Origin: Tubulanus polymorphus | Taxonomy: Eukaryota > Nemertea > Palaeonemertea > Tubulaniformes > Tubulanidae | Reading direction: 5' to 3' | DNA length: 64,000 nucleotides | Assembly (NCBI RefSeq): GCF_964204645.1 | Contig: NC_134029.1 | Span: 3,047,001 to 3,111,000 of the forward strand | In this document: positions 1 through 64,000 of the stretch, piece by piece | How positions within the stretch are numbered: the stretch's first letter is position 1 | How the letters are laid out: every line of letters begins with the position of its first letter | Notes under the pieces: generated by a model | The model's input: only the letters and a program-made list of their open reading frames with translations | Database searches by the model: none | What the model was told of the DNA's origin: nothing | Position numbers and translations under genes: made by a program

Positions 1-43
1 TGCCACACATTTGATATTTAAAAAAAAGTAAAAAGCAAATTAC

Positions 44-95
44 CTGCGACTACTGTATACGCCGTCACTACTACAATAAGTAGGGGGACCTTCAT
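44..95 (-). CDS. First coding exon of a secreted protein (partial, runs off left edge)
   Basis: Reading the minus strand, an ATG at 95-93 opens 17 codons and one base before a GT donor at 43-42. The encoded start, MKVPLLIVVVTAYTVVA, is a basic residue followed by an uninterrupted hydrophobic core ending in small residues, which is a typical signal peptide. An AG acceptor lies just upstream (TTTTCAG then ATTTTAAAG before the ATG), so a non-coding 5' exon probably exists; a good donor (TAA then GTAAGT) at 227-226 and a TATA-like motif at 296-302 fit it. The mature protein lies left of the window, so its family cannot be named. What is seen is a signal-peptide exon; that it is a real secreted gene is inferred from the donor, acceptor and TATA arrangement. 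Confidence 0.55.
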
Positions 96-227
96 CTTTA
101 AAATCTGAAAATCCAATAATTTCTAATATGAGCAGAGAACTTCTAGACCTATATATTTGCATTTAGATTCTGCAGTTCTGCTGTGAGACAAATTATTTGT
201 TTGTAGTAACGATGGAGCAAAACTTAC

Positions 228-302
228 TTATTGTTTTTTAACTGCAGTAACTCCCTTGCGATGTGGGGAAAGCGTCGAACACTGAACACCAAAAGTTATA
301 TA
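228..302 (-). promoter_or_regulatory. Probable TATA promoter and 5' UTR exon of the left-edge secreted gene
   Basis: On the minus strand TATATAA is at 302-296. A start site about 30 bases downstream, near 268, would give a short 5' UTR exon ending at 228 with the donor GTAAGT at 227-222. The next exon would begin after the CAG acceptor upstream of the ATG at 95. This is inferred from motif spacing only. Confidence 0.35.
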
Positions 303-305
303 AAA

Positions 306-3077
306 TCGATGTAGCGTTTGATAACGTGTCTGTTCCTTTGATTTTTTAACTTATTCGATTTTCCTCCACTCGTTTATTTATATGTAGCCTACGTTGCTGA
401 TTGAATACCACCGTTAAATGAGGTCATCATCTTCAGTGGTATTTTTAATTATGTTTATCTTTAAACGAGACAGCATAGCTTAGCTGGATATCAATCTACA
501 TTCTGCCAATAAAAAATATCCCTTGACAGATTCAGTTAAAACTTACGGGAGATGTGCCAAATGTACAGATATTTTTGCAGGGGTAGATCCAGGGTCCTTT
601 CTTGAGGGTGTTCCATCAAATTGTAAGGGCACTCGGGCTTCTGTATCCATGCCTCGCCAGCACCGCAGGCGTGAATTCATTGCGGGGGGTTTGGGTGACC
701 TCTCCCAGAGAATGTTTAAGATTTAAAACAATTCAAACCATGTTGAAATTACGAGCCCACGGCCTGCCCGTACACATGATACACAAATATATCAAGCTGA
801 TGGTGTGCTAGAAATTCAAATGCAAGTCAAGGTCTCCAATCATCAGCTACTACATTGTACATGCATTATCAAGCTCCTTTCACAGATTCGATTATATCTT
901 GGAACTCCATGATTAAACAAACTTTAAATCGTTAAACGTGGGTTTTCCACCCTGTAGTCATTAACACGCGCACCTGACTATCTCTGAGTGGATCCGTAAA
1001 AGAACAGAATGGCCACCGCCCCCTAGGAGTAAACGCCCGACTAAATCAACTCACTTCTGCACTTTTCCAAGAGTTTTGCATGAAAAGCTACACTTTTGAC
1101 CAGCTCATTAACTCTTGTAGTACCTTTCTCCACCGACATCTACGATTAAAGTGACTTTAATAAAACTAGTCTGATGAATTCACTGATTCTAGCGCGTTTT
1201 TCACCAGACTGTCTAAAATAAAATGGTTAGGTGTAAGCGGGACATCGTGCGCATTAGCCGACGAACTTGAACTGACGACGGATATGATGGTTAAGAACGA
1301 CTCAGCATGCTGAACACAATTCCTCATCTTTTGGCGCGTTTACCTCTGGGTATGGGCTTGCCATGTGTATGGTGAAAAATGTAAAAATCTTAAAAATGGT
1401 GTTTTGAGAGGGGAGGGAGGTCAATTGCCAATGTCAATTTTGGTTATGGAACAAATTTAACTTGTAATGAGAACAGACTGAATGAGAACGGCGGAGCTTA
1501 ACGATAAAAATATAGGTAGATGAGTGTTTTCTATCAGGATGTAAACTTGTTGATTACTGCGTGCATTGTTAATTTCGATGTGCCCTTTAGTACGTTGAAA
1601 AGTTTCTATATTTCTGATTGTATATTTTCAGATCACCCATTCTGCTCCATCTCCTTTTTTTATGCAATTGTATTTATCTCATGTTAAATTATATATATAT
1701 ATATATACGTATTGTTGATTTCCATGTTTTAATTTTCAAATTTTTTATTCATGAAGCATTTCATCCTTTATACATACCATACTTGTTCAGAGTAATGAAC
1801 TGTTGTATTATGTTGTATTTTATTGCATTGTAATCCGATAGAAGATCGATTCCTACTATGGTATGCTAGTGATTACCCGCATACAAGAAACGATTGTTTA
1901 AATCCCACAATACTGAAACATATACGGGTACACAAACTCCACGGTGCATTAAATCCGTGGCCACGCCTTTCATAATCAAATAATTGAAAAATGAGAAATA
2001 CAGTATGTTTAAAATCTAATAATAGGTTTTTTATTTTTGTACAAAAAAAAACTACGGGTCTAAATAGGTAGTACAACAACAGCATAAAAATAGGTATACA
2101 AAATAAACATTTCAACTGATATCCATTTTAAATGTTTTCAACTGTTCAAAGTCAATCAGATAATGATGAGAAATACATACATTCCTCCATTGAATTCATA
2201 AATCATTATAGATATTCTAAAAATAATGTCTCATATAGGTTTGGATTAAACATTTAGTTTACAATAAACAATATGTAAGCTTATGTCACAAAAATTAGTT
2301 TTTACACATATTATTTCTCAGGCACAAGTTCATATCTTCTTAACACACAGGAATGCTTCATTACCGCAACTTCAATGTAGTTTACATGTACAAGTATAGT
2401 GTCAATATTAATGACCGATTACGTGATATATCTACTTTGAAGAGTCTGACCTTTTAAAATGAACAAATATAGAGAAAAGCTATGATACAGGCACCAGTAA
2501 CTACAACATTCTTTATGACGCAGATTCTACTAAGGGGATTCTATCATTATTAATTCATTATATGAAGCTGAAATGAGTTAGTAGATTTCTACCATCATAA
2601 AATCAAAAACTCTTTCAGTGTGCTTGCTTGGTTATGCAGAGTATAATCCATACACTTTGTATGCGCCTACCCCGTGGTGTGGTGTATCCATGCAACTATT
2701 AATCATTAACAAGTTAGAATCTCTAATGAAAGACGGCAACACCGGTCAAACATCGTACATATTAGCAACTAACAATACACTGCACTGCCAGGTAGACGCA
2801 AAAAACTGGTATGCCAGTTATACAACGCATCGGGGGTGGAATTTTCCAAAATTTTAAGATTATTCCTACAGCATTTTAGGGTATGAAAGTGTCAGCAGTG
2901 AAAGGGAACATCTGCACAATGAAACTTACTACAATTACACATGTAATCTACAAACAATGATATGTTACTATAAATACAAAGTATTCTGAAAGCTCTACAT
3001 GAAACACAAACGCTGTAAATAGGAAGGGCTAAACCGATGAGACATGCTTTGATTAGTTTAAGTAGACTATGATTGTA
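306..3077. other. Intergenic, no gene seen
   Basis: AT-rich sequence with only short open frames that lack splice or family support. A piece at 577-596 (GCAGGGGTAGATCCAGGG) resembles the terminal repeat of the MITE at 23581-23809, so a degenerate single-ended copy may lie near 540-740. A short (AT)n is at 1688-1708. TTTATT at 2030-2035 could be a minus-strand AATAAA for ARL15, which would imply a 3' UTR of about 1 kb. Confidence 0.5.
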
Positions 3078-4742
3078 TTAATCAGCTGTATTTCCACGTG
3101 AATAACGTTTATGAAGACTCTGATTGAACTGAATGAATAGAGTTCGAATGGTATCGACGTCGTTTATAGAACCCAAACCAAAAATATACGGTCGATTTTC
3201 GAATAAATCATCTACATCCAACAATTCCTTTAGCTGAAAAACAAACAAATTCAGATCAGGAAATATTCGATTATTTGAAAATCGAACTCAAACTCAAATT
3301 GAACTTTGAACCAGATCCAACACTATGAATACATACCTCAGTTTCAGACCTAGCACTATTCACATCACTGTGTGTCGCTAAGATAAGGCACGGTAATTCA
3401 CCGAGTGCAGGATCTCTGAGAGCTTTCTCTAATTCATTTTTAGCAGTAGAGAATTCTTCTTCATTACTCGATGCATCGATAATGAATATAACACCGTGAG
3501 CACCTTTATAATAATGACGCCAATACGGACGAATGTTCGCAGCACCTGTGAAAATACATCAAGCAATCTCGGTTACAGAGTTTCTCGGTCTCGAGTATTG
3601 GTAGTGTTTGTACAATTTCCAAAAGGATACATGAATTTAAAATGTTTTTTCATGGGTGATTTTTCGATTTTCCATAATGGAAATTGGGAAAATACCATTA
3701 TATTACAGGGATGCCAATATCTTAGTGGTGACTGGTTGATAAAGGAAAATTGCTGAAGAAAGATGCCGAAAAGTTTTTCCAATTTCCCAGTCCGCTGGGG
3801 GGACTGGGCTAGGATTTGAAAACCTGCATTGGATTTGAAAACCGGCAAATTTTGCGTACCAGTACATACTTCACACACAGCCCATAGCCCAAACCACAAA
3901 AATGTGATTGTGAATGAATTAGACCAGATTTGAAGAGGAATGCAGATTAGATTGCTTTAAAATACAGTGCAATGAAATGATTTATCATTCAATACTGACC
4001 TCCGATTTCTTTGACATTTAGTATACAATCATCAAAAAGAATTGCTTTGATACTGAATCCTGAAATTTCACAAACAAACATATTATATCAAATACTTGGT
4101 AAAAACAAAATATAGATAGTTAAATCGAAATCAAACAATGCATTCAATCAAGAATATAAATGTTTATTGGAAGGTAACCCCCCAATAAACTGCCATACTC
4201 TCTTCACTGCCAAAATTATAAGACGTTGTTCTTAAATATGCCCATTACTAAATTCTCTTTTACTTTTCTATTTTTCCCCTTGCCCTACCATCTATTTCTT
4301 GAAAAAATCAATAACTCCAAGTAATCAAAAGAGACCTAAATTATCATTTGTATTCGAATGAGAAATGATGAACTTACCGACTGTTGGTTCGACATCAGTA
4401 GCTTTCTCACCACTGATTAACGCTAACACAGTAGTTTTACCTGATTTAGTTAAACCGATACAAATCGGATTATATTCAGGTTTTATCACTTCCGCTTTTG
4501 AGCAACAAATTCGCCGAAAAACCTGAAATCATTCATTTGACATTTGAGGCTTCCGACATTTTTCTGGCCAATGGGCCCTCAGTCGCTTATCAACTCTTCA
4601 CATTTTCCTAGATGTTTGTTTGATCATCAAATTTGAAATCGGAATCGTCTTCAATGTTTCAATAGATATTGTTGTAGATAATACTTACTGAATATAAACC
4701 GATTCTACATACAGCACAAGCGAGTCTCAATGAATCGCACAT
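3078..4742 (-). CDS. ARL15: ARL15, ADP-ribosylation-factor-like small GTPase
   Basis: Five minus-strand coding exons join in frame to 207 codons: 4742-4689, 4522-4378, 4059-4000, 3545-3337 and 3233-3078, all with GT-AG introns. The length matches human ARL15 (about 204). The P-loop GLTKSGKT is at residues 41-48, preceded by a Cys-rich N terminus (CRIGLYS, RRICCSK) that could be palmitoylated, as is known for ARL15. Other family signatures are GFSIKAILFDDCILNVKEIGG and the ANIRPYWRHYY block. Switch II reads EIGGAANI instead of the D-x-GGQ of ordinary ARFs, and the NKxD position reads THSD; both oddities are also seen in vertebrate ARL15, so they mark orthology rather than decay. ARL15 is a Golgi/endosome GTPase linked to magnesium transport (CNNM) and TGF-beta signalling; that is family knowledge. 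It is head to head with MFSD12, about 1.1 kb apart. Confidence 0.93.
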
Positions 4743-5847
4743 TATTGCGATTCATTCGTCAATCGCTGAAATATTAAGACAAATAAAATGATAAATCAAC
4801 CAGGTGAGACACAGAGGATACGCCGAGATCCAAGCTTCAGTTCAACTGCCGCTCCACACTATCACTGATTTAGAAGCCCTTTTCTTCTCATTTTTGACAA
4901 AAGATGTTACAGGCTTAAATAAAACTTTAAAATATTAGATCGTTTAAAATCCTTTCAACTGCAGAACATGGTCTTGGAGACTCCGGACATGTAGTAAATT
5001 TGATGATACCAAAAGAATCGTTTGATAAACGATGAATCCCTGTCAATGTCAAAATCATTGTCATCGAACGAAATATACGCAGACTACTAAAACGATAATC
5101 TCTATACCAAAGTCAAACAGCATTTCGTGGTTAATTCGCCTTAAAAATGAGCGAGGGGAAAAGTCGAGCACTTTTAAAACCAGCCATATAGGTAGAAATG
5201 TAAATATCGCATATACGACCTTCCAGCCTCTCCTTACTTTGTAATAAGGATAAATATACGGGCCCCAAAACCTACATACATTTCTTTTCTGACACTTCCG
5301 GGTAATCCACAATTGAGTCCAAATCCGCATTTCGTTGAATTTACTTCCGGCTTGGTTCTTCTACGTCCTGGTCCTTTACGTCCGGTTAAAGAGACCCATG
5401 CGCGATTTCGTCAACGGGTGGATACCGAAGTCAGCTGATTGTCAAAAGCATGATAACTGTCACTTTTACTTGTGAAACTTGTGACACGATGTGTAGTTTG
5501 AATAACTGTCCGAGAAGAGGTGACCAGGTCCCGCCTTAAGAGGCCCCTGCCTGCTGCCAAGTAACAACTGTGTCAAAAAGGGGAGACAACGTACAACAAC
5601 AACGAACTTCAAATTATCAATCCGAAAAAAAAGAAAATTTAGTAAGTCTGTCAACAACGATAACATTATCATTTAGATTTACCGTAGGCTGCGTTCCTAC
5701 GTGAACTGATGAGACTGATTTCGACGAAATTTTATATGCTTCATAATCGTTTCAAATAGGCCCTATAATCAAATGATGTATTTTTATTCGCAGGGACTTG
5801 TCGTGATTATATTTTGCGCGGGGATCGATCAACGTTGAGGAATAAAG
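4743..5847. promoter_or_regulatory. Divergent promoter region between ARL15 and MFSD12
   Basis: The two genes are transcribed away from each other from this 1.1 kb. ACTTCCGG occurs twice (5294-5301 and 5343-5350), the core of an ETS-family site often found in TATA-less bidirectional promoters. A splice-acceptor-like TTATTCGCAG ends at about 5793, 55 bases before the MFSD12 ATG, so MFSD12 probably has a non-coding first exon in the 5350-5700 stretch. No transcript data support this here. Confidence 0.5.
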
Positions 5848-8800
5848 ATGCCTCCTCCGACTATCGACAAACTTCCGTTCATCCGGAAATTATCATATAG
5901 CGTCGGACATGTGATGAATGATCTGTGCGCGTCGATGTGGTTCAGTTATTTACTCGTTTACTATCACAATATCGTACAGTTCTCGAACAATATGGCCGGA
6001 TATATAATGTTACTCGGACAGATTGCGGACGCTATTTCCACTCCGCTCGTCGGCTACGAGGCTGATCACACGGAAAAAGGATTCTGTGGTTATTCGAAAC
6101 GCAAATCTTGGCATCTCATTGGTAAATATATTGAGGCAGTGCGGGCTGGGCCTTGCGATAAAATGGATGAAATGAGAAGCCCACCAATCGGTTTGATATC
6201 TTCTACTAGGCCTAATGGTTTTTGAAATTTTGCCTCTAAATCTCATTCTGATAGTGACCGTGAAAATCATAAGTGTTGGGATTTTTATTTTCTCAATTAA
6301 TTACTGAGGAAGACATCAGTCGATTGTGATAGTTACAGTGACCCCTGTATCCATAGATATTTCATTTATCTTGAGTTTAATCTATTAATTCAATTTATGA
6401 TCATAAGCATAATCTCCACTATGATTTGCTGATCATATCATCAGCTATATCCCAAATAATTAATTCATTTTAGATGGCTATGTTAAAATGACATAATTGT
6501 CACATAATAGACATCAAATGAATACCATAGATGATTTAAAAAATGTATTACCCTATATTCATCCAGGTCTAGATATAAAAGGTCTTTTTTAAAGAAAGTG
6601 GGTCACTCGTTCAATAGCTCCAGTCCAATGTATAAGTGAATCATATCTAAATTGCTTAATTCTGGTATACTGGGTTTTTAGATGCTTTTATGATAACTAC
6701 ATATTATTATGATTTTTATTGTAGGCCGATCACAAAAATCGTTTTATGACTATCTTTTGAAATTCAATTTTTTGAATTTTTTATAAATTGTTTGGGAAAT
6801 CATAAATTTATGCATTCGATTGGACTTTACTTATTTTGCTTCTTGGTTGTTTTTAGGGACACTGTCAGTAGCCTTGAGTTTTCCTTTCATCTACAATCTG
6901 TGCATAACATGCGAAAATGCACCGAATTGGTCACAGTTTATTTATTACGCTCCGTTTGTCGTGATATTCCAGTTCGGTTGGGCTACCACTCAAATATCAC
7001 ATCTATCTCTTATTCCTGTCCTCACACCGTATGAAGAGGAACGTGTTGAACTGAATGCTATGAGGTTTGTATGACGGTTTCCAGTTCTATCGTGGTTATT
7101 ACTACTTAGGTATAAATTTGACAACCCCTATTTCATTTTCAATGAATATCCATTTGATTATTCTCACAGAACCTTCTGGCTATGGCTATGAAATTCTTAA
7201 AACAATGCTTGGATTCAGGTTTCATGCGTGATGTATGTATTTCAGGTATGCATTTACAGTTGTCAGTAATGTGGCCGTGTACGGACTCACTTGGCTACTA
7301 TTGAATGCGAATACTGATGCCAGTGAAATGAAACATTTTTTGGGTAGGGCTGATGCGCCAACATTTAGAGTAAGTATTCTCGTGTATTGGTTTCATAAGA
7401 CAAAAGCTCCTATAGTGGGTAACCATTGATGAAACCCTATAGTGTTCTGATAATTTAAAACCCATACTATGAATGAAAAATAATGTCTGAGAAGTTTCCT
7501 TGAGATGGAAGTCTATTAACATTGCGACTACATCCTAATAGTCACTTTCCACTTTATTTTTCATTTTTGATGGCGAATTTCCATATTCTCTTATAGTAGA
7601 CCTTGGGGGCAGTAGCTTATTATGAGGACTTCTCTGATTTGTTCTGATTGTATTATTTACAGAATCTGGCATTTATCGTAATTGGAATTGGACTCGTATT
7701 CAGTGGTATATTTCACTTCGGCACTCGAGAATCGAGACAAGTGAATGAATGTAACATCCAGCAGCAATCAGTCGAAGGCATTGAGTCTTATACTATTGAA
7801 CGATCTGAAGAGAAACTGACTATGAAATGGTCGTGTTGGTTAAAACTGAAACAGTTCTATTTGGTAAATTATTCGCTTTTCGAGACAGTCGACCATTATT
7901 CATGAGTCTTTTTGACCCAGGCAAAATTAAGGCCCTGGCCAACCAGCCGCACTGCTGCCAAATTAGGCCGACGAGGCCTGTACCAAGGTTTAGCGTGGGT
8001 CGAATGATACCGTATCTACGCTTATTGTTTCTGCAAGTAACTCACCTCGCTTGCCACTGCATTTTTTAATAGTAACTTAGAAATGAGAGTGGTTTACGTG
8101 TGAACACACTTTATTACTAAGTTTGACTCGGGCCTAATCTAGACTAGTTTTACCTGGGTCGAATTGTCTCTGTGTGATGATGCTTCTCGTGTACGTTCTA
8201 AATGATTTCTTTCTATTTTTCTAGGTATCACTGTTATACATGTGTACACGTCTCGTTGTGAATGTTTCACAGATATATCTCCCGATGTTTTTACTCGATG
8301 CTTTAAAATTAGATAAGGTGAGGAATCAATGTAAAAAACCCATCCCTCGATGCGCCCTTTGGGTTCGAAACCATGAACTGGCATGTTAGATTCAAACATT
8401 CTATCCACTCACCCATCCAACTCGATTGTTGTTTTTGCTTCCAGGTTTACATGGCTATTATTCCGTTAATGGTTTTCGTCAGTGGATTCTTGACGTCGAT
8501 GTTTATGAAAGTTGTTAATAGAATCTGTGGAAGAAAGGTACGTGCAAGAGATATCCGACCCGTTTCATCAATTAAACCAAAACCTGTTGGAAAGATCTGT
8601 ACATATGCTGTCTATTGGGTTTTTTGACAATCAAAATTCATCTCTAATTCGTGTCTTATTTTATTCAGATTACATATTTCATTGGTTTGCTGTTGATTTA
8701 TGGTGCTTGCATTTGGTTTTACTTCATTTCGTTGTATCGACTTGAGCTGCAGATATTTGGCGCCGCTGTGCTACTGGGAAGTGGATGTTCCACAATACTT

Positions 8801-10572
8801 ATCACGTCTCTGTCTATGACTGCTGATCTTATCAACGAAAATACTGTCAGTTTTTAATTCAAACATTCAAAGAAAAAATTCCTGACCAAAACTGTTGTTT
8901 TATGATATAGATCTGTTTCTAACCTTGCAGGAAACTGGAGCGTTTGTCTACGGTGCTATGAGTTTTACGGATAAACTTTCAAATGGAGTTGCAGTTGTTT
9001 TAATACAACAATTCCATCCGTGTCTGTAAGTATTATATGAGTTTCAACGCTTGGTTCGTTGCAGGCAGTGAGAAGGCGGTATAATTGGGAAAGGGGCAGT
9101 GAATTTGGAAAATGATTCATATTCAATCAGAAATCGCCATAAAAACTTAATCGGGTTCAAGGGGATACATGTTGCATATGGAATTTTGTAGAAAAATTTC
9201 TGCAGTTGGCAATGAATATTGCATAACTTAGGCAAAGAATGGTTGTGAATTGGTGTCCGCATTGACGCAATGAACCCTGTAATTGCTGTAAAAAATCACT
9301 TATACTATATTTGATAAGAAATGCTAATAGTAATCTTTGCACTTGAGCATGTACTTGTTTACTGGATGTGTATTTTATTTGGTTCATGAAATTTATTTGT
9401 ATTGAAAGTAAGATTTATAATGCAAATTCTGATCAACATGTGGTAATGATGTTGGCAGAAAAAGTAAAAATGTTACAGTTGAAATAACATCTTATTCGCT
9501 TTAATTCTGATTGTGAGATTCATCGATTTTGATCGTCTATTTTTAGGACGTGTTGCGTGAATTGTCAGTGGTATTATCGTAACGTTATGACGTTTGTTCC
9601 CGGTGGTGTCGGTCTGGTAGCTTTGATCGTTTTACTCTGCCTCATTCCGCAAAAGATCGGCGATCGTTCACACCTGGGTAAGAGTAGATCAAGTATCAAT
9701 TGTCCAGATATTCTGTGACATGAATATTGCTAAAATACCTGTGAATTCAGTATTTAACTAAACTAGCTACATACAATTTTGCCAACTGATGAACTGATAA
9801 CATTTCATTTGGTTCTGGGACTACTGCTGCCTGTTTAGCGTTGCTTATTGTCATGAAACTGATTACTGTGTTGCAGCTAGGACTAGGTTATAGAATAGAG
9901 GCTAGTACTGGTATATAGTACATACACATCTGACTCAATTCGTGGTAATGAAAGTAAAGAAACATTCACATTTTATTCAGAATTACACAAATGTGATTTT
10001 ATACGCACTGGGTTATATGCCTGTCATGCGCTTGATGCATAAGGTGAAGGGTCTCAATAAGAAAAAAGTCTCTTTTAGTTCTGTGGGCTGAGGTAATTTC
10101 CATACTGGTACCTTTTTTCTAGTGGATGGGAGCCGTACATTTCTGTGGTCTATAGCTCATATCACACACATAATTAAATGCCTTATTTATTTAAACCTCA
10201 TTAAACTTGTATCTGAATTGGTTTCCAGAATATTTTTGCATGTTTTAATGAAATCCTCCTTTCATGCACTAGTCATTTTACTACCGGTATATAGTTACAC
10301 TTTAAACGCATTTATCAGTATTAGTATCAACAGGTTATCATTAATCATATGATAAGCTTCCAATTTACTTCTCATTAATATATTATATGAAATTCCCTGG
10401 TGTATAAAACCCCGGGTGTTGAAATATGCTTTTATCTTTATTTTTGTCCTCATTTTCAGCGGCTAAAAGGCGTTTACGTCCGGTGGATAAATATTCGAAC
10501 AGTAGAGTGGAAGAGGAAGAAGAAGAGGTGGAACCACTTTGTAATGATGGAGTCGATTATGGAACTTGTTAA
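5848..10572 (+). CDS. MFSD12: MFSD12, lysosomal/melanosomal major-facilitator transporter
   Basis: Ten exons join in frame to 502 residues: 5848-6121, 6857-7064, 7246-7369, 7663-7863, 8225-8317, 8445-8537, 8669-8845, 8931-9025, 9547-9677 and 10460-10572. Human MFSD12 has about 480. Family-specific blocks are [37 protein letters not shown] (an MFS motif-A-like loop with a downstream KRKSWHLIG), [23 protein letters not shown] and [17 protein letters not shown]. The helices alternate as expected for twelve membrane segments, with the usual long central loop in exon 4 and a charged acidic tail ([10 protein letters not shown]) after the last helix. Known role: import of cysteine into lysosomes and melanosomes. 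The start is the first ATG after an acceptor-like CAG and gives the family N terminus. A candidate AATAAA is at 11280-11285. Confidence 0.95.
7911..8000. repeat. Dispersed repeat fragment in MFSD12 intron 4
   Basis: GACCCAGGCAAAATTA and TGCCAAATTAGGCCG here match, in reverse complement, two blocks of the 46549-46800 segment (CAATTTTGCCTGGACC and CGGCCTAATTTGGCG). The two loci are therefore copies of one uncharacterised interspersed family. Confidence 0.45.
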
Positions 10573-12811
10573 AAACAAATTTCTACGCTTGCATTCTGTG
10601 ATAATATTCTGTACTAACTGCACCACATTGAAGCATACATTCATTCTTTGAAGCATGTATAAGGCATACAAAATTCAGATGGGGAAATGAAAAGTGTCAT
10701 CATTTTTTTCTTTTTCAAGAATTTGACCAAAAATGGTCCATAAGTTCGAGGAATCCTTCTATTCCATTGATTAAAACATCTTAGGCAGTTTGAAATAGAT
10801 GAAAACCGGTGGATTTCTAGATTTGACTCTGCTTTAAAAGAGCAAACATTAAAATCTGCATTATTGTGGGATATTTGAATGTTGGATTTAAATATCCTGC
10901 GTGGGTTTTCAGAACGACGATATCAACTATCAAATAATTTTTTCAAATAATCATCCATACATTCTATCACTGTACTGTATACTTTATTGATTATTTTATA
11001 AGATAATGGTTTATTTTATCAATAATTCACTATTTTTATATAGAAACAATGAAGAAATATGGTTTGTAATTACTGGTAAATAAGTCTCTTACGAACTCTA
11101 CCTTTTAATTTACAATGATGGTTTTTCAAGAAAGGTTAATGCTTTAAAAGCTTAAAAATGTGAGCTTTCTTCCATTCATCAATGGAGTTAAATATAAATG
11201 AATTATTTACAAAACGTTTTGATTGTATGTATGAATATGCAGACTGACAAGTTTTTACTATAAATATCGAACATTAACAAATAAACTGATTCAAGTGTCT
11301 ATAGGTATGTCGGCGCCTGACCTTGAAATGAAATAATATCCGAGGGCGGGAGCTTGAAGTGATTAATCTTAAGAATCTTCACGCAATGATAAAGGAATCT
11401 ACCTTTGTATGAAAGCTCAAAGACCTAGATATTTCTCATGTACTTGTGTCTATCAGGGAAGTGACGGTACTAACCATGGACTTATAACCTAGTTTATACG
11501 TCCAAGTGCTAACTATTGTTTAGGGAGATCTAACTGTTGTTCATTTCTTAGTGGACGGTGCTATCATAGACTCTTTAAACCAATAAGTACACAATGCAAT
11601 AAGTCATCTCATGCGTTAGCTTGCAATCTTTAGAGAAATGTTTAGGTGACATAAGTTTGATAGGGTAAAAGGTTTTATTGTTGATTTTAAAAAATGATTA
11701 TTGTCTCTTGAATTGTTTTGTTCTTTTAACAAGGGTTAGAATTAATGTACAGTGTGTACTTTGTTATTATCAAAATCTTTGGTAATATTTTCTATTGGTG
11801 CGGAATTGTGACGTTTCTATTGGTACAGGTTATCAGGATATTGAATTCCATTTTGATGTGATTTTATAACTGTTTTTAACATGTGATATATTTTTCATGG
11901 ATTAAACTGTGCTACCTTAAAGAATGCATTTCTTTAATCAAAATTTCATTTTAACTTCATGCAGGTATCAGTCAGCCACCCCTCAGGCATTCAATACCAT
12001 ATTACCATTGATTCTCCCAATTTTTAATGGTTCAGGACTTCAGGACCAGAGTAAAACGTACATTTTTCTTGATTTGAATTTTACTGATAACTACATCAGT
12101 CTACCAGTCATTATGATGGTGCATCTAATTACAGGAAGTTGACAGTCTGACAAAACTCCAGCCCTGACACGAATCGAAGACAGGTTTGGACAACAAATGA
12201 CTGTCAATGTTTTGACATTAAATAACAACAAAAACAGTTGCTATTTACATTCTGATATTTTACATTTTTATTTTTACAAGATTCTCTTTTGGTGAACATT
12301 TTTTTAAAATAAAAACCTTTCACACAAGAAACCTTACTCATATATATATCTTATGTACATTCTTTTTATTAACTGAAAATTGATAGATATAACCAGGGAT
12401 TGGAAAACTAATAATCCGGGTCGCCATTTCAAAATAAAATCATCCTCAAATAGAAGATGAAAAGCCAGTATAAGTTGGTGAAGGGTACTGGGATTTGTGT
12501 AATGAGCTAGCCACAGCAAATATACCTCGTATTTTGCCCCTACATCTTTCGGGCGAATTGAGAAGAGGCGGAACTAGGAATCATTAGAAGAGAAGGTAAG
12601 AATTGTATATATACCGCTGTATTAAGTGATGTCATGGACAGCATGAATAGTTGACCTGTAAAATACTACCAAATACTCATACATACTATATGCGCATACA
12701 ACTGAAACACAAATACCGTGGATGGTTTTTTTCTCGGATAAAACGCTTAAAAATCATCATATAACGTCGAGATACAATATATTTACTGGTATTTACAGTT
12801 ATCATCTTACA

Positions 12812-12892
12812 GAACCAGTTGCACAGTTGTCCATTTCAAATTCAATGCGACAATTATGCAACTGGTTCCAGAATTATTACAATAATTTCTGG
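12812..12892. repeat. Two adjacent short inverted repeats (compound hairpin)
   Basis: GAACCAGTTGCACAGTTGTC at 12812-12831 is nearly the reverse complement of 12849-12868. Overlapping its right arm, CCAGAATTATT at 12868-12878 pairs with AATAATTTCTGG, ending at 12892. They could be the ends of a very small foldback element. Confidence 0.5.
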
Positions 12893-14029
12893 TTCGACTG
12901 CATCTATTTATGATTGTATTTAAACTTCCAATTCCTTACTGAGTTAAAGGTTAATCCACACAATTTTTCCAATCATCTTTTTTTCAATACCTGACCAATC
13001 AAATCTTTTACTTAAAATATAGCATATGTTAAGAAACGTAGCCCAATGACTCCTGAGCACTAAGCGGATACTCAAATTTCACTTCATCCTTAATAGATAT
13101 CAGTTGGAGAGGCTCCCAACGTATTCATCAAAATCATCACTTAAGTAGTTTAAATTTATTTTCATCTCATTCTATAGACAAAATTCTCATTCATGGAATT
13201 TTATTGGTATAAACCTCCTCAATGAATAAGCAGCCAGTTCACTTGTAACTCAGTACTAGATTTATACTGGATTATACATTACAACTACTGTACACAAGCA
13301 ACACAAAAGTGAAATTGTCTCATCAGTTATTTATTGAACTGGGCGATTTGTTTACAACTTCAGCAGAAAATAGATTATCAGTTTTTCCCTGCCATTGAAA
13401 TAGTTGTTTCTCTAACAAAAATTGCAAATCAAACTAAAAACAGAACTCAGGGAAAACACAAAAAAGCGCCTACATACATCACGAAAAAAATCAACGCTAA
13501 GTTTCATTTGGGTTCGTTGAAACGTTTTAACATTACAGAAAAAAAAACATAAAATATCACAGATATCGAATTTTAAACAGTTAATACTGCTTCACACAAC
13601 AATCACCTCCGAACATGAAACAGATAACCCCGAAAACCCGATTCATAAATTAACCATATCTTTTGAAGTCTATTTCATGTTTGGAGATTAAAGAAATGAT
13701 TGCAGAATAACCCGAAGACTAAAATGAAGCATTATCTCTCACACCTAAATATCGTATCATTGCAACGAATGTTTTTCTGGAGATGAATAAGAATTTGCAG
13801 TGAATAATTTCAAAGAAACATTTACAAAACATACATTTATATCTCATCTGCCTATAGAGTAGTGCATTCAGTGATGTAGTGAAATCCAAATATCTCAGTT
13901 AACCTATTTCAACATGTCGTCTATTGGACGTCTTTGTAAGTACAATAAATTAATGGGTAGGTCGCATTACAGACAACTCGACTCTATTTTACTACTTTTA
14001 ATCGACTTTTTTGTCCTATTTGTTAAAAT

Positions 14030-14390
14030 GTACTGAAGTGTACCGAACTACCAGCAGCTATCCTGCCGGATGATGTGCAACATTAGGACAATTGAATTCG
14101 ATAAAAATTACGTTCTATTTCAATGCAGCTTTAGATTTTTAGCCCCCAACATCAAAAATATGACATATCACCTCCTAAGATAAGTTACCGGCACTGCTTC
14201 AAATTTATATTTATACAGGGTTCAAATATAGTGCAATTATTATACACCATGCATTGAATTAGAGAGTGTAGACACATTTTAATTGAATATGAAAAGAAAT
14301 CCGGCCTCATTGTCCTGATGCGCACAATCACCGCCTAGTGGATCCTCGCTTGCCACAGTAGGTTGTAGAGGCTTTATCGGGTGCCATATA
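14030..14390. repeat. Dispersed repeat, copy A
   Basis: The left part (AGCTATCCTGCCGGAT, then ACATTAGGACAA) and the right part (GATCCTCGCTTGCCACAGT) match the same two blocks, in the same order and a similar distance apart, at 21812-21850 and 22000-22020. This is one interspersed family present twice in the window. Confidence 0.5.
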
Positions 14391-14741
14391 AGCAAGTGAA
14401 AAATTTATATTGACAAATAATAGCAATGAATGCAATAAATCAGTGAAGAGATAAACACCATCAGTCTTATCGATAATAACTCGGTCTCAATTTTCAATCC
14501 GACTCTTAATAAAATTCACAAAATAATAATAATAATCTTAATGATAATAATGAGGACCAGATTCACACCATCATACGCAGTGTAGTTTAACATCGATGCA
14601 TTTCGCAGAAACCTCATCTCCGCTTACCAAGAATACGCCCACCCACCACGCATCTCCATTTCTCATTGTTTAATGTATATATTTATTATAAAAAGAACAT
14701 TGAAACGACGGTAACGTCGTCGACCTAAATGACGATACGTT

Positions 14742-17700
14742 TCAATCATCTTCGAGGTCGAACATGGAAGTGTCATTATTTAGATTATCGACGCCACCGT
14801 TCGCGGAAGTTTGCGTCGTCGGCGGATTTGACGTGTCTTCACCGTTTAAATCTTTACGACATATCGGACACGACCCGTGCTGAAAACAGAAACAACATTC
14901 GAAATCACATCGTGGTGCTAAATGTTTCACACGGTTCATACTATTCAGTTATTTCAGAATTAAAGCATGTTTCGAAGAGTATTTAAAAAGAACATGTCTT
15001 AATTTGTGGATGACTTTGTGGAAAATTTAAAGACTCATCACATTCACTGTAATCAGTATCATTGTTCTCAACAACAGGTTTTGGAGAGGAGGCCACCCCC
15101 TCTAAAATATCCTCTGCCCCTACCAGAATGGATGCCACTGTTCTATCAATGCTGATAACTGCTTTGTAATTTTATATTAAGTGGATATTTCTTCAATATC
15201 GTGTGGAAACAATGAAATGGTATAAACCGTAGATATAGGGTAGTATTGAATGATTCTTACCCGCTCCAGCCACGGTACTATACAATCTGTATGATAATAA
15301 TGATCACATGGTAATTTTCTGACGTTTTCTCCTAATTTGAAATCTTCCATACATACTGTACACTGGAGTGTTTTTTCTATTAAACGAAACATGAACAAAT
15401 ATGGTTAATAAGGGTACATTAATAAAGTAGGTACAAGACAACCTCGGTTGATGCATTATTCAAGCATTAGCGTTATTCACATTTAAGCGGCCATCCTTTT
15501 AATACCCCCTCCACATGATAAAACAGGTTAAGAGTTTCACCGATTAATTCAGAAAAATAGAAATACTAACCGACTTGTTCCTGACTGATTGAAACTCTCG
15601 GTAAATCATCGATCTGGTTTTTCGTAGCAGGCGGAACCCCTTGGCCTTCTAATTGATTTAATAAATGAGTAACTATAGCGTCTAAACCTTCAGCACCCCA
15701 GGCGTAATCTCCGGGACTGGCGTGCAATTGAAACATTCCTCTACAAACAAATAAATACACATATTAAAATCATCAGCTAACAGTAATCAATAGACATGAA
15801 TGAATTGTGAATAGATACTTACACCGGAAATCCATCTGGTTGAAATAAACCACCTCCTGCTAATGTGCCTAATAACTGATTAATGATGCTGTTACAAAAT
15901 AAAACATAAAATTTTTGAGTTAACTTTTTAACCAAGTTGAAATTCAGTTCCGCGGTCGCGAGTCGAAAATAAGTCCATTCTCAATGAGGCGAAAAGAAAG
16001 TATCATTTAAACTTACCCCTCGAAAGCCGGTCCTCGATTATCATGAGCATTCCTTCGTATAGAAACACGAGTACGCGGCAGAAAAGGCCGCGCTCGGTGT
16101 CGAGTTGACGACGAACTACTCCTAGTCTGCGCGGGCTCCGACTCGTCCTGATCGCGGTCGGGATCGTCGTTCGGTCGATTGTTGTCCGTTTCGCCGTTTG
16201 TGTGTAGACGGAAGCTGTCCATGAACGTTCGTTCCCATAACTAAAACACGTGTTCAACATACTTTATACAACATACCGGTACCTACACACATACAAAGAA
16301 CAGTCAATAATTCAATTGTGTTTTTCATTCCGAAGGAGTTTTAAAGGAATCGACTTGTAGGGACCCGGCTAAACTCATCCTCCCCGGCAGGGATTCGAAC
16401 CTGATGGCATCGAGATTGCCACGGCACGAAACCCTGCCATAATCGACCGTGTACGCAGATACATGCGCAGTTCAGATAATGTGATTTTTAGCCAATCAGA
16501 AATCCCGTTTTATTTTAGCCCGGGTTTTTCCCATTTATAGTTCTTCCTTGAAATTTGCCTCAACGATTATACAACGAACAATCTGATTGGTGCCGCCAGT
16601 TTTCGTTCGGAAAGTTGCGCATGTACCTGCGCACCCGGTCTACTGATGCAGGGGTTCGTGCCGTGGCTGGGTGTAGCGATGCCATCAGGTTCGAGTCCCT
16701 GCAGAGGAAGGATGGGCTAAACTATGTATCCACGAGGTAAGAGGCAACAATCTGCATATGCTTGGAATACGAATGAAGAATAATTGACCCAATGCACTAG
16801 TATTGAAAGCTTGTGATTTCTTATAAAATCAGTTAACCTTCAAGTACTACCTGTTTTCCCCACGTAATTTACAATAGTCTTTTTTGAGTAAAGCCCAGGC
16901 CTATATTTTCATAATTTGAACCACAGAGACCAATATTTCTGAGTGAGCTGATATCTTTTTATACTGTTAGAAATGAGTAAGTCCTACTACCAATGTAAAC
17001 AGTTTCTTAAGCAATTCCTTTGAGATAACAGAATCAAATGTCAAAACTTACCTCAGCAAATTGTGCGGCTGGATCTAATGGTAATGGAGGAGGCTGCTCT
17101 GAATCATCAAAATCACTAGATTAAATAAACATAAATCAATGAGCAATGTGCGTTAAATTGTAATCATTTATACAATTATATTGCACCGATGAAAGTTAAC
17201 TTACTCTCCCATTAATTCTATAAAACCAGATTGACATCTCGGACATGTGTAATCCTGTAATAACAATTCATCATCAGGATACAATATCACACTCTACAGT
17301 AACACCACCAGCCTACACCCCTACCCCCTCACTCCCTCCCTACAGGACTAATGAGCCTAAAGCCTACTAGACCTAAGATACTTTAAGTCAGGGTACCATC
17401 ACCATCATAGTAACACCACACAAGCCTCCATCCCTAGCCACAGGACTAGCCTACTAGACCTATGATAGGCCTACAATACAATATACGATACAATATAACA
17501 CTCTATAGGGCCAAATTGCAGTTTAAGTCACATTCCCAGTATGTCGCACTGCCACTAAGTCTTTGAGAATTAGGGTTTACCACCTAAATTACAGTCGCTC
17601 CAAATAGGCTAAATGATCTTTTCCTCAACTGACTAATGCCTCATGCATAAAAGAAAGTGAAAATGGAAAGAAAGGAATTGGGAAAGTCCAAAGTAAGTAT

Positions 17701-18118
17701 AGGGAAGTCCAAAAACAAGCCTACTCTACTCTCGGACTGTGTGGGGAGGCCTACTCGTAAGACTGCACACGAGATCATAAAAAGAAAAGCCAAAATGGAA
17801 AGAAATAGACCTATAGAGATTTCAGCAGTAAACTACGAATCACCAGCTGCTGCAGAAAGATCACATTTCAAGTGGTTGGTGTAGTCTGGACAAAAAACGT
17901 CCGATTGGCCTCAAAATATTCCCTTCACATTACACTTAATCAATCGCTTATCACATCATCAGAGTTGTATTTCTACTTTTAATATCTGATATTGAAGTTG
18001 AAATAGTAACTGATCTAACACTAACACGTACCGGTATATTGGGCGCGATTTCAACGGAACATTGGTGACAAAAATAACGGGAAGGTCGAGAGTGTTCTAC
18101 GACCGCCGCTTCAGCCAT
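14742..18118 (-). CDS. RNF126: RNF126/RNF115-type RING-H2 E3 ubiquitin ligase
   Basis: Eight minus-strand exons join in frame to 304 residues: 18118-18032, 17254-17205, 17115-17052, 16240-16017, 15888-15823, 15740-15571, 15376-15261 and 14879-14742. Human RNF115 has 304 and RNF126 311. An N-terminal zinc finger uses C17, C20, C33 and C36 (YFCHQC then DYTCPRC), the module known to bind BAG6 and ubiquitin. A disordered Arg/Ser/Asp-rich middle in exon 4 is followed by the diagnostic [19 protein letters not shown] helix. The RING-H2 finger spans C226-C266 ([17 protein letters not shown]) and the tail is acidic, ending in EDD. In vertebrates these ligases clear mislocalised membrane proteins. One invertebrate gene probably stands for both vertebrate paralogues, so the choice of symbol is arbitrary. 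The gene is head to head with NCLN. Confidence 0.94.
16345..16740. repeat. Inverted pair of tRNA-derived SINE-like units (foldback)
   Basis: In RNF126 intron 3. On the minus strand 16450-16360 carries a Pol III B-box-like GGTTCGAATCCC within a block reading GATGCCATCAGGTTCGAATC. On the plus strand 16640-16735 carries almost the same block (GATGCCATCAGGTTCGAGTC), preceded by TTCGTGCCGTGG and followed by a shared GGCTAAAC. Toward the centre, CCAATCAGA faces TCTGATTGG and ATGCGCAG faces GCGCATGT. The copies are degenerate, and no complete tRNA cloverleaf was found. Confidence 0.6.
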
Positions 18119-18582
18119 CTTTACACTTCTCCAGTGAGCAGTTGTGTCTTCGGCTGATAAAACGCCTCACTAGCCCTAACCCTGGCTAACAATAATCCTA
18201 TAGCAGGACTCAATAACAACACAAACTATACATACTACAAAGCGCAACGGCGATCTATTTCACAAATTATTCTACCACGGTAAAATATGCAATGATTGCT
18301 TGTTTTTCAGTTTTTCTACAGCTTAAAATATTAAATATGATTATATGTTATGAAATAATTTCTGTTTTTGAATAAAAGTGTGATCAAAGTGGTGCAACGA
18401 TCCTGAAGATCGGTTTTAAAATTGTACGTAACCGCCTGACACGGCTGTGATTCAGCGATCAGGAGCCCGTCAAGTGACTGTCTACACCTAGTCGAGATAA
18501 ACCCTGATTCGTCGGCACATTTTCACGATTGGACGCGATTTCGAGCGATTTTTGGCTGAACATTGCGGAGTTATAGTTGACG
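18119..18582. promoter_or_regulatory. Bidirectional promoter of RNF126 and NCLN
   Basis: Only 464 bases separate the two start codons, which face away from each other. CpG-containing sequence is concentrated toward the NCLN side (18480-18580). No TATA box is obvious in either direction. Shared regulation is inferred from the geometry. Confidence 0.6.
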
Positions 18583-21500
18583 ATGTTGTGGTTCGATGAA
18601 GCTGGTGAGGTTGTCGAGATGTTCAGGAACAGTTTTCCGTTGTCGTTCTTGTTTTTTGTCCCGATCTTCATCCTGATTTCGCCGGTTGATCATGTCGGTG
18701 CGGCGCATGATTTCACCGTCTACAGAATGCAACAATTCGACTTACAGGGTTCTCAGTACGGTGAGTGTCAGCGGCCAAAAGCCGTTATCAAACTTACTGA
18801 GCCACCACTTAGAAAGAACACAAAACCCTTTATTCATAAACATAAAAAGCAGACCATTTATAAAAGGCAGGTGATAATTTGCCAATAATTCGGCATTTAT
18901 TGTCATTATTCCTGTCTATAAATGATTTTATGCCAATAATGATAACTCATTGACATTATGCCTTAGTAGAATGTAAGAATCTGGCATATTACTGGCAAAG
19001 CGCCTTTCCACTAGATCACTGAGGCTCGCTGAATTCCATATCCCGACCCTATCCCTAGCTTTAAAACAGTACCCAAAAAACTCTAACCCTATCCTATATT
19101 ATACTTAATAGAATAATTTCATTGTTATTAGTATATCTTATATGTAAATGTTGGCAAAATATTGTTAACTAATATAATACAGCGTTTGCAAAATATACGC
19201 TTCTTATTGATTGATTCCTATTGATTTAGGTGGCGCCCCCTATGATGGTTAGTAATATCTAGTGTTGTTGTATTTTCAGGATGTAGGAATACCCTGGTGA
19301 GTTTAGACGCTCGACACATCGACGCTAAAGTTCTGACGAGGCGTTGCGTCCTGGCGAAACTGAAAGAGCTAACTCTCGATCGATTCCGCGATCTGAAGAA
19401 CGTCGGAGCCGGAGCGTTGGTCGTTTTATTACCGAGTCTCCGCGATAAAATGACGCTCGAAGAGAAACAGCATCTGATGGAATTAGAGAGCGGATTATTA
19501 ACAGAGGAGACGCAGATGCCCGTTTATTTTACTCCAACCACCGATGAATTGATGGATATATACGGCAGTATTAGAAACAGCGTTAACAGCGACCAGGCTT
19601 CATCGGCTACTGAAGGTTTGTATCAACATCAGAAGAATTTCGTAAATTTTGCCATCAATTTCGACTTGTTGCAGTCGTGCGTATTTTTTATCAGTTCAAC
19701 TAATGTTTCAGGTAGGGTAGTGCTAAGCATTCTACCCTACCAGGATGTTAGTGGTTATCTTTTATTTGGCAAATTCATAATCACTTATCGTACTGTAGGT
19801 CATCTTATCTTATCTCTTTAACAGATGATATCATTGAATTCTGATGTTTTGATGTTTATTTTCTATAGCTCTGTTGAGTTCGGCCACCGCGAATGGTTTC
19901 CAATTCGTTATTTCCGGAAGTCAGTCCAAAGTCAAATCTGACTTCAAAATTCCAAACATTCAGGTATGAAATATTTCATTGATTTTAGAATACATTGAAT
20001 TATCGCTAAGACTTTGTTAATCCTAATTCAATGTGATTAATCGATTTGTTTTCATTTCAGGGGAAGCTTTCAGGGTCTGGTATTGAAGAACAGTTACCTA
20101 CAATTGCTATTGTTGCCCATTACGATGCATTTGGTGTTGCCCCAGTGAGTATGATACAGGACAGGTCAAACTCTCCAACTGATCAGTGCCACTCGGGGTG
20201 TGTTTTAGGAAAGAGGGGTCAGGGAACCTTCCAGCAAGAAATTTGAACCCCTGAACCCCGGATTGATGAGAGATCAGTGACTGATCCTATAAACCACTCA
20301 GTCATTTTCAGTGAATGCCTCCTCATTTGTACTAAAGGTATGTCTTGCCCTATGAAATGAACTAATTACTGATGATTATATTACAGGGTTTATCAGTTGG
20401 TGGTGATTCTAATGGTAGTGGTGTAATCGCTTTGATGGAAATTGCTCGATTGTTTTCTAAACTCTATTCAAACGCTCGCACTCACGCGAAGTATCCTTTA
20501 TATCGAAATCATTTTGATAAAGCTATATTTTTCAACGAAACTTCATGATTTTTCTTTAACCGAACGTCAAGATTTAATTTTCTATTCTTGTTGTCGGGTG
20601 GTGGCAAATTCAACTATCAAGGCACGAAGAAATGGATTGAAGAAAATCTAGATAACATGGGTATGTTGAATTTACAGTGTATTTTGATCGTTTGTTTGTC
20701 AAAATGCGGTCAAATTCGATAATTCGTCACTATTTTTGAGTCCTTATTTGTATTTCCAATTCAATTTACTTGTGCAAGCCATCATTTAGATTTAGATCAT
20801 TTAGTTTGACAGTAAATGTTTTGTTTGTCGGACAAAGATATTTGAATTGTTTTGAAGTCCCTACAACTCTTTGAATCCTTGAAAACTCCTTGATTTTTGA
20901 ATATATTTTTCAAGGTCCTTGAAAATCCTTTAATTTTGAGAAATATCCATAAACTCCTTGAAACTCCTAAAATTGTGGGAAAGTCCTATTAAAAATTTTC
21001 AAAAGGTCCTTTTCAGAAGACAGTGTATTCTATTATTCTTCATTGTGTGACTTGTGAGTGAAAGTTGTTTCACTTTGAGATTTAAAACATTTAAACATGT
21101 AAAACCAAAACGGCACACACAACAACTGATCAAAATTTGAGAAAAACATGGATTTTGTTTTTGAATTTTCCTTATATATGACCGCGAAAACCTCCTTGAA
21201 TTTTGAAAATTACTCCTTGAAAATTCCTTGAAAAGTCCTTGAATTCTGGATACCAGGAATTGTAGGAACCTTGCATCCGGTGCGATCTTAATAAATCATA
21301 AAATAGATCTTTACCTAAAACAATTTCATACGTTTTTTCTCACAGAATCGAGTTTGTTAACTGATGTGTCGTTTGTTCTGTGTCTGGATACAATCGGAAG
21401 CGAAGATGAACTTTATCTACACGTTTCAAAACCGCCTAAAGATGGTTCACACGGAGCAATATTCTTAAAGGTAGGCCGATTAAACGTCTTCGAAAACTAA

Positions 21501-23198
21501 GATTAGAAAACTAACGTGTTGATAGTCACATGTATTGTGATATGTTTCCTTGTAATTTCAGAATCTTGAAAGCGTGAGCAATGAATTTTATCCGGAGATG
21601 AAATTTGCTATGAACCACAAGAAGATCAACCTCGCTAATGATATGTTAGCGTGGGAACACGAACGTTTTAGTTTCCGTCGTCTACCAGCATTTACTTTAT
21701 CACGTATGGATTCACATAGAAATCTAACGCGCACTTCTATTACTGATCAAAGGTAAATTATTAATGACTAATAATCGGCTGTCTGAGACGGGGAACTTGG
21801 CTGCACCGGCTATCCTGTTGGATAGTGTGTGTTACATTTGGACAACCTGGGATTAATACTTTGTTCCTATTGTGAAAAAACTGCCCCCATTGAGGATATC
21901 TTTTATAATCTAATCAGGGAATTTTTTGTTCAATGGTCAGGGAACTGTCGAGCAATCGTTGTCCTTGTAATGAGAGCACTGTTGTCGTCTGATGAATCCT
22001 CACTTGCCACAGTTGACTGCCGAATCCTCTCTCATTGAAATGTTATTTTTCCTCTCACAGATCGTCAGTCGATATATCGAAACTACGACGTAATATACAC
22101 GTAATGGTCGAAGCATTAGCGAGACAGGTTTACGGAATCGTCAACACTGAACAATTAGAAATATTCAACGACGCGTTGGACGTACAAGAACACGTGATAT
22201 CGTCGTGGCTCGATATTCTCGTATCTCAACCACGTCCGGCTCAACTATTAGACACCAGTCATCCGTTAATAAATACAATGCACGACGCCATGGAACAATT
22301 CCTTAAAGACGTCAAAATCATCGAAGTTAAGGCTGATAAAAGGTAATCGACGTTTGGCATTGATTCGATATGATGAAGTATGCCTTTTTGAAAAATTGGA
22401 TATATCACTGAAAAATCCTGAAAATCTGTGGAAATTCCGGAAAAATGTCTGTCGCAATAGTTTGATCCCGTTTCATTCACCGCTTTGTTAATGTACCTTG
22501 ATGGGAAAAAAAAATGTTCTTAGTAAAATCTGGCAAAATTGGTGATTTTCAAAACCCATATATTCAATTCCTCTCTGCAGTCCTTTGACGATGCTGTATT
22601 TTATGTTGCTTTATTTGTAGAGATCCCGAATATGTGTTTTATGATGGTGAGCAGTTTTCTATGCATGCTTACAAGTAAGTACAAACTACAAACTAAATCC
22701 AGGGTTCTTACAGATGAAGGAAGGTCAGGGAAATCATGGAATTCTGATTTCTGAATTTTTGGTGTCTTGTTTTGTTGGTGATGTTTGGCACAAGGAATCT
22801 CTGATAAGAAACAGCCCCCACTGAGGATTCGATATCTTATATTTTAGTTCGAATTTTTGGTCAAGTCAGAAAAATATGAAAGAAATTTGGATTCAGTTCA
22901 CAGTTCTGAGTTGAATTTGACTAAAGTATAAAAATATGAAAATTTGATTCAATGTTTTTGTTTTCTACATTTTCAGCGTAAAACCGGCAGTATTTGATCT
23001 ATTCCTCGGCTTGTTGATAGCCGGCTATATATATCTAATGTATCTACTCGTACAGGTAACAACTAAACAAACTTAGTTCAAGGCGACATCGTTATTTCTG
23101 TTCGGCTAATTTGTGAAACTTCTCATTTATTACAGAATTTTAATTGGATCCGTGCGGTAACGAAGTCTGTACTCAGTCAAAAACCGAAGACTCAGTAA
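18583..23198 (+). CDS. NCLN: Nicalin, ER membrane protein of the BOS/NOMO complex
   Basis: Twelve exons join in frame to 559 residues (human 563): 18583-18760, 19280-19615, 19869-19963, 20061-20144, 20387-20490, 20572-20660, 21346-21470, 21562-21752, 22061-22342, 22621-22674, 22977-23055 and 23136-23198. The N terminus has a hydrophobic segment at about residues 18-35 (signal sequence). The middle is a nicastrin-like, M28-peptidase-related fold with VAHYDAFGVAP, DSNGSGV, LLSGGGKFNYQGTKKW and DMLAWEHERF. A single membrane helix lies at about 517-539 (AVFDLFLGLL, YLMYLLVQ), followed by a short basic tail ending KTQ, as in human. Nicalin works with NOMO and TMEM147 in ER membrane-protein insertion; it is not known as an active peptidase. 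Intron 5 is the shortest (81 bases). The ATG at 18583 is preferred over an upstream in-frame TTG. AATAAA at 23373-23378 is a likely poly(A) signal. Confidence 0.95.
20160..20310 (-). repeat. tRNA-like SINE fragment in NCLN intron 4
   Basis: Read on the minus strand, a tRNA-like head (TGACTGAGTGGTTTATAGGA) is followed about 40 bases later by a B-box-like GGTTCAAATTTC and a CTTGCTGGAAGG tail. Spacing and order resemble a tRNA-derived SINE; an intact tRNA fold is absent. Confidence 0.5.
20860..21270. mobile_element. MITE-like element in NCLN intron 6
   Basis: The left end, GTCCCTACAACTCTTTGAATCC, and the right end, whose reverse complement is GGTTCCTACAATTCCTGG, form an imperfect terminal inverted repeat. 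The interior is a run of degenerate CCTTGAAAATCCTTG-type units. A one-ended copy (GGTCCCTACAACTCCTTGAT) lies at 41574-41690. Confidence 0.5.
21800..22036. repeat. Dispersed repeat, copy B, with nested MITE fragment
   Basis: Within NCLN intron 8. The outer blocks match 14030-14390. Inside, 21875-21950 (CTGCCCCCATTGAGGATATC, ATCTAATCAGGGAATTTTT) matches the family described at 24391-24633. Confidence 0.45.
22701..22875. repeat. Fragment of the AGGGTTCTT MITE family in NCLN intron 10
   Basis: It starts with AGGGTTCTTACAGATGAAGG and contains GAAACAGCCCCCACTGAGGA. Both blocks recur at 24391-24633. The right terminal repeat is not recognisable. Confidence 0.45.
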
Positions 23199-23580
23199 AA
23201 ATCCAATAACAGACGGAAAGAGCATTGACATATCGTAGTAATATGAAGATAGAAGTGTCTTCTGGTCGGTCATTTTTACAATTTTACTTAACGTCTCCGA
23301 ATATGTTAATAGTTGTAAGCAATGATTGGAATAATCAGTGTCGACAGTCAGGTGCCAGAGTACCCATGGTTGAATAAAATTGGGTCCCGATTCGTGGAAC
23401 TTTGTTGACACTGCGCCTAAGGTTACGATCATTTGTCAGAATCTTGAATTTAAAAGTTTATTTACTCAAATTCTATTTCTCATTCTTAATTTTGTGGTTG
23501 AATATTATTTATTTAATTATGTGTTTCGGTGAAAATTATTTCACTTTTTATGTACATTCAATTTTCAATATCTGATCACT

Positions 23581-23809
23581 AGGGGTGGATCCACATGGGA
23601 GCATGTGCTCCATTCATCATTTTCCTGTGCCCTTTTGAAAAGAAAGGCAATTTTTCTTTTAGACTTCCTTTGTTGTCACTTAAGTGTCATGCCAGGAGAG
23701 TGCATAAAAATTTTCAAAATCCGGTCTGCCTTCGCCACTTGCTTTGTGGATATTTGCCCTTTTCATTTCTTTGTGCTCCTATCAAAGTCTGCCCCTGGAT
23801 CCACCCCTG
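23581..23809. mobile_element. MITE with 13-bp terminal inverted repeats
   Basis: AGGGGTGGATCCA at 23581-23593 is mirrored by TGGATCCACCCCT at 23797-23809. TGATCA flanks on both sides, separated from the left terminus by a few bases. CAGGGGTGGATCC-type ends are typical of hAT-derived MITEs in animals. No transposase is present in the 229-bp body. Confidence 0.65.
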
Positions 23810-24390
23810 ATCACCTCGTTCTGTTTGGAGTTGTAACAGATTTAAAGATGATTGCTCCGAGCTGCTATCATTGTCACTTTGTTTCCTGTACTGATACCTC
23901 AAACATAGCACAAAAATTAGGAATACCAAAATGATTATTTTCAATTTGAAATAGATATGCAAAGTGTCTTTTTGTTTGTTACAGCCAAATTTGCATATAA
24001 GTCATCATAGTTCGTAGAATCATTACCGGTATGTTGACTATTCAGCAATTATGATTTACACTTCAAAAACTGCAAATCAGAAATACAAATTCAGATTCAA
24101 AATGCCGACAAATTAAGTAATGCACTGACTTATTTGATGACAACTAATGCGAATTTGAATGTATTTGGGTGGTACATCCTATTCATGAGACTTAAGTTTC
24201 TTCAATTATCAATGACTCCAGCCCTTTTTACTCGACTCAAAGAGTTACATCTTTTATTCTAGAACCTTCAGGATGTGAAGGAGTTGGTTTATCTACGAGG
24301 TTGTGTTTGACCATGTCACACCAAATTATTAACCTAGTATCGATAGCACAAATGTCTTCAGATTATTCACTGATAGGTGAACCTACTAAC

Positions 24391-24633
24391 AGGGTTCTTT
24401 CAGATCAGGGAAAATTTAAAAATCCAGATTTTTCCTGCATGTAAATCTGGGAATTTTGTCTCTTTTTGTAAAGTCACAGAATTGTAATTTTTGCCGGTGA
24501 CTATCGGCACAAGGTAGCTCCTAAAAAGAAACAGCCCCCACAGAAGATGTTTTATAATCTAATCAGGGAATTTTTGGTTAAGGGTCAGGGAAATATGGGG
24601 GAATTTTAGATTCCCTGATCTGTGAGAACCATG
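24391..24633. mobile_element. MITE-like element, AGGGTTCTT family
   Basis: The left end AGGGTTCTTTCAGATCAGGG and the right end CCCTGATCTGTGAGAACCATG are inverted repeats of about 20 bp. The body has GAAACAGCCCCCACAGAAGA. Two diverged partial copies lie in NCLN introns (21875-21950 and 22701-22875). Confidence 0.55.
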
Positions 24634-25340
24634 TTCTAAAGTTGATTCAGGTTTCAATATTCAAGAAGTGAAATGTGTGACGTTGATGATGATTGTATTT
24701 ATGAGATTTTTTTACATTTTTCAAGTATGAATAAAATACAAACGTATGAATGTTATTAAATACATCAAATGTATTCAGTTTGTTTTGTTCTTGTATTTTG
24801 TCTTTGAACGCGAGATCTGACAAATAACATTATATGAAATAAGGAGCTGAGCTATTTGTTATGCGCACCCTGAAGGCATAATCACAGCTGGTGATTCTGT
24901 ATCTGGGCCTAAGTTATCACGACTGCTTTGATGAATTCAGATTTTTTTACTCACTTATCTCTACAAGTTTATAAAACAAATGGTTCATTATTTACCATTG
25001 TTGCTGAATTCAGGAACGTGATGATAAAACATGACATAAGCAAGATGATAAAATGATGAATTTGACATGATAAAGTTAGCTATTTCGCGTGATGAAAGAT
25101 CAATCAAGACATTGAGATCGTTGAAACTTGTCTCGGTGGATGTATCGGGTGCTCGTGTTGTAATCGATGTTCAAAATAATTCATCAGCTTTCAATGTAGG
25201 AATAAGTAACTTATCTGAGCAGTAGATTAATTAGAACGTGTGAATTATTGCTTATAGATCTAAAAACATCTTCGGAATCGGCATAAAATGCGCAGAAAGT
25301 TCTTACGCCAATCCCTTGAGCAGCTGAAAACAGCGGAATA

Positions 25341-26233
25341 ATGTTGCAGGTACGTATCGGCTAGGGGGAGGGGGCTGTTTATTATTTCACCTGAAACTGA
25401 AATATTGGGTGATTCATTAAGTATCTAGAAAATTAGCATTTCGGATTTAGTTTTTCAGACTGATTCTTGTTTACCGTTAATTTTGGATTAAAAATTTCAG
25501 ATAATCACACGTTTATTTGTTCTTATAATGGTTATACTCGTCATGGCATTCAACAAGCAAGCAGAGGTCGATGCCAAAGGTAAAAACTCTCCCTCATGTA
25601 TTTCAAAATGAACCGTTGTGTGCCTTTGAATCAAATGTAAGAATGTTAGAAACTTATTTATCAAATTTATGGTAATTTTCACAGAAATTGTCAATTTGTT
25701 CTTCATTTATCTGAAAATTACTAAGTGATACTAAGCATTGATGAGTGCATTAACATTAAAAAATAACATGTCCTAGTACATGAATAATGACAAGTGAAAT
25801 CTATTCGAGAATGAAATTTAACATGCTCAATATCAGTTCTGTAATCAGTTCATTTCTATAACTGCCAGGCCTGTTATGGCTTACTTGATCATGAGTTTAA
25901 AAAAAAGTAATGTACAGGGTAGATAGGCAGCCAGCTGGGTCAACTTTAGAAAAACAAGATAGAAATTGTTTAGCCTTACTGTTTCACTGGTGTTAGATCT
26001 TGGAGTTTTCATTTGACAAGGGATTGTAATTGCGGTTATCTTGTCCTAAACATGTTAACATTAGTAAATCGTGCCCAGCACAAATGCAATAAACAGCGAA
26101 TTACAGTACAGTGTATGCAGTTGACAAATGTTCATCCGTTTTGATTATTTCAGCCTATGGAAGGTGTCCAGTCTTCACTTGTGATAACTTTCCTTCCTGG
26201 TTCACTAAACAAATGGGCTGGAGTGGTAAATAA
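25341..26233 (+). CDS. Unrecognised 55-residue secreted peptide precursor (possible neuropeptide)
   Basis: Three exons join in frame to 55 residues: 25341-25349, 25501-25579 and 26154-26233, with introns GT-AG at both junctions. Exon 1 holds only M-L-Q. Exon 2 encodes a hydrophobic core (RLFVLIMVILVMAF) then a polar NKQAEVDAK stretch, matching a signal peptide with cleavage near VDA. Exon 3 encodes a short peptide with exactly two cysteines four residues apart (AYGRCPVFTC), an aromatic section (NFPSWFTKQMGW) and the end SGK. A terminal Gly-Lys is the usual substrate for carboxypeptidase trimming and C-terminal amidation, so a roughly 24-residue amidated cystine-loop peptide is plausible. AATAAA follows at 26316-26321, and an ATAAAA motif about 58 bases before the ATG could be a weak TATA box. 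I do not recognise the family; a host-defence or other small secreted peptide is equally possible. Splice joins are inferred. Confidence 0.6.
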
Positions 26234-27128
26234 GTCAGATGTTTACCATAATGGCAATAATACGGTATAATTCATGTGAATTGGAACAACTGTTCAATGG
26301 ATAAAAGATGATGAAAATAAATAATTCTAATGATACAAGTTTAATGTACCGGTAGATATTGTATTTTCTTAAATTTTCACCAGGAATCTTAGGCAATTGT
26401 TGTAACAATTATGATCTTGGCTTCCTCGTATGTGTGGCTTAGGCTTAGGGTGCGCAGGCAGGGTGGCCACTTTTATTTGACTTGCTTTTCCCCCCCGACT
26501 ATTCCCAACAAGCACATTGTTTTCCCAGACTAGATCTGCTAAGAATCCCATCAAATACAAGAGATGTACCATAGATGGAAACTTGTTTGATTTTACACAT
26601 GATCTAGCAATCTCAACAAATTCCCCGTACTTTTCACTGATCTTTTCTTTTTTACAAAATTCTCTCGACTATTTTCTGACTTTTTTTAAAGAAAAAGTGC
26701 ATTGGCGAGTTCTATAGATGCTCTCAGAATATTGAGTCAATGGAAGACACACACACAGGACATTATTTAAAATGTTTTTAATTTTATTATTCGCTTTTCG
26801 GCACTACAATGTTTATATACATACTAACCATCCAATATACAGTAAAATGTTGTGTTTAACACGGTTTACACCACAAAGTTTTTTAACATCGCTATGCCTA
26901 CAATATGGACACAATTTATCCGAGTTTTACTGATGTAATTGTACAAACATCACTTATGTACCATTTTAGTTGTCATTAGTCAACTGAAGAATTAGATCAA
27001 CGTATACATTAAATTACAATCTGAGTTTGATCTCGATCGATTCATTTTTACAAATTCTACACACAAGCAAAAACTAACAACAAATATTTAACATTTCTCA
27101 CAATTGATAATCATTTTGTTCGATTCTC
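26234..27128. other. 3' regions between the small-peptide gene and BORCS8
   Basis: The convergent 3' ends meet here: plus-strand AATAAA at 26316-26321 for the peptide gene, and TTTATT at 26783-26788, a minus-strand AATAAA, for BORCS8 (3' UTR of about 350 bases). No other gene was seen. Confidence 0.45.
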
Positions 27129-28643
27129 TCATTTTCGTTTCATTGATTTATGATCTTTATCGAGACTAGATGAACGAGGTCGTTGTTCGGGCAGCACAGA
27201 GAGTCGACTAGAGGTTGGTATGAATGCTGACACCGGTCTCTCGTGGTGTAACGATTCTTCGAGGTGATCGCAATCATTGATCCCGACTGGAACGTCTAAT
27301 GTGTGATGTCGCGATAATTTACGATACATACTCGGCTTCGAAGTTTCTTGATTCCTACAAAATGCAATAAAAAACTACATTTTCTACGCAACGGCAAATT
27401 TAGGGAGTTGGACTGGTCCTCCCCTTCAAAATTCGAATGTACCAGCCAGAAAGTCTGGACAAAATTTCTTATTATGTTTTTAATTGATACATACTTTCTA
27501 GAATTTTCATATTCAATTTGTTGCTTCATGAACATCGAATTTTTCAATAGATCCTGTATATTTTGAAAGTGGACAGAACTATTATGCATGCCTTTCACAG
27601 CCCTGAAACAAATTGAATTTGTTCATTAATTCACATCGCATTTAAACCCACTTCATCTACGTATATTGCTTGTGGTAAAACCTACCCTATTGCATACTCC
27701 ATATCAAAACAACTTCCTTGTACAGACTGATGTAAATCTTCAATTTCATGCTGCAAAATTAGATAGACAACCACATAAGTGGAAATCATACAATTTTACT
27801 GTCACATTAATTTTGTAAACTATTCTTAATGTTTTTTGTCACAAAGTAAATGAAACGGAGCTCATTTCTTAGTGCAAGTAATTGATATTGTACTGCAGGG
27901 GACAGTGCGTCTGCCGGTGTTGCCCTCGGAATATTCTCAGTCTACTGCAACGAATTGACAATAATTCGACAAAATGAGCAACAGTTGAACTTGTGTCCCG
28001 ATTTTGACTGAATTTCTAAAACATAATGCTGATATCAGAGGAAAATGTTAACAATAATAATTTGATCTGTGCTAAAATCTAGCCAAATTTGATCAGAGTC
28101 CAAAATATACTTGTGCGATCGCTGACTTACCCTCTCATCAACGAGTTGTGGCAGAGATTTACGAATATGTTCCTGTATCCTGTAGAAAGCTACCGATGGT
28201 TCATTCGCGACAATGTGAAGGCTGTCGGAAAATTTCTCAGTAGCTGAAAATATACGCATTAATGTAGCCTCATTACCTCGAACTACGGGGTAATTTTCAC
28301 GATCATCTAATCTCGATTTATCCATTAGATAATACTTGAACAGTTTAATAAAATCAAATTGTCTGGTTAAATCTTAAAATAGCAATGGATATACTGTGTT
28401 TGTGCATAATAGGCAACAAGGAAGTCAAATAAGACTATATACGTGTGTGCTTATTGTGATAATGAAATAAATCATTGCGTGTGGTCTAGCAGTATAGGGA
28501 GCTGTGAGCTCTCTCTCTAGCTCTCTCTCTCTCTTTCTCTCTCTCTGATGAATGGATACTATGAAGCCTTCTTCTTTGCCTCTTACCTTTTCGAACTTTG
28601 TGATCAAGATCAGGATTGGAATTCTCTGAGAAAAGCTGAGAAC
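27129..28643 (-). CDS. BORCS8: BORCS8, subunit of the BORC lysosome-positioning complex
   Basis: Five minus-strand exons are in frame: 28643-28587, 28243-28131, 27750-27686, 27602-27495 and 27354-27129 (stop). The conserved core reads DHKVRK, ATEKFSDSLHIVANEPSVAF, YRIQEHIRKSLPQLVDER, then DMEYAIGAVKGM and HFQNIQDLLKNSMFMKQQIE, closely following human BORCS8 (MEF2BNB). After the family core comes a tail of about 75 residues rich in Ser, Arg and His (YRKLSRHHTLDVPV ending SMKRK), longer than the human C terminus. BORC recruits ARL8 to lysosomes to drive their movement on microtubules. The start codon is uncertain: the first listed exon begins in phase 1, and a mini-exon at 29012-29006 (ATGCCAG then GTAGGC) would supply M-P-G in frame. 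Confidence 0.88.
28501..28546. repeat. (CT)n microsatellite
   Basis: Imperfect CTCTCT run in BORCS8 intron sequence just downstream of the first listed exon. Confidence 0.85.
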
Positions 28644-29012
28644 CTACAAATTTGAATGGATCTATTACTATTAAAGTATAGGTATGATAAAATAGATCAT
28701 CGAGCTGTATATATTTTCTGGTTAACTCCTTTCTATAATTCATTTCATAGTCTGTTCAATGTCTGTAACGTGTTTTTGGGGATATTTCCGTTAAATTTTT
28801 AGTACAGATACCTCAAATTGGTCTTAACAAGCGAAATTGTGCAGTTTGTATACACCATCATTTCTATATCCATTAGACGAATATAGACCAATTAGATCCA
28901 CAGAACAATTTGAGGTACGTACTCCAAAAATTGAGCTAAATATCCCCAAAAATGAATTTAGCAATATGAATTTAACATCGAGCCACCTGGTTGTGGTAGG
29001 CCTACCTGGCAT

Positions 29013-29858
29013 TGTGCTTTTAACGTTCAATATATAATATAAACCATTTTCCATCACACTATATCAACTATCGTCGGTGATATCATCACCTCTTGCTGAA
29101 GCTGATAGATCAAAGTTCACACACAACAACCCTGTAACAAAAGGTGATAAAACACATTGAAATATCGAGCATATCTAACTACAGAAAGCAAAATTCAATC
29201 ATCCATTTATATCATAATCAATCTTTAGGGGTTTAACTTATTACAGTTTACTATTTATAAACTAACGCAACACAGACCTGAGCTTAACATAGATATTAAC
29301 GAATAGATCAATAAAGATTTGATTTGATTTTGTCATTGATTGTATATTCTAGTGAAGATTTGTCGCCATTTCATTGAAAAACGATACACAAAAATAATAA
29401 GAAATCTTCACCTCCAGAGTGTCCGACGCACGGACAGTTGGAAAACCGTTGTTTAAACGGCAAAAACGTTTAAGTTAAGACGTTTATCGTTAACTAATTA
29501 ATTTACTTCCGGGTTTACGTCAAGTTTCTTCTCTACACTGTGGCAATCGATCGGTCGGGAAAACCGGCTCGCATTGAGCATTGACCTGTGAAATTAATGC
29601 TATTTCGATAAAGCATCATTCATTTATTCATCCAAAAACGGTTCCTATAACTCAAAAAGTTTCATCCAATGAACAGATAACCGTATTGATATATCCGGTA
29701 TCAAAGTTTGATAGTTTCTTGTCTGAGATTCCAGCAACGTCTAATCTTCGCAGTCTACAGAACAATGTAGCGCTGATCATGTCTTGGCCCGTGTTTTTAG
29801 TAGTAACCGTCTTAGGACCGCGTTTAAATGTTGTTACTGAATATTTATCTGTAAAACT
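29013..29858. promoter_or_regulatory. Divergent promoter region of BORCS8 and PDE2A
   Basis: BORCS8 runs left and PDE2A runs right from here. ACTTCCGG at 29505-29512 repeats the ETS-like motif of the ARL15/MFSD12 promoter. The stretch 29581-29858 is probably PDE2A 5' UTR. An upstream open frame overlaps the PDE2A ATG in another frame (ending at 29865) and could dampen translation. Confidence 0.45.
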
Positions 29859-32800
29859 ATGGTAATTGTGTTCAGTCTGACAGTAATATCAGCAGCATAT
29901 CATCATTTTCACAGAAGGAAGAAAACAAGTGAGAATAGCGACAACCACCAGTACCAGTACTGTTGTAGTAGTAATAAAACTGAAACGAGCCTCGTTGGTG
30001 TATGGACTTTAACAGAGCCTGAGGAATATTCTAACTGTACCGGCTTTACATCGCTTACAACTACGAGCTGTCTGAGCAAAATGAACGATTTAGCTGCCGA
30101 AGAAAGAATTCAGGTATAAATCGAAAGAAAGAAAGAAATGTTTTTTTTCACATTCTCATCATCGTCCATCCATCAGATGTTGGTTCCTTGAGGAGGCCTA
30201 TTTAGAAACTGAAATGTCAAATTGCATTTATTGCATCTTTCATATCTAGAGTTTTTACAGTGGATTTTATTTGTATGTAAATCCAATTTTGGTTCTAAGG
30301 CCTAGATTCAACTATTTTTTTAGATATTCAATTAAGCCTATAGGCCTACTAGGCGCCCATGTTATCCATGATTGCCCATAAGCATAATTTCCACTTTACT
30401 CAGAATGGCAGTTCTTTATTCTGAAAACAAGATTTTCAACTAAAATTGTGAAATTAGAACATGAAAATGAGTAAAGGGTCAATGCAGCTCCAAACCTAAC
30501 ATTTGCGGCTGCATCCTTGTAGCCATAAGGAAGAGTTTAATCTGGGAACTCCAGCATGAAAATCCTGTGTGCTAATCCATAGGAGTTGTGCTGAGAGACT
30601 GATATGAAAGTTTGTCTTGTTTGAGCCCAGTTAGCTGTGGTGACCAGTCAACTGTGGCATGACTGCAGACTGGTCGTCAAATGCTCCATTCACTGACAAT
30701 ACCCAAAGGATATTGTCAGGAATTTTCAATGGTAGTTTATTTTTCTAAGAAAGGCTTATTTTGGGGAAAACTTAGAACATTTAGGATTTCAAATATGATA
30801 AGATTATTAATTCAGAACGATGATTTAATATCAAAAGTATCTATAGGCCCTATGACAAATATTAATGCACTCTATTCCTTGCAAAAATTCAGTAATTCAA
30901 TGGACCCCATATTCTCATCAAATGATTGTTTCAAAATCTCTTTCCATCTAAAGAGAAAAATTGCCCCAAACAATTATAGAGAGTTTGTAAAAAAGCCCAC
31001 TATAGGAAAAAGTTAAATAGACATTAACTTGATTTTGGAAACTAAATTAGGACATAGTTTATTTCGAATTCACTGTTTTCATCTTTGTTTCAACCATTGC
31101 CACTGGATGTCGCTTACACGCTGTCGATGCGTATCAGTTTAAATCTGGATTTATTGCAACACTTCCCTTGATGGATGTTTTTGTCGAAGCGTTTTAAACG
31201 ATTTTATGGTAGACTGTACGCATAAATTCTGGCGGCAAATTTTCTATTTGCATTGCTAATATACCCGTAATCGTAGCGGCGAAATAACGCAGTTTATACC
31301 AGCGCGCATCGCATCGCCTCGCACAACCACCAGTCTCAACCAACTGAAAAATAAATCATCTTTTGATTGCCAGTTGCTCGACTTAAAATCCTATCATTCC
31401 AACCGGATTTGCGTATTCAGATTTTTCTTTGCATTGTTGATAAAAGAAATGCGTCGACATCATCGCGCTTGTCTTTACTTCTAGCGTTTTGATATAGAAA
31501 AGAAATCCCGTACTCGCAAAGAGATACAAGTTTAAAAAGATGACCGGTCCAGACCGATGATGATCTCTGATGATGAAGTTTAATGATGACTTCGAAACTG
31601 TCAGAATAAACTTATATCATCAGCTATTGGTTAGAAAAAGTTTCCTGTAGGCCAAGTTGATATTCTATAAAACGTGTTGATTGCACGGTCAGTCATCTTC
31701 TAAAAGGAAACCTTTTTGAACTTGATTTTCTATCTGAGCGTGGGATTTTTTCACAACACGGACATCGTTTCATTGAGGTTATCTTGTGTTTTAAACTGAG
31801 TATCTCATCCATCGAAAAAAAAAACATTTATTCAAAGATTTTATCTTACGGTTTTAACCTTTAACCTATCAGATAACCTTACATTGAAATGTATATGTAT
31901 TGAATATACAGTTAGTTTTTGATGAATTGCTCAGTTTGAGGTCTGTTTAACGTGATTATTAATGACACAAGCTGTGTTCAATTATCTAGTACAAATATCG
32001 ATTGAGCCCAGTATGTTTTTTGGGGGCTTTCATTCTAGTGGTAGGGGTCTACGGAAATATTCTATGATTAATTGTGTTCACTAGAGAGGGTGCCGATTAG
32101 TATTTATTTGAAAAACAGTTCGCTTCAAAAAGGAGGCAGAGTTCGAACGGGTTCCATGTCGCATTACACAGATAATGTCTCAGATGCATCCCCCATGTCA
32201 CTTGTGCCTATACCAGAAGCTTGTGCCTTTGTAGTAGCATATTTTCAGTATTGGTTGTGTTATGGAGTATAACTGTTTTTCTTGTAATGCATATTGACTC
32301 TTCATGTGAAATGTAGAAATTGTTGATTTATTAGCCGGTTCGTGCATTAGTTCGTTACGTGCCTATAGTATGCTGTGTATATATATCTAGTATTCAACTC
32401 GATTGTTATAGGTTCTATTTGCCCTTGAATTAAAGCACTATTAGTGGTAGTCGAATTCTGCTCCGTTGAGAATGAAATCTTCCACAAAAACTTTTGATAT
32501 CAAATTCACGCAGTCAAATGATAAACCGATATGGTTTGATTTATTGAAAGATAATTTTCATTTAATCATTTATCATTGAGAAGTTGTTCATTGTACGTTA
32601 AAACCGGACTCAAATCTTTCTTCTCTTGCCGGCAATTTAAACCTGAACAACGCGATCAATCTTTCAAAGCGCGATTATAGATTTTTGTCAAAATCTGATT
32701 TCGGCCTTTTACCGATGATCAATGGCAGCCATTACTTGAGAATTATTTCCGATATTTCTTTGAAATGCTGTATCGAGTCAGCTGTATATCCGCTCCCCTA

Positions 32801-35800
32801 ATAGCAATCTACTTTACTTTCCTATCATAGGTAGTCTAAGACATTGCCTGGGCTCAGTTACACAGTCGCAACTCAAGTCCATATGTGGTCTTAACTGTGT
32901 TTAGACTGGTCTTTTAAAGTTGTCAGGTTGGCTATAAGGCTAAGGTGGTCTTAGACTGGTCAAGCCGTGCCTGTGTAACTGGCCCAGTTCCATAGGCTAT
33001 GGCATAGTTATGCAAGTTTAAGTTTGACTTAAAGAGTTAAAACATCTGGATCCAGTTCCACAGTTCTGAGCTAGAGTTAACTCTCAGTTAAGATTAGTTC
33101 ATTTTCAATGTTTTAACTCAGAGTCAAATCTTGAGTCACAACTGTGGAACTGGGCCCTGGAATGAACAAATTTTAACTCTACTTCTGAAGTCAAACCATG
33201 GGCTCTTTGTTTTAGAGTAATTGTTCAATATGATATCGATCTGGATTGGTTGCAGGTTTCTTGAGTGTTTGGTCCATTTCATCGACTGTGCGCCCCAAAA
33301 TATAGCTATTCTAGATCTAACTGCGGATGTAGGCTATAGGCCTAAACTATGATATCTCGTTTATATGTCCATGGCATAACTAATCCTTGCAGCCTCTGGA
33401 TAAAATGATGTCTGTTTTCTGTGGTTTTAATGTTGTTTCTGATCTTTAACTCACCGTTGAAGTATTCAAAAAAATCTAAAAATCCCATTTTCTATATCAT
33501 CGAATGTTTATGAGGTGCATGAAATTCTTTTATCGCGAAAAAATGATCTTATGCGTTATTTATGGTGATATTGTATTTTGGGTGAATTACACAGGTGTAT
33601 TGACACTTGTATTATATTGCTGCTAGCCGTTTCTACTAATGACTTAAACTCGTCGAGTCTCTCTTATTCCTACTCGACGCAGTAACACTGCCCCTCATCA
33701 TATTAACCAAAAATAAGACGCCGGCCGGCCGCTGAATCTGATGAATGTCTCGAACAATCAGTCTGGCTTGAATGCCGAATGAACAGTGATGGATTACTGT
33801 CTAGGGGTTACACACTATTGACTGCTTATTGGCAGATATTTCTTATCCATGTATTATATATATATATATATATATATCACGTAGGGTTGAGTTTTATAGA
33901 GATTTCCCTGATGTTGTAATGAATCTGATACATGAGAAACTGACCACCAGTTCGGTCACTCGGGTCTGGTTTTTTGTATACAAAAAAATCAATATCTGAT
34001 GTCCTTACACTGTTTATACATATCAAAAATACATAGATGAAATGGCATCGAAACTGAGAGATTCTGAAATCAATGTTTTTTCCAACTTCAGGAATAACTG
34101 TGTATGGTATATGGTAAAGTTGATTACCCCCGGGATTCTCAAGCTGTCGTATTAACAAATTTGACTTGATTAAATTCGAGAATGCAGATAATATTTTCAG
34201 CGTGGTAATTGCCATGTTTACAATCGGTATGACAGTCACTCGGGGGATTCACAACGCAAAACCCAGCAGGTTTATTTAATTCATGACTTGATTCATTTCA
34301 TTCAAACTGCCGCCATTAATTTGTAATTTGTCACGAGATATCCTTCCTGCCCTTTAATGAATTTTATATGTTATTCACGTTGAAAAATCTGTGAGGTAAT
34401 TTTGATAGAAGAGCGTGAGGTTTAATATAGATTGTAACTGCCCCTCTCCCTCGTATCATGTAGGTTAATGAGAAAACATGGTTCCATGAAACAATGTTTC
34501 CGACATCTAACATGTCTGATTTCTTGTTTCTGTGTGTCCATGTTTCCCTGTGTCGTATGCATTGGGCATTAGAAGAACAACATTTTTAAAGTGAACGAAG
34601 CTTTTTTGTTGCTATATTTAATAATCTCTATTCATTATTATTTATGTATTGTAAATATTGAAGATAGTTTTTAAGTTTTTATTGGTCACGTATCTAGTCG
34701 ATGTTAGCAGCTGGTTAAAGCATGAGTTTTTCTTATTCAATTTCCAAGAACAATATATAAACCTGAACATCGATTAATGATGTCCATAAAACTCGTATGT
34801 GATCTGCTCTCATTTTACCAAGTCTGAGAATCTCTGGTGTAGTGTAGATTTTTGAATGATAATCACTGATGGCCCGGGAAATGTCCGGGAAGTATTCCAT
34901 CATATCAGCAAACTGTGCTGGGCTTAATTTTTCATCCAGGCAATTATGAATTGTTTGAAAACGTGAATACATCATGTCTATAACGACAGTTCGTCGCGAG
35001 ACCTTGTCAATGGAGGATTTGACTCGATGTCTAACAATCTGCGGTATTTACTATAAAAAGGATTTACTCTCATCAAACACTTTCATTCATTCCGGTGTCT
35101 GAGGCACAATCTCTACGGTGCAGAGGAGTAGAGTATCTGAGGCACAGTTTCTGTGGAGCAGTCACTGATGAGGCACGGTATCTGAGGCACAGTATCTGAG
35201 GCACAGTATGACCCAGTATCCGAGGCACAGTATGACCCAGTATCTGAGGCACAGTATGACCCAGTATCTGAGGCACAGTATGACCCAGTATCTGAGGCAC
35301 AGTATGACCCAGTATCTGAGGCACAGTATGACCCAGTATCTGAGGCACAGTTTCTGTGGAGCACAGTATCTGAGGCACAGTATGAACCAGTATCTGAGGC
35401 TCAGTATGACCCAGTATCTGAGGCACAGTATGACCCAGTATCTGAGGCACAGTTTCTGTGGAGCACAGTATCTGAGGCACAGTATGACCCAGTATCTGAG
35501 GCACAGTATGACCAAGTATCTGAGGCACAGTATGACCCAGTATCTGAGGCTCAGTATGACCCAGTATCTGAGGCACAGTTTCTGTGGAGCACAGTATCTG
35601 AGGCACAGTATGAACCAGTATCTGAGGCTCAGTATGACCCAGTATCCGAGGCACAGTATGACCCAGTATCTGAGGCACAGTATGACCCAGTATCTGAGGC
35701 ACAGTATGACCCAGTATCTGAGGCACAGTTTCTGTGGAGCACAGTATCTGAGGCACAGTATGACCCAGTATCTGAGGCACAGTATGACCAAGTATCTGAG

Positions 35801-38800
35801 GCACAGTATGACCCAGTATCTGAGGCTCAGTATGACCCAGTATCTGAGGCACAGTTTCTGTGGAGCACAGTATCTGAGGCACAGTATGACCCAGTATCTG
35901 AGGCTCAGTATGACCCAGTATCCGAGGCACAGTATGACCCAGTATCTGAGGCACAGTATGACCCAGTATCTGAGGCACAGTATGACCCAGTATCTGAGGC
36001 ACAGTTTCTGTGGAGCACAGTATCTGAGGCACAGTATGACCCAGTATCTGAGGCTCAGTATGACCCAGTATCTGAGGCACATTATGACCCAGTATCTGAG
36101 GCTCAGTATGACCCAGTATCTGAGGCACATTATGATCAAGTATCTGAGGCACAGTATGACCCAGTATCTGAGGCACAGTATGACCCAGTATCTGAGGCAC
36201 AGTATGACCCAGTATCTGAGGCTCAGTATGACCCAGTATCTGAGGCACAGTATGACCCAGTATCTGAGGCACAGTATGACCCAGTATCTGAGGCACAGTA
36301 TGACCCAGTATCTGAGGCACAGTATGACCCAGTATCTGAGGCACAGTATGACCCAGTATCTGAGGCACAGTATGACCCAGTATCTGAGGCACAGTATGAC
36401 CCAGTGTCTGAGGCACAGTATGACCCAGTATCTGAGGCACATCATGACCCAGTATCTGAGGCACAGTATGACCCAGTATCTGAGGCACAGTATCTGAGGC
36501 TCAGTATGACCCAGTATCTGAGGCTCAGTATGATCCAGTATCTGAGGCTCAGTATGATCCAGTATCTGAGGCACAGTATGACCCAGTATCTGAGGCACAG
36601 CATGACCCAGTATCTGAGGCACAGTATGACCCAGTATCTGAGGCTCAGTATGACCCAGTATCTGAGGCTCAGTATGATCAAGTATCTGAGGCACAGTATG
36701 ACCCAGTATCACATCCTCTCTAATCATTTGACTTGAAGCCTCCATGTTCAGCCCAAACTAAATCAAAGTTTCACTGCTTGTAACTCTAGAAGAATATAAT
36801 TCCACGCATTGAGACGTGATATCAGTGAAAGCATCACGTCGAAACACCTTTCAAATTTCAGTGTAAGCTTAATTTGGTATGTGTGAGGTTTATAGACCGG
36901 TAGTGTGATTATAGTTGACACTACGATTCTAATATCATTGATGTCTCCTAATTATTCAGCATTGACTTAACTTCAGTGCATCATCCATTGCCCTACAGTA
37001 AGAAATACGATACGATATATCAACAATCGATTTTAAAATCAATTTCGTCGTCGACATTTGTTTCTAGCAGGTGCAAGCGCAAATTAAAGATCGATCACAT
37101 TTATCCACGAAGAGGGCGGGGGTGCCTAAAATCCTTCGATTCTCTCGTCTAACGCGTCCATTAACAAATTATCTCAATAAAGAATTCCTTTCTAAGCATA
37201 TTTAACTACTTAATAACGACGCGTTTAAAATTTACAATTGTCCGACGCTCCGTTAATCAAACCAACTCTTGCGATATGTTTATTTACTTAGATCGTTTTC
37301 AAAGTGCAAATATTTCCCCATAACTGGCACCGGATATTACGACGATTGTCCCCCCCCCCCCCCCGTAGAAATCAAAGTTTCCAGCCTAGTTCCTACCCCC
37401 CTGCCCAAATGGATTTATTTACAGTGGAATTTATTATGCCAGCGCTGCTACAAGATTAATTACGATATGAAAGGAATCATACGACTGACGCTTTAATTGC
37501 GCATTGCGATATTCATATATGGTATATGTTTGTCTGGTCATTTTCAATTTGCCGGTCAGCGAATGATGTTCATATAAATCGAATACATTTAACTATAAAC
37601 AGCAGCAGCAGCGGTGGCGGTGGCCCTACGACAAACCAGCTTCCATTAGGATACACATCTAAATCATATCTGTTGTTGATGGATATATGGTAGGCAGCGG
37701 TTTTAAGTTAAGTGCGGTTATTGGGAAGCGTCGCTGCGAGTAATATTCCGATTCGAAGTAATCGTTGTGGGCTGGTTTATGAACGAATTCATTAAACGCA
37801 GCTGTCACTCGAACGCGGTCACCGCCGACGATGAGGCGACTTTGTTTCGTTTTTGCCGAACGAATCAATCGTTGACGGGGCGCGCGCGGGTCTCGGGTAT
37901 CGGAGCCCGGGATACGAATCCGAACTCAACGCAGATCGTATTAATCGGTAGTGTATATAACTGTGTCAGTCTCGGCGGGTGCTGTAGGGACAGTATTGAT
38001 CTCACTGCGTTCGTTCGTCGGTTCGTACTGCGAGGTTACGATGCAGTCACAGTTGTAGTTTGGAGCTGAAGCAGACGACAGCAGTAGCGAACGCTCAGCG
38101 GCTGATTGGAAGTCGCGTCCTCGGCGTCGTGTACCCCCGCCTATCGTTGTTTAAGCTGCTCCCGGTTGTCGTAACAATCAGATCAGTTAGTCTCTCTCTC
38201 ATCCGCGCTGCTGCTGCTGCTGCGAGTTGATCGTCAACGGTTTATTATCGATACCTGGTGCCGCACGCGTTTTGACGTTAAATATTCTCCGCGGAAACTA
38301 CACTCGAGATCGGCACGCGAATCGCGACGACTCTCGGGAATTCTGGAGAATGGATATTGCCGTCTTGACGATCTGATCAACGCCGATTTCGGCGGCGACT
38401 CGGCGCGTGTGTATTCGATGATGATGTTGCCTCGGGGCGCAGGACGGGATAGAAATAGTCAGTAATAAGAGACTCGGTACATCGCCGCACACATCGGCGT
38501 GTTCCATTCGTGTGACTTATCCTCGTACCGCAATCCCTACACGCGAGCTACAAGTCAGAAATCCTTCCTCGTTTCGACCGTAAAGACTTGATAAATACGG
38601 CGCTTGTTTTTGTGCGGATGCGCGTCGTGTCATTGACTGTTTTGAAATCGAATCCCGACGAATCGTGAATATTATCATTAACTATGTGGGAATTTTTGAA
38701 TGTGTTTCAGGACGCGATTTTACGTCTGAGCGGAGTGGTGACGCTCGATGAACTGAGATCGGCCATCAAGGATGCAATAAAGCTCGCGTTGCCTGAAGTG

Positions 38801-41800
38801 GTGAGTACACTGATTATTTCATATCATCTTAGCCCGGATAATAGCGGCTTAAAATGTGTCATCATTCTCCAGTCGGTACCCTAGTGACGCTTGAACTTTA
38901 TATTCATTCCGTCCGCTACTCGTAAATCTAGAAATGATGTATTTAATCGCTGGTCTCAGTGATTGATTTGAACCATGCTGAGTGGATACATGTATATATG
39001 TATATATACAAGAGAAAGTATTAGGCTAAGAAAATTGATACCTTATTTCTGCTCTGCTTAAAAGCATATATAAAGGCCGGCCGCTTATCTACCCTGTACT
39101 TTTTGCAAATTTGATTACAAATTTTCTCGCAAAAAGTTTACAAAATGACCGAGTCGATTAGGAGAAACAAGGTATCATTTTTTAGCCCTATTCTTGTATA
39201 TATTTGTGTCAAGTGAATGCAATTTACATGAGCATTTTCAGCGTGAATAATTACTGAGAATCATTATCAATTATGTACATGATTTTTAGTACAGTTTATA
39301 TGATGATTAACAGTTTTATACCAACCAGAATCTACGACCGTTAGCGCACTGAACGTTACAAGGATTCTGACTGACTGTGCACTTATCTTCGTTTTGAGGA
39401 TAATTTGCCGCTGAATTTATTCAAATCGTTTTCATGCGCTGCTTCTTCGGTTGTTAAGAAACCGGTATTTACCGCGCGTAAAGAGCATGGCGAGACTCGA
39501 AAATATGCCCGGAAGATATTGATAAAAAATTATCATCTGATTAAACACTAATTGAGAGAGAATGTTGGGGAGAGACTGGGGAGGGGGGAAGGGAATTGAT
39601 CAGTTATCAGTCGAGAGATAGTTATCGTAGCGCTTCTGAAAATTTACGCATGATTTCGGCGAGTCGTAAGACTTCACGTTTCACGATGAACAGACGCGAT
39701 GAATTTAATTGGTCGATATTGTAGGTTATCTATCTATATCTGAGCTAGCTACGGAATCCCGGTAACGCGGGTGCGATTACGACATGTTCACCGGGCGTGA
39801 TGTATTTAATTATTGAAATGAAGAAGCGAATTTAATTAAAACTATCTGCGCGCGCTGCGATGATGAAACCCGTGATCGAATGAACACTTCGTAAAACGTG
39901 TCGAGACCTTTTCTTGTGAATCGGAGACCGAAAATTATCAATGATGATTTCATAGATTTCTGCTCGGTAAATGTGAAGATTAATACTACTGTGAAGTGAA
40001 CTTGATTTTAACAAAAAAATATACAAGCTTTCGCTACTAATGCATCGTAGCTTCATCAGTTAATGATGATCATTTCCCTGATGAAGCTACTGTGCATTAG
40101 TAGCGAAAGCTCATATTTCACCTTTGCAGTACTCTTCTGTTGAATTTGACATGGCTCTTAGCCTACGTCTCCTCACATAGTGGCTTCTACGGAATGGTGA
40201 CCACGATTCTGGAAAACAGAATTTGGAAATGGATGGATTGTGGTCACGCTGAAGTATAGAAAATCATTGAAATAATGATGAACTACTGATATAGTTCTAT
40301 TTCTCACATGTTTGGATTGTTAGGTAGCTCTTAACGCTGCACTTTTCCAACCAGTTTAAAAGTACTGGTGATATAAAATTCTATAGTAAAATATCTGGGC
40401 ATTTTCATACGGCTGACAAACCTTAAACAATATATCATTAAATGCAATGGTCAATTTGAAGTTTGTTGACCGAAACCAATGTACACAAATATGTACAAAT
40501 ACATATAGACCTGTGAACTGCATGCTTACTGTTGTTAGTATAGTTTAAACAGTAGTAAACTCATACTATACTCATAAGACTCTGTTTGATCAGATCCCTC
40601 GTTTTCGCTTGTGCACCTGAGGTTCCTACCCTTAACATAACATATTCACGAGGAAGACTTGAATGTTAATTGCGAGTTATGAAAACAAATTTCCAGAACA
40701 TTAGCTCTGCAAACTTTCGTTTATAGCCTCGGTGTTTAATGCGTAGTTTTGGCTCCAGAGTTGCACAGTCGAGGCATTAAGAGACAAGACCAGTCTGACA
40801 TATTATTTCTATAGCCCCATCTAACTCCTTAAGACTAGTCTTAATGATTTAAGATTATGCCGAGTCCATGATCCAGTTCCAGGTTAAACACTGGATTCTA
40901 AAGAGTTGATCATTTCGAAAATGAACTGATCATAACTCTAACCGTGGAGCTGGGTTTACTATTGATAACTGACGTATCTTTAACACAATCGATCCGTTAA
41001 CTGTCGATGTTTTGCCTTCCGTTAGGCATCATTTATCTGATTTGCAGCAGATATCAACTCTCAATCATCCAGTCTTCATTGTCGATATCCGCTGCGAATA
41101 TATCTACAGTAATTGGCTGGTTATGGCAGCTCTGAAGAGCCGCGGACCTCGTACGGCTGATTAAATTGTCCTTACAGCCCGATGACAGACATCGGCTAAA
41201 GTATTCATTTCGACTGTCACTGAAGTATAACTGAATTCCATCAGATGGCTTTAGATTACGGAAATTGAGCCGGCCACCATTAAACTGATGACGACACACG
41301 CCTGATATTCATCGAATACAGCATTTATCAATTCATCTCGTGTCAACTATTTGCACTATTTATTGCCGAAACCTGTAGAACATTTCTATTTATAATCATT
41401 GATGATATTATTAATTATTGGTTGACGCAGGGATTTCCAGTCGCCCAGTTTCCTTCCTCTTAAACATGAATATCAATGATAGATTTCTGTTCATTTAACC
41501 CCCTTCTGTTAACATGTAGCGTTTATTACCACTTTCATCAGATGACACTCAACTATAGGGGTTTCATGTAACAGGGTCCCTACAACTCCTTGATTCCTTA
41601 AAAACTCCCTCGTAACTGAAAATGCAAAAGGAGTCCACTCAAAATTTTAGATTTTTTCCTTAACTCTTTATATCCGGGAATGACTGATCTTTAGCGACTC
41701 TGGGTAAGTGAGGCCTAGACCTGGTTAAGACCGAGACCTGGTGTATGCTGTAGAGAGATCGTGGCCTGGGTGTATATAGAGACTCGAGGCCTGGTTGAGA

Positions 41801-44800
41801 CCAATACTTGGTGTATTCTTTATAGAGAGAGAGAGGGAGAGAGGGAGAGAGAGACCTCAAACCAATCAATTGTAATTCATACTCAATATTCTATACAAAA
41901 ATCTGAATGTCTGTTTATTCGATGAGCACCTCAGATTGATTTACGTGCCTTTAATCTCAATCTGAGGAAGCTACTTAAATGAAATTGCATTCGATTTAAA
42001 ATTTTCAATTTCCTGAACATTAACTTAAAATGAATTTCTGAAGCTGACAGCGCGATGCTATTCAAACTGAATTTCATTTAGCGCACGCCGGGGATCTCGC
42101 ACTATCAACGCGCACAAAAAAATACCGTTTGAGCTGGTCTGAATGACTGTGACTCTATAAAGCAGGTTTTGATTGGTGTCTATCGATTCTGGAATTCTCT
42201 TCGGGCGCGTTCATTTCGACCAGAATACGCTCTTCCTATTCCAGAATCAGAGTCTGTTAACCAGATTGAAGAATTTGATATTCCTAAACGAGTATATTTT
42301 CAATCGAAACCTGCCTTTAGAATGCAGGAATTTGAACGTCAAATGACATCGATTCAATTAATTTGCTATCCGAGACAGATTGACGTCATTGTGATCGAGA
42401 AACTTTCCTGATATAAGTGATAAAAATAAGTGTATAAAACTTGCATGTTTATTTTACAGAAATCTTGCTTATCACAAATTGATCTTATCGCTTGTTGTCA
42501 TTATGTCTGGATGACTACCCCCACAGCCGATCCCTCAAACCGCCATTAAACTACAAACACTGCTGATGTTGTTGCTGTAATTTAGGCAACACTTGATCAG
42601 TGACAATGAACCTAATGTGGACAACATGATGAAGAATTGCATCTGCTAATGAAGTGATCGTGATGAGTAAATGGTATAATCAATCTTACCGCCGTCGAAG
42701 TTCCCTCCTTTATCCTACCTGATATTAATGAATTTAGTTGGCCTAGATTTTATCGATCACTGGCTGAAAATATATTTCCAGTTTGTTTCACATTTCTGCG
42801 GCAGCCTGCCAACTCTATTGATAGAGAGTCACTCTAGGGCTAACGAGGTCTGATTTCAGTTGAAATCCTAAAATAACTTCATTCCAGTCTTTGATAGCGT
42901 AGCCATGTTGTTAGATTTTTTTTCTGATTTAGATGAAAGTGCAATGAAACTGATGAATCAATGGCCTCTGACTGTGATACTGATTTAACATTCAGCTCAC
43001 AATAATTCTCTGATTACATCACTATTCACTGTTTTCATGCGCTGTTCGACTTGTTGAGTATTATATGGTATCTTTAGAGCGATTGATTTACTGAAACCTT
43101 GTAAAAGTCTTTCCGTTTGAAGCTCTTTGTCAGTCGATTGTTCGTAAGAGTCTCACAAGTGTTTTCTAAGCGTTTTTTCTTTGCCTTGTTGATTAGTGCA
43201 GTAGATTGTGAATGCATAACCGTTGATAATGTAATCAGCTTTTAACTGAGTATTCTGCGTTAGTTTGATCATGGTTTGAGGAGCTTCAGCTAAATGTAGA
43301 CTTTGAGAAGCTACCTTGAGCTAAATGTCGAGTTCGAGAAGCTTCCTTATGCTCTATGTAGAGTTTGAGAAGCTTGATGTAGAGTTTGAAAAGCTTTCTT
43401 GTGTTCACTGTAGAGCTTGAGGAGCTTCATCACGCTCAATGCAGAGTTTGAGGATCTTCATCGAGCTCAATGCAGAGTTTGAGGATCTTCATCGCGCTCA
43501 ATGCAGAGTTTGAGGATCTTCATTGTGCTCAATGCAGAGTTTGGGGAGCTTCATTGTGCTCAAGGCAGAGTTGAGGAGCTTCATTGTGTTCAGTTGAGTT
43601 TGAGGATCTACCCAACTTCCTGAATGTTCATAATGCACTCATTCTGTTTCATTTACTCAAATAAGACCATTTTCAACCACTTACATCTGGTCCCTAAAAT
43701 GGTTACATGGTTATGGGTTAAACTTGGTACTGGTAGTTTGACTACAAGGTCATACTGAGTCCTTGGGTTTTATGTGATTAAATAAAGATTGAACGATATT
43801 CCCAGTTAGTGTTAGCCAGCAATTTAACAGTTATTCATGTTTGATTTCGGTCTCAGCGGAGGTCACAGTTTTTGGTAAACATCGTTAAATTAACGACGGC
43901 TGAAGGAAATAAATTTCAATTAAATCAATTGTGACATTTTATTCATTTGTTTGATAAAAGCCAGTGAAGGGTTAATGTCGATTGATTAGAATTTTATCTG
44001 AATTCAGCTATTAAACCGAAGGCAGTGCAAACCATTAAACAAGTCATTAAATGCTGGGAACGGTGGGAAGTAAATGGGTTTTTGTCATGTTTTGTTGGAA
44101 TAGGAAATGTTCAGATGGCATTTACATCGGCAGACCAGGTTTGTATGTATGAAGTGAAGGTGCTTTCAGAGAGATCAGAATATTGTGCACCATTCACTGA
44201 GATATGGCAGATCTTTATTGCAAACGCAAAATCGAACAAATACTAAAATATGACACTTTTCCCAATTAACTTCCCTGACTTTATTTACAATAAGGCTTAT
44301 TTACTGGTTTGGTTCAGTATAAACTTTATTAGTCCCGATATATGAGTAATAACAATGACAATTTCAGTTTGTGTGATGTACGCGTTATGAACTGGTCACA
44401 GTGCAGTCCTGAAAGTCGTCTGAACCCAATGGCTAAATAAAAAGTCAAACTTACATCTACAATAGTCATATTGTCACTATTTCTAACATGAAACAATGAT
44501 GTGAATGCTTCTTGAAATGATCAGGATATGGAATCTTGCTTGATTATGCTTGTATTTTTAGTACGTGTGAACAGGAATAGAATATGAATAGAAAATGTCG
44601 TCTGTAGTTAATGTCAACAGTCAGTATAAATAATTATTTTGTCGTTGTATAGCTATAAAGGATAATCTAATAATGAATGTCATCAGGTATTCACTGGCAG
44701 TGGGAAGGATGGGTGTTGGCTAGTTTAGCTTTTCTTAGCCTTACGCATCTTCAAAACGGAGACATTAACACGGGTTTACAGAAAGATCATTAACAACAAT

Positions 44801-47800
44801 GCTTAATTTAAGTAATTTCATAGGGCGTGGAAGCTGAATTAGACAGTAGCCGTAAAGCTTGGCAAGTGAGAAGGGAATCACAGTGAAAGGGTTAATGATT
44901 ATTATTACAATGCTGAAACTGATATGGGAGTGGGGGCTGAAAGAGTAATAATTAAGATGTGATGAATATGTAAGAACCTAAATAGATGTCTTTATAATTC
45001 CACCTGCATTTCATGTAATCATTGTTGCTTTATAAATACCAGGGTTTTTTTTTTATTGGAATACAACTATCAGTGGAATCCCTTTAAACGTGCTCCAAAG
45101 ATATTGTTATGAGTTTTATGATGCTATGCAGGAAACACCATTAAACGCTGCTTTGCAGCCATATTTATTATTATTATTTCAAAATGCTTGTTCCTCTTCT
45201 TTCCAACTCTACTGCACGGACACACCTGTAGACTAACAAACATCAAACACCTAAATCATACACATGTTGCTTTGTGTTTGGTTTTATAAATGTTTGCGAT
45301 GTAGCGATCTGATAAATGAATGGAGCCGATAATTGGCACATTCACGGCGACCATTTTGTCGCGGTAGTTGTCGTCGTCGTTGCCGGGAATCGGGAGAGAG
45401 AAAAACACGCAAAAACGCGGACGCTTCCATAAATCCTGATAAATTATGAGAAATACGACGACTGCGACGGCAGCAGCGTCACTGGTGTTCATCATTCATC
45501 ATGATCAGCGCTGTAATCGATGTAGTTACGCTAATTATTGAGTTAAACGATCGTTCGTAATCGCGATTCTGTTTCGCGCCGCGAAGTCGCGAGAAAAATG
45601 CAAACTTCCAGGAAAAAATGATATCGTTTATATCTCGTAGATGCATTTTGGTGGTTCGAAACTGAGATATTTCTCAAATTCTTTGTATGACAAATGCGCC
45701 ACGAAGTACTCTTTAGATTAATCCTAGTTTCTCTAAATTTGCCCAATTTTTAATATCAAAGTTCATTGAATAATTTAAGATTGCGTTCATCTGATATTTA
45801 AGTGGCGCCATCTGACGGGATTGCTGGTGTGTGGCTAATCCATTAACAGGCAATGTATAACACCAGTATCACAGGGCTTTTTGGTGACTTTTGACCTGAG
45901 GACATCAATTAGTCGAATGATCTATTATACCAAATAAAATCGTGGAAAGACGTTATGAGACACTTTTCCCATATACCACTGAAAACGATGACAATGAACA
46001 AAATACCACTGCGCACCTTCCAAGATTTTGGTCAATTATAGATATATCGTAAAATTCTTAGTAAAAAGTCCATGGTAAAACCAGCTGAAGTTTTTTGCCC
46101 AGCAGTAAGCAACAGGTTGATTCGTATTTCGCGAGTGAAATTATTTGCTTTCTGCTTGGAGTAGACAAGTGATTACTCCAAGCTTTCTGATACTGATGTA
46201 AGAATAGTGATTATTAGATTATACCTGGCAGTCTGTTTATACCTTTCACATCCAATTAATGCAGAATACACAGCAGCAATGACGCCAGTAGTTGTAGTAG
46301 TTGCCTGCAGTGCAAATAAAACTCATATTTACCAAGCTGCGTAAATTCGCTTCACGTGTGTATCAAATTTGTTATTTGTTCTAATGTTGAACTCGCTTAT
46401 AATTGAATTGAAACATTGTTTATAGAAACAACTGATGCCTTGAGACAGTTTACTACTTATACATTTTTCGAGATCTTTTTGTCAACTTTTCTCACCGTTT
46501 GATGCGATCAATAAGCTGCTCTTTGGGGTACAAAATGGAAAGTTACACATTGACAATTTTGCCTGGACCAAATTGGCACATCAGACCAAATTTGGCCCAT
46601 GCCTGATAAGAAAGCACGTTTACGTGTAAACCACTAACTAACTCATACTAAACAATGCTTGTTGCAATTCACACGCAATTGTGTGACCTATGCTACAATT
46701 TTGCTCAGCCCTGTCTGACGTTTTTGGTCTGGCCAAACAGGCACAGTTCATTTTGCATGTGTGAACATTGTTCCCGGCCTAATTTGGCGAATGATGCTGG
46801 TGTGATCGCGGCTAAAATCAAACCCAACTTAGTTATTTATTTGGTGCTGTCAAAACAATTATTGAGAATCAGCTAGACAGCAGCTCCGTAGGTAAATAAA
46901 ATGCATGAATATTTAACATAATTCATTAATATGGAAGCTGGGAATATTCATTATCACGAGGCATTGATTTCAAATCACTTTTGCATAATCGATTGAAAAA
47001 TTTCGTTGAGCCAATAGTAACTGCACTCTACCGAGTTTCCTGTTTCGTTTTTTCATATTGACTGTACTTCCTCTGAGTGATGGCTATAGATGTTATTGCG
47101 AAACCGACGTTGTCGACATGCTTCGGTTTTCGATGGTCGTCCAAGGCTTTCGCACGCTTGGCCTCCATGACAACTGTCAACATTAAGCCGCGGAAAGTGA
47201 TGTAAATATCTGCCTGTAATAATCCACTTTCACTCTCTCTCCTCTCAGTTGCTGTCTAATATATAATCCTGTAGGAACATGTAGGAAAATGTCACAACAT
47301 GTAGAAGACTGTAGGAACATGTAGGAACCTTTTTCAGGACATTAAGGAACATGTAGAAGACGGTAGGAACATGTAGGAACCTTTTCGGGACATTAAGGAA
47401 CATGTAGAAGACTTTAGGCACTTGTAGGAACCCTTTCAGGACATTAAGGAACGTGTAGGAACATGTAGGAAAGACTGTAGGAACATGTCGAACAGGAACC
47501 TGTAAGGAACCTGTAAAGAATTGTAGGAACCTGTAAGAACAGGAACATGTAGTAAGATAAAGGAACTGGTAGAAACCTGTAAAGAACTGTAGGAAGCTGT
47601 ATGTTGAAAGATATTTGATCAGGTGTTACTATCGATGAGATCGCTGTAATTATCAATACCATCATTTCAATGCTGCACTCGCTCGTCGTCGTATCACTAT
47701 GATTAAGGCTCCCCAATTTTCTGCTTCTCTCCAGAGACTTATTTTATGTTTTACGCTGCGCTGTGCATGCCGCTGATTTTCTAACTATTTTATGATGTTG

Positions 47801-50800
47801 AATTCATTTACTGTCAAAATGACTCGCGTAAATATCACAGTTCAATCGACAGATGTTTTTCTGCTATTTTTCTATAGCCTTGAATCCAAAAATTTGAAAG
47901 CTTAAGTTTCTTGCAAAATTCAATTACCAGAAAATGAGAAATTGTTATGGAAAATTCTGAAAATGATAAAACCATCAATTCTGAAGGAAATGTTTATTCA
48001 ATCCAATAGTAATCCAAGAGTCAAACTGAAGACTCGTCAGGATTAGAGAAATTCAAAATTCGCCGAAATGTCTGAAACTTTAATTCCACGTTTTATCTCG
48101 AAATTTACTCGTCATTGAAGTGTTCATGCGCTTTTAACCTGTCTATAAAAGTTAATCGGATTTATTGATGACAAACTTAGTACGTATCCGATGTAAGACC
48201 TAATTCAATTAATTAGAGATATATTCATTAGACGTAGCTTTAAGACTGACTTTCAGCTATAAGTCGTCACCTTGCCATTCTCGTTTGATCACCAGTTCGC
48301 GATTAGATTTGCAAATGACTAGAATTTTTATCCCTGACGGATATAACGGAATTGAACGTTGCCTGAATCGGATGATTAAAATTTCAAATGAAGAGAAACC
48401 TGCGGATGATTAATCTTTTGTACCGCCCATTACGCAGTGACTGTCAAGATGGTTTCTATCTGTATGAGGTAATGAAGCCTCAACAGTTGTGGTGTTTCAG
48501 GTTGCTTTTTAATTAAACGTCTGTCATCGGCGCCTTAAAGCTTTATCGTGTAAGATACTTAGATAAAAAATCTTGAATAAAAATTTGAATATTTATATTC
48601 TTCACATAGGCATCAGAACCGCAGTTCAATTTCAATTTATCTGTAGCCGATCTAACAAGTTAAAACCAGTTGACCACTTTTGCACTTAAATCTTAAGATT
48701 GGTCGTAAGTTATTTGATTAGCTATAAAACTAAGTCTCAAGTCTAAGCTATGACAGGCCCCTGGAGTCTTCAGACTCCAATGAGGTCCATGTAATGAGGT
48801 CCATTATGAAAGTTCCAGGGAAATAAGAGTTCAAGCAACTTTCGACTCTTTTTTAATTGAGGACGATTTATTAAATTCAAACTGAGAACTGTTATTGAGG
48901 TCCATACAGACATCACCTTCTCTGAATGCATCACACATTTTGTTCAACAAATTCCTTCAGTTTTTGTATCGTCATACATTCATAGCTGTCTTCATTCCTT
49001 TAGTTGAGTTGATCGCGTGACTGCGTGCACCTGTCTGTAAGCCTGATTGTTTCATTACTCCGAACATTATTAGGCTTCTTATTGGTTTTCACAGTGGTCG
49101 AGTGCTTCATGAAATCTCATTTCTATAGACAGCTATAATCGCTATTCATGTATCGAGTATTAATTAGTTATGTGATACGTGGCTAACATGTGGACCTACA
49201 ACCACCAACTCAAATAGGCCGCATTTCAAATAGACCATATCTTAATCAGACCATATCTCAAACAGACCGCATCTCAAATAGACCGCATCTTGGATAGACC
49301 ATGTCTCAAACAGACCACGTCTCAAATAGACCGCATCTTGAATAGACCATGTCTCAAACAGACCACGTCTCAAATAGACCGCGTCTCAAATAGACCGCAT
49401 CTCAAATAGACCACGATCTCGGTCTACGGTAAACCTACTTGGTACTCAGTTTCAGTGGTTTCTTAGCTACAAATTCATCGAATTATTTTTTTAATTTCCT
49501 TTATTTTCTAATCGAAAGCTCCATTACAACTACGTCATCCTACCCACTGGAGTCAGGTGGAGACTGGAGGTTTGAAGATTTGATACATATATCGAGAAAA
49601 AACAATTATCTTTCTTCTTTACATAATTTTTGAAACATCATACACGTTTATCATCGCATTCGTTTTTCGGTTCTCGTTTGAAAATAATCCTTTAACATCC
49701 TTCCTAAGATTTAAAGACTATGTATTTAAGTGAGGCATCACTTCGCTTGGTTGAAATATCGTCAAACCATTTTTAATACGGGTTTGAGATGAAGGTGGTA
49801 AGGTAACCTCTTTTTCTAGTCTGCACCGGGGTTATTGACTCTATGTAGATAAAGTGGTAATGAGTTTGAGCAATATGTGTGTGGTGTGTGTTGTAGTGAT
49901 ATGAAGAATCTTCCGTACCAATTCACCTCGTTTTAGGTCGTTACACCGTGGCTGAGTTTAATTTCAGTTCTAACGAGTAATTCACCCGTGCGGTCGTGAC
50001 GTGAATATCGATATCACGATTTCATCATCACCATCATCTTCATTATCATTTATATTAATGACTGTGGTTTATATTAACGCCATTAATATGATATAATGCT
50101 TGCAGTATTCGCTGTATGAAATTGAATATTACTGATTGACTGTTAACGATATACTGACCCTCCATCTCCTCCATCTCCTCCATTGGTAGACGATCATTAC
50201 ACTCATTTGCTGTGGATGTCATTGGGTTCAAATTCCTGCTGGGAAGGATTCAACCCTCACATAACTTATACCCCTCACAAACCATCAGGTATATCCTTAC
50301 ACACCTTCGTAAACCCTCACCATCCATCGCACACCCTCACATAGTCATACACCATCAGGTCCCCTTACCTTCATGTACCCTCTCCCTTGCAATTCATCAG
50401 ACACCCTGGCATACCTGTACACACCCTTAATCTATCACAAACCATCAAACCCTTACTCATATAACCTCAATGCATCCTCACACATCCTCGCAGTGCTTCA
50501 TGTTTGTAGTTCGTATTTTTGATGTGCTGATCTCGTCTTGAATGAACATTTGCTCCGATATTCTATTTCATCCCTGCCCCCGGGAGACGGTGCCTTCATT
50601 TCGATGATATCAATAGAATTCTGTCCACGAGCGAAGTCACAACTGACGCTACAACTTTTACTACATCGATATTTCCTGGATGTTATTGTTTCATACGGCG
50701 ACGGTTGATGGAAATAAGTTTTCACCCGATGGCTATTTTACATTTCGAAATTGAATCGATGCAGGGTTCGGTGTAGTTACAAACGCGGAACAACACCCAA

Positions 50801-53278
50801 CATTATCAACACAATATCAACAAATGAACATTCAATACGGAACATCCAACTCTTCTACTGCAGCAGTTGAGGATTCTACTTATGGCCAGCAATGTTCACT
50901 AGATACTCAGTCTTTTTTACACATTTTCTACATTTCGATTAATTACGAATGAACATAATAAATCACTATAGAAAACTATACCAATCACTGAGTAAGATTA
51001 TAAATTTACTGAATATTTGAAGGGTTCTGCGATAATGTTTATTCGTTTTCATGATAAACTGAAATTGTGAGAATTGATACAAGTCTTGGTTGGGAGTTTC
51101 ACAGATAACGGTTAATAACCTTTTTTGTGGCTGACAAATAGATTTATGAACACGCACACATTTGTTTTATGATGATCTTTGAGAATCTGTACCTGGTAAA
51201 CTGAAGCTTTTCATAAAGAAAAAAAAGAAAAAAGCAGTTTTATCGAGATATATATATATATACATGCATACATACATAAAGAGAAAATTGTTGAAACCGT
51301 CTGATTTTCACTCAACAATTTTCTGAAGTAGATTTTACCCGATTTTTCGCCAATGATGTGGAGACAGAAAAATGAACTGTAATTGATTTTGATGGTTGTT
51401 TGAAATGCTTCGTGGTGATGAGACAAGTTTCAGCTGCTGTAACATGATGAGTATACGATTTTAGTAGTACACCTGATATTAAAAAACGTAACTCCTGGAG
51501 AACACTTGGAAATAAGTAATAATTTATTTTAGGGCTTGGAAAAGTTATGAAATTTTAAGTTTTGCGTCTGAAGCTATGAAAATGTTAGGCCCCATACATA
51601 TTTCAATTCTGCCATTAGTGATTCTAAGCTGATTCTGCATTAACTTGCTATGGACATTTGGATATCCCTGGAAAAGGTGTTAAAAATCGAAGACTGCAAA
51701 TAGTACAAACCAAATATTGTTTGCTATGACAAACGCTGAATTAAATGCGAGTGAAAACATTCATTAAGACAAATGGGGTGAAATAATGAAATATTTCTGC
51801 CAATATTCACCGAGCGTTGATTAAAACAGTGTTATTATATTGTGTCAATCATGGGATATTTCTACATCGAGCCCTTCCCGCGCTACCAACCGGTTGCTTA
51901 GTCGCGACAATTCTCTAGAAGTATGCAGCAGTATCTCGACGAGTGCCTGATGGAATTTCGTTATGATGGGCATATTTTTGATTAATATATTATTAGAAAA
52001 TACTTGACATAACCATTATGGATATTTTGCGTAGTGTTGGAAGCTACTTGGCTATATTTGTGCATGTGAAGCGTATGCTGATAACTTGAGTTGGTATTAT
52101 GAGTTGAGCGTCTGCTAAATGGTCTTATTTCCCAGGGATGGACCACTACACGGAATTCGAACTGGAGAATTATAGGCAATATGTGACTTTCAACAGCCAC
52201 CATATATTCCTGTGCCATCCGATTACCCGGCAAACTCCTGTTTCAAAAGTGCATCGAATCCCAATGTAGAGCTGAAACAGTTTAGATGGATAATAATCTT
52301 ATTGAACCAGTTGTAGAAGCTGGTAGAAATAGCCGGAAGGAAGATCAGAAAATGTTTCTAAGCCGATGTGTAAAGTGCTTTTATCTTAGGTGTACCACCT
52401 GAGCTCATTATATCAAAGACTTATAGTAGATCTTGTAGACCTTTAGTAATTATGCTCGGCCAAGAAGCTTAGACTTTTCGAGTCTTAGCTTAAGAGTTTT
52501 CTTGTATCGTGATACAACATGAAGTAATCAGCATTCTTTCTGTCAGTAGCAACCTTACGTATATGCAATTCATTGATTCAGGCAGTAATACTATAACGTT
52601 ATTTAGTCCTTTACTTTTTATTTGCCTTTCATCGTTATGAAGAGTTACAACTGGCTCTAGATCCCCATTCTGAAGTCCGGAACTAAGAGAATTTGAGTTT
52701 CATTTTTTCGCAATTAAATGTATAAAACTTGATTTTCTGAAATCCCAAATCATCAAAAGATTTCAGGTAATTGTTCATAGATGTATATATATATATATAT
52801 ATATGTATATTGATACATTGTAGACTGAAGTAGTTTTGTATCTTCTAAATCCCGCTACTCATGAACTGGTAAGCTCTGATGGTCTGACACATACGTTGCC
52901 TAAGGACGGAGTCTTAGCGTAAGTTGCTTATTCTGATGACATGTTTACTTTATGCGAGCTATAACACTTAATGAAACACTTCAACGCTGCCACCGATATT
53001 TTCAAGTCACCTGCCTCGGGGCTGATAATGTGTTTCACATCTCATATCTCTTAGCATCGCTATAGACGTGCTTGTCATCCTTATTATTCTCCGATCAACT
53101 GTCGTTGAAACATTCGATATTTTCAATAGTTAATCCTATGTCTGTAATGCCGTTATTCATCGTTTCAGGGATGTACTTAAAAAACGCCAGTTAGAACTAT
53201 ATGAAGGCATCGATGCCTCCGATCCTCTATCGGGCTTGTTTAAAACCAGCACAGGTTCCTTAAACCCTTCAAAAACTG
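29859..53278 (+). CDS. PDE2A: PDE2A, cGMP-stimulated phosphodiesterase, 5' four exons (partial)
   Basis: Exons 29859-30113, 38711-38800, 52824-52918 and 53169-53278 have matching phases (0, 0, 2, 1) and GT-AG borders. The start, MVIVFSLTVISAAYHHFHRRK, is a hydrophobic segment followed by basic residues, like the MVLVLHHILIAVVQFLRR leader of the vertebrate PDE2A2 isoform, which is membrane or mitochondria directed. Exon 2 (QDAILRLSGVVTLDELRSAI, then ALPEV) aligns with the human [21 protein letters not shown] region. Exon 3 ([28 protein letters not shown]) aligns with ETVYTYLLDGESQLV and LPQEGKV. Exon 4 is a divergent, Ser/Lys-rich linker. GAF-A, GAF-B and the HD-type catalytic domain must lie right of the window. 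PDE2A hydrolyses cAMP and cGMP and is activated by cGMP at GAF-B. Introns 1 (8.6 kb) and 2 (14 kb) are by far the largest here. Confidence 0.8.
32847..32988. mobile_element. Small MITE-like element with CAGTTACACAG ends
   Basis: CTGGGCTCAGTTACACAG at the left faces CTGTGTAACTGGCCCAG at the right, giving an inverted terminal repeat of about 17 bp around a 110-bp body. No coding capacity. Confidence 0.6.
33047..33160. mobile_element. Small MITE-like element with CCAGTTCCACAGTT ends
   Basis: TGGATCCAGTTCCACAGTT at the left faces AACTGTGGAACTGGGCCCTGG at the right. The ends share CCAGTTCCA with the element at 40870-40955 and resemble the ends of the neighbouring 32847 element, so these are probably one loose family. 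Confidence 0.6.
34733..34975 (-). CDS. Unidentified exon-like open frame inside PDE2A intron 1
   Basis: The minus strand encodes 80 residues beginning MMYSRFQTIHNCLDEKLSPA with a balanced, soluble-protein-like composition (QFADMMEYFPDISRAISDYH, EILRLGKMRADHIRVLW). A possible donor (GTTCAG then GTTTAT) follows SLIDVQ, after which the frame continues only briefly. I recognise no family. It could be a piece of a transposon or retrocopy, or a single exon of a nested gene. No partner exons were found. Confidence 0.25.
   Translation of the reverse strand: MMYSRFQTIHNCLDEKLSPAQFADMMEYFPDISRAISDYHSKIYTTPEILRLGKMRADHIRVLWTSLIDVQVYILFLEIE
35096..36710. repeat. 1.6-kb minisatellite of 24-bp units with higher-order structure
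   Basis: The main unit is ACAGTATGACCCAGTATCTGAGGC, about 65 tandem copies including variants (GGCTC for GGCAC, TATGATC for TATGACC, ATTATG for AGTATG). Six copies carry a 30-bp variant, AGTTTCTGTGGAGCACAGTA and onward, at 35349, 35451, 35577, 35727, 35853 and 36003. Spacings of 102, 126, 150, 126 and 150 show a repeated 276-bp super-unit. Because 24 and 30 are multiples of three and the unit has no stop in several frames, open frames of 429-527 codons exist on both strands; they are not genes. Confidence 0.97.
36711..37780. other. PDE2A intron 1, between minisatellite and CpG-rich zone
   Basis: No gene seen. A 15-base C run is at 37350-37364. Confidence 0.5.
37781..38683 (+). promoter_or_regulatory. 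CpG-rich zone, candidate internal PDE2A promoter
   Basis: CG dinucleotides are much denser here than in the surrounding AT-rich intron, and the zone ends directly before PDE2A exon 2. A (CTG)n run is at 38207-38223 and a TATATAA-like motif near 37952. It fits a second promoter driving an alternative, shorter transcript, but could also be an enhancer. Confidence 0.4.
38684..38800 (+). CDS. PDE2A: PDE2A exon 2 with possible alternative start
   Basis: The coding exon used in the long form begins at 38711 after TGTGTTTCAG. If that acceptor is not used, an in-frame ATG at 38684 reads M-W-E-F-L-N-V-F-Q directly into DAILRLSGV without a stop. A transcript starting in the CpG-rich zone just upstream would therefore encode a PDE2A lacking the hydrophobic leader. 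Vertebrate PDE2A also has alternative N termini that decide membrane or cytosolic location. Confidence 0.45.
40026..40111. repeat. Inverted repeat, both arms with hammerhead-ribozyme-like core
   Basis: Arms at 40026-40059 and 40078-40111 are reverse complements with few mismatches around an 18-base spacer. Each arm read outward gives CTGATGA, a short stem (GCTACT pairing with AGTAGC around a GTGCATT-type loop), then GAAA; on the plus strand these are 40078-40084, 40086-40091 with 40099-40104, and 40105-40108. That order is the conserved core of the hammerhead ribozyme. One unpaired A precedes the stem, and stems I and III are not obvious, so catalysis is not claimed. Confidence 0.6.
40870..40955. 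mobile_element. Small MITE-like element, CCAGTTCCA ends
   Basis: GATCCAGTTCCAGGTT at the left faces AACCGTGGAGCTGGG at the right. Ends match those of 33047-33160. Confidence 0.45.
43271..43615. repeat. Degenerate 31-bp minisatellite
   Basis: About eleven units of the type ATGCAGAGTTTGAGGATCTTC plus ATCG(C/A)GCTCA. The central copies (43440-43560) are nearly identical and the outer ones are diverged. Confidence 0.85.
43616..47270. other. PDE2A intron 2, middle part
   Basis: No exon recognised. A CpG-containing patch lies at 45300-45560 and a dispersed repeat at 46549-46800. Everything else is AT-rich with short unsupported frames. Confidence 0.5.
46549..46800. repeat. Dispersed repeat shared with MFSD12 intron 4
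   Basis: CAATTTTGCCTGGACC and CGGCCTAATTTGGCG match 7911-8000 in reverse complement. GTGTGATCGCGGCTAA near the right end also resembles GCGATCACGGCTATT near 55975, suggesting a third, weaker copy there. Confidence 0.45.
47271..47600. repeat. Degenerate minisatellite of GTAGGAACATGTAGGAAC type
   Basis: Irregular tandem units built from GTAGGAACATGTAG, with a longer period of about 53 bases seen three times (GAAGACTGTAGGAACATGTA, then CTTTTTCAGGACATTAAGG). Confidence 0.85.
47601..49208. other. PDE2A intron 2, no gene seen
   Basis: AT-rich sequence without recognisable exon, repeat array or RNA gene. A segment at 48655-48770 has TTAAGATTGGTCGTAAGTT-type blocks reminiscent of the 32847 MITE body. 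Confidence 0.4.
49209..49413. repeat. 16-bp minisatellite
   Basis: About thirteen tandem copies of CTCAAATAGACCGCAT with variants (CAGACCACG, TGGATAGACCATG). Confidence 0.9.
49414..52823. other. PDE2A intron 2, last part
   Basis: A degenerate CA-rich array (ACCCTCACA and ACCATCA units) is at 50255-50490. A tRNA-like B-box fragment (GGGTTCAAATTCCTGCTGGG) lies at 50224-50243 just before it. Short (AT)n runs are at 51249-51262 and 52785-52804. No exon recognised. Confidence 0.5.
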
Positions 53279-54620
53279 GTAAGTCTTGTTGTGATGCTTT
53301 TCATAACTTTTCTTACATTATCCCCGTTTTGTGAAAACCGGAAATGATGTGTGAAGAGTAATGTCTGTATATTATGTAAAGACTAGATTCAAGGACCATT
53401 AAGAGTCTTGCTGCCTGAGTGGTTTTTGTGAATTTGGCAATTTTGTCCTATAAAACTGAAAGGCTCATGATTAGGACAGGAAACTTTTTTGCGAGTTGAT
53501 GCAATTTTAACAGTTTTATGCGTGGATTTTAACTTTAAAGCCCTTCAGTGACTTCTTTTGAAATAGCTCCACACACTTCATTGCAGCCTTTTTGACGCTT
53601 GACATCTTCCCATTATTAGGCTTTTGACCTATTTATTTTATGATCAATAATCGTGATGTCATGATGGATGTGTGCATTATTTTCGGTTACGTAGTTGTAG
53701 ATTTTGGGCTCTTATGAAGAATGGGTTTTAATCAGTTTATACGCGCTATATGATTGAAACTGCTCATTACACGGGTCAATTCAATCTTTCCAACCGAGGA
53801 TAAAGAAAAAAAACCGAACCACCAGATAGAGCAGGGGGTCTAGTTTATATGTCCATGGATAGAATATTCATGTGAGGAGTGCATAGTTGATCCGTTTAAT
53901 TTGGCCCGTTACTATACCTGGAAAGGACCAACTTAGAATAGAATAATTCAATGCTGTGCATCCACATTCATTTTCAAATCAACCGTTATCACTCAGAAAT
54001 TTGTCTCTGGTGTCTATGTTAAATACAGGGGGAAATCTAATAGCACCGAGTACAATAGGCAGACATTTCATTTCATATTTCAGGGTGCATACGAGTAACT
54101 AAATCTCTCATTGTCAACGTCAGAATGATCAATTAGTCGATTGCGTGTCGATTTCTCATCCTGTCACTGAAACCTAATCCTCTGCTGTACAGATACTGTT
54201 TATTTCCACGAATACCTATCTTTCATTAGTCGTAACGTCTTAACCGGTGCATTCTGATCGACATTCATATTTCATGATCTGACAAAATGCGAGAAATTAC
54301 GTCGTAGAAAATGTTGAAAGCAGTTTTCTCAGCAGTGTGCAGTCCATGTATACAATTCTTTTTACCACTTCTGAAATGGTATCTATTATTCTGACCTGAA
54401 TGGATGTTGTTTTCGGTTACAGCGCCAATATGCCTGGAAGCTTCTCGTGTTTCTTCTCCTGAAAAGGCTTCTTACGGATACTTACCCTCGCGCCGTGCTC
54501 TGACATTCAACACCACTTCATGACAAGTCCAGAATCGTGGCCAGAACAGACATAACATTATTACTAAATGCCATCTCAGTTTTACAGTATTGAATTGAAG
54601 GCAATTGGAAATATAAACCA
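53279..54620. other. PDE2A intron 4 or downstream, no exon seen
   Basis: No continuation of the PDE2A N-terminal region, which should resume in phase 1, was recognised here. Confidence 0.4.
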
Positions 54621-56344
<1,724 letters not shown>

Positions 56345-56420
<76 letters not shown>

Positions 56421-56780
56421 TCCCTCTCCCTCTCCCTCTCCCTCTCCCTCTCCCTCTCCCTCTCCCTCTCCCTCTCCCTCTCCCTCTCCCTCTCCCTCTC
56501 CCTCTCCCTCTCCCTCTCCCTCTCCCTCTCCCTCTCCCTCTCCCTCTCCCTCTCCCTCTCCCTCTCCCTCTCCCTCTCCCTCTCCCTCTCCCTCTCCCTC
56601 TCCCTCTCCCTCTCCCTCTCCCTCTCCCTCTCCCTCTCCCTCTCCCTCTCCCTCTCCCTCTCCCTCTCCCTCTCCCTCTCCCTCTCCCTCTCCCTCTCCC
56701 TCTCCCTCTCCCTCTCCCTCTCCCTCTCCCTCCCCCTCCCTCCCTCCCTCCCTCCCTCTCCCTCTCTCCCTCTCTCTCTC
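56345..56780. repeat. (CT)n followed by (CCCTCT)n, 436 bp of pure pyrimidine
   Basis: About 35 CT dinucleotides lead into roughly 53 copies of the hexamer CCCTCT, ending in a short CCCT run and mixed CT. The plus strand is pyrimidine only, the minus strand purine only. Minus-strand frames give Gly-Arg, Gly-Glu or Arg-Glu repeats and are not genes. Confidence 0.97.
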
Positions 56781-59700
56781 GACTCCCCACCCCCCATAGT
56801 TCACCTGCGAACAGGGCTGAATCAGGGGGGAATCTAGTGACATGGCTTCTATTTGATCAAATCTATGTCTCTCTCTCTGTTTCCGATTCCCTACAGCCAT
56901 TCTGACTTCACTAAACCCATCACATTATCATTATCAAGTTATATAGCACAGGTTCAAGGTCGCTATGTATGATAATTTGTTCGCTGATCAGATTTCAATT
57001 TCTTTAGCCGTGGATCTAATTTTGTCGAATCTCTCTCGCACTTCCTGCTCTCGACTGCTCATCCAATATTCAATATGAGAGCTCCCGCGTCTGTGCCATC
57101 GTCTTTTTTCTCCAAATCGATTGACGGCATGAATATGCCCTTGACCTTGCGTTGATACCGCGCGTAGGCTCGTTGAGATGTTCGCTCATTTTTGTGCGCA
57201 TTTCATAAACGCCGCCGAAAGATGCTTTATTGCTCAATCTTATTAAACCGCGGAAATCTCGAGATCCTATAAAAACCTCTCGACCAGCCATTCTGCCGTC
57301 GATGGCTCTATCTGTAAGCTGGTTCACTGAAAAATGTCTTCGCGAATCAGGCACGCTTCGACGAGCAATTATTGAATGTCTTTATTTTTTTCATATCACG
57401 GATGGAAAGATGATGGTTAAATAGACTACGTTAGTTTTCAATTCATCCACGGTAATAATCACGAACGGAAGATATCTGGCTCGCTTTCGGGACAGTTGCC
57501 CGAGATTCGATATTACCGACAGTATCGGTTCGTCTGACAGATGAAATCATTAGCTCGCCAGTTGTGGTCTTAGAAAAAGTGCGAATTCTTTGAATTGCTT
57601 GTATTATTGATTGCGGATGAAGCTACAGCCACTAAAACCATCTCATCTTTCTTGTCATATCCTTCAAGCGGTTTGTATTCAGTAGAGTTTGCTGTGTCTC
57701 AGGTGAGGTTTTTCACCGGTGAGAGTAGTGCAAATTTCCGGCGCTTCTTTTTTTGCGGCGTCGAATGTTTTCATCAATCTTCGTCGGAGAGGAGAAAAAT
57801 TGCTGAAATGACGCGCAAGAAATTGACAAGACGAAATAGTAGCGAGTGTCACCTCTCCTCTCAGATTTGTTATGCTAGAACAGACATTCATTGCTCTATT
57901 TTGGGATAGATCTTTTTCTTTAACCACAGTAAATGACCACTTTCAACAAATCTATCCACTATTGTTTCGTGGACATTATGTTAAAATTCATCCAGCCATT
58001 TCTTTTGTACTATGATTATTTCAAAGTCACGATTATTCTGTTGTTATGCGCATTCTCTTTCTTCGTTGTCGAGTTAATTTCGTCATTCGGTCGTTCTCTA
58101 AAAGCTCTTGCAAGATTAATGATCGCGGCTACCGGTTTGTTTCAAAATACTACAGCCTAATGTTTATACTGTTAATGTTACAGTCATTTAATAGACATTA
58201 CGTCAATTAATTTTCTGGCTCATTTGTCGCACTTCAGCCGGTGAAAACACTGCGTATTATCCCCGTAGAGCAATACTTTTTGCCATCAACTTTTATGAAT
58301 GGTGCTGATGACTAGTTGTGTGATTATTATTGCCAATCCATAGAGACATTCACATACTGGTCTTATCTATGAAGAACCCTTTGGTCTTTCACGTACTGGT
58401 CTCATCTAACCAGAACTCATAACTGTCACAGTTTCCGGGTGGTAGCTCTTCCTAGGTCCAATCGGGGGAAAAAAGACTCAAGCGTGTTGATAGCGCCCAG
58501 AGCCCAAGAACCAGTCCATCGGATGAAGTGTTTAACCCTATTCATGGGGATGAATGTATGATATGGAACTTGAATCTGGATGGTCTCGCGTAGTCAATCA
58601 GTACAGTCCATTTCTGTCGACTGTGCAGTCGTTGTTGTTAGGGAAAAATTGATTTGTTGCATGGTGAAAATTTATATGATTTGAAATGGTTGCGTTCGTG
58701 AGAGTTGGACGCATTGCGTTTTGTTCTCACAGCACGATTTCAAATTTATCGGTATTGATTAGTCATTCGTGGTATATAAACTTTACAGCGTTTGTCTGGA
58801 TGATTAATATTAATAAAACGACTACATCGAGCCATCGGAAGACTCCGGGGAAGGCTCCGGGAAGACTCCGGGGAAGACTCCGGGGAAGGCGGTATACGCG
58901 AGTGATATCACTGATTGAAACTGGAGAATGTCGTTGAAAATCTCTCATTTTTGTCATGTTTCATCTCATCTCGATAAATTTTTGCAAGATGCAAAAAGGT
59001 TAAGATTCAGACTGTGTCACTTCTGGAGGTGATGATAAATATGGTCGTTTCCGATTCCTGGGTTAAACTACAAGCGTCTTTGACGGCTTGGCAATAAAAC
59101 GAATAATCAAGCAAAATTAAAAATCTTGCGATTAATCCCCAGACAGATTCTGTGTCATTTGAGGAAGGTGTAATTTTTGTGTTTGATGCGCGTCTTTCCT
59201 TTTATGTCCGACTCCATCGGTTACTGCTTCACTTGGCGTAGGGTCACTAAATCTCATACATATTCCAGATGCTTTCAACCTCGTCATTTCTGCCGAAGAA
59301 GAAGATATTTTTCGTCAATTATTTTCAGGACATCCTTAACTTCAAAGCGTTTCACTTATATGGCTAGCATCTTTACTGACATATTCACGTAGCGTTCTCA
59401 TTACGGTCGATATATCATTCGTTCCATCTTTATATTTCATGAGTGCGAGCAATTTTTCCGTACGACGTCGAGTCGTTTCGTTCGAAGAGAATGCGACGCA
59501 AATTGACTACGGAGAACCTACGGAGAACGGCGTTGAAGAAAAGTGGTATTGTAACATATTTGCTCGCAGGCGCAAATGGCTTTCCAATAAATGCGTTAAT
59601 TAATTGCGAGATGCTGTAGGTTTACTTCAAGAAAAACAAGTCTCTAATGATTCTCCTACCGTTCACATTACTGAACTGAAATAAATGATGTGTCTATTAA

Positions 59701-61832
59701 TCAGATATTTCTGCGCCCACAAATATAGGGTGTAGCTTACAAAGGGTTAATTGAAGATTGGACTTTGTTGGATTATGGGGAGCTTAAGCTGTTTGTTGTC
59801 ACTTGTTGGATACATGTATAGTATATGGAATAACTGCATACCTCGGCAGAAAAACATCTCGGGTCAGAATTGAAACCCTCTTAACGATGATTCATGTTGC
59901 ACAAATACACACTATTTACTGAGTAGTCTAGTGGTTGTTTGACGTGAAGAAGTTCGTGTAAGGAATCGTGAATGACCAACACTGGCTTATACAGATTAAG
60001 ACTCGCTGTCTCGCAAAATTGATCAGCGATAGTGAAGTCTGCGTCGGCCATGATGATGATGACGACACTGTGTAACCCGAGTGAAAGGCATAGGCAAGCG
60101 ATATAGCAAAAAAATGTCATATTCTTATCGGTGATATTGTGCACTTGACATTAAGAATTTAGGAGCTAACAGAAATATGACCCAAAAGAAACAAAAGTAG
60201 AAACACACCTACACTTAATTCCAGTAGAACTTCTGTATAAGCTCAAGTTACAGTCAAAATTTGTATTTCGCAGGGAATCGCTTTTTAGAGGGTCTGTTTT
60301 TCATAATTATCTGGGTGAGGACACCACACCCCGACAAATTCTTTGCCCCTTTGGTGCTTGCTTTGTCAGTAAATTCATAGATAAGCCTTCTCTATAAATA
60401 AACCTGAATCTGCCCCTATTTTGTGGCTTTTCCCAAAGCTCAGCTAAAACACCTCGATTGATATGACTTTATATACAAGAAAATAATGATCTATCACTGA
60501 TGCATACACGTTATACACATCAATACACTAGCTCGGAGCCTATATACCCACGCTCAGCTTCACAAGACTACGCTCAGCTTCCCCGAGTCTACGCGCTACT
60601 GATAAAAATACATTTTCTGCTAAAGAAACCTGGTGTGTTTCCCATGGGCAGTTATATTACTGATGACGTGTCGAACAAGCGTTTTACCACCGTTCTGTCC
60701 ATTACATATTCATTACCCCTGATACCGACTGCTTTCTAACATGCTCCAGTTTTTCTGACTGCTTGGTTTTTTGCTGATGTTTGCGATTCATCGGTGCCTT
60801 TTATATGAATAGATCTGCATAATACAGTCAAACTGGGCGTCAGCGTCATCGAATATGTTGTCGTGTCGCCAACTTAGGGTAACAAAATACAGTTGAACTC
60901 ACTTAAGTCATCAGGAAAATCATTATGTTAGAATGCACTATACGCAGGGTTCCTTCATTCTAAGTACCGCCAGCTGGCTAAATGGATACATTGTACTTAA
61001 AAACGTACCAATATATCGTATTATATGTATGGCTTATGAAAAATAAATATACTATACCATACTACACTATGCTACTGTACTTAGTAAATTAAATTTGAAA
61101 TACAAGTTGGGACTCAGATGATGACTTCACTGAGTTTGACTGTTATTTATCATTCAGTGGCATCAAAATATGCAAATATTTTCAATAATAATCACCGTTC
61201 ATAAAAACCTATGAACTCCATCATCTAGGTATCGATATGTCTCCTGACAGTTAATGGCTGATTTTTTGTGACATTGTGCACACTGGTTAATGTAGGCTGT
61301 GACATGTTTTCAGAAAGGTGAAAGGTGTTCGGCTTGTGGAAATTATCGCTCCCCCAAATGATACGACTCACGAATTTTTCTCATCTCCCCTCATTTCCCT
61401 ATTGCACACGTCGTTACTTTCGACCTTTAGAAAACTATCGTTGGGAGACACAGGAAAGTGTTGAGTTACTGTAGCATGGCGTTGGGTGTTTATTGAGCCG
61501 TTACGTTTAGCTAGTCTCTAGTTGTTAGTCGTTATTCCGTTTTTCTCCTGTTGTTTGTCAGCGTATTGATTTCATCTCTCGAATCTGTATCGCTATAGAT
61601 TTTCAACTAATTCAATGAATAAACGAATAGTCAGCATTATTCATCGATTTGTTAGAAAATTCAATCCCATTCGGTATAACGGATATCTGGGTCATATTCG
61701 TTCAAGATGTTCTCGTTTTTATTTAAATGAGTTATTAGAGGAGATTTCTATAATATTCCTGATAATTCGAGTAGATTTCCAGTTATTCATTGCATGCAGA
61801 TGTTCAGTCGAATGAAGAGGATTTCATTCTTT
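56781..61832. other. PDE2A intron, no convincing exon
   Basis: Includes a 12-bp repeat (GAAGACTCCGGG type) at 58838-58888 and CpG-richer patches near 57060-57360 and 59460-59540. Open frames at 57070-57354 (minus), 57933-58160 (plus, hydrophobic) and 59881-60144 (minus, hydrophobic start) have no splice partners or known family. Confidence 0.4.
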
Positions 61833-62426
61833 TCTCATTGTACAGAAGTGTACAAAGTACATCTCATTGTACAGAAGTGTACACAGTACATCTCATTGTA
61901 CAGAAGTGTACACAGTACATCTCATTGTACAGAAGTGTACACAGTACATCTCATTGTACAGAAGTGTACACAGTACATCTCATTGTACAGAAGTGTACAC
62001 AGTACATCTCATTGTACAGAAGTGTACACAGTACATCTCATTGTACAGAAGTGTACAAAGTACATCTCATTGTACAGAAGTGTACACAGTACATCTCATT
62101 GTACAGAAGTGTACACAGTACATCTCATTGTACAGAAGTGTACACAGTACATCTCATTGTACAGATGTGTACACAGTACATCTCATTGTACAGAAGTGTA
62201 CACAGTACATCTCATTGTACAGAAGTGTACACAGTACATCTCATTGTACAGAAGTGTACGCACTTCATCTTAGTGTACAGAAGTGTACACTTTACATCTG
62301 ATTGTACAGAAGTTTTCACAGTACATCTGATTGTACATAAATGTACACAGTTCTTCTCACTGTACATAAATGTACACAGTTCTTTTCATTGTACAGAAAT
62401 GTACACAGTTCTTTTCATTATACAGT
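61833..62426. repeat. 29-bp minisatellite, about 20 copies
   Basis: The unit is CATTGTACAGAAGTGTACAC plus AGTACATCT. The first dozen copies are nearly identical; the last six, from about 62260, are diverged (CATAAATG, TTCTTTTC). Since 29 is not a multiple of three, each frame cycles through all three, and all three plus frames stay open for 144-217 codons. Confidence 0.97.
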
Positions 62427-63501
62427 GTGCTAAAACTAAATAAACTCTACTGAGATTTTTTCACCACCAAAACATGCTTGCAATCAGCATTTAGTCCACG
62501 CACGTTTCAGAATGTCTTGTAATGTTGTTGTTATTGGCGCACTTTGTGCGTTCGTTTATAATTTATCGACAAATTCCTCCCATTTACAGTTTACAACAAC
62601 ATTTCATTCCACTCGCATTAATAAAAGCCCTCTTCCTCCCTTCCCCCTCCCCCTCCCCCGCACGCACTCACTCATCAGTTATCTGATTTATTCCGAGATA
62701 AGCTGAAGGTGTTTTTCATTCAGAGATAGCACTGATTCTCTAGTGATTTTCAGCTTAATGTCGAAGTCGTGCTGATTGTGTGTTCATAATCTCTAATATG
62801 TGACAATCAGTAGTTTATCTATTAATAACACCGATTGATTATGTCGTTTCTTTGAGTCTGAATTCCGCGGATGAACGGATTATTGTATTTTCACTCATCT
62901 TTAACCCTTTTCCATCTGTGAATTATGTCGTAACAGTTGAATTCCATTTTACCCATTACAAAATGATGTGCTCATAAGTGTTGCCAGATGGAAATGGGTT
63001 AGATCGGAGTTTTAGAAAGGGACGCACTCCTAGTTCTAGATGTTGTCATGCTGGAATTTACTCGTTTCATCATCTGACACGTTGATTGTGAATTAGTTAA
63101 CGCGGTACTCTGTCTCTCCTGGGACTTTCAAAGTACTGCGATCATTTACCTTCCTGGTATACCGTTGGGAATTGATAAATGGCAGCTACTTAGTACCATT
63201 ACCTTTTTGAACCGGTGCAAATATTTGGTGCCTATCGACCTCAGCAGTTTTGCATTCAATGATTAATCCGAAGTATTACCATGACTAACATGTTTAAGAT
63301 ATCTCGAAGATTTTTAAGTTTATGACGGCGCTCTGGTTTACTGTAGTTGGTTGATGAAGTAAAAGGAATGATAAAAATGGACAAAAGATGTCTCTTGAAA
63401 AAATAGAAGTTGCTCCTCGCTCCTCGCTCCTCTCATATACAACATAGAAAAATAGAAAAACGCATCAAAACTGATATTGACTTTAGTGATGTTTGCCACA
63501 G
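62427..63501. other. PDE2A intron, no exon seen
   Basis: AT-rich with a pyrimidine patch at 62636-62658. Nothing recognisable. Confidence 0.4.
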
Positions 63502-63509
63502 ATTCCGCA

Positions 63510-63763
63510 GATCCCAGTACGGCTGCGGATCCCAATACGGCTGTAGATCCCAGTACGGCTGCAGATCCCAGTACGGCTGCAGATCCCAATACGGCTGCAG
63601 ATCCCAGTACGGCTGCAGATCCCAATACGGCTGCAGATCCCAATACGGCTGCAGATCCCAGTACGGCTGCAGATCCCAATACGGCTGCAGATCCCAGTAC
63701 GGCTGCAGATCCCAATACGGCTGCAGATCCCAATACGGCTGCAGATCCCAGTACGGCTGCAGC
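63510..63763. repeat. 18-bp minisatellite, 14 copies
   Basis: Units of GCAGATCCCAGTACGGCT and GCAGATCCCAATACGGCT alternate. The plus frame reads Ala-Asp-Pro-(Ser/Asn)-Thr-Ala without stops; other frames and the minus strand are also open. See the finding on a possible repeat-coding PDE2A exon. Confidence 0.97.
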
Positions 63764-64000
63764 ATCTCGTAACCGAACAATAACGAATTCATGGTAATTT
63801 TCAGAGCGCTTTGGGAGAAACTGAGTTACAGTACTAAGAGATTGTTTATGATTGTCGCCCTGTGAGTAGCGTATGACTCCATTAACGAACTCCCGCTTGA
63901 ATTTGTAAACACTAACAACCGGTGCTCTTGTCGCTTCGCCGTTGCCTCATATCGCGTATGATAATCTGATTATTATAAACCTCGCTGATACCTGACATTA

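Follow-up and report, generated by a model that had tools for sequence, protein, structure and literature searches.

Calcitonin-type peptides carry an N-terminal disulfide ring, a family-like helix and an amidated C-terminus, while molluscan leucokinins end in WSamide and have the motif F-x-x-W-x-amide. In the annelid Platynereis, orphan amidated cysteine peptides (FGa, QRIa, QDNa, PCNa and CCAa) are described, in the part of the source drawn on here, as products of lineage-restricted precursors that combine amidation with cysteines possibly forming disulfides (PMC3890597), and a lophotrochozoan survey, in the portion used, clusters known precursors into 72 groups (PMC8557429). Excerpts of the same survey portray the CCWamide/agatoxin-like precursors as short and spread over three exons, with the peptide in the last exon, eight cysteines, an amidated end with a C-terminal aromatic residue, and an intron falling between the second and third base of a basic codon (PMC8557429). 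Aplysia urotensin II, according to the passages of its report considered here, has a C-x4-C ring with an aromatic tail, is defined by the core C-[FL]WK-x-C, and lies with an unamidated end at the C-terminus of a precursor no shorter than 112 residues (PMC3493602), and a bryozoan peptide of the vasotocin/oxytocin type, given as CYIRTCDLGILG in the part of the source at hand, contains a C-x4-C ring and the run T-C-D (PMC4990251).

The locus compared here with these systems lies in the nemertean Tubulanus polymorphus, within a stretch of 64,000 nucleotides that was analysed as a whole (the window). The original prediction had proposed that three tiny exons join in frame there, that the encoded peptide has a CPVFTC cysteine pair and ends in Gly-Lys-stop, and that a poly(A) signal lies 83 bases beyond the stop. 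The coordinates, the junctions with their phases and the translation were all reproduced, the cysteine pair and the ending can both be read in the exon 3 translation, and the poly(A) signal stands where it had been placed. The features are as follows.

25341 to 25349, + strand: putative first coding exon, ATG TTG CAG (MLQ), with A at -3 of the ATG and donor GTACGT (score 8.0)
25501 to 25579, + strand: putative exon 2, with LFVLIMVILVMAF as the hydrophobic core of a putative signal peptide, ending in phase 1 (acceptor 7.1, donor 6.6; G+C 0.38)
25840 to 25947, no strand given: within putative intron 2, one copy of a dispersed repeat some 105 bases long, matched at least 43 times elsewhere in the genome
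26154 to 26233, + strand: putative exon 3, AYGRCPVFTCDNFPSWFTKQMGWSGK and a stop, with two cysteines and a Gly-Lys amidation signal (acceptor 11.3; G+C 0.425)
26316 to 26321, + strand: AATAAA, possible poly(A) signal, starting 83 bases past the stop

All junctions are GT-AG (CAG/GTACGT, TTTCAG/ATA, AAAG/GTAAAA and TTTCAG/CCT), intron 1 is in phase 0 and intron 2 in phase 1, and the in-frame join computed from the window sequence gives a spliced product of 55 residues, MLQIITRLFVLIMVILVMAFNKQAEVDAKAYGRCPVFTCDNFPSWFTKQMGWSGK, followed by a stop. A separate first exon is needed because, upstream of exon 2, a stop is reached before any in-frame ATG; four first exons with a donor of at least 5 are open in frame between 21.5 and 25.45 kb, the stretch scanned, and of these the one at 25341-25349 lies closest and carries the strongest donor. 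Between 25650 and 26400 the only acceptors scoring above 4 are those at 25685, 25869 and 26154, the last being by far the strongest and the sole one with a long open continuation. Putative intron 2 also holds a second AATAAA, at 26088. The matches to the repeat in this intron are 76-91% alike and most cover query positions 500-607, their number being a minimum, from the scoring of 40 among 1763 candidates.

The candidate sits in a free gap between two convergent neighbours, nicalin, lying upstream and likewise on the + strand (identified by a PDB sequence match at E 1e-13 and by its exons, read to about 23.2 kb), and BORCS8, downstream on the other strand (Pfam PF10167, E 3.3e-18, and also a PDB match), whose stop we read near 27.14 kb. 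Exons 2 and 3 might be alternative last exons of nicalin, reached from its penultimate exon (phase 0, 23055) by a junction to 25501, as the open frame that results and the score of 7.6 for the donor at 23055 would allow, but nicalin has, in our reading, a last exon of its own, with a stop near 23.2 kb and an AATAAA downstream, and we regard such a splice form as very improbable. Elsewhere in the window, a first exon at 5839-6225 resembles MFS transporters (PF13347, E 3.9e-6, slightly short of the curated cut-off), and a partial Arf-family GTPase is encoded at 3271-3558 on the other strand (PF00025, E 1.6e-12). A tandem array of about 1.5 kb at 35190-36710, with a 24-base unit and several open frames on the two strands, is probably a satellite, and further arrays at 61833-62425 and 63507-63762, with units of 29 and 18 bases, likewise have several frames open.

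Across the genome (267.8 Mb in 77 contigs), queries of 55 and 26 residues match only their own locus at E up to 10, with no second copy or paralogue. COX1 is missing from this assembly. A homeodomain query of the same genome gave 38 matches, ten of which lie on one strand of contig 6 over about 320 kb (5318150-5634900). These ten, which we take from characteristic signatures rather than from a tree to be Post2, Lox2, Lox4, Antp, Lox5, Scr, Hox4, Hox3, Hox2 and Hox1, read as an intact lophotrochozoan cluster running from Post2 to Hox1.

No Pfam-A family matches the candidate at E up to 10, and the PDB sequence search returned a single match, to a chain labelled IM459, at the chance level of E 1.5. 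Exact-string searches of open-access text found no report of the peptide, the matches being unrelated texts, WSamide in papers on kinins and CCK, and the hydrozoan TPGRWSamide; the candidate may be called undescribed within just these bounds, namely the Pfam scan, the PDB sequence search and exact strings in open-access text. Compared by description only, it resembles the Platynereis orphans in its amidation signal and its cysteines, and because amidated cysteine peptides are already reported among annelid orphans in the part of that source considered, it would be at most one more orphan of a familiar kind (PMC3890597). Its novelty is modest, and it may yet have a match among the orphan or clustered precursors of these surveys.

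Eight known cyclic or GW-containing peptides were tested for relatedness to the candidate against cysteine-preserving shuffles, and the similarities were discounted as evidence of homology, with only the bryozoan vasopressin-like peptide, the best of the eight at P 0.026, falling below 0.05, uncorrected. The C-x4-C ring and T-C-D are common to the candidate and the bryozoan vasotocin/oxytocin-type peptide as far as the source goes (PMC4990251), but the neurophysin domain of that type is absent from the 55-residue candidate precursor. The ring with an aromatic tail is likewise seen in Aplysia urotensin II, whose position, precursor length and unamidated end, in the material available, differ from those of the candidate (PMC3493602); the alignment of the two is not beyond chance (P 0.77), and the candidate has CPVFTC where urotensin II has its defining core. 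With CCWamide/agatoxin-like peptides, as the survey's excerpts present them (PMC8557429), the candidate has in common the short three-exon precursor, the peptide in the last exon and, as predicted, the amidated end, but it has two cysteines and a C-terminal Ser, and its intron 2 is in phase 1, after a Lys codon. Calcitonin, CGRP and amylin have a C-x4-C ring with T-C as in the candidate and are otherwise unlike it, and alignment to two vertebrate members of the type, which were among the eight peptides, is not beyond chance (P 0.23-0.25). The predicted W-S-amide end is shared with molluscan leucokinins, but the candidate has Q where their motif has F. A corazonin-like spacing, F-x4-G-W, was likewise discounted at P 0.11, and phoenixin/SMIM20 and other conserved micropeptides were considered and set aside. 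Among the families compared, there is none whose full set of defining features the candidate displays.

The precursor itself begins with a hydrophobic run, picked up by a simple rule rather than a trained predictor, has two cysteines with four residues between them, stops 17 residues beyond the second, and ends in the amidation signal Gly-Lys-stop with no dibasic site; we place the likely end of the putative signal peptide so as to divide it into MLQIITRLFVLIMVILVMAFNKQAEVDA and KAYGRCPVFTCDNFPSWFTKQMGWSGK. Taken as a gene, the locus would be a three-exon, single-copy one encoding a very short precursor, from which the N-terminus would be removed as a signal peptide after ...AEVDA or ...DAKA, while the cysteines would close the six-residue ring CPVFTC. 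A carboxypeptidase would then take off the Lys and the Gly would become an amide, giving a peptide of about 24 residues ending in ...KQMGWS-amide, which may serve, once released, as a neuropeptide or peptide hormone and act on a receptor, most likely one coupled to G proteins. With the anatomy right and the combination of features unusual, it makes sense to read the locus as encoding a small, secreted, amidated peptide, and from these features a neuropeptide can reasonably be inferred. Alternatively, the product might be a genuine small protein, secreted or lodged in a membrane, that acts otherwise than as a messenger, for instance in host defence or as a regulator with one helix, and that ends in Gly-Lys fortuitously; its very hydrophobic stretch of helix length, its single copy and its want of a dibasic cleavage site would suit such a protein, but two close cysteines and Gly-Lys-stop suit secretion and amidation better, and we consider this improbable. 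If the gene is real, a secreted messenger with one disulfide and an amidated C-terminus is the likeliest product.

Whether there is a gene at all was weighed with splice-site scores, coding composition and chance models. The splice-site model was trained on nicalin and BORCS8, which supplied 14 sites of each kind; left-out real sites score from 1.3 to 10.3 for donors and from -9.1 to 13.0 for acceptors, and the candidate's four sites average 8.2, two of them being only moderate. The exon 3 acceptor score is reached by 19 acceptors in 128 kb of strand. With just 14 introns behind it, the splice scoring counts against certainty.

Composition is neutral to slightly unfavourable. The 55 codons have a log-odds of -6.2 bits (-9.7 and -13.1 in frames +1 and +2), which 14.8% of 2000 non-coding samples match or exceed (5, 50 and 95 per cent points -23.1, -13.3 and -3.3), and which is lower than in 11 coding chunks scored in-sample, having been used in training (1.9 to 22.9). 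For exon 3 alone another frame does better (-1.5 vs -7.1). Synonymous usage, at -0.10 per codon, does not separate the classes: non-coding sequence gives -0.33 to 0.00, 25.6% of non-coding samples are as good, and 15 left-out coding fragments span -0.66 to 0.32. Exons 2 and 3 have a higher G+C content than the introns (0.344 and 0.326), coding fragments having 0.397-0.516. The codon tests gave no support to the exons as coding, and this is weak evidence either way because a signal peptide and a fast-evolving peptide may differ from housekeeping genes in codon composition.

The chance tests listed models of two or three exons whose product starts hydrophobic and then required a Gly-Lys/Arg end and two cysteines, criteria fixed after the candidate had been seen. 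One stop position in the window has all these features (four nested models on the + strand, none on the other), and in 264 kb around the candidate, both strands included, the same single model is found, together with two further amidation-ending models, neither with any sign of being a gene. Shuffled sequence from a third-order Markov model (400 windows, each 59.5 kb, 23.8 Mb in total) yields 0.0225 all-feature models per window when scores are loose; once the candidate's mean score is demanded, 0/400 windows hold one with the cysteines required and 1/400 without. Such shuffled windows flatter the candidate because real sequence is richer in models, partly from real exons: spliced secreted-looking models number 50 in the window vs 20.9 in Markov sequence, and 14 vs 0.8 at scores of at least 8.2. 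Decoys that keep local composition (the same 264 kb, reversed and complemented) hold 210 vs 216 in the real strands, and 14 vs 26 at 8.2 or above; an amidation ending occurs in 3 of the 216 real models and none of the 210 decoy models, and two cysteines in 75 of the 216. From 14-26 models per 264 kb x 3/426 (amidation endings in real plus decoy models) x 75/216, chance would yield 0.008-0.016 models per 64-kb window, the same order as our guess of 0.002-0.005 per window for true genes of this type, which starts from the roughly 100 neuropeptide genes of a genome.

The abundance of such models, these similar rates and the neutral codon composition favour chance, in which intergenic non-coding DNA permits a neat splice model by coincidence, whereas the far poorer Markov windows speak against it, as do the strength of the sites, the rise in G+C at the exons and the poly(A) signal, all in keeping with a gene model. 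The gene reading is further favoured by the exact junctions and frame and by the place in a gap left free between convergent neighbours; the two moderate splice sites and the lack of a dibasic processing site count against it. The candidate probably, though not decisively, exceeds chance. Allowing for the post hoc criteria, we hold the case for a real gene to be about evenly balanced, with the chance origin only a little short of an even prospect; the whole proposal, a three-exon, single-copy gene whose short precursor would give a cyclic, amidated, secreted peptide released as a messenger, is one we advance tentatively, as rather less than an even prospect. That it represents a previously unreported lophotrochozoan family of signalling peptides, marked by the ring CPxFxC and an amidated GWS terminus, seems unlikely; such a family would have escaped notice because no coding exon of it is longer than 27 codons.

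Should the candidate not be real, it would show how readily a convincing small gene assembles from non-coding sequence. Should it be real, it would mean that messenger peptides divided among micro-exons escape genome annotation, and it would add a ligand to be sought among orphan receptors.
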